DNA of 37,653 nt from Candidatus Taylorbacteria bacterium RIFCSPHIGHO2_02_FULL_43_32b (GTDB lineage Bacteria > Patescibacteriota > Minisyncoccia > Phycocordibacterales > 2-02-FULL-43-11), in assembly GCA_001820955.1 (NCBI GenBank), contig MHRK01000012.1, forward strand, positions 1-37,653, read 5' to 3'. The notes under the pieces are model-generated. The model was not told where the DNA came from and searched no databases. It saw only the letters and a list, made by a program, of their open reading frames with translations. A program made the position numbers and the translations under genes. Shown here in pieces: positions 1 to 37,653 of the stretch (position 1 is its first letter; each line of letters opens with the position of its first letter).

Positions 1-170
1 TTCCAAAAAATCGGCTCGAACCCCATTCTCAAAGACAAAACGCTTTCATGCAATTGGGGGGAACTTTTTGAATTCACGGCGCATGCAAAGGCGGATTTCA
101 TTTCGGGCAGAGAGCCGTCCGCTTCGCGGACGGCGACCCCTTCTTCATTTTCCGCCGATGTTTCTTTGGG

Positions 171-241
171 TGGACCTACCGGGAGTCGAACCCGGACTTA
201 ATCCATGCCATGGATCCGTCATACCGCTAGACCATAGGCCC
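171..241 (-). tRNA. tRNA-Ala (anticodon GGC)
   Basis: Minus strand GGGCCTATGGTCTAGCGGTATGACGGATCCATGGCATGGATTAAGTCCGGGTTCGACTCCCGGTAGGTCCA. Acceptor GGGCCTA/TAGGTCC with G3:U70, T-stem CCGGG/CCCGG, anticodon loop ATGGCAT. No encoded CCA. Confidence 0.95.
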
Positions 242-336
242 AATATTACTTTGTTCGAAAATCCAACTACGTTAACTCCAAGCGAGGCACGATTGGAATG
301 TGGAACAGTATAACTTTTTTAGCGGAACTCGCAATG

Positions 337-2121
337 CTAGCCTAAAAATCCTCCTGCCTGCAAACTCCACAATTTTTTATACAAACTATTTTCTTTGCGA
401 AGCAAAACCTCATGGCTTCCCTCTTCGACAATCCCGCCATTTTCGATAACGATAATTCGATCCATTTTCTGTATTGTCGATAATCGGTGAGCAATAACAA
501 TTGCCGTCCTACCTTCCATCAAAGTATTTAAGGCGTCCTGAATGAGGGACTCCGAATGCGAATCCAGACTTGACGTGGCCTCATCCAAAACGAGAATCGG
601 CGCATTTTTCAAAATCGCTCTTGCAATGGCGACTCTTTGCCTCTCTCCTCCCGAAAGTTTGATCCCTCTTTCGCCGACATAAGTTTCGTACCCGCCCGGC
701 AAATTCGAGACAAACTCATCACAGTGCGCCAATTTGCCCGCTCTTGTAATTTCCTCCCGACTAGCTTCCCTTTTCCCGTAGCCGATATTAGCGGCAAGAG
801 TACGATGGAAAAGAATCGGATCTTGGGGCACCAAAGAAATGTTATTTCGCAAGCTCTCTTGCGACACGTCCGCGATATTTTGTCCGTCTATTGATATAAA
901 ACCTGAAGTCGGAACGTATAAGCGAAGTAATAAGCGGACAAAAGTTGTTTTTCCAGCACCAGAAGGCCCCACCAAGGCAATTTTCTCTCCGGGCCGAATC
1001 GTAAGGTTAATATTTGTAAGTACATCTCTTGTTTTGTTGAAGCTAAACGACAAATCCTTTAAAACAATCTCCCCGCGATTAACGGTCAAAGTTTTAGCAA
1101 TCTGGCTATCTTTTATTGAGTGAGGCAGGAGCAATATTTCTACCATCTCTTTGGCATCGGCGTAACTTTGAAAAACGTCCCGAACAACTCTTGTCGAATC
1201 CCAAATACGCCTTGAAAGCACGATAATGTAAGCCTGAATAAGTACGAAGACCCCGACTGTTACCAGGCCGTCTCTCCAGTACTTTATCGCAAAATAGAAA
1301 AGCAAAAACTCGATAAAAAATATGGCCGCTCCCTGACAGGCTTCAAATATTGCCGTCAAATCCCAAACAAATCTGGTAGCTCGAGCCTGTTCAACTGTCA
1401 CTTCCTTAAAGTGACGTGATTCTCCACTCAGATTGGAAAACAACTGAATGGTGTTATGATTGGTAATGGTGTCAGCCAAAACGCCGGTAGTTTTTGAATC
1501 TATTTCCGCAACTCGAACGTCATATTTGAATTTCCATATTGAGAATGACACGTTCAGAGTCAGCAAAAACAGCGCCCAAATCAATATGGCGACGGCAATG
1601 GCCGGATGTACAAACCAGACCACGATAATCACGGAAATTACTTGCACAAAAAGCGGAATAACATCGAATGTAAGACGATCGGCAAGGCGCTCGAATGCTC
1701 TTGCAAAGCGGTTAATGCGCTGTACCAGTGAACCGGTGAAATTATTGCTGAAAAAATCGTAAGAATGATTCATCATGTAGTCAAAACATTGCTGTTTCAG
1801 CCTGGCGATGGTGTTTGGCTGAAATATATTGTTGGCGTATGTGAGAAAACGAAACAAAAGCCAAATAACGCCGTTTAAAATTCCAATTAAAACTATTATC
1901 TTAAACAAACTTTCGGCCACCGTATTTTTGTCGCCGCCGGCAGAAATTACGTCAAAAAATTGTTTGTAATAAATCGGAATAACGATGTTCACAACATCAA
2001 CCAAAATTATGGCGATAACCACTACAAAAAACCAGATCTTAAATGGCCGCATGCCACGCCAAAAAGACCGCGCTACATCGGCCAATTTTACTTCGGGATA
2101 TATAATATTTTTACTTCTCAT
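337..2121 (-). CDS. ABC transporter, fused permease/ATP-binding (MsbA/MdlB-type exporter)
   Basis: 594 aa ORF; N-terminal TM segments; Walker A GPSGAGKTT, signature LSGGERQRVAIARA, Walker B ILVLDEATSSLD, H-loop IAHRLST. Confidence 0.95.
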   Translation of the reverse strand: MRSKNIIYPEVKLADVARSFWRGMRPFKIWFFVVVIAIILVDVVNIVIPIYYKQFFDVISAGGDKNTVAESLFKIIVLIGILNGVIWLLFRFLTYANNIFQPNTIARLKQQCFDYMMNHSYDFFSNNFTGSLVQRINRFARAFERLADRLTFDVIPLFVQVISVIIVVWFVHPAIAVAILIWALFLLTLNVSFSIWKFKYDVRVAEIDSKTTGVLADTITNHNTIQLFSNLSGESRHFKEVTVEQARATRFVWDLTAIFEACQGAAIFFIEFLLFYFAIKYWRDGLVTVGVFVLIQAYIIVLSRRIWDSTRVVRDVFQSYADAKEMVEILLLPHSIKDSQIAKTLTVNRGEIVLKDLSFSFNKTRDVLTNINLTIRPGEKIALVGPSGAGKTTFVRLLLRLYVPTSGFISIDGQNIADVSQESLRNNISLVPQDPILFHRTLAANIGYGKREASREEITRAGKLAHCDEFVSNLPGGYETYVGERGIKLSGGERQRVAIARAILKNAPILVLDEATSSLDSHSESLIQDALNTLMEGRTAIVIAHRLSTIQKMDRIIVIENGGIVEEGSHEVLLRKENSLYKKLWSLQAGGFLG

Positions 2122-2159
2122 GATTCTGTACTATCTCATGAGCTAATACAACCGGAAAT

Positions 2160-2223
2160 AATTCCTAATGGGCACCATTGGGAACCCAGAAATTCGAACT
2201 GCCAATGGTGCCCATTAGGAATT
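2160..2223. repeat. 22-bp perfect inverted repeat (AATTCCTAATGGGCACCATTGG / CCAATGGTGCCCATTAGGAATT)
   Basis: Arms at 2160-2181 and 2202-2223; a further copy of the arm lies near 33594-33619. Confidence 0.9.
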
Positions 2224-2307
2224 CAACTAACAAAACGCCGGATTGGATATTCCATAGACTAGACGGCGAGGGAATATGCGAATCGGCAACCTGCCCGCCT
2301 AAACTTT

Positions 2308-2342
2308 TGACATATGGAGAATCGGACTCCCGTCTCCGCAAC
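2308..2342 (-). other. 3' tRNA half A' (anticodon 3' stem TGCGG, T-arm, acceptor 3' strand), partly degenerate
   Basis: Minus TTGCGGAGACGGGAGTCCGATTCTCCATATGTCAA; pairs with 5' half A; TGCGG matches CCGCA of half A. Confidence 0.6.
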
Positions 2343-2365
2343 TCGCCCCGTTAGACGCCGTGATG

Positions 2366-2400
2366 TAGACCTAGCGAGAATCGGACTCGCGTCTCCACAA
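2366..2400 (-). other. 3' tRNA half B' (anticodon 3' stem, variable loop, T-arm, acceptor 3' strand)
   Basis: Minus TTGTGGAGACGCGAGTCCGATTCTCGCTAGGTCTA; T-stem GCGAG/CTCGC; acceptor TAGGTCT pairs over 7 bp with AGGCCTA of half B, including G3:U70. Confidence 0.8.
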
Positions 2401-2417
2401 CTTGCCCGCCAAACTTT

Positions 2418-2488
2418 TGGACTCACCGGGAATCGAACCCGGACCTCGGCAATGCGAATGCCGCGTAATACCATTTTACTATGAGCCC
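2418..2488 (-). tRNA. tRNA-Ala (anticodon CGC)
   Basis: Minus GGGCTCATAGTAAAATGGTATTACGCGGCATTCGCATTGCCGAGGTCCGGGTTCGATTCCCGGTGAGTCCA; G3:U70; anticodon stem CGGCA/TGCCG; loop TTCGCAT. Confidence 0.93.
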
Positions 2489-2515
2489 ATATTGTCAAAA
2501 GTTTAGGCGGGTGAA

Positions 2516-2549
2516 CGAATGTGGCGTCGTACCACTAGACCATAGGCCT
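2516..2549 (-). other. 5' tRNA half B (acceptor 5' strand, D-arm, anticodon 5' stem, loop to position 35)
   Basis: Minus AGGCCTATGGTCTAGTGGTACGACGCCACATTCG; CCACA pairs with TGTGG of B'. Confidence 0.8.
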
Positions 2550-2565
2550 CCTATGCGTCTAACTG

Positions 2566-2639
2566 GGTAAAAATGCGGCGCTGTGCCCCGTATGCAGCTT
2601 TGCTGTCATGCTGGGGTATTACCAATATACTATAAGCCC
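2566..2639 (-). other. 5' tRNA half A with an internal hairpin insertion between D-arm and anticodon stem
   Basis: Minus GGGCTTATAGTATATTGGTAATAC[CCCAGCATGACAGCAAAGCTGCATACGGGGCACAG]CGCCGCATTTTTACC; D-stem GTAT/ATAC intact. Confidence 0.6.
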
Positions 2640-2801
2640 ATTATGCAAATTTGTGGCGGGTGCACGATTGAGATCCGACACAGTGAATACTTTACATTAA
2701 ACAGTCTTATCGAGCAACGAACAAATTTCATGCCAATTGACACAAAGTTGAGAATACTATTCAATATGCGCAGTAGTTCAAACTTCAAACCCATAAAATA
2801 A

Positions 2802-3326
2802 ATGAATGCTCTGTATATTTCATTATTGGCTCTAGTTGCCGTCATCGTATACGTCTTCATAAGCAATCAAAGACGCGAACAGCAAAGCAAAAACGACTGG
2901 AAAAAGGAGGCCGAGAATGCCTGGCGAAAACTACGCCTCGGAGAAATCGAGTACGAAAAGGTTGTGTACGACTTTATATTAGCGTGCCACCTAGCCGGAA
3001 ACATTCCGCGCGAAGAATTAGCAGAAGACGAAGAATTTCTGGAAGCTATACGCCGCGGCGCAAAACTTCAAATCGAGAGTATCGACTTCGAAATCAAACT
3101 ACTTACGCCCGACATCGAAAATGCTATGACTGGCAGAGAAAGTGATGCCGAGGCTTGGGTGGAAATGTTTAGCAAAAAAATCGCCCGATTCGCAGAACTG
3201 TTGCGTTCCCGTAAACATCACATGGCCTATATTGAAAAACCGGAGTTACTGTTCTGCTACGACTCCGACGACCCGCCGGAAAAAAAGGAATCTTTCGTTA
3301 CTAAGCACGAAAATGCGGTTGCGTAA
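2802..3326 (+). CDS. Hypothetical protein with N-terminal TM helix
   Basis: 174 aa ORF; N-terminal hydrophobic segment ISLLALVAVIVYVFI then charged, helical sequence; followed by a strong + strand terminator. Confidence 0.7.
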   Translation: MNALYISLLALVAVIVYVFISNQRREQQSKNDWKKEAENAWRKLRLGEIEYEKVVYDFILACHLAGNIPREELAEDEEFLEAIRRGAKLQIESIDFEIKLLTPDIENAMTGRESDAEAWVEMFSKKIARFAELLRSRKHHMAYIEKPELLFCYDSDDPPEKKESFVTKHENAVA

Positions 3327-3372
3327 AAATCTTGCGTAACACAACGACGCCCGCCGTCGCCCCAAAAACACA

Positions 3373-3399
3373 AAAGAGCAATCGCTTGCTCTTTTTTTT
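3373..3399 (+). terminator. Rho-independent terminator
   Basis: AAGAGCAA-TCGC-TTGCTCTT followed by an uninterrupted T run. Confidence 0.85.
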
Positions 3400-3416
3400 A
3401 TGAAAAAGTCCAAAAA

Positions 3417-4736
3417 CTAGTCTCGTCCTGGAGGAACGTTGCTATTATTATCTGTCGAAGATGCATTTACCCTACTCTCATTCTCCGATTTATTCTTAAC
3501 TTTTTCGGCAGTTGAAGTCGCCTTTAAATCATCGCCATTCTTTTTCTGTTCCTGTTTCGCGACAGAGGTCGTCGAGGTAATAGTAACCGCGCCCATCCCT
3601 TCCTTAAACTTTAAAGTCTCGCCGACAAAAATCAACACTTTGGCTTCTTCCGCCGCCCTCATAGACTCCTTAAATTTTGAAAATGCCGAATGATAATCGC
3701 CGGCTTCATTCTTTTCTTCACCTTCGCTATAAATGTTTTTCGCGGACTGCAATCTCTCCGATGCGTCAGTTTGCAATTTCACCTCAACATCGGAAATTTT
3801 CTGTTCGTAATATTTGCTCACCTCTTCAATTTTATTAAAAGCCGCCCCAGCTTTTCCTTCCGTAGCCTCCTTTAAACCCACGGTCGTACTCGCGATTTTT
3901 ACATCATCGACATCACGCAAAATTCTTTTTTCCGTAACCTCGTTAAGTTTGGATTGCAAAGCGTAATTCACACGAGAAACCGCCGCGTCATTCTCGTCGT
4001 TGTCTCCGGAGAGTCTAATCAGAAGAAGTTCGTGGGCTCTTAAATTTGCTTCCAATTTATTAGCCTCTTCGGCAATTTTGTTGACCACTTTAGTATCGCC
4101 ACTTTGTTTAAGTTCCTCAATCATTCCTTCGGCCAAAAGAGCATGCTTTTCGAAATTTAAACTAATCTGCTCTGCCAAAGCCGGCGTTAATTTGTTCTCT
4201 ATTGCCAAAAATTCGGCCTCAGACAGTCTCTTGCCTACAAGGTCAACACTTAGAGCCACCTCCGATTCATGTGTGAACGCTGCAAGTTTCAAGATTTTTT
4301 CGTTTATATTGATTTTAATCGGATATAAAACGTCACCTGGCAGAGCATTGGCGGCTGCATAAGTTGAACCTCCTCCAATTAAGACAGCGACTGCGAAAAC
4401 ACCGAGAACGGCAGACCTTCCGACCGACAGCTCTCTTTCGAGCAGATCCCTAAATTGTGAAAGCCATTGCTTGTAGCGGTTTTCCTCCGTCTTTCTTACT
4501 ACAGCAGGTAACCTATTTTTTGTATCACGAGTAATCGCTCTTATGCCTTTAGTCGGAAATGAAGAGAGTTCAACTTGTACGCGTTCGGTATATTTAGGTG
4601 ATTGTTTTGGTAAAACATCAACATTGGACTCCAAACGCAGGCGCGACTCAAGATAAACGCGAATCTGCGCTTTTTCCTCTTTGCCGAGAGAAAAACTCTT
4701 GGCATCATCAATAAATTTTTTAAAACTTTTTTTCAT
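3417..4736 (-). CDS. DUF5667-type membrane protein, putative regulator of the adjacent ECF sigma factor
   Basis: 439 aa; cytosolic N-terminal part, one TM segment (AVLGVFAVAVLIGGGSTYAAA) followed by LPGDVLYPIK and a long helical extracytoplasmic region. Confidence 0.7.
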   Translation of the reverse strand: MKKSFKKFIDDAKSFSLGKEEKAQIRVYLESRLRLESNVDVLPKQSPKYTERVQVELSSFPTKGIRAITRDTKNRLPAVVRKTEENRYKQWLSQFRDLLERELSVGRSAVLGVFAVAVLIGGGSTYAAANALPGDVLYPIKININEKILKLAAFTHESEVALSVDLVGKRLSEAEFLAIENKLTPALAEQISLNFEKHALLAEGMIEELKQSGDTKVVNKIAEEANKLEANLRAHELLLIRLSGDNDENDAAVSRVNYALQSKLNEVTEKRILRDVDDVKIASTTVGLKEATEGKAGAAFNKIEEVSKYYEQKISDVEVKLQTDASERLQSAKNIYSEGEEKNEAGDYHSAFSKFKESMRAAEEAKVLIFVGETLKFKEGMGAVTITSTTSVAKQEQKKNGDDLKATSTAEKVKNKSENESRVNASSTDNNSNVPPGRD

Positions 4737-4748
4737 CTTTAACGGGAT

Positions 4749-5276
4749 TCATCCCTTTAACTTTTCCTTAAGTTTTTTTAACGCTCTGTGAATTCTGACC
4801 GAAACAGCGTTCTCAGATTCCCCCATCAATTCCGCAATCTTTTTTACCGAAAGATCGTCCACGTATCTAAGTACGAGTGTGTCTCTCTCCCTGTCCGGAA
4901 ACGTTTTGAACAACAAAATCACGTTAGCCGCCTCAACTTCAAAATCAGTATTTTCTTCTTCTCTCTCCGCTACCTGAAAACCCGCTTCCAAAAGATCGTC
5001 AAGAGATTCGGCCTTCTTCTTCCTCCAATGATCAATGATTAAATTATTGGCCACGTGATACAAAAAAGCTCGAACATTCCTGACAGCTTCTCCCTCGGTG
5101 CTAACATACTTCCAGTATCTCAAAAAAGTCTCCTGAGTAACATCCTTCGCTTCATCTCTATCACTAAGGCGCATTAAGGAATGCCTAAAAATCACGTCAG
5201 CATAGGTGTCATACGCCTCCAAAAAAGCCTTCTCTTGTTCTTTATTTCTAGTCATATAGACGATTAACAAAGGCAA
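4749..5276 (-). CDS. RNA polymerase sigma-70 family (ECF) sigma factor
   Basis: Region 2 (RDEAKDVTQETFLRYWKYV, AFLYHVANNLIIDHWRKKK) and region 4 (RERDTLVLRYVDDLSVKKIAELMGESENAVSVRIHRALKKLK). Confidence 0.92.
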   Translation of the reverse strand: MPLLIVYMTRNKEQEKAFLEAYDTYADVIFRHSLMRLSDRDEAKDVTQETFLRYWKYVSTEGEAVRNVRAFLYHVANNLIIDHWRKKKAESLDDLLEAGFQVAEREEENTDFEVEAANVILLFKTFPDRERDTLVLRYVDDLSVKKIAELMGESENAVSVRIHRALKKLKEKLKG

Positions 5277-5343
5277 ATCTTTCTTCCGTCGTGGTCAATT
5301 TTACCACTTTTTGCTGTTTCCGCGTGAATCACCGACCCTGAAA

Positions 5344-5691
5344 TTACGCGCTAAGCATCAAAACGGAACGTTTTACTGCAACAAAACCGTATGCCCACAA
5401 AATGGGCAACCATAGAGGCATCAGACCAAATAAGGTGACCCGATTGAAAGTCTCAACGCCAGTGCTAATAAACAGGGACTCAGAAACAATCATTATGAAA
5501 AATCCAAATGTAAGGACGAGCAAATCGTTTTTTTCTTTCTTAAAAAGAAAAGCGATTACAATAATAACGATGTATATGGTCGTAAGAAGATAATCATTTG
5601 GGACAATATAGAAACTCCCATCTTTTAGACTTCTTATTATATAACAGTAATACATATTGAGATTATCCCACTTCGCTCTACAGTTTTGCAA
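5344..5691 (-). CDS. Small membrane protein; N-terminus carries a truncated GIY-YIG-like segment
   Basis: MYYCYIIRSLKDGSFYI resembles the start of GIY-YIG nucleases, then switches to VPNDYLLTTIYIVIIVIAFLFKK... with several TM helices. Confidence 0.5.
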   Translation of the reverse strand: MQNCRAKWDNLNMYYCYIIRSLKDGSFYIVPNDYLLTTIYIVIIVIAFLFKKEKNDLLVLTFGFFIMIVSESLFISTGVETFNRVTLFGLMPLWLPILWAYGFVAVKRSVLMLSA

Positions 5692-5889
5692 ATTAAATTT
5701 GCTTGGGTGCTATGATGCTTGCACCGCGAAGCTTTTGAGACTTTGCGAAAAAGCGAAGTGGTGGACTACATAAGAGCCTATTGGAACCAAATTGTAACAG
5801 AGTTACACCAGTGGAAACAACTAATGGCATCATTTGAACCCTCAAATGACTGATTTTGTTAATATCCAAAAAAACAGATCTTTTAATTA

Positions 5890-5928
5890 TGAAAAGGCCG
5901 TACCCACTTTCAAGCTGGTACGGCCTTT
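5890..5928 (-). terminator. Terminator-like 12-bp hairpin downstream of purM
   Basis: AAAGGCCGTACC...GGTACGGCCTTT, with a short T run on the minus strand. Confidence 0.65.
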
Positions 5929-5935
5929 GAACGTC

Positions 5936-7036
5936 TCAACGAACAGACAGGGTGTCACCTATGTATTCCAAACCCTTCGGATTGATGATGACTTTCTTGT
6001 CGCCGTCTTCAATGTGTCCGGCAACAAACGCACGCAGACCGAGTTTCTTGGCGACAGCAATCACTTGATTCGCTTCTGCTTCGGGTACATAGAGAGCATA
6101 TCCAGCGCCCATGTTGAGATTTCCGTACGCCTCCCTATCATCGACTGGCCCAAATTTCTGCAAAAAGTCGAAAATTGGGAGTTGGGTGGGAAGTTCTTCA
6201 ATCACATAGGTAAACGACTGCGTCGCCCGCATGAGCTTGCGCCAGCCGTGGCCAGTGACATTGACTGCGTAGTGAATGTCGATGCCAGCGTTGAGGCAAT
6301 CTTCGACGAGCCCGACATAGATGTGCGTCGGGTCGAGAAGGGTCTCACCGTAGGTGCAGATGCCAATCTTCGTGAGATAGCCCATGGGTAGCTTGTCCGC
6401 GATCTTCCGCGCCAGCGTGAGTCCATTGGCATGAATGCCGGAACTCTCGATGATGACGATAGCATCGCCGTGCTCAATCTTTCCGATGATCAGACGTTCT
6501 TTCGGTTTGATTATACCGATCGCCGAGCCGGAAAGTACGACTGCATTCGGAGCCACAATGTCTTTAAGGGTTGGCGTTTCGCCGCCGCCCCAGACGCAAC
6601 GAGCCATGTCACAGGCTTTCTTCCAGCCGTTCACAAGATCCCGAGTGCGCTTTTCGTCATTGAACCAATCGGAATTCCCGACCGCGAGATGCATGGCAAC
6701 CGAAAGTGGCAAGGCGCCGAGCGTGACGAGATCGTTGACGATCATGGCCACTGTATCTTGTGCAATCTGATCGTAATACGACTTGCCGGTTAAAGCATAC
6801 ATCGCATCGGCAACCAGGTTTTTGGTGCCAAGGCCTTCTTCAACATGAGCGAAGTAGCTTTTGGCCGCTTCGATGAGATAGGCGCTTTCGCCACGACTCG
6901 GTTCAAATTCCCGAAACTCGCCGCCGTTGAGACGATTGATGTTTCCGGCCGTTTCCCTTCCGGCAATCTGTGCCATACGTTTGAATGGATCCATTGCGTC
7001 ATAGTTAACGCCGGTACTCGCGTAAGTCATATTCAT
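5936..7036 (-). CDS. purM: Phosphoribosylformylglycinamidine cyclo-ligase (AIR synthase)
   Basis: 366 aa; YASTGVNYDAMDPFKR, GIHANGLTLAR, NLNMGAGYALYVPE are PurM-type motifs. Confidence 0.88.
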   Translation of the reverse strand: MNMTYASTGVNYDAMDPFKRMAQIAGRETAGNINRLNGGEFREFEPSRGESAYLIEAAKSYFAHVEEGLGTKNLVADAMYALTGKSYYDQIAQDTVAMIVNDLVTLGALPLSVAMHLAVGNSDWFNDEKRTRDLVNGWKKACDMARCVWGGGETPTLKDIVAPNAVVLSGSAIGIIKPKERLIIGKIEHGDAIVIIESSGIHANGLTLARKIADKLPMGYLTKIGICTYGETLLDPTHIYVGLVEDCLNAGIDIHYAVNVTGHGWRKLMRATQSFTYVIEELPTQLPIFDFLQKFGPVDDREAYGNLNMGAGYALYVPEAEANQVIAVAKKLGLRAFVAGHIEDGDKKVIINPKGLEYIGDTLSVR

Positions 7037-7245
7037 TTATTGCTCCTATTCTGTTGTGTGTGTTCTATAACTCCTGGGGCAATATTACTCAACTTTGTTT
7101 GCAAAGCAAACGAAAAATGACTTTCCGTGTTTTCACAAAATAAACCCATACAATCCTGAAACTAAATTTGGAACCGCCAAACTAGGGTTTATTTACGAAC
7201 TAAATGAAAAATCCGAGGCTGCTAAACCCCAGATTTTGCTTAATT

Positions 7246-7318
7246 TGGACCCTACCGGGATCGAACCGGTCACCTCCACATTGCAAATGTGGCGCTCTAC
7301 CAGATGAGCTAAGGGCCC
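7246..7318 (-). tRNA. tRNA-Ala (anticodon TGC)
   Basis: Minus GGGCCCTTAGCTCATCTGGTAGAGCGCCACATTTGCAATGTGGAGGTGACCGGTTCGATCCCGGTAGGGTCCA; G3:U70; anticodon loop TTTGCAA. Confidence 0.96.
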
Positions 7319-7342
7319 GTATTTAAAGTTTTTGGTGGTGAA

Positions 7343-7422
7343 CAAATGTGGCGCTCCCCGCCCGTACCGAATCGTACCATATTCGGTACGGTTCGGGCGG
7401 GTACCAACTGAGCTAACGGCCC
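7343..7422 (-). other. 5' half of a tRNA-Ala(TGC)-like gene with a 45-nt hairpin inserted in the D-loop
   Basis: Minus GGGCCGTTAGCTCAGTTGGTA + 45 nt (7357-7401) + GAGCGCCACATTTG, then TTCACC. Removing the insert restores D-stem GCTC/GAGC. GAGCGCCACATTTG is identical to the intact neighbour. Confidence 0.8.
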
Positions 7423-7452
7423 AAAATTCAGGACAAAAGTAACAAATATACT

Positions 7453-8463
7453 TTAATCCTTCAAGGCCAAAGTAATTACGTGGTCCAAAAAATCGGTAAA
7501 ACTCTGACCTGCATGGGCTACTGCTTTCGGAATAAGTGAATGGGATGTCATACCGGGCAACGTGTTTACCTCAAGAAAATAGACCCCGCGGCGTGGGTTT
7601 ACTATAAAATCTGACCGAGAATAATGGCGAAGTCCGAGCGCCTTATGAACCAAAGCAGACGTGGTCTGTATTTGCTTTTTTTCCAACTCGGAAAAATTAC
7701 CCGGAATAATGTATTTGGTTTCATTATTGACATACTTCGCATCATAATCGTAAAAATCAGTCGAAGTCGGCGGCACTATTTCTATGGGAGCCAAGGCGTG
7801 GAACTCTTCGCCGGCAAAATTGTCTATCACCCCACAGGTCGCTTCTCTACCTTTTATAAATTCCTCTATCAAAACAGCGTCAGAATGTGAAAAGGCTTTA
7901 TCGAGTGCCTCCGCCAATTCTGCGGCATTTCCGGCAATAGATACGCCAACAGATGAACCGAGAGCAAGAGGTTTAACCACAGAAGGTTGTGGAAAAGTTT
8001 GATACAAAGAAGACACAGTATTTGGTCCAAACTCCTTCCGCTTAATGATTTTGTATAGTGGTGTTTTTATGCATTCCTTGATTAAAAATTCTTTTGTCAT
8101 CCCCTTGTTCATGGCCACTCGAGAAGGAAACGCCTTAGAGCCGGTATATTTGACGCCAAACCTATCCATCAATTCCTGCACCTGTCCGTCTTCACCATAT
8201 TCTCCATGCATAGCGTTGAACGCAACATCAATTTTCTTTAAAACATCCTTGACGTCGTGACGGATCCCGTGAATATGCCACACCGCTTTTTTATCAATAA
8301 AAACGTCGACAGGTTCATAGTGATCCGGCATATTCTTGAGAACAGCATCACCTGTATCGAGCGATACTTCATATTCACTGGACGGACCTCCACGCAAGAC
8401 GCCAACTCTCTTTTTTCTCATTGCCCCATTATAGAAAATATATCTCACCCGGACAACTCGCAC
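7453..8463 (-). CDS. ddl: D-alanine--D-alanine ligase (likely start at MRKKRVGVLRGG, ~8421)
   Basis: GVLRGGPSSEYEVSLDTG, HGEYGEDGQVQELMD, KPLALGSSVGVS, EVNTLPGMTSHSLIPKA: ATP-grasp Ddl motifs. Confidence 0.93.
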   Translation of the reverse strand: MRVVRVRYIFYNGAMRKKRVGVLRGGPSSEYEVSLDTGDAVLKNMPDHYEPVDVFIDKKAVWHIHGIRHDVKDVLKKIDVAFNAMHGEYGEDGQVQELMDRFGVKYTGSKAFPSRVAMNKGMTKEFLIKECIKTPLYKIIKRKEFGPNTVSSLYQTFPQPSVVKPLALGSSVGVSIAGNAAELAEALDKAFSHSDAVLIEEFIKGREATCGVIDNFAGEEFHALAPIEIVPPTSTDFYDYDAKYVNNETKYIIPGNFSELEKKQIQTTSALVHKALGLRHYSRSDFIVNPRRGVYFLEVNTLPGMTSHSLIPKAVAHAGQSFTDFLDHVITLALKD

Positions 8464-8692
8464 TTATGCTAAATAGCATCGTCCTTGCGAGCTAGAATTT
8501 ATGTTGCAAAAAAGGATACTAAAATTTGTTGGCTTAACTCAAAATACGACCCCAAAAGACTCTAACAAGCCGCGAAGCAAGCGATCGAAAGCAAGCGTTG
8601 TATGAGCCAATATCAAACTGCGATTCGTCCCTCGGCCATACATAATGAAAATTCTCCCCTATCTTATTAGTTAAAACACTCAAAAATTTCTC

Positions 8693-8730
8693 ACTCATTT
8701 TAACATAGCTATAGCTATGTTAAAATGAGT
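8693..8730. repeat. 38-bp perfect palindrome
   Basis: ACTCATTTTAACATAGCTATAGCTATGTTAAAATGAGT. Confidence 0.95.
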
Positions 8731-8839
8731 GACCATAAGCAACAACATTTAATGAATTTAGTTAATGGCAACCTTTTGCGCTTATTTTACTTGATTATGG
8801 CGATTCAACAAAGTGAACGACTTACTCTGTAAACGACTT

Positions 8840-8877
8840 ACTCATTTTAAGAAAGCTGTAGCTATCTTAAAATGAGT
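8840..8877. repeat. Second, imperfect copy of the 38-bp palindrome
   Basis: ACTCATTTTAAGAAAGCTGTAGCTATCTTAAAATGAGT; same length and ends as 8693-8730. Confidence 0.9.
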
Positions 8878-9077
8878 AGGTGTAAATTAGTCTGCGAGAG
8901 CAACTAATGCCCATTGAATATTTATTTGAATGTATGGTTCCGCGCACCAAAGAACATGTCCCTATCGGAACTTTAAAATTAAACAAAGTGTTTTACTTTG
9001 TTTTTTTCGCGAATTATATTCACGCCAACCACTTCTTGCAGTTGGTAATGTGTTTGAATAACATACTGCGATTTTAG

Positions 9078-10391
9078 TCATACAAAATTTCTTCGGCTAA
9101 TCTTTCGAAATCTGTTTACGGCAAACCTGTGCGCCTCCGCATTAATGCTTATGATGCTATTTTTCAAATGTTTGAAATCATTGACGTCACCTGCTAACTC
9201 TTTAGCCCTATGTCTTTCGTCTTTCACAACGGACACGATTTTTATTTTCGGCGCAAGCTTTTTTACGACAGACACAGCGGCATTTAACTGGAGAGTACCT
9301 CCATCAATAACCATTAAGTCGGGATAAATCCACTCCGCATGCGCCATTCGCCTTGTAAGAATTTCTCTGAGAGATCCAACGTCGTCTCCTTCGACCGCGG
9401 TTTTAATTTTAAATACCCGGTACTCTCCCTTTTCAAAATTGCCGTCCACAGAAACAACCATCACCCCCCGCGCATTCTTACCTGAAAAATGCGCAACATC
9501 GTAAGCCTCCACCCGGAAAGACGTGCCGTCTTTTGTTGGCGTTGAGAAACTTAAATTTTGTCCATATTTCCCATTAGCCTTTATCATTGCCACGTCCCGA
9601 ATGTGCGTCAGCGCAAAAAGCTTTTTTTTGACATCGGCGGCCATTTCAAATAATTCTTTGGCGGCAAGATTATTCATCTCGACTTCCAGGTCTTTAACAA
9701 CCCGCTCCATTTTTCCTTCAAATAAATTTTTTATGTTTCGAATAGTTTGGGCGTAATCCTCCTTCGATATTTCTCCCGTACACACACCGGGGCAAAGACC
9801 TATATGCCGATTGAAGCATGGGCGACAATCTCGTCCCTTTTTCTTTTGTATTTCGCATGGCACGCATTTGGGGTCGCGATACGGAAACACTTGACGGATA
9901 AATTTGAGCGCCCCTTGCAAGGCACCAGCGTTTGGAAACGGACCGAAAATGTATTTGTATTTATCGTTAAGCTTTGAATTTATGAGACTCAGTTCCCTGC
10001 CTCGGACGGTAAATATTTGCGGATATTTTTCATTTGTAATAACAACATTGTTAAAAGTTTTGTCATCTTTTTCATCAACGTTATATGCAGGCTGGTGTCG
10101 CTTAATCAAAATTGCTTCCCTTATAATAGCTTCCAACACTGAACCTGTTTTTTCGACTGACAAAGAGGATGATTTTGCGACCATGTCGACAATTCTAAAA
10201 CCCCTCGTATCAATAAGATTAGTTAGGAAATAACTGCGAACACGATCCCGTAATGATGTCGCTCGCCCAATATAAAGAACACTCTTCCCTCTTTTGAAGA
10301 AATAAATACCGGGGCAGTCCGGCAAATTAAGCTTTTTTAAACTTTCGACTTTCATTTTTAAAATACTATTACACGAATTTGAAATATCCAA
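9078..10391 (-). CDS. uvrC: Excinuclease ABC subunit C (short form; likely start at MKVESLKKLNLP)
   Basis: GIY-YIG domain (PGIYFFKRGKSVLYIGRATSLRDRVRSYF), CPGVC cysteines, C-terminal catalytic region (DLMVIDGGTLQLNAA, AHRFAVNRFRKI). Confidence 0.92.
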   Translation of the reverse strand: MDISNSCNSILKMKVESLKKLNLPDCPGIYFFKRGKSVLYIGRATSLRDRVRSYFLTNLIDTRGFRIVDMVAKSSSLSVEKTGSVLEAIIREAILIKRHQPAYNVDEKDDKTFNNVVITNEKYPQIFTVRGRELSLINSKLNDKYKYIFGPFPNAGALQGALKFIRQVFPYRDPKCVPCEIQKKKGRDCRPCFNRHIGLCPGVCTGEISKEDYAQTIRNIKNLFEGKMERVVKDLEVEMNNLAAKELFEMAADVKKKLFALTHIRDVAMIKANGKYGQNLSFSTPTKDGTSFRVEAYDVAHFSGKNARGVMVVSVDGNFEKGEYRVFKIKTAVEGDDVGSLREILTRRMAHAEWIYPDLMVIDGGTLQLNAAVSVVKKLAPKIKIVSVVKDERHRAKELAGDVNDFKHLKNSIISINAEAHRFAVNRFRKISRRNFV

Positions 10392-10456
10392 CAGGCAGAG
10401 GCATGATCAAACTATTCTTGCCTAAAAGTCGCACGTTGTGCTACAGTTGAAAAAGT

Positions 10457-10654
10457 TTGAACAACTGCCAAATTATGAGACATTGCCAAGACATTGAGCA
10501 GGATGGAAAAGTTGACCGAGACGCCCATCTTAAACTTCAAGTCGCCATCCTCGAAGCACAGAAGGTAGAGCCGGCACTAATTTCGAGATGGACAGATTTC
10601 ACAAAATACTCGTTCCCAGAGAGATGCGAACCTTTTGCGTTTTGCTTCTGGTAG
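10457..10654 (+). CDS. Small hypothetical protein
   Basis: 65 aa ORF on the + strand whose stop lies directly at a strong + strand terminator. Confidence 0.45.
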   Translation: MNNCQIMRHCQDIEQDGKVDRDAHLKLQVAILEAQKVEPALISRWTDFTKYSFPERCEPFAFCFW

Positions 10655-10678
10655 CCGAGCCCCCGGGCTCGGCTTTTT
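10653..10678 (+). terminator. Rho-independent terminator
   Basis: AGCCGAGCCC...GGGCTCGGCT then TTTTT. Confidence 0.85.
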
Positions 10679-13349
10679 AAAATCTCAAAGCCTTTTTTAA
10701 ATACTTTCCCGTATGTGATTTGCTATTATTCGCAACCTCTTCCGGCGTACCCTTTGCGACAATATTGCCTCCACCTTCCCCTCCGTCCGGACCAAAATCA
10801 ATAATGTAATCAGCTGATTTTATGATATCCATATTGTGTTCAATTAGAACAACAGTATTGCCTTTATCCACGAGCTTCTCCAAAATCTCAATCAATTTTT
10901 TAACATCCTCGTAATGAAGTCCTATGGTCGGTTCGTCGAGCAAATATATTGTTTTTTGCAAATGAGTGCGGTACAGCTCCGATGAAATTTTGACCCTTTG
11001 CGCCTCTCCCCCCGAAAGCGTGGTGGCCGACTGTCCAAGCTCCAAATATCCAAGCCCGACCTCGTTTAAAGTTTTCAGCCGATCGGAAACGGCTGGAATA
11101 TCTTCAAAAAAATGCATGGCCTCCTCAATTGTCATGTGCAAAACATCATAGACATTTTTCTTTTTGTACTTGACTTCAAGTGTTTCCTTCATAAAGCGCT
11201 TGCCGTTACAGACTTCGCAGGTCACATAAACGGTTGGCAAAAAATGCATTTCAACGGCAATCTCCCCGTTCCCTTGGCAAGCCTCGCATCGTCCACCTTT
11301 CACATTAAAAGAAAAACGACTGGCTTTGTATCCTCTTACCCTCGCCTCTTCCGTTTCGGCAAAAAGTTCCCTGATAAATGTCCACGCTCCGGTGTACGTC
11401 GCGGGGTTTGATCGCGGAGTTCGGCCGATTGCCGACTGGTCAATTAAAATTGTCCTTCCGGCGTATTCCGTACCCGTAAAACTTCCGCAGTTGTAAATAT
11501 TGGCGCTTCTGTGCCTTTTTTCAAAACGCGCCAGCAAGTTTCTGTGAAGAATTTCGTACATAAAAGACGATTTGCCGCTGCCGGAAACGCCCGTGATGGC
11601 AACAAGTTTGCCAAGAGGCACATCAACATTAAGATTTTTTATGTTAAAAATATTCCCGCCCCTTATTTTAATGACACCAGATTCATTCTCTCTTCTCTTT
11701 GCGGGACTTTGGATTACTTCCTCCCCCCGTAAATATTTTAAAGTCAATGAATTATTAAGCGGCTTCTTGGCGGTCAGTAAATCCTCGAGCCATCCGCTGG
11801 CTACGATTTCTCCTCCATGAACTCCCGCTTTTGGTCCGATATCGACGATGTAGTCAGAAGCAAAAATCGTATCCTCGTCATGTTCGACAACAATAATGGT
11901 GTTGCCTAAATCCCTCAAATTAAGCAAAGTTTTTATCAGCCTGTCGTTATCTCTTGCGTGAAGACCGATTGTAGGCTCGTCCAAAACATAAAGCGCGCCC
12001 ACAAGACCGGACCCCAATTGTGATGCCAATCGAATACGCTGGGCCTCTCCTCCCGACAATGTATTGGCACGTCTGTTTAAGGAAAGATACTCAATACCAA
12101 CATCAAGCATAAACTTAAGACGGGCATCGATTTCCTTCAACACTACTTTTGCTATTTCTCTCTCTTTGGCCGATAACTTTACAGAGTCGAAAAATTTTTT
12201 TGCTCCGGCTATCGACAAGGCAGTCAAATCTAGAATATTTAGTCCTTTATTATCCCCTTTTTCCCCCAATCGCACGGAAAGAGCCTCTTCGCGCAATCTT
12301 GCTCCGTGACATTTCTGACACTCATCGAGACTCCAAACGTTGGCAGTACCAAGACCATGGCACTCCGGGCACGCGCCGTAGGGAGAATTGAACGAAAAAA
12401 GCCTCGGCTCAATTTCGGGAAAAGAAAACCCGTCGTATGGGCACATGAATTTCGCCGATATCAATTTCTCTTCGTTATTCGGCAATTCAACCTTGAGCAA
12501 ACCGCCGCTTTCTGACAGAGCCTTCTCTACCGCTTCAGAAAGCCTGAGTCTTAGATCGTCATTCGTTTTTGGCAATTCGCTTACAAAAAATTCATCGACT
12601 AACGCGTCGATTGAGTGCTTTTTGTTTTTATCCAAAATTATTTGTTCCCTTAGCTTCTTACTTACTCCATCTACTTTAACGGAAGAATAACCCCTGCCCA
12701 AAAGATCATAGAGCAGTTGGTAATACTCACCCTTACGGCCAACCACGACCGGAGCGTATATTTTAATTTTTTCATCGTTATAGGAAACTCCGGCAACCGC
12801 CTTGCTTCCACGCTCAAAATCAATATTTTGCACATACGAAAGAATCGTTTCCAAAATTTCCTCGTTCGATAATTTCTTTATTTCCCTGTCACAAATGAGA
12901 CAGTGCGGCTTCCCAACCCTGGCATACAAAATTCGGAGGTAATCGTATATTTCGGTAATTGTAGCTACTGTCGAACGCGGATTGTTTGAGCGCGATTTCT
13001 GGTCGATAGAAATTGCCGGACTTAAACCCTGTATTTCGTCAACATCGGGTTTTGGCATTTGATTCAAAAATTGTCTGGCATACGCCGAAAGAGACTCCAC
13101 ATATCGGCGCTGACCTTCAGCAAATATCGTATCAAAGGCCAACGAAGATTTGCCGCTTCCCGAAAGACCGGTAAAAACAACCATCTTGTCGCGTGGCATG
13201 GAAACTGTAATATTTTTCAGATTATGGGTTCTTGCCCCTTTAACAATTATCTGATTTTCATGTTTTTTTTCAGTTTTCATTTTGTACGATTTAGAATAAC
13301 ATATGACCCCAATGGTTTGCCCATAGGGTTGGTAAATAAATATTACCAT
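10677..13349 (-). CDS. uvrA: Excinuclease ABC subunit A (likely start at [10 protein letters not shown], ~13280)
   Basis: Two ABC ATPase modules ([44 protein letters not shown]), two LSGGEAQR signatures, zinc-binding CxxC motifs. Confidence 0.96.
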
Positions 13350-13414
13350 AAAACCGCCGAAAAGACAGACTTCAAAAATACATCAAAAAAAAGCCGCTTT
13401 TTTGCTATTTGATA

Positions 13415-13804
13415 CTACTTCACACCGAGCACTCTTTTAGCCTCAGCAACTATTTCATCCAAATTTACCGTGGCCTTGATTAGAAAACTTATTGCACCCA
13501 ATTGCTTACCCTTTTCGATGTCATCCTTCTGGCTTAAGTTTGAAAGAATAACAACCGGAATATCTTTTGTAATGGGGTCATCTTTCAAAACCTTCAAAAT
13601 TTCGAACCCTCCCAAACCGGGCAATAAAATATCGAGCAGTATTATATCCGGCTTTTCATCTTGAGCGATTTTAATCGCTTGCTCACCCGTTGCCGCGCTG
13701 AACAAACTGGCGCCAAGACCGCCAAAACGCTGTCCAATAAGGCCTGAAAGAAAGGCGTCATCTTCAACCCACAAAATCTTTTTACCTGCTAGAGTCTTAT
13801 CCAT
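13415..13804 (-). CDS. CheY-like response regulator receiver domain protein
   Basis: 129 aa; KILWVEDDAFLSGLI, DIILLDILLPGLGGFE, IPVVILSNLS; no output domain. Confidence 0.92.
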   Translation of the reverse strand: MDKTLAGKKILWVEDDAFLSGLIGQRFGGLGASLFSAATGEQAIKIAQDEKPDIILLDILLPGLGGFEILKVLKDDPITKDIPVVILSNLSQKDDIEKGKQLGAISFLIKATVNLDEIVAEAKRVLGVK

Positions 13805-13984
13805 TCCGAGTTACAAAACGGCATTGCTCCATACGGAGATGCTCATTTTTTCATATTTTAACTTTTTATAAAATCGACACCTGCCAATCGCGCCATTTGG
13901 CGCCAACAGCATTAATTTAAACTTCACGGCTTTATTTTATCAAATTTCTTTACTTATTGCGTCAAGCCTCTGTTGACAACTTTT

Positions 13985-14013
13985 TAATAAAAAGGCCGTC
14001 CTAAAACGGCCTT
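13985..14013 (-). terminator. Rho-independent terminator
   Basis: Minus AAGGCCGTTTTAGGACGGCCTTTTTATT. Confidence 0.8.
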
Positions 14014-14073
14014 GATAAGGGGTTTGAAAGCAGAAATCAAAAAAATACCCTTCTTTTTTTGACGTAGAATTCT

Positions 14074-14373
14074 CTACGATCGCGATTTCACATCGGAAAA
14101 ACTGGCCGAAATCACGGAGCTCTCCCTCACTGCATTTTTGTAGAGTGAGTCCCACTCTCTGACTGAAGCTTCTCGAGTACGAGTAAACCTAACAAAATGC
14201 TCGAAAACATTTTTGAGGTTCTCGTTTTCCTTACCGTTTTCGACAAAAAGAAAATTACCTCTTCTTTTCATCATTCGGCAATACTGAGGAAATGTAACTT
14301 GCTTTTCGGGGGTGAACTTTTTTGCCATAACAGATCGGCCGACAGAATAGCACGAAACTGCCGTTTCGTCCAT
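14074..14373 (-). CDS. Hypothetical protein (likely start at MAKKFTPEKQ)
   Basis: 99 aa ORF followed by a minus-strand terminator; no family recognised. Confidence 0.55.
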   Translation of the reverse strand: MDETAVSCYSVGRSVMAKKFTPEKQVTFPQYCRMMKRRGNFLFVENGKENENLKNVFEHFVRFTRTREASVREWDSLYKNAVRESSVISASFSDVKSRS

Positions 14374-14393
14374 ATTTCAAACATCCGCTATTT

Positions 14394-16448
14394 CTACTTC
14401 TTCGTCAATAATTTGATCTCGTCCCGAATGATAGCCGCGGTCTCGAAATCCAACGCCTTCACCGCATCGTTCATCTGGCTAATCTTTTCTTTGATCAATT
14501 TTTGCTTCTGTTTCGGATTAACATCGCCTTCGAGGGCGAGAAGCGCGGAAACAGCTCGACTCCTTTCATTTTCCATCGTGTCCGTGATATCTCCTATCTT
14601 TTTTAAAATTGTTTTTGGAGTGATGCCGTGTTTTTTGTTATATTCAAGCTGAATATTTCTTCTCCGATTGGTCTCGCCTATCGCACGCTCCAAAGAACCT
14701 GTTATGTTATCAGCATAAAGAATGACGCGGCCTTCAACGTTTCTAGCCGCTCTTCCTATAGTCTGAATGAGCGACGTTTCCGAACGAAGAAAACCCTCTT
14801 TGTCAGCGTCAAAGATACCGATAAGTGACACCTCCGGCAAATCCAAACCCTCTCTCAATAAATTGACGCCGACTAAACACTCATATTTCCCCCTCCTGAA
14901 ATCCGTAAGCCTGGTTATGCGATCCAATGTTTCGACATCGCTATGAAGATATTCGGTTTTCACGCCCTTCTCTTTCAGATACTCCGACAAATCTTCAGCC
15001 ATCTTTTTGGTTAAAGTCGTCGCCATTACTCTTTGCCCTTTTTTTATGGCCTTTTCGGCTTCGACGATAAAATCCGCCACCTGCCCTTTGTAAGAACCAC
15101 TGCCGACTACAGGCCTCACTGTTAGCATGGGATCAACAAGACCAGTCGGCCTGATAATCTGCGAGGCTACATGCGAACTCACTTTCAACTCAAAATCCTT
15201 AGACGGAGTGGCTGAAGTGAAAACTACCTGCCCCACTCTCTCTTCGAATTCGGTAAAAGTTAAAGGCCGATTATCTTTTGCCGAAGGCAGGCGAAAACCG
15301 TGCTCGACAAGCGTATTTTTGCGCGAGCGATCGCCCGCCTGCATTCCTCTTATTTGCGGCACCGTGACATGTGACTCGTCTATGACAGTAAAAAAATCCG
15401 CGCTTCCGTCTTCTAAGCGCGGGAAATACGAGAGCAAAGTGTCAGGCGCTTCGCCCGGCAATTTCATGGAAAAATGCCTCGAATAATTCTCTATGCCGTT
15501 GCAATAGCCAATTTCCCGAATCATAGCCAAATCGTAATTAGTCCTGCGCTTCAATCTTTCGGCTTCCAAAGCCTTACCCTCTTTTTCCAAGTTTTTCAGT
15601 TGTTCGGCAAGTTCGCTCTTTATTGTTTCCATCGCTTTTTTTCTGTCATCTTCCGGCGTAACAAAATGCTTGGCAGGAAAAACATAAAAGACATCGACAC
15701 TAGCACGTATGACGGCCATCGATACCGGGTCAATGAAATCTATGCGACCAACTCTTCCTCCCTCAAACTCAATTCTGTAAATAGTTTTTTCATGAACAGG
15801 CATTATTTCGACCGTATTTCCGAGTGAACGAAACAGCCCCGGAGTAAGATCGGCATTCGTTCTTTTAAAATAAATGCGCACGAGCGCCCTTATCAAATCC
15901 CCGCGAGACATGAGAGTGCCCTTCGTAATTTTGAAATTAACCTTCTCGTATTCTTTGGGGCTGCCCAAACCATAAATGCACGAGACTGACGCGACAATTA
16001 TAACGTCTCGCCTGGTTAGAAGCGCTTGAGTTGAAGCATGCCTCAGACGTTCTATTTCCGCATTAATTTGAGCTTCCTTCTCTATATATGTGTCGGAGTG
16101 AGGAATATATGCTTCCGGCTGATAATAATCGTAATAAGAAACAAAATAATGCACGGCGTTGTTCGGGAAAAAGTCCCTATACTCTTGGGCAAGTTGTGCC
16201 GCCAAAGTCTTGTTGTGAGCTATAACTAAAGTCGGTTTTTTGATTTCCGCGATGACATTAGCCACGGTAAAAGTTTTGCCACTTCCTGTAACACCAAGCA
16301 AGGTCTGATATTTGTCCCCCTTTTTTATGCCCGAGACAAGTGCTGAAATAGCCCCCGGCTGATCGCCGGAGGGTTTGAATTTGCTTTTCAATTCAAACAC
16401 GTTTTTGCTCATGTCTCGATAGTTTACAACAGTCATACTATTGCACAA
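14394..16448 (-). CDS. uvrB: Excinuclease ABC subunit B (likely start at MSKNVFELKSKF)
   Basis: 684 aa; GVTGSGKTFTVANVI, SYYDYYQPEAYIP, DESHVTVPQIRGM, INLLREGLDLPEVSLI-type motifs, C-terminal UVR motif. Confidence 0.97.
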   Translation of the reverse strand: MCNSMTVVNYRDMSKNVFELKSKFKPSGDQPGAISALVSGIKKGDKYQTLLGVTGSGKTFTVANVIAEIKKPTLVIAHNKTLAAQLAQEYRDFFPNNAVHYFVSYYDYYQPEAYIPHSDTYIEKEAQINAEIERLRHASTQALLTRRDVIIVASVSCIYGLGSPKEYEKVNFKITKGTLMSRGDLIRALVRIYFKRTNADLTPGLFRSLGNTVEIMPVHEKTIYRIEFEGGRVGRIDFIDPVSMAVIRASVDVFYVFPAKHFVTPEDDRKKAMETIKSELAEQLKNLEKEGKALEAERLKRRTNYDLAMIREIGYCNGIENYSRHFSMKLPGEAPDTLLSYFPRLEDGSADFFTVIDESHVTVPQIRGMQAGDRSRKNTLVEHGFRLPSAKDNRPLTFTEFEERVGQVVFTSATPSKDFELKVSSHVASQIIRPTGLVDPMLTVRPVVGSGSYKGQVADFIVEAEKAIKKGQRVMATTLTKKMAEDLSEYLKEKGVKTEYLHSDVETLDRITRLTDFRRGKYECLVGVNLLREGLDLPEVSLIGIFDADKEGFLRSETSLIQTIGRAARNVEGRVILYADNITGSLERAIGETNRRRNIQLEYNKKHGITPKTILKKIGDITDTMENERSRAVSALLALEGDVNPKQKQKLIKEKISQMNDAVKALDFETAAIIRDEIKLLTKK

Positions 16449-16639
16449 TAGCGTTGTAAAGAATCCCGCCCCAAGAGCGTAGGGCGTTCTTGAGAAGAAC
16501 GGGCTCCTCGCCCCAGTGTACCTGTCTGTGTGTACGCACAGACAGACACGCGGACAAGCGCCCGTACTTATACTTTTGAGCCCACGTATTTAAGCGTACA
16601 AGTGCGGGCGTTCTCTGCACTCCCAGTAAAATTTTCGAT

Positions 16640-16673
16640 AAAAAAGCCGCCATGATATAAATCAAAGCGGCGA
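16640..16673 (-). terminator. Terminator hairpin downstream of the 16709-17083 ORF
   Basis: Minus GTCGCCGCTTTGATTTATATCATGGCGGCTTTTTT. Confidence 0.7.
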
Positions 16674-16708
16674 CTAAAATCAGCAAACAATGTAACATCC
16701 CGGATAAT

Positions 16709-17083
16709 CTATCCTGTATTTTGCGCGCTCTCTTTTCGCCTTTTCAATCGGCCACTTGGCGATTCTCCATGCCCTGGAGCGCAAATTCTTGAGGGCAAAA
16801 AAAAATCATTACGGTGAAGCCATAGGCGAAATTCGCCCTTGCCATAATAGAACACTTCAGAAAATGTATTATCCCTCTCATACAACCAGCCGGTACATCC
16901 GTGTTCTCGCCGTGCCATTTTTGAAGTATGCTTTGAAGCATAGACACGCCCGACTACTTTTGCTTCGAGGTCAAAACTAACAGCTGTCGCTTGTGTGGCA
17001 ATCATACGCGTTACTTTTTTAATGAACGATTTTATTTGTTCCGCACTCGCAGAACAAAAATAAGCCCCCGCTCGAGGGCTCAT
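16709..17083 (-). CDS. Hypothetical protein
   Basis: 124 aa ORF (possible start at MIATQATAVSF) followed by a terminator; no family recognised. Confidence 0.5.
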   Translation of the reverse strand: MSPRAGAYFCSASAEQIKSFIKKVTRMIATQATAVSFDLEAKVVGRVYASKHTSKMARREHGCTGWLYERDNTFSEVFYYGKGEFRLWLHRNDFFLPSRICAPGHGESPSGRLKRRKESAQNTG

Positions 17084-17269
17084 CTATATGCTTAATTTTT
17101 TTGGAGTTAGTTTCTTATTAAGCGGCACAAATGAGACATCGAACGCCTTGTGGCGCTACGATGGTATCAACCTTAATATTTTTGCCGCTAAAATGTCCTC
17201 TCATTGTTCAATAGTAAAGCAGTCCAACGAAAAACGCAAGGCCGTCTCTCGTATTATAACTAAAAATTA

Positions 17270-19153
17270 TCACTCCTCAGGTGGCCACTTCTGAGGGGGT
17301 GGAGAAGTTGGCCACTTAGGCGCCTCCGCTTGGGGGCTGTTTAAAGGCGTCTGCGTTTTTTGGGGAGGCAAGGGCTCCGGTGAAATACCAACAGGAATAG
17401 TGTCATAAACCGGAACGGCATTGACCGCAGTCTCTACTCGCGGAGCACTTTCTACACCTGGCGCAGCCGGAGTCAGGGAAACGGCTGGTTTAACTTCTTC
17501 AACAGGAGGCGCGGAAACTCCGGCTTTCCTTGCCAAATTGGCCTGCAGTACGGCAAAGGGGTCGTAATAAATGACACCGTCTCCTTGCTGTCCATTTGCA
17601 CCTTGTGTTGGAGCCGAGCTTGAAACTTGAACCGGCTGTGCTTCAGGCGGTTTTTGCACTTTAACTTCAACCGGAGCGACTACCGGTACCGGTTCAACTT
17701 TTGTAACTATCGGCTCCGGAGAAACAACTATCGGCACAGGTTCAACTTTTGGCATTATCGGCACTGGAGAAACAACCGCCGGGGCTGGTTCAACTTTTGG
17801 AACTGAGGATGGCGCAGGAACGGGCGCTGGCGCGACTTGAATCCGAGGAACCTCAACTTGCGGCGGATTTGCCGGCGAATTATCCAAGGCGGGTTTTGGC
17901 GAAATAGAAACATTCTGTGGTTCTTCAACTTCTCTTTGGATCGTCGGCTCTTCAACTATCTTATATTCCGATTCTTTTTTCCCATTTTTCAAATCTGAAA
18001 TTTCGCGAATAACATCTTCTTTAAGAGCGTTCAGTTTTTCAATATCACCGTTCACTTGATTTCGGTATGACTGATCAGTACTCTGGATCCGCCCCATGTC
18101 CTCGATCATATTAACAAGCTCGCTTTCGACTTCAGATAGTTTATCAACCTCTTCATCCTGTTTCTTTTCCAATTCTCTGGTCTTAAGCCACAGCCAAATA
18201 ATGAGAAACAGGAGAAGCAAGACAAGCAGAAGGAAAACAAACACTAAAATGATTCTCTGAAGCGTGCTCTTTCCGAGACAAATTTTACCTAATATGCATA
18301 CTGTGGTCGGCGCTTCAACTTTTATCAAAATTGATTTTGACGGCTCACTTTTTCTCCCGTCACTTGCCTCCAAAATCGCGATAAATTGGTACGCTCCTAT
18401 CTCCGGCACCTCAGGCATAATATAAACAAACTTACCGCCCGGATCGGCATATAAATGCGAAGTCGAAGAAGCCTCACCATCTTTAGTTACCGACAGCAAA
18501 ATCTTGCTCGATGTCGCGGACTGACCTTCGATGACGAGCACACTCCCAGACTTCAGAGAGGGAGACCACTTTGTAAATTCTGGAGGTTCTAAGGACAAAA
18601 TAACGACAACCTGTTCGTCTTTCGGCGTAGGAATGACAGGTAATGGTTTTGGAGCTACCGGCTGTGAAGCTTCTTGTATTCTAAAAACAGCGCCTTTTAA
18701 GTTGTCTGCGATATTCGTACCTATGCCGTCATTTGCCAAGACTGAACCGCTAACGAACACCATTGAAGCCATCCCGAGCGCATTTGCTTTAAATGTAATG
18801 CGAAGTAACGCACCGTCAGAACCTGTAAAACCGGGACTCGGCAAGCCGCCCGTAAAATTGATTGCTCCGGCAGAATTATCCCAAGTCGGTTGATGCGGCC
18901 AAAGCGTGAACACAGACTGGGAATATCCCAAACTAACCACGCTTAATTTTGTATGATCAAAATTTATTTGCGCCGTCGCCGCGTTAATGGCGGCCCCTCC
19001 CGAATTAACGTTTACCAGAACCGAAAAAGTGCTCCCCACGCGATAATCACCACCAGGTGGAGAGATAAACAAACTGGCTTGAGCATAAGTCAAAACAGGG
19101 GCGGCGAGTGTCGCCAAAATTCCAATTACAACTTTTGAATTCAGGAATTTCAT
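17270..19153 (-). CDS. Cohesin-domain membrane protein with coiled coil and Pro-rich C-terminal tail
   Basis: 627 aa; signal peptide, cohesin-like N-terminal domain (FSVLVNVNSGGAAINAATAQINFDHTKLSVVSL...GFTGSDGALLRITFKA), TM helix IILVFVFLLLVLLLLFLIIWLWL, charged coiled coil, VxPxPIVxKVEPVP repeats. Confidence 0.8.
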   Translation of the reverse strand: MKFLNSKVVIGILATLAAPVLTYAQASLFISPPGGDYRVGSTFSVLVNVNSGGAAINAATAQINFDHTKLSVVSLGYSQSVFTLWPHQPTWDNSAGAINFTGGLPSPGFTGSDGALLRITFKANALGMASMVFVSGSVLANDGIGTNIADNLKGAVFRIQEASQPVAPKPLPVIPTPKDEQVVVILSLEPPEFTKWSPSLKSGSVLVIEGQSATSSKILLSVTKDGEASSTSHLYADPGGKFVYIMPEVPEIGAYQFIAILEASDGRKSEPSKSILIKVEAPTTVCILGKICLGKSTLQRIILVFVFLLLVLLLLFLIIWLWLKTRELEKKQDEEVDKLSEVESELVNMIEDMGRIQSTDQSYRNQVNGDIEKLNALKEDVIREISDLKNGKKESEYKIVEEPTIQREVEEPQNVSISPKPALDNSPANPPQVEVPRIQVAPAPVPAPSSVPKVEPAPAVVSPVPIMPKVEPVPIVVSPEPIVTKVEPVPVVAPVEVKVQKPPEAQPVQVSSSAPTQGANGQQGDGVIYYDPFAVLQANLARKAGVSAPPVEEVKPAVSLTPAAPGVESAPRVETAVNAVPVYDTIPVGISPEPLPPQKTQTPLNSPQAEAPKWPTSPPPQKWPPEE

Positions 19154-20043
19154 TTATATTTTCCTTTTTTCAAAATAACGACACTAAACAAAAGCAACAC
19201 CGAAAAAAGTAAGGTCGCCAAAACATACACATCGTGCGGTTTTCTAACTGAGGCTTGGCTTTTATTGTTAGCTTGGTCATAAACACTGACTGTGACCTTG
19301 CTTGGCCAATACTGATACACTAACAAGACAGGGCTTTTGGCCTGTTTAGTTTCTTTATTAAAATACGTTAGATATTTTATCAGAAATGGTTCTTCAATAA
19401 CATCAAAGTAGTCCACACCTGAGTGTTTGTCGGCGGCGGAAAAGGCCACGAAATAATTGCCCTCAAAAACACTCTCGTCTTTGGAAACAATTGTCTTCGC
19501 CATTTCCGGCCCCAGCGTGTCTTCGCCTAGCGACAAACTCGCTTCTTTGATTGGTTCACCGGCTTTTTTTTCGGACACAGAAAAATAAAGGCTATTTTTC
19601 TTTGTCCCTTCCAAGGATGTTCCCGCTCCATCATGAAGGAAAAGAGAGATGTTATTTATCGAAACAAAACTGTCGCCGGCCGCATTTGCCCTGACAAGAA
19701 AAGACAGCAAAAGCCCATTACTGCCGGAATAACCGCCAGGTACGCCACCCGTAAATGAAAGCACTTTTTTTTTGTCGCTTACTCTTGGAGTAGCCGGCCA
19801 TAGTGAAAGAATGGAATCTCCGTACCTAGTCCCCTCAATAGAAAGGTTATCCGATGTCTTAAGTATGCCCTCTGCAGCATTTATTTTCTGGCCGTCTGTA
19901 TTTAGTCTGAGTTCGACTACAAAACTGTCACCTGCAGACAAAGCCGTATCACTTTTCACAACACTTACAGCTTGGGCAAAAACCCCATGCGTTATAACCG
20001 CAAACATAAAAATCGGCAAAATAACTTTCGTAATCTTTATCAT
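19150..20043 (-). CDS. Cohesin-domain protein with C-terminal TM anchor
   Basis: 297 aa; signal peptide, cohesin-like fold (DSFVVELRLNTDGQKINAAEGILKTSDNLSIEG...SGSNGLLLSFLVRA), C-terminal TM LATLLFSVLLLFSVVIL. ATGA overlap with the next gene. Confidence 0.78.
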   Translation of the reverse strand: MIKITKVILPIFMFAVITHGVFAQAVSVVKSDTALSAGDSFVVELRLNTDGQKINAAEGILKTSDNLSIEGTRYGDSILSLWPATPRVSDKKKVLSFTGGVPGGYSGSNGLLLSFLVRANAAGDSFVSINNISLFLHDGAGTSLEGTKKNSLYFSVSEKKAGEPIKEASLSLGEDTLGPEMAKTIVSKDESVFEGNYFVAFSAADKHSGVDYFDVIEEPFLIKYLTYFNKETKQAKSPVLLVYQYWPSKVTVSVYDQANNKSQASVRKPHDVYVLATLLFSVLLLFSVVILKKGKYK

Positions 20044-20095
20044 TTCTGTTTTATTCCTAATTCATAATTCCTAATTCTTTATTCTCTCCCCCTGC

Positions 20096-21451
20096 CTATC
20101 CCGTCCACCAATAAAGCATTATCGAAAAATCGAATACGTTTACTGTTCCATCCGCGTTTACATCTGAACACTTATTTTTTGAATTCTTTTGATTCCAGAA
20201 ATACATAAGAATAGAAAAATCGACTATATTTACCATATGGTCGTTATTTATATCGCCATTTTTATTGCAAACACCCGGTACAGGCGACCTATTAAAAGGC
20301 GAATCTTTATCGCCGACTATAAATCCCAAAGTGTTTGAAAAAATTGAAGCGGCATTTGCCGGAGTCAGTGTCTGACCTTTTGTTGTGTGGTCGCCCTTTT
20401 CGAGCACTGCCGAATTAAGCTCGTATATCCACAGTCCGAGCGCGTCAACGGAAGCTTTGTCCGTAATAGTCTGTTCGGAATTGATGACAACGTTTACCTC
20501 GGAAGACGGGTACGACGAACCAAAAAATTTAATCGGATTTCCCTGTCTTACCTCCGACTTATCAGCAATAATAGTCGGCGGGATAACGATGTCTGAGATG
20601 GTCACTGTTTGGCCGATAGGCACACTAGTGGTAAAGCTGGTAGAAATAGAGCGATTGCCATTCTTATCTACTGAGTAAACAGCAAATGTATAAACACCGC
20701 CCGTCACCGTTATGGTTTTTATCCAATTGCCCCCTCCATCAGCCTGAATCTGCCCGACCGATGAACCGTCTTTCAAAATAGTAACCTCGGCTTGCGGATA
20801 TACTTCACCTTTAATTATTACCTTCGTTTCGCCAATAATTACGCCTCCTCCACCGCCGCCCCCTCCACCTCCACCTCCGCCAGCAGGAGGGGGAGCGACA
20901 GGTGTAGATGAAATAACCGACGAACTTGCCACTCTGTTTCCAAAAGCGTCTTTTGCCACTATCACAAAATAATAAGTGACTCCGTTTGAAAGACTGCCTC
21001 TTGTCGCCGATGTGACAGCGCCGACATCAGAATACGAAAATGGACCGGAAGAACTTGTACCCTCTGCCACATCATAACCGCTTACACTCCAACCCAAAAC
21101 TCCGGAGGATGCAGACCAATCAAGAGACACCTGTCCATTTCCCGCCGTAGCTGCCGCTACAGGCGAAGAGGCAAAAGGAAAATAAAGAAAACCGGCTTGC
21201 CCTCCGAAAGTGGCCGAGGTCGACGTTCCGATTGCCGGCTGTCCCATAATTCCACTTAGCTTAAAGTTAACTGAACTGCTAAAATCACCGACAAACATTA
21301 CGGGATTTCGTACTGAGTAATTTGTGCTGTTAAATATTTCGGCAGTAGCACTAACAGAAACTATAAGCACGCCAATTATCAAAATACTTTTAGAAATTTT
21401 TTGCAAAATAGAACTCATCAATGACACATTAACTTCAAAATTTGCTCTCAA
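20096..21451 (-). CDS. Secreted protein with fibronectin type III-like domain, poly-Gly linker and C-terminal dockerin type I domain
   Basis: 451 aa; C-terminus GDINNDHMVNIVDFSILMYFWNQ...SDVNADGTVNVFDFSIMLYWW has two EF-hand-like dockerin repeats; likely start at MSSILQKISKS. Confidence 0.85.
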   Translation of the reverse strand: MRANFEVNVSLMSSILQKISKSILIIGVLIVSVSATAEIFNSTNYSVRNPVMFVGDFSSSVNFKLSGIMGQPAIGTSTSATFGGQAGFLYFPFASSPVAAATAGNGQVSLDWSASSGVLGWSVSGYDVAEGTSSSGPFSYSDVGAVTSATRGSLSNGVTYYFVIVAKDAFGNRVASSSVISSTPVAPPPAGGGGGGGGGGGGGVIIGETKVIIKGEVYPQAEVTILKDGSSVGQIQADGGGNWIKTITVTGGVYTFAVYSVDKNGNRSISTSFTTSVPIGQTVTISDIVIPPTIIADKSEVRQGNPIKFFGSSYPSSEVNVVINSEQTITDKASVDALGLWIYELNSAVLEKGDHTTKGQTLTPANAASIFSNTLGFIVGDKDSPFNRSPVPGVCNKNGDINNDHMVNIVDFSILMYFWNQKNSKNKCSDVNADGTVNVFDFSIMLYWWTG

Positions 21452-21491
21452 TCAACCGTCCCCAGAGCAGAGCTGCGAGGAAATCTTTTCT

Positions 21492-21497
21492 ATTATA
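21492..21497 (-). promoter_or_regulatory. Candidate -10 box (TATAAT) upstream of the dockerin-cohesin genes
   Basis: Minus strand GATGATATAATAG ~40 nt upstream of the ORF start; the -35 box is not convincing. Confidence 0.35.
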
Positions 21498-21544
21498 TCA
21501 TCGATACTTCCAAAAATCGCTAAATTCTTAAACCCTTCTCTCCC

Positions 21545-21606
21545 CAGACACCAGGTGTCTGTAAAAAAATCGTAGATTTTGCACTTCTACAGACACCTGG
21601 TGTCTG
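21545..21606. repeat. Pair of REP-like palindromes (CAGACACCAGGTGTCTG and CAGACACCTGGTGTCTG)
   Basis: 17-nt palindromes at 21545-21561 and 21590-21606 with opposite central base; further copies at 22456-22472 and 34157-34173. Confidence 0.93.
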
Positions 21607-21664
21607 TAGAACACTATGTTTTACTTATCTTCCATCTCGTTGCCCTTTCTCTCCATTCACACAT

Positions 21665-22390
21665 TCACTCGAAAGATAAACTATCGATATCCAAAGACAA
21701 AATGTCCTTGTCCACTTTTCTCCCGTCAATCATGTCTCGACAAAGCTTATAGAAAGCATTGGGCGAACCTACAATTTCCCTCAGTGGGTTCGGATCTATT
21801 ATTGGAGATTCAAAAATGCCTGCGTAAACTCCCAAACTGGAATAGGGATAATGAATTGACCATTCCCAAGCCTCATCAAAATTGTTTTTGCACCAATCAT
21901 ACCCTCTTGGATGCATCTCAAATGTATTTTTGCACATCACGTAAGGAATAACCCACCTCAGATATTTATCAGATTCAATGACACGAGCATCATAAGGACC
22001 CTGAAAGAAACTTCCCTTGTCGCCATATTTTTCATTGTGATACTTGGCCTTGCTTATACCCGTGTCATGCATAAACTTCGAAATCCCACCCTCAACGATC
22101 TCGACCGCGATATTGTGGTCATGATTGTAATTTAAACAAAACGCGCAAAGTCTTGTTATTGGATCGCGCTTTGGCCAAGAAGTCGGCCATTCGTAAAGTG
22201 CCAAAGATCCGCTTGAGATTTGTCCTAAAACATCGCGCATTACTTTCGAATTAGAATGACTGTCATTCATATAAAACAATTCGAGAAGATGCCGATCCTT
22301 TTCTTCATCGGTAGGTGCCATTGGTAGGCCGCGGACTACACGCCTCGTTAAATGAACAAAATTTCCCAATGTCCAACGAACCTTTCTCAT
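21665..22390 (-). mobile_element. REP-associated tyrosine transposase (RAYT)/IS200-like Y1 transposase
   Basis: 241 aa; GNFVHLTRR, NHDHNIAVEIVEGGISKFMHDTGISKAKYHNEKYGDKGSFFQGPYDARVIESDKYLRWVIPYV matches the RAYT pattern (HxH, GGISKFM, NxxYxxxGxxFQGxxxxxxIxxDxYL). Confidence 0.8.
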
Positions 22391-22455
22391 AACTAAATAT
22401 GAATTCGTGTAATAATTAATTTTATCGTAAACAAATTATAACACATTCCAATTTA

Positions 22456-22472
22456 CAGACACCTGGTGTCTG
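22456..22472. repeat. REP-like palindrome 5' of the RAYT gene
   Basis: CAGACACCTGGTGTCTG. Confidence 0.93.
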
Positions 22473-22488
22473 TAAAAGTGGCGAAGGG

Positions 22489-25400
22489 TTAAAAGTTGAG
22501 GAAAGAGGCGCTTAGTTGTTGCTTGATAGACGAAGTGACCTGTTGCCAAACCGAAGTCAGGAGATGAATTTTTGTGGGATTAAAGGCTTCTGTTCCCCCT
22601 CCCGAACTGCCACCTGTCGCCTGGTGATAAACCTTGACTTGAATGGCATCGACACTGATAGTATTTGATGACACGTTGGCAATAATACGCAGTCTGAAGG
22701 TTGTGCCAAAATGAGTAGAATCCCACGCCCTACCCCACAAATCGGCCGGTCCGCCTAAGGTATAGACCACATCAGTCGTACTCAGTGTTGAAGTAACTTT
22801 GTCCGGTGTCGTTGTTGATGACCCGCTGTCTGAAGAAAGCGCGGCACCTATAGTACCGGCGGCACTTGAAGCCTTAGCCTCGATTTTCACCTCGATGCCA
22901 ATGATGGTATTTCCCGCCGGAATAGAGAAGCCGAATGTGGAATAATCCTGCCGACCATACAATGTGGTTTCTGTTGCATAAATGTTGTCAGAAGCCAAAG
23001 CATCTGACGCGTTTGTCCATTCACTAAACGTTGCACCAAGAGCTGTCGGAGCAATGAATCCTCCTTCGCTGCCGATCTCCTCCCCGGAATCCAAATCACC
23101 ATCGTTGTTCCCCACTTGACCGGCACTTTGGGCTTCCTGTCCGCCGATTGTCTGCGCCGGAGTACCGCCACCTGTTGAAACTACGGTCAATTTGCGGTGG
23201 TTAGTCTGCGGAGCGTTGCCGGTTACCCGGAGAGGTAAAGTGCTCACAGCGCCGGTTGCCGTAATGCCGTCAGAACGCAAAGCTAAGTTAATTTCATTGG
23301 CGTTGCCCAAGTTGTTGACCGTGGCCTTCATTATGTAGTTGCGGGTAGTTGTGGCTGTAAATGACGAACTGAAAGTTATAGTGCCCGTTCGGCTGGTAAT
23401 CGATACAACGCCAGTACCTCCGACTTCGGAATCTCCTGCGTCTACCACCCCGTCGCCGTCGTAGTCTATATATAGAGTGGGTGACGTGATATCTCCCTCT
23501 TCGGTCACTCGGACGTCCGTGATACTAATAGCTAGACTGGAAATAATGGCGTGCTCGCCCTGGGGGTTTAGTTTGAAAGTGAAAAGCTTGGCGGCGTTAA
23601 CGGTGGTTCCCGTCGTATCAAGCATGTTTGTCGCCTTGCCACCATCAGCTGGAGTTACGACAAGCAGACCTTTTATAGTTACAGTTTTGGTGTCAGAGGC
23701 ATCACTTGTCTGGTCAGTAACACCGTCCTTGAATATGTTAAGAGCTCCCTCGAAAGCGGCTGTGCCACTTGCAAAACTTCCAAGCTTAATTCCCGCGATA
23801 GTGAGGACATTGCTTCCGCCAAAGTTTTCCGTAACCGGAATATAGAGAACGCTTCCGTCTCCTTCCAAACTCAAATTGGAGCCCACTTTGCCCGAAGCAC
23901 TACCGCCAAAGATGGCTGAGAGATAGTTGGAGTCGAAGCGCATGTTGACGCTCGAAGTGGCGATAGCGATACGCAGTCCGTTGGCTGTGGTGATGGAAGG
24001 CGTGGCGGCGTCTGTTACGGTCAAAGTGGTGGAGGCTGAAGACTGGCCATATTCAAATATTTGGTTCGAGACTGTAAGCAGGGACAAATTACCGGAAACC
24101 GGGAATGTCCAGCAAGTGTTTCCCGTGCCGTCGTAGTTGGAGCTGTCGGAGGCGTCGATGGCCGAGTAATCGCCACAGGCGTTCGAATCTTTAACATTTG
24201 TATTGAGGACAGAGCGGGTGCCACTGACGTTGAGGCCAAACTGCGTTCCGCTTATGTAAGAACGGAGAGTGACGCGAGTTTCAATAGCGCCGCCGTTTAG
24301 AACGAGGTTGCCAATCGATGTCGTGGCGGCGGCGCCTGCCGCAAACTGAATTTTCGTATTCGGCTGTGTCGCGGTAAATGTTCCAGCAACGGTTATCGGC
24401 TCGCGGAAAATAACTGAGGGAGATGTCTGTGCGTCGATTCCGCTAGTATTCAGAATAACAAGATTGTTGAACGCCGACGAACCTGTCGAAGAACTAAACC
24501 ACGTCTGAAGTGAGCTTCCGTTCAAATATACCGTGCCACTTCCCGACACCATTTCACCGCTACTTGAAGCGAAACCCGATATTGAAAAGAGAGAAGGTAA
24601 CTGAATCTGCCCTCGGCTAACTACAAAATTGGTTGTTGAAGCATTATTGCTGTAAATCACACTCGGCACCTCCGTAATTGTGGAGGTCGCGTACCCGACT
24701 AAGAAGAAATCTTCATTCGTTGAACTTATTTTTCCTTCAATCTGGTTATTTGCATCCGTCTCGACAATTGCCCACGCATGTTCATAAGACTTTCTATAAA
24801 TATCCTCCGAGCTACCCATTGTCCTAAAGGCATAATTGTTTCCGCCTCCTGCTACAGCAGAGTACGTTTCTATAAAAGCGCCTGTCATGGTATCCGTACC
24901 GATATAACTCGAAAGATCAATGGTTGCGTATGCACCGGTCGAACCAAGAGATATATCATCGGCATTGGTTTTGAAAACTGCTCCGGCTGTGATGTAACCG
25001 ACCAGGTAGAAATCGTTACCGGCATCGGTAATATAACCCTCCAATATTTCACTTGCATCCACTCCGACAACCGCCCAAGCATGGCCTAAATTGCGTCTCA
25101 CACGATTATCTGTTGAACCATTTTTTCGCAAACCAAAATCACCGGTGCCACCTACATCGTGATATTCGATAATGGCGCCAATAGCAGTATCGGAACCTGT
25201 ATCCGTACTGATATCAATATCCGTCCAAGCCCCCGTACCGGCCAATGATTTGTCGACGGCATTTGTAAAAAAAGTAGCGCCGGCTGTGGTATAACCAACG
25301 AGCCAAATTGCCACGCCACTATTTGCAATGTCAGCCTCGAAAATCCTGTTGACATCAACACCTATCATGGCCCACAGGTGCTGACCACCATACCCGTATC

Positions 25401-28400
25401 TATACCTGGCGTCAGTTGAACCGTTTTTTCTAACGCCGAATGCGTCATTACTTGCCGTGGAAATATGCAAAATCACCCCGGTTGCTCCTTCGGGGATGTA
25501 TGAAGAAACATCCACATCAGTCCAAGCAGCATACGATGTCGGAGAAACATCAACAGGATCAATAAAATTAAAGACTGCTTCTGAACTTGTTGTCGTCGCC
25601 GAATCATGATGAATATTGCCGAGAGCGGAGGTGCCGGTTAGGTTGCCGGAAATATATTGAGTACCGGGTTCGCTAACCGAAAAAGTGGTTGTTCCCCCGT
25701 TATTCGTGAACGTTCCGCTATTGGCAAAATTACCGTAAATGCCGAGGTTATAAGGAGACGATGTCAAAGTATTCCCCGAGTTTATTGTAAGATCATGGAT
25801 CTCGACAGTAGTTGACGCAACATTGCCCGGCATGGACTTCCCTCCGCCGCCGGTCAAAATCAAATTGCCGAGATTGGATGGCCCTCTGAATACGCCGTCA
25901 ATCTGTTGCGATGAGGCGCTATCCATATAAGTCGTCCCGCTCCTCCAGTCGAATGTGCCGCCGTAGTTTGTGAGATTGCCGGAAATAGTCAGACTGTCTG
26001 TCGGCAGGTTAACGACGGGAGAGTGTTTGTAGAGTGTAATATAAGGAGAATTATTGTGCGGAATTGCCAAATATGTGCCGTCCGAAGAAAATACCGGCCC
26101 GTAATATCCGTCTCCTGTAGGCAAATTGGCTGGATTAGTTAACCGGCCAAAAGAATCCCCTGAGCGTCGGTATAGCGAGACATAGGGAGTACTTGCGTGT
26201 GCCCAAATAAAATATTTATCGTCCGGAGAAAAGGCGACACCGTTTGTGATACTTGTCGATGGTGATGATGAAAAAGGACTCGCAAGCTTAGAGAATGTAT
26301 CCCCCGAACGCTTGTACATAGTCACATAAGGAGAGGAGTTGTGGCCCACAGCAAGATATAGGCCGCTGTTGGAGAAAGTTGCCGCGCGGCCATTCGACGA
26401 CGGCAAATCACTAGGGTTATCCAGTTTCATAAAAGTATCGCCTGCACGCTTATACACGGTAACGTAAGGCGTCGTGTCATGGGAAACAGCAAGATAAGAA
26501 TTATCTGAAGAAAATGACACTCCATATCCGGCTCCGGTTGGCATTGTATCCGGATTGGCTAATTTCCTAAACGTATCGCCTGCACGCTTATATATGGTTA
26601 CAAAAGGGGTTGTGGAATGGCCTACGACCAGATATTCGCCACTTGGCGAAAACGCGATTCCCCTGCCGGTATCGGGAGGAAGTAAAGAAGGATTGGCAAG
26701 CTTAGTAAATGTGTCGCCAGAGCGTTTATATATGGTTACAAACGGCGAGGTAAAATGAGCTACCGACAAATATGTACCGTCGGACGAAAACGCCACTGCC
26801 CTGGCCGCGCCGGTTGGAAGCGTTCCGGGATTTGATAACTTGACGAAAGCATCTCCTGAGCGCTTGTAAATAGTAACATATGGCGATGCGTTAACTGCAA
26901 CCGCCAAATATACTCCATCAGGCGAAAACGCCGCACCATTCGTTAGCGCCACCGGTAAGTCAGGATTCGGCAATTTAATAAACGTATCCCCCGCCTCAAT
27001 CGTGAAATTCGTCGTCGAGGCATTTGAAGCGAATGTAGTCGTCCCCGTGCCGGTGAAGATAACGTTGTTGAAAGCGTTCGTCGAGCCGTACATCAAACCG
27101 GAAAGAGTTTGCGTCGGCTGGGCGGCAGTTGAGGTAGCGTCAAAATAAACCGTGCCGGAATTGTGAGTGAAAAAACCGCTTGAAGAATTGGTGTAATCCC
27201 CTGCTATGGTGAGCATCGTGGAAGGCGCGACGATGGTGGTCGTGGCGTAACCAGCCGTGGTCGTCGCACGGCCTATTATAAAATCAGTGGTCGAAGCCGT
27301 TGATGCGATTGTTGTCGTTCCGGGGAGTGATCCGACTTCCCAGACTTCGGCGTCGCCGGCAGTATTTCCCAACCCCGCGTAGAGTTTGTTGTTGTGGGAG
27401 GTGAGAGAATAAACCATTTCATACGTAGCGGCCCCCCATTCAGTATCGTCGGCTATCTTCGTCCAAACAGATCCGTTGTACTCCCAGACTTCGGCTTCGC
27501 CGGCAGAAATTCCCAACCCCGCGTAGAGTTTGTTGTTGTGGGAGGCGAAAGAGCGTACATACTCATAGGTCGCATCTGCCCAAGAAGAATTAACAGCGTC
27601 GCCACCAACCAGTGTCCACGTTGACCCGTTGTATTCCCAGACTTCAGCTGCGCCGGCAGTCAATCCCAATCCCGCGTAGAGTTTGTTGTTGTGGGAGGTG
27701 AGAGAATTTACAACCTCATACGTAGCGGCCCCCCATTCAGTATCGTCGGCTATCTTTGTCCATGAGGATCCATTATATTCCCAAACTTCGGCTTCGCCGG
27801 CAGTAGTTCCCAACCCCGCGTAGAGTTTGTTGTTGTGGGAGGTGAGAGAATAAACCATTTCATACGTAGCGGCCCCCCATTCAGTATCGTCGGCTATCTT
27901 TGTCCATGAAGATCCATTGTATTCCCAGACTTCGGCTTCACCGGCGCTCCACCCCAGCCCCGCGTAGAGTTTGTTGTTGTGGGAAACAAGAGACCAGGCA
28001 TACTCATAGGTCGCATCTGCCCAAGAAGAATTAACAGCGTCGCCACCGACCAGTGTCCACGTTGACCCGTTGTATTCCCAGACTTCGGCTTCGCCAGAAT
28101 GGATTCCCAACCCCGCGTAGAGTTTGTTGTTGTGGGAGGTGAGAGAAATGACCATATCATACGTAGCGGCCCCCCATTCAGTATCGTCGGCTATCTTCGT
28201 CCAAACAGATCCGTTGTACTCCCAGACTTCGGCTTCACCGGCGGTTGTTCCCAATCCCGCGTAGAGTTTGTTGTTGTGGGAGGCGAAAGAGCGCGCATAC
28301 TCATAATCCGTACCATTCCACCCGGCACCATCCCCTCCCACCTTCCACGCCTGCACACCTGTTTTGAATTCAACATTGTTGAGCGCGGACGAGCCGGTCA

Positions 28401-31400
28401 AAATGCCGGAGAGAGTCGTCGTCGCGCCGGTCATAAAGAGCGTGCCGTTATTGTGGTTGAAAGACGCGCCATTTGCAAAGTTGCCGTTTACGGTGAGAAC
28501 GGACGGTGCGACGACCGTTCCGCTACCGGCGAGAATTTGAAAATTGCCGGTAGTAGAAGCGTTGGCCGAAAAAGTTTTCATGCCCGCGCCGAAAAATTCC
28601 AAGTCATTGAAAGAGCCGCCATTTGTCAGCGTGCCCGAGAGTGTTTGAGCCGAAGTGCCGGTAAATGTCGTCGTGCCAAAACCGGCTTTCAAAACGCCGG
28701 AGTTTGAATAGTTGCCGGAAATAGAAAGCGAACTTGGCAGAGCGACAGTGGTTGACGCATCAACAATCGTAAAATTGGTGGTGGAGGCGTTTCCGAGAAT
28801 CGGGAAAAAAGAAGTGATGTTCATACTGGTTGACGTCGGCATCGCGCCGGATGGCAACATGCCGATTTCCCAGACAGCCCCTTTATTGATCGCCGTATAT
28901 CCTAGACCGGCATACAATCTCCCATTATTGGAAGTAAGAGCGTAAATTAAATCAAACACGCTCGGATCCCATGATGAATTTATAAAATCGCCGGCTACTT
29001 TCATCCACAACGACCCGTCATACATCCACAAATCACCATCACCTGCACTACTTCCAAGGCCTGCGTAAAGTTTGCCTCCATGAGAAGAAAGAGAATACAC
29101 AGCCTCGTATGAGGCCACTCCCCATTGCGGTGAATCAGCAATTTTTGTCCATGACGCTCCGTTATATTCCCAGACTTCGGCTTCACCGGCCGTAGTACCC
29201 AACCCCGCGTAGAGTTTGTTATTATGAGCTTCAAGAGCAAGGACAGACTCGTAAGTGGCATCAGCCCACCCTGTCCCATCTCCGCCTACTTTCGTCCACG
29301 ATGCGCCGTTATATTCCCAAACTTCGGCTTCGCCTGCCGACAATCCCAAACCGGCGTAAAGTTTTCCACCGAAAGAAGCCAAGCTGTACACACGTTCATA
29401 ATTGGTGCCATCCCATCCCATATTATCACCCCCAATCTTCGTCCACGTAGACCCGCTATACTCCCAGACTTCACCATCGCCCGCGGTAGAACCAATGCCG
29501 GCATACAGCTTGCCGTCATGCGAAACCATTGATTCCACTATTTCATAATCTGTATTCCATGATGAATTTGTGCCGTCACCTCCTATTTGTGTCCAAGTAC
29601 TACCATTGTATTCCCAAACTTCGGCTTCGCCGGCAGTTGTACCGGAAACACCTGCGTATAATTTACCGTTATGCGACGTGAGCGAAAAAATATACTCATA
29701 TGTAGCCACGCCCCACTCGGTACTATCGCCAATTTTCGTCCAGGTGGAACCGTTGTATTCCCAAACTTCAGCTTCGCCTGCATCATAGCCCATGCCGATG
29801 TACAATTTATTTTGATGAGCGGTCATACTGTATATCGCTTCTGCTGTTGTCCACGACGAATTCACTCCCTCCCCTCCCACCTTCGAGGCCTTGAACCCCG
29901 ATTGAAATCTGACACTGCCGAGGCCGTTGCCATTTGTGAGAGTGCCAGTTATAGCCGTCGTCGTAACGCCGGCGAAAGTTATAGTCGTGCCGTTATTGGT
30001 AAACGTGCCGGCATTGTGAAAACTTCCACCGATATCAAGATACGACGACGGCGCCGTTACCGTGCCGGCTGAAATTGTAAAGTTGCCCGTTGTCGTCGCC
30101 GCCGAACGAGTGAAAGACCATGCGCTACCCACCCCGCTAAAAGTTGTCGAGGCAAAACTGCTCCCAGAAAAAAGGTCGATAGTCTTCCCTGTCGTCGTCG
30201 CGTTGAATAGTACGCCATAACCCGGGGATGTCAGAAATCCATATTGATGAGTTCTCAGATCCCCCGCAATTGTCATTTCCCCGCCCAAATCCAACCTTGC
30301 CCCACTTGCGATATAAAGATCGCCGTCATTTGCTCCTCCCGAGGGTCCGTTCCCTGCTATTGTGATCGTGCCTCCCGGCCTGTAATACGTCGAAGTCGCG
30401 ATAAGCAATTTGTTTCCTGAAAAAACAAAAAGATTGTTCGAATTGGATGTAAATCTGATGCTTCCATTCGTTGTATTGTCGCCATCGTAAAGACCGAGGT
30501 CGGCGTTGGTTGTCGAAGTCGACGCAGGGCCCCCCTCGTGCTTAACGATAATAGTGTCTTTGTAAAGATCAAAATTATAAATACTCTTTGTCGTTGACGA
30601 TTTCGTATGAGAAAAAGCGCGAAAACCGGAATCGCCGTCTATCCACGCGGAAAGGCTGATCCCTTGAGGTAAGGATGTAATCGACGTAATCCGCCATTCT
30701 CCTGTATTGGCGTAAGTTGTGGTCGAGAATATACCCGGTGTCCCCGTGGCAACGCGCAGTTTGAGAATGCGACCGCCAGTCGTGTCCTGCGTAACGCCCT
30801 CATCGTTAAAGATAGTGCCGGAAACGACAGGCGCGGCTTCGGTGGAAAACTTATTGCAGGTCGAGGAGTCGGTGAACGTGGCCGAGCCATCAGGGTCCTT
30901 GGCCGACGCCTTCCACCAATAGTCGGTGCCGGCAGACAATGGCGTTTGGGTAACGTATGTGCCTTGGGTTCCCGAAGTGAAACAACTTGTCGGATTATTC
31001 GTACATGACGTATTCTGGCCGCTCCAGCCTGTCGAAGATACGGCCTGGTCGTTGGTCTGCACGACAGCCGAACAACCTGAGTTGGAATAAATGGTCACCT
31101 TATAACCGAGATTATCACTATTGGAATCAGTAGAAGTCATCGTAAAAGTCGGCGTCGTGCTCAGGTCGATAGCGTTGTTTGACGGAGAATCCTGCGTCGG
31201 AGTACTAGGCGCGGCGTTCGTTGTAACCTGCGGACACACGTTGTAGTTAGTTAGGTTTGTGCCGTTGTTACTAACGCGAAGTATGTAAGCGGTTCCTGGC
31301 GTTGCGGCTGCTGTAACAACTAAGTTCCATTCGTATTCAGTTTCTTTTTTAGGACCAATGAATATCTCGCTACCCGGATTGCTAGACTCCAGTAGTTCAC

Positions 31401-31854
31401 CGGCTATAAACGTAACCCCTCCTTTACTTGCCAGCTGTTCGGTTGTAGGAGCGCCATCGCTGAAATTTGTCGAACTCGAAAGAGCTATTGCGTTTGAAAT
31501 CGAAGTTGTTATCGTTGTCCAACCGCTCGCGTCAGTACAGGCTCCACCAGCCGCAGCTTTGTATTCAATTCTTGGTGTGACGCTACCAGTAACGTTTCCC
31601 GACTCGTCGAAATGGATGCGGAGACGAAAATTTGTACTTGGACCCATCGACCCAACGTTGACGTCTTCAGCCGCCAGCCAATCAGTGGCCGTTTCTCCGC
31701 CGGTATCTCCCTTAAATCTGAAGTGAACCTGGTTGGTGGTGAAAGTACCGCCGGCTTCCGTTACTGAAGGCACAAAAAAAATCATCGGGCCCAAAAGCAC
31801 CCCGAGTAGGTTGAAGGCAAATACCCTAACGAATGTTTTTTTAAATTTCAACAT
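22489..31854 (-). CDS. Giant secreted surface protein with three seven-unit repeat arrays (predicted beta-propellers)
   Basis: 3121 aa; signal peptide; seven LYxGxG...AEVWEYNGSxWTKI units, twice; seven YVTIYKRSGDTFxKLxNP units; no sorting signal recognised at the C-terminus. Confidence 0.88.
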   Translation of the reverse strand: MLKFKKTFVRVFAFNLLGVLLGPMIFFVPSVTEAGGTFTTNQVHFRFKGDTGGETATDWLAAEDVNVGSMGPSTNFRLRIHFDESGNVTGSVTPRIEYKAAAGGACTDASGWTTITTSISNAIALSSSTNFSDGAPTTEQLASKGGVTFIAGELLESSNPGSEIFIGPKKETEYEWNLVVTAAATPGTAYILRVSNNGTNLTNYNVCPQVTTNAAPSTPTQDSPSNNAIDLSTTPTFTMTSTDSNSDNLGYKVTIYSNSGCSAVVQTNDQAVSSTGWSGQNTSCTNNPTSCFTSGTQGTYVTQTPLSAGTDYWWKASAKDPDGSATFTDSSTCNKFSTEAAPVVSGTIFNDEGVTQDTTGGRILKLRVATGTPGIFSTTTYANTGEWRITSITSLPQGISLSAWIDGDSGFRAFSHTKSSTTKSIYNFDLYKDTIIVKHEGGPASTSTTNADLGLYDGDNTTNGSIRFTSNSNNLFVFSGNKLLIATSTYYRPGGTITIAGNGPSGGANDGDLYIASGARLDLGGEMTIAGDLRTHQYGFLTSPGYGVLFNATTTGKTIDLFSGSSFASTTFSGVGSAWSFTRSAATTTGNFTISAGTVTAPSSYLDIGGSFHNAGTFTNNGTTITFAGVTTTAITGTLTNGNGLGSVRFQSGFKASKVGGEGVNSSWTTAEAIYSMTAHQNKLYIGMGYDAGEAEVWEYNGSTWTKIGDSTEWGVATYEYIFSLTSHNGKLYAGVSGTTAGEAEVWEYNGSTWTQIGGDGTNSSWNTDYEIVESMVSHDGKLYAGIGSTAGDGEVWEYSGSTWTKIGGDNMGWDGTNYERVYSLASFGGKLYAGLGLSAGEAEVWEYNGASWTKVGGDGTGWADATYESVLALEAHNNKLYAGLGTTAGEAEVWEYNGASWTKIADSPQWGVASYEAVYSLSSHGGKLYAGLGSSAGDGDLWMYDGSLWMKVAGDFINSSWDPSVFDLIYALTSNNGRLYAGLGYTAINKGAVWEIGMLPSGAMPTSTSMNITSFFPILGNASTTNFTIVDASTTVALPSSLSISGNYSNSGVLKAGFGTTTFTGTSAQTLSGTLTNGGSFNDLEFFGAGMKTFSANASTTGNFQILAGSGTVVAPSVLTVNGNFANGASFNHNNGTLFMTGATTTLSGILTGSSALNNVEFKTGVQAWKVGGDGAGWNGTDYEYARSFASHNNKLYAGLGTTAGEAEVWEYNGSVWTKIADDTEWGAATYDMVISLTSHNNKLYAGLGIHSGEAEVWEYNGSTWTLVGGDAVNSSWADATYEYAWSLVSHNNKLYAGLGWSAGEAEVWEYNGSSWTKIADDTEWGAATYEMVYSLTSHNNKLYAGLGTTAGEAEVWEYNGSSWTKIADDTEWGAATYEVVNSLTSHNNKLYAGLGLTAGAAEVWEYNGSTWTLVGGDAVNSSWADATYEYVRSFASHNNKLYAGLGISAGEAEVWEYNGSVWTKIADDTEWGAATYEMVYSLTSHNNKLYAGLGNTAGDAEVWEVGSLPGTTTIASTASTTDFIIGRATTTAGYATTTIVAPSTMLTIAGDYTNSSSGFFTHNSGTVYFDATSTAAQPTQTLSGLMYGSTNAFNNVIFTGTGTTTFASNASTTNFTIEAGDTFIKLPNPDLPVALTNGAAFSPDGVYLAVAVNASPYVTIYKRSGDAFVKLSNPGTLPTGAARAVAFSSDGTYLSVAHFTSPFVTIYKRSGDTFTKLANPSLLPPDTGRGIAFSPSGEYLVVGHSTTPFVTIYKRAGDTFRKLANPDTMPTGAGYGVSFSSDNSYLAVSHDTTPYVTVYKRAGDTFMKLDNPSDLPSSNGRAATFSNSGLYLAVGHNSSPYVTMYKRSGDTFSKLASPFSSSPSTSITNGVAFSPDDKYFIWAHASTPYVSLYRRSGDSFGRLTNPANLPTGDGYYGPVFSSDGTYLAIPHNNSPYITLYKHSPVVNLPTDSLTISGNLTNYGGTFDWRSGTTYMDSASSQQIDGVFRGPSNLGNLILTGGGGKSMPGNVASTTVEIHDLTINSGNTLTSSPYNLGIYGNFANSGTFTNNGGTTTFSVSEPGTQYISGNLTGTSALGNIHHDSATTTSSEAVFNFIDPVDVSPTSYAAWTDVDVSSYIPEGATGVILHISTASNDAFGVRKNGSTDARYRYGYGGQHLWAMIGVDVNRIFEADIANSGVAIWLVGYTTAGATFFTNAVDKSLAGTGAWTDIDISTDTGSDTAIGAIIEYHDVGGTGDFGLRKNGSTDNRVRRNLGHAWAVVGVDASEILEGYITDAGNDFYLVGYITAGAVFKTNADDISLGSTGAYATIDLSSYIGTDTMTGAFIETYSAVAGGGNNYAFRTMGSSEDIYRKSYEHAWAIVETDANNQIEGKISSTNEDFFLVGYATSTITEVPSVIYSNNASTTNFVVSRGQIQLPSLFSISGFASSSGEMVSGSGTVYLNGSSLQTWFSSSTGSSAFNNLVILNTSGIDAQTSPSVIFREPITVAGTFTATQPNTKIQFAAGAAATTSIGNLVLNGGAIETRVTLRSYISGTQFGLNVSGTRSVLNTNVKDSNACGDYSAIDASDSSNYDGTGNTCWTFPVSGNLSLLTVSNQIFEYGQSSASTTLTVTDAATPSITTANGLRIAIATSSVNMRFDSNYLSAIFGGSASGKVGSNLSLEGDGSVLYIPVTENFGGSNVLTIAGIKLGSFASGTAAFEGALNIFKDGVTDQTSDASDTKTVTIKGLLVVTPADGGKATNMLDTTGTTVNAAKLFTFKLNPQGEHAIISSLAISITDVRVTEEGDITSPTLYIDYDGDGVVDAGDSEVGGTGVVSITSRTGTITFSSSFTATTTRNYIMKATVNNLGNANEINLALRSDGITATGAVSTLPLRVTGNAPQTNHRKLTVVSTGGGTPAQTIGGQEAQSAGQVGNNDGDLDSGEEIGSEGGFIAPTALGATFSEWTNASDALASDNIYATETTLYGRQDYSTFGFSIPAGNTIIGIEVKIEAKASSAAGTIGAALSSDSGSSTTTPDKVTSTLSTTDVVYTLGGPADLWGRAWDSTHFGTTFRLRIIANVSSNTISVDAIQVKVYHQATGGSSGGGTEAFNPTKIHLLTSVWQQVTSSIKQQLSASFLNF

Positions 31855-31856
31855 CG

Positions 31857-33353
31857 TCAGTTGCTAAAAAATAAATCGTAACCGGCAAATGATTTCATGT
31901 TCTTTCGTAGCGCCTCAAGATTGGACACAGCCAAGCTTTCGGCCGGATTTTTCTGATCGGTTAAAATAATGCCCCTGTCCGTGTCTATGACGACCTTCTC
32001 AAACATATCAGGCAGATCCGGAGCATAGGACAGATCGTTGGAGGCGTGAATTACCATATTTTGCAGGCCCAATCCCGGAGCTGTAACCATAATGTTCGGA
32101 AAAACCGCCTTGAGAGTTTTGACATAGGAAGCCGTATATTTATCTTCAGGCCCATTTCTTCCTATCAAATTGAACAAGACTAACCCGTCCGGATTAAGTC
32201 TATCCCTCATCAATTCAAAATATTCCTTCGTCAGAAGATGGGAAGGAATGGAGGAAGCAAAGAAAGTATCAGCAATTATGATGTCGTATTTCTTGGCACT
32301 TGTTCTTAAGTAACTGCGGGCGTCGTCGATAATCACGTTGGTGCTCATATCTTCATTGAAACCAAAATACTTTTCCGCGGTCTCCAGTATCTCAGGTACA
32401 AGCTCAACCGCGTCGACATGCTTTTTTTGTAAAGTTTCCGCTGACAAGGAACCGCCTCCCAAACCCAATATGAGTACCGTTTTATCTTCCGGCATGGCTT
32501 CAACAATCCGCTTTATCTCCTCCAGAGCTGAGAAACTTGTGCCGGGGACGCCGAGCTCCATGCAAGTCTGTGTAACTCCGTCCACAATGAGACAGCGTGA
32601 CTTTCCGGCTTCGGCTACTTTAATATCGGCGTAATAACTGGGCTTTTCGTAAATAACTTTTACCAAGCCGGAATTGTCGGCGCGGACAACCGGAAGGAAA
32701 ATGACCAATAGAAGCGCAAAGATGACGGCAATCCCCCACCCTTTTGCAATTTGCGTTCTGTACATTAAAGCGATGAGGATAGACAAAACAATCAAAGCCG
32801 CAGCCATACCGCCAAAAATAATTTTTAATGAAAAATTAGGAAGCAAAATAAAACCGGCAGAGAGCGCGCCAAAAAGCGAACCGAACGTTGCGGTGCCGAT
32901 TATTCTGCCGGCACTTGCGCCGGTATGCTCGGTACCCGCCCCGGATAATCGGACGAGCATCGGCGTAACCATACCCAAAAGCAAAAATGGCAAAAAATAA
33001 ATTATGGACACGGCGACGAGCGGACCGTAAATCATGCCGAACCTATCCGACCACAGCAAAATGGGTACCGCGAATTTAAACCCGGCCAAAATACCGGCGC
33101 CTGTAAAGCCCAATATGATGAACAGATCTGCCGGGTTCTTCCTGCGGTCAGCAATAGCTCCGCCAGCAAAGTATCCGATAGCAAGAAAGCCTAGCGCCAC
33201 GGTTATCATCGACGACCAAACGAAAATCGTCGAGCCGTAAAATGGGGACAGCACCCGCGTGCCTATTATTTCGAGGATTAGCGAAACGGCACCGGAGAGA
33301 AAAGCCGTGAAGTAAAGAAGTGCGGATTTTATTGAATTAGCTTTAACTTCCAT
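31857..33353 (-). CDS. Membrane-fused spermidine synthase-like protein
   Basis: 498 aa; N-terminal TM bundle (FLSGAVSLILEIIGTRVLSPFYGSTIFVWSSMI), C-terminal aminopropyltransferase-like Rossmann part (VLILGLGGGSLSAETLQ, DDARSYLRTSAKKYDIIIADTF). Confidence 0.85.
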   Translation of the reverse strand: MEVKANSIKSALLYFTAFLSGAVSLILEIIGTRVLSPFYGSTIFVWSSMITVALGFLAIGYFAGGAIADRRKNPADLFIILGFTGAGILAGFKFAVPILLWSDRFGMIYGPLVAVSIIYFLPFLLLGMVTPMLVRLSGAGTEHTGASAGRIIGTATFGSLFGALSAGFILLPNFSLKIIFGGMAAALIVLSILIALMYRTQIAKGWGIAVIFALLLVIFLPVVRADNSGLVKVIYEKPSYYADIKVAEAGKSRCLIVDGVTQTCMELGVPGTSFSALEEIKRIVEAMPEDKTVLILGLGGGSLSAETLQKKHVDAVELVPEILETAEKYFGFNEDMSTNVIIDDARSYLRTSAKKYDIIIADTFFASSIPSHLLTKEYFELMRDRLNPDGLVLFNLIGRNGPEDKYTASYVKTLKAVFPNIMVTAPGLGLQNMVIHASNDLSYAPDLPDMFEKVVIDTDRGIILTDQKNPAESLAVSNLEALRKNMKSFAGYDLFFSN

Positions 33354-33593
33354 TGTTTAATGAATTTCGAAACTTCTTAATCGTGCAAAGAAAAACTTGA
33401 AGTGTTACCTCCGGTTTGAAAACTCAAAAATATTCTACATTGATTCATATTGGCAATTTCATCGACAGTAGTTGTATTTTAACAAAATTTAACCTAACTA
33501 AAACTAAAGATGTGGATAATTTCGAATGTAGATTGTAATAGACCCAATTTTTATGTCTTGAAAACAAGCCTTTGCCAAATTTCCTAATTCCTA

Positions 33594-33619
33594 AATTCCT
33601 AATGGGCACCATTGGGAAT
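33594..33619. repeat. Third copy of the 2160-2223 repeat arm
   Basis: AATTCCTAATGGGCACCATTGGGAATT-type sequence, intergenic. Confidence 0.85.
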
Positions 33620-33639
33620 TGGTACAAGTCGGCAAAACG

Positions 33640-36600
33640 TTATGGTGTGGACGTCGCAGTACCAGACGGATTACTCTCTATCAACGATTCAGTTGATGAA
33701 GCACTATTGCTAACCGGTTCGATCGAGGGTTCGGGCACAGGCTCCACTTCTGGCTCTGTAATTTCCGGTTCTGTCGGGGGCGTCGTCGAAGCTGTTTCTT
33801 CCGCGGGAGTCGTCGAGGCAAACGGATCAATCACATTGACAGTCCTTGTAATCGAACCCCTATTCCCTCCTTCGTCAACCACGTAATATTCAATGGTGTG
33901 ACTGCCCACTTCGCTTGTATCTATCGAAACTCCGGATTGGTCGCCGACATCCAATCCATCAACTATCGCTTTGATTCCCAAATTCTTGTCCTCTTCGTTA
34001 ATTATTCGCGCACCCAAATCACCATACGTTACACCCTTGTCTATCGTAGCGGGATTTTCTCCATTGAGGTTCAGGATCGGAGTCTCCGTGTCAACAGGCG
34101 GCGGGATTACGTCGGGATCCACTGGTGCGGTCGTGGTAGTCGTGGTAGAGGTTTCCCAGACACCAGGTGTCTGTGAAGATTGGGAAGATTGCGAGGTGGA
34201 AGAGCAAACGCCGGCTGTTGATTTGGCAACCCCCGCGGCAATCGAGAGACAGTAAGGCTCGCCCGTCACCTCATCATAAAGCGTGATACCTGTCCTCTTT
34301 TCCGGCGTGCCGACTTTGAGTGAATTTTGAATCGAGGCATTTTCGGCTTCAATATCTTTAACGACCAGCCTGCCGTCCGCCGAAATACTCCAAACGTTGC
34401 CATCTCCGGTAATACTTCTCACGCCCAGAAGTGAGCTACCGGCAAAATCAACTGTACCACCTGAGGTCGCGAGCGTGACGCGGCCGCTTGCCGAATCGAT
34501 GTTCCAAACAGGCGTCGTCGACGCGGCCGCGACAATCGCACCCAAATCGTTTTGCAAATTGGCGTAACCCAGATTTACGAATACCTGAATTCTGCCGGTC
34601 TTAACGCTCTGTCCGTCTTTTGTTTTTTCATCTTTGGCCGGCGCGGAAATTTGCGCGTCAACAGAGGAAACCGGATCATTGATTTCATTCTCTGTCTTCA
34701 AAACCTGCGTTACTTTCTTTCCGCGCTTTACACATGAGAATACTCCGATCTCCGCTCCGCCGCCAATTTCGCAAGGATCCTCTTCAACCAAAGTACTCTG
34801 CGCAAGTTGCGGGCGGTCACGCTTCAAGCGTTCCGCGTCAACCACGCCTTCAGAAAGTGCCGAAGTGCCATCAAATGCTTCAAGGGCAACACCGATAATC
34901 GTGCCCGCGCTGTCCGCTTTCATGCCGACACCCGGAATTGATGAAAGGCGAATCTTATCACCCGGCTTGATGTTTCCGTTCTCGGTAGAAACCGTAACCG
35001 GCACACGTCCGGCAAGTGCAACCGGCTGTTTCGTCGCGGCGGAAGGCGTATCGTCAAAACCAATGAGAAGTCCGGGCTTTGTCGAAACTACGCCGATGAT
35101 TGCATCTTCGGTCAAAGAAGATGCTTTGCCGACTGTGTACCCACCCTTCGCGTAAACTATATCGCCGGGTTCCAAATCCTCATCAGTGAAATAGACTTCG
35201 GCCAAGTCGGCGTGCGCTGTCTGGCTTTCCATTGATGTGATGCGGCCGGTCGTCGAAGCGGTACAGCTTCCGTCGTTATCTACGCAAATTCCTCCGAAAC
35301 CGATCTGGAGTCCCGCCGCGGTTGAACCGTCACCGATCGTCGTCGTGCCGTTAGCCGAAACAATAAATTTATCCGCGCCGCCGTTCTTCAAGTGAATAAA
35401 GTTGCCCGTGAATTTGGTAGCGTCCGAATTGCCCATATCCATGCGGAGAGCATCGCCCGTAAATGTTGAAGTGTCCTGGAAAAGATAGAGCATGTCAGCG
35501 GATGTGATCGTCGTGCTGTATGCGCGAATGGCGTTGCCCTGAGTGGTACCTCTCGTTTCGGCGTAAACGCCGGCCGGAACAAAACTGCCACCCGCATCAC
35601 CCACCGTCACGCCTTTAATACCGAACGTTCTTCCAAACGCGTTAATACCGGTATTTTCGCCCTGAGTATTGCCGCCTCGGTGAGCTTGCACTTCAAGACC
35701 GCGAACGGTGTTCGCGAGAGCCGTGCCATCCTGCACGCGCACCATCGAGGCAACCATCGTATTCGGATTGACCGTCGGCGCGTTGTAAACAAACATGCTG
35801 TTTCCAAATTGTGTGCCCGCACCAGCCAAGTTCATCGTGTAAACCTGATCGACGCCGACGGTCTGTGTCGAAGTCGAAGCCAATCTGCCCGTACCGTCTA
35901 TAGTCATCATGGAAAGAGGCGAAGAAGTGCCGAGAGCTACGCGTCCGATGGAATCCACCATGACGACAGTCGTTGTGCCAACAGCCGCGCTCGATGTTGA
36001 AATCGCAAATAATGGATATGTGCCTCCCGAATCACCAGAGACTGAAAGTTTGGCGAACGGAGTCGTAGTACCAACACCGAGTTTGGCTCCGGCAAATGCT
36101 GTACCGCTAACTGTTGAGCCATTGTAAATTCCGGTACCAAAGAGAACGTTGGCGAGGTTGAGTTGTTGTGAGCTAACGGCCGCTGGAACGTCGGCGTTGT
36201 AACCGATAGCGAGGTTGGTATTGCCGGTCGTGTTTGAGTATCCGGCTTGGTATCCGAGGAAGGTGTTGTTGTCTCCTGAGGTTAAGCCGTAACCTGAACG
36301 AGCACCAAATAATACCGCGTTTTTATATGTACTTTGACCGCTTGATCCATAACCTGCCCGATAACCCACAGCCGTAGAAGAAGCCCCCGATGTTACCCAA
36401 TACATCGATTCGGTTCCTAATGCTGAACTATTCGAGCCCACCTGGGAAACTAGCGCATCGAACCCAACGGCCACATTTCCTGATCCAATAGTGTTTGAAT
36501 ACAGAGCGTCGGCTCCAATTGCCGTGTTATATCGGCCAGTTGTATTTTCATTGAGGGCGTAAGCGCCAAGAGCGGTACTCACATCCCCAACTGTATTCTT

Positions 36601-37653
36601 CAATAACGCAGAGTAACCAACAGCTGTATTTGAAGAACCTTCACCAGGCGGGCCATTAACTACCGCGGAAAGAGCTTTGTAACCGAGCGCCGTATTTTGA
36701 TATGAGGATGTCGCGGTAAACCCAGCTTGATAACCAATGTATGTGGATTTAAGTCCCCCCTTCGCATCCAAATCAGGCGCCGCTTGATAACCAATCGTCA
36801 AGTTGCCGGCCGCGGTTGTCGAAGAAGTTAGGAACGCCTGGCCGTTTTGGTAGAAGCGAGTGGCGGTGCCGAGGTTGATGCCGGGGCCGGCAAATGTTGT
36901 GCTAGCGGAGAAAGTGTTCCAATCGGAAGCGAGCAGAGTTGTTGACGCTCCGCTACCCGTAAGCGGCTGGCCGTTTTGCAAAATGGTGATGGCGTTGATC
37001 GTACCCTGAACGTCCAATTGATAGGTCGGGCTCGTGGTGCCGATTCCGACTTTACCGTTCGAATCGATGATGAAGGCGGTGCTTGTGGCGGAGGCGGTTG
37101 AAGTCGAAACGGCAAAAAGCGGGATATTGCCGGGGTTGGTTGATGAAGCGGCGACGGAGAGAACAGCCCACGGAGTGGAAGAAGCAACACCGAGTTTTGC
37201 GTTAAATCCGCCGTCAGCTCCCTGAACAACAATCGCATCGTTTGAACGGCCGAGTGCCGGGAAATATTGTGTGGTGCCGCCAAATTGCAGGCGACCAAAA
37301 TCATTATCAGCACTATTCCCTAACTTAAGCAAACCATCAGAGCCAGAAGAAATAACTGACCTACCGGCGATTTGGAATTGTCCGCTAGAAGATACATTTA
37401 CTCGAGTACCAACGTACACACTAGCAGGCCTATTTGAAGAAGCCCCGCCGATACTATATGTATTATCTGCATTAAAAAGCATGTGACCAGTTAACGTCAA
37501 TCCATTCGTCCCCCCACCATTTCCCACTTTCAATCCCCCCACAAACGTACTCGTGGCCGTTGTCGACGTTGCATTGAAATACGGTGCTCCAATCAATGTA
37601 CCGGCTTCGATACCGCCCGAGAATGTGGAAGTAGCAGTCGAGCCCAGAGCGAT
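33640..37653 (-). CDS. Large adhesin/tail-fibre-like surface protein, 5' end beyond the window; C-terminal DUF5011-like domain
   Basis: Reading frame stays open to the window edge (AIALGSTATSTFSGGIEAGTLIGAPYF). Collagen/YadA-head-like repeats (NTAIGADALYSNTIGSGNVAVGFDAL), ADLAEVYFTDEDLEPGDIVYAKGG, DUF5011-like VTYGDLGARIINEEDKNLGIKAIVDGLDVGDQSGVSIDTSEVGSHTIEYYVVDEGGNRGSITRTVNVID. Confidence 0.75.
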   Translation of the reverse strand: MALGSTATSTFSGGIEAGTLIGAPYFNATSTTATSTFVGGLKVGNGGGTNGLTLTGHMLFNADNTYSIGGASSNRPASVYVGTRVNVSSSGQFQIAGRSVISSGSDGLLKLGNSADNDFGRLQFGGTTQYFPALGRSNDAIVVQGADGGFNAKLGVASSTPWAVLSVAASSTNPGNIPLFAVSTSTASATSTAFIIDSNGKVGIGTTSPTYQLDVQGTINAITILQNGQPLTGSGASTTLLASDWNTFSASTTFAGPGINLGTATRFYQNGQAFLTSSTTAAGNLTIGYQAAPDLDAKGGLKSTYIGYQAGFTATSSYQNTALGYKALSAVVNGPPGEGSSNTAVGYSALLKNTVGDVSTALGAYALNENTTGRYNTAIGADALYSNTIGSGNVAVGFDALVSQVGSNSSALGTESMYWVTSGASSTAVGYRAGYGSSGQSTYKNAVLFGARSGYGLTSGDNNTFLGYQAGYSNTTGNTNLAIGYNADVPAAVSSQQLNLANVLFGTGIYNGSTVSGTAFAGAKLGVGTTTPFAKLSVSGDSGGTYPLFAISTSSAAVGTTTVVMVDSIGRVALGTSSPLSMMTIDGTGRLASTSTQTVGVDQVYTMNLAGAGTQFGNSMFVYNAPTVNPNTMVASMVRVQDGTALANTVRGLEVQAHRGGNTQGENTGINAFGRTFGIKGVTVGDAGGSFVPAGVYAETRGTTQGNAIRAYSTTITSADMLYLFQDTSTFTGDALRMDMGNSDATKFTGNFIHLKNGGADKFIVSANGTTTIGDGSTAAGLQIGFGGICVDNDGSCTASTTGRITSMESQTAHADLAEVYFTDEDLEPGDIVYAKGGYTVGKASSLTEDAIIGVVSTKPGLLIGFDDTPSAATKQPVALAGRVPVTVSTENGNIKPGDKIRLSSIPGVGMKADSAGTIIGVALEAFDGTSALSEGVVDAERLKRDRPQLAQSTLVEEDPCEIGGGAEIGVFSCVKRGKKVTQVLKTENEINDPVSSVDAQISAPAKDEKTKDGQSVKTGRIQVFVNLGYANLQNDLGAIVAAASTTPVWNIDSASGRVTLATSGGTVDFAGSSLLGVRSITGDGNVWSISADGRLVVKDIEAENASIQNSLKVGTPEKRTGITLYDEVTGEPYCLSIAAGVAKSTAGVCSSTSQSSQSSQTPGVWETSTTTTTTAPVDPDVIPPPVDTETPILNLNGENPATIDKGVTYGDLGARIINEEDKNLGIKAIVDGLDVGDQSGVSIDTSEVGSHTIEYYVVDEGGNRGSITRTVNVIDPFASTTPAEETASTTPPTEPEITEPEVEPVPEPSIEPVSNSASSTESLIESNPSGTATSTP
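34157..34173. repeat. REP-like palindrome inside a coding sequence
   Basis: CAGACACCAGGTGTCTG, translated on the minus strand as QTPGVW. Confidence 0.9.

What the first reader, a model, noticed from the sequence alone, without database searches (positions are those of the whole stretch)
2366..2549. Possible split or interrupted tRNA-Ala whose anticodon-loop interruption contains a complete tRNA-Ala(CGC)
Seen on the minus strand. 5' half AGGCCTATGGTCTAGTGGTACGACGCCACATTCG is followed by TTCACCCGCCTAAACTTTTGACAATAT, then intact tRNA-Ala(CGC), then AAAAGTTTGGCGGGCAAGT, then 3' half TGTGGAGACGCGAGTCCGATTCTCGCTAGGTCTA. The halves form a canonical cloverleaf: 7-bp acceptor AGGCCTA/TAGGTCT with the Ala identity pair G3:U70, anticodon stem CCACA/TGTGG, 4-nt variable loop, T-stem GCGAG/CTCGC, A73. 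The break falls in the anticodon loop. The interruption ends are complementary (CCCGCCTAAACTTTTG with CAAAAGTTTGGCGGG), so they extend the anticodon stem. RNase P and 3'-processing of the inner tRNA would leave two half-RNAs held together by this stem, as in split tRNAs of Nanoarchaeum. Such an arrangement would be very unusual in a bacterium. That it is functional is inference; the anticodon of any joined product cannot be fixed because the splice points are unknown.
Basis: partly seen in the sequence, partly recalled or inferred. Interest (0 to 1): 0.93.

Follow-up and report, generated by a model that had tools for sequence, protein, structure and literature searches.

The report
tRNA genes nested inside disrupted tRNAs
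In this tiny uncultured bacterium (Patescibacteria), and in dozens of its relatives, a small hairpin-bounded DNA cassette carrying a complete tRNA gene sits inside a loop of an older tRNA gene of the same kind, breaking the old gene and supplying its only working replacement, sometimes several layers deep like Russian dolls.

Summary
On the minus strand an intact tRNA-Ala(CGC) (2489-2417), framed by a 15-bp complementary stem, lies in the anticodon loop of a second, nearly perfect tRNA-Ala. That unit sits inside a third and traces of a fourth, each layer outward more decayed. It is not a one-off. A scan of 85,000 genomes plus order-level searches gave 55 distinct tRNA-bearing hairpin cassettes (15 anticodons), almost all in Patescibacteria. 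All lie in remnants of a tRNA. In 49 of 55 the remnant best matches the same amino acid, 53 of 55 are co-oriented with it and none is opposed. Near-identical cassettes occur in different outer tRNAs, at different loops and in both end orientations, so the cassette is mobile. In 11 genomes the inner gene is the only intact tRNA-Ala(CGC) found. The own genome has at least six such loci. A functional split tRNA is unlikely: no single splice restores CGC here (or in 16 of 17 Ala loci), about half of the outer tRNAs are decayed, and no RtcB or tRNA splicing endonuclease was found. Best explanation: hairpin-bounded, apparently promoterless tRNA cassettes insert into cognate tRNA genes, kill them and replace them. 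I found no description of this. How they move and find the cognate gene is unknown.

The parts
2417..2489 (-). Layer 0: intact inner tRNA-Ala(CGC), the only intact tRNA-Ala(CGC) found in this genome
2496..2511 (-). Cassette stem, 5' arm CCCGCCTAAACTTTTG; preceded by TTCA (2515-2512)
2405..2419 (-). Cassette stem, 3' arm CAAAAGTTTGGCGGG (overlaps the last bases of the ARAGORN tRNA call); followed by CAAG (2404-2401)
2516..2549 (-). Layer 1: 5' half of the disrupted outer tRNA-Ala (positions 1-35, ends TTCG)
   Evidence: same amino acid as inner (score 122)
2366..2399 (-). Layer 1: 3' half of the disrupted outer tRNA-Ala (positions 39-73)
2555..2567 (-). Second cassette stem, 5' arm CCCAGTTAGACGC (GTTAGA type), preceded by TTTA
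2346..2358 (-). Second cassette stem, 3' arm GCGTCTAACGGGG, followed by CGAG
2568..2639 (-). Layer 2: decayed 5' half of an older tRNA-Ala (GGGCTTATAGTATATTGGTAATAC..GCCGCATT), with a further hairpin inserted after the D-arm
   Evidence: 85% repeat of the inner tRNA 5' end (D3)
2316..2341 (-). Layer 2: decayed 3' half TTGCGGAGACGGGAGTCCGATTCTCC
   Evidence: 85% repeat of the layer-1 3' half (D1)
2644..2660 (-). Third cassette stem, 5' arm CCCGCCACAAATTTGCA, preceded by TGCA
   Evidence: (D2, I6)
2294..2312 (-). Third cassette stem, 3' arm TGTCAAAAGTTTAGGCGGG, followed by CAGG
7246..7318 (-). Second nested locus in the window: intact tRNA-Ala(TGC)
7334..7422 (-). 5' half of a disrupted tRNA-Ala(UGC)-like gene upstream of tRNA-Ala(TGC): GGGCCGTTAGCTCAGTTGGTA, D-loop palindrome 7401-7357, then GAGCGCCACATTTG-TTCA-CCACC; no 3' half recognised

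Best explanation
The locus is a serial insertion site. A mobile cassette of about 100-130 bp, bounded by arms that can form a 12-17 bp hairpin and carrying only a complete tRNA gene, inserts into a loop (usually the anticodon loop) of a tRNA gene of the same kind. SHOWN: the architecture; its recurrence; the cognate and co-oriented relation of inner and outer genes; the constant foot (TTCA-YCC..GGR-CRRG); the sole-copy status of the inner Ala(CGC); decay of many outer genes; near-identical cassettes in different outer genes, loops and end orientations. INFERRED: the insertion destroys the resident tRNA, but the cassette tRNA is transcribed from the resident's promoter, is cut out by RNase P and the 3' processing enzymes, and takes over decoding, so the event is near neutral and then irreversible. 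A new cassette can insert into the tRNA of the old one, giving Russian dolls whose outer shells decay. The outer halves here are a young relic, not a split tRNA. The enzyme that moves the cassettes is unknown; a hairpin-recognising Y1 (REP-type) transposase acting in trans is one candidate.
For: 55 distinct tRNA-bearing elements of 15 anticodons (53 have the GTTAGA-type stem, plus the window and G012). Outer halves best match the same amino acid in 49 of 55. 53 of 55 co-oriented, 0 opposite. Element more alike than outer tRNA: Met L120/L142 element 99%, outer 71%. Arg L115/L124 element 94% but inserted in different loops. Ala L032/L132 element 92% but ends flipped and outers 50%. Only one intact Ala(CGC), the nested one, in 11 of the 12 genomes that the pattern hit. 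Perfect three-tRNA nest Val-in-Val-in-Val (L139) and double nest in Arg (L124). Many unrelated stems, arms always complementary, same foot. Covariation in the Ala set 0.484 against 0.153 shuffled. The own genome has six nested loci: Ala CGC, Ala TGC, Gly CCC, Arg CCT, Pro GGG, Lys CTT. Same-genus G001 has an uninterrupted tRNA-Ala(CGC) resembling the outer one. Tiny hairpins with the same stem core occur outside tRNA genes with 4-bp duplications or TTCA/CAAG flanks, so this end type is mobile.
Against: No transposase gene was linked to the cassettes. Why a cassette is found only in its cognate tRNA is not explained by chance targeting: no tRNA-bearing copy was found outside tRNA remnants, although plain elements with the same stem are common elsewhere. 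The constant TTCA/CRRG flanks are not target-site duplications in most cases. Higher inner identity partly reflects selection on a working gene. No expression data.
Confidence: 0.78

Rival explanations
1. Split or intron-containing tRNA: the inner tRNA is processed out and the outer halves, held by the stem, are ligated into a working second tRNA-Ala.
For: The window outer halves form a nearly perfect cloverleaf with G3:U70; arms stay complementary while changing sequence; about half of outer genes look intact.
Against: No single splice gives CGC in the window or in 16 of 17 Ala loci; no RtcB or tRNA_int_endo found; half of the outers are decayed or carry further insertions; the inner tRNA already supplies the same anticodon.
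Confidence: 0.05
2. Selected processing scaffold: outer halves and stem are kept because they help to fold or mature the inner tRNA, or release useful tRNA fragments.
For: Arms complementary in every locus despite very different sequences, and conserved foot TTCA/CRRG whose TT always faces purines.
Against: Outer halves decay freely, and intact Ala(CGC) genes without any scaffold occur in relatives. Complementary arms are also expected of fresh inverted-repeat insertions.
Confidence: 0.1
3. No mobile element: tandem tRNA duplications, deletions and slippage at inverted repeats produced nests by chance.
For: Met locus L120 does contain a tandem duplication of a 5' half; tRNA duplication is common in bacteria.
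Against: Same foot sequences and stem types in 15 anticodons and many lineages, precise loop insertion, near-identical cassettes in unrelated outer genes.
Confidence: 0.05
4. Assembly artefact or chimera.
For: The window genome and most of the other carriers are metagenome assemblies.
Against: Same architecture in more than 50 independent assemblies from different projects, in genomes up to 100% complete, with constant junctions.
Confidence: 0.01

Closest known systems
Split and trans-spliced tRNAs of Archaea (Nanoarchaeum equitans; PMC4033280)
   Same: Two tRNA halves broken near the anticodon and followed by complementary arms.
   Different: There the halves are separate genes joined by a splicing endonuclease at a BHB motif. 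Here a complete tRNA lies between them, no endonuclease was found, and no splice restores the anticodon.
REPINs and REPs moved by RAYT (Y1) transposases (PMC3116915)
   Same: Short non-autonomous inverted-repeat elements forming hairpins; this genome has eight Y1_Tnp hits.
   Different: REPINs as described have no tRNA cargo and lie in extragenic space; no RAYT was linked to these cassettes, and the REP GTAG tag was not tested.
Dada DNA transposons of fish (PMC8869645)
   Same: Insert at defined positions of tRNA genes, around the anticodon and A box.
   Different: Eukaryotic transposons with their own protein, relying on multicopy targets; not described as carrying a replacement tRNA.
Prophages and integrative elements in tRNA genes (general knowledge)
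   Same: They keep the target tRNA working by bringing a replacement part.
   Different: They use a tyrosine recombinase, restore one end of the same gene and are large. Here the whole gene is replaced by a nested copy in a tiny cassette.
Mobile-element disruption of archaeal tRNA-Thr in Caldiarchaeum (PMC3293823)
   Same: A mobile element proposed to break a tRNA gene and leave a fragment.
   Different: A 1.8-kb element with a recombinase gene, between a fragment and an intron-containing tRNA; not nested and not systematic.

Membership tests
Split / trans-spliced tRNA | Halves join to a tRNA with a usable anticodon | tested here: not met
   No single splice gives CGC in the window; 16 of 17 Ala loci negative
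Split / trans-spliced tRNA | tRNA splicing endonuclease and ligase present | tested here: not met
   PF01974 and PF01139: no match in the 91% complete genome; controls ring
Split / trans-spliced tRNA | Joined RNA observed | not testable with these tools
   needs tRNA-seq
Group I intron in tRNA | Intron core recognised by Rfam | tested here: not met
   Only tRNA found at gathering score in the window; no intron family at E up to 10 in 2100-2850
MITE / inverted-repeat mobile element | Terminal inverted repeats | tested here: met
   Complementary arms in all examined stems
MITE / inverted-repeat mobile element | Target-site duplication | tested here: inconclusive
   4-bp duplications in several plain elements; in tRNA cassettes only Gly L067 shows CAAG/CAAG, most have TTCA/CRRG
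MITE / inverted-repeat mobile element | Near-identical copies at different sites | tested here: met
   Met L120/L142, Arg L115/L124, Ala L032/L132
REPIN | Linked RAYT with matching REP sequence | tested here: inconclusive
   Y1_Tnp genes present but no obvious matching hairpin around the loci scanned for the foot motif
Tyrosine-recombinase integrative element | Integrase gene in the element | tested here: not met
   Cassettes hold only a tRNA between the arms

The most novel reading that the evidence does not exclude
The cassettes are tRNA-replacing selfish elements with genuine cognate targeting: some mechanism (hairpin-guided, tRNA-guided or sequence-directed) steers a cassette carrying tRNA X to the loop of gene X, so that it becomes indispensable on arrival and spreads between species of Patescibacteria, successively swapping their tRNA genes.
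Probability: 0.35. Interest if true: 0.95.

Novelty: categorically new. Interest (0 to 1): 0.87.

Why it matters
It would be a minimal mobile element whose whole content is one gene of translation and which survives by breaking and replacing that very gene. It gives a concrete route for horizontal replacement and sequence divergence of tRNA genes in reduced genomes, explains clusters of tRNA fragments in Patescibacteria, and warns that tRNA halves in such genomes are not evidence of split tRNAs. It also makes testable how tRNA genes become disrupted, a question so far studied mainly in Archaea.

Tried and rejected
Integron cassette idea (GTTAGA/TCTAAC resemble attC R boxes): the order of the boxes and lack of a second box do not fit; judged by eye only. 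Group I intron: no Rfam hit. IR of the window cassette as a multicopy family in this genome: only the copies at this locus were found. Synteny via the neighbouring ABC transporter: gave no empty site. Strict pattern CATTCGTTCA..CAAGTTG: only G012 true (it missed the window by one base in gap length). Solo hairpins in tRNA loops: none of the 20 solo hairpins read was in a tRNA. Linking a Y1 transposase to the foot motif: nothing found. L120 first read as a double nest turned out to be a tandem duplication. Literature searches for nested tRNAs, MITEs with tRNA, or tRNA introns in Patescibacteria gave nothing that describes this; only open-access papers are held.

Full report
WHAT IS THERE. An intact tRNA-Ala(CGC) (2489-2417, ARAGORN; 66.6 bits in Rfam) is framed by the arms CCCGCCTAAACTTTTG and CAAAAGTTTGGCGGG and lies between the halves of another tRNA-Ala. 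That outer gene has a perfect acceptor stem with G3:U70, perfect anticodon and T stems, and three of four D-stem pairs. The fold of the whole is better than dinucleotide shuffles (z -2.5). The repeats at the locus show that the nest continues outwards: a second stem (CCCAGTTAGACGC/GCGTCTAACGGGG), a second, decayed pair of tRNA-Ala halves, then a third stem (CCCGCCACAAATTTGCA/TGTCAAAAGTTTAGGCGGG). Decay grows outward: layer 0 intact, layer 1 nearly intact, layer 2 degenerate, and beyond it no tRNA is recognisable.

IT RECURS. A search of relatives led to G012 (another family of the order). It has the same arrangement with different stem letters: TTCATCCTCCAAAATTTTG..inner tRNA-Ala(CGC)..CAAAATTTAGGAGGACAAGT between tRNA-Ala halves. 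A scan of tRNA flanks then found the same in the own genome for Gly(CCC) (contig C22), and in G047 and G041. The stem core CCCCGTTAGA..TCTAACGGGG is shared with small elements of about 95-120 nt found in 121 of 397 genomes of the order. Most of those read carry no tRNA; several show 4-bp duplications such as TTCA, TGAA or TGGA. A scan of 84,980 genomes for this stem around a T-loop motif gave 59 stretches. With the window, G012 and the cases already in hand there are 55 distinct elements holding a tRNA: Ala CGC 17, Val TAC 7, Pro CGG 6, Val CAC 5, Gly CCC 4, Arg TCT 3, Pro TGG 3, Thr TGT 2, Met CAT 2, and one each of Arg TCG, Leu CAA, Val GAC, Glu CTC, Ser CGA and Thr CGT. Nearly all are from Patescibacteria; one contig is filed under Planctomycetota (L128).

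COGNATE AND CO-ORIENTED. Scored against a library of 216 intact tRNAs, the flanks of 49 of the 55 elements best match a tRNA of the same amino acid as the inner gene. The others are decayed or lack library members; by eye L140 is clearly Pro. Scored in both directions, 53 of 55 are co-oriented and none is opposite. The junctions are regular: for Ala..CATT-TTCA-CCCC..GGGG-CRRG-TTG.. replaces CGCA (positions 34-37), or ..CATTCG-TTCA.. replaces CA, as in the window. Met, Val, Pro, Thr and Gly are in the anticodon loop; Arg and Leu are in the D-loop or variable region. Cassettes for C34 anticodons are over-represented (36 of 55, against 60 of 162 non-nested tRNAs in the same loci). These are anticodons whose loss is often tolerated because a U34 tRNA can read the same codons (general knowledge).

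MOBILE. Pairs of loci with the same anticodon show cassettes more alike than their outer genes. Met L120/L142: element 99%, outer 71%. Arg L115/L124: element 94% but in different loops. Ala L032/L132: element 92%, outer 50%, and the TTCA/CRRG ends are swapped relative to the tRNA. The inner tRNA of G139 has the same 71 letters as that of the window but sits in a cassette with another stem and in an outer gene that differs by paired changes. Constraint on a working gene explains part of the higher inner identity, but not the different loops and end orientations. L139 is a perfect nest of three tRNA-Val genes and L124 a double nest of tRNA-Arg.

STEM. A covariance model built on 13 Ala loci found further nests in the order, including Val, Pro, Gly, Ala(GGC) and Ala(TGC) cases, with stems as different as CCCTGTTAGACAT, CCCCGTTACAAAT, TCCCGATAGCTC and TCCTCGAAAACAAAGG. 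Own arms align with a mean score of 11.5 against 5.1 for arms swapped between 17 loci. On the 13-sequence alignment 98.5% of cells pair and the covariation score is 0.484 (shuffled 0.153); the TT of TTCA always faces purines of CRRG. This shows that arms are matched locus by locus. It does not by itself show RNA function, since each insertion would bring matched arms.

OWN GENOME. G000 (1.01 Mb, 63 contigs, 91% complete) has at least six nested loci: Ala(CGC) and Ala(TGC) in the window, Gly(CCC) and Arg(CCT) on C22, Pro(GGG) inside a Pro(CGG)-like gene on C54, and Lys(CTT) in a D-loop on C13. It has one tRNA-Ala(CGC), the inner one. In 11 of the 12 genomes with a nested Ala(CGC) that the anticodon pattern hit, the nested gene is the only tRNA hit; G223 appears to have two nested ones. 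Same-genus G001 has an uninterrupted tRNA-Ala(CGC) of the outer type elsewhere. The inner gene thus replaces rather than adds.

NOT A SPLIT TRNA. Rejoining the window halves with a 7-nt loop by one splice can give CGU, CGA or CAA, never CGC. Only 1 of 17 Ala loci could give CGC. Joined outers read as tRNA in 28 of 55 (control 9 of 46), so about half look dead, some with extra palindromes in the D- or T-loop. RtcB and the splicing endonuclease were not found.

MECHANISM AND LIMITS. I infer that the cassette has no promoter of its own: only a few bases separate the arm from the tRNA, and it is always co-oriented. It would live only when inserted into a transcribed gene, and be harmless only in the gene it replaces. 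That explains co-orientation and, if insertion favours tRNA loops, the cognate rule by survival. But 0 clear non-cognate cases and 0 cassettes outside tRNA remnants among 55 is more than I can explain by survival alone, so true cognate targeting stays open. The moving enzyme is not identified: eight Y1 transposase hits exist in this genome but the loci scanned show no matching hairpin. The fixed TTCA/CRRG foot is unexplained; solo hairpins outside tRNA genes with the same TTCA..CAAG foot suggest it belongs to the element family.

NOVELTY. Searches of open-access literature found no description. Reviewed split tRNAs are archaeal (PMC4033280). Dada transposons target tRNA genes around the anticodon and are not described as replacing them (PMC8869645). 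REPINs are the nearest bacterial small elements (PMC3116915). I rate the gene organisation as categorically new; if the carrier proves to be a REPIN-type element it becomes a new variant of that kind.

Noticed in passing
L064-L093; 121 of 397 genomes: A family of 95-120 nt inverted-repeat elements with ends (T/C)CCCGTTAGARRT, several with 4-bp target duplications, up to 22 copies per genome in this order; apparently unnamed.
   Followed up: partly
L032 1600-1660; L036 minus about 1640-1600: The same palindrome CCTGCCTGCCGGCAGGCAGG is inserted in the T-loop (G047) and D-loop (G041) of already disrupted outer tRNAs.
   Followed up: no
L037 1250-1710 (G040): Array of tRNA-Ala 5' parts, two of them continuing into a repeated insert of about 100 nt (GTTGAAGATTGGGTTGGGACCCAATCGAAAGACC..GTGTACTGC) instead of a normal T-arm.
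   Followed up: no
window 2160-2223: Perfect 22-bp inverted repeat AATTCCTAATGGGCACCATTGG with 20-nt loop next to the nested locus.
   Followed up: no
L170-L174, L183, L184: Solo hairpins outside tRNA genes end in GGGACAAGTCCC or a close variant, i.e. the CAAG foot can form a second small hairpin.
   Followed up: no
L128 (Planctomycetota MAG Yes70-35): A nested tRNA-Val(TAC) on a 6.4-kb contig filed under Planctomycetota; a misbinned Patescibacteria contig is possible.
   Followed up: no
G000 whole genome: No tRNA-Ser, Ile, Phe, Trp or Asp found by Rfam or ARAGORN in the 91% complete assembly; missing sequence or unusually interrupted genes.
   Followed up: no
window 22489-31854 minus: Open reading frame of 3121 codons, not examined.
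   Followed up: no
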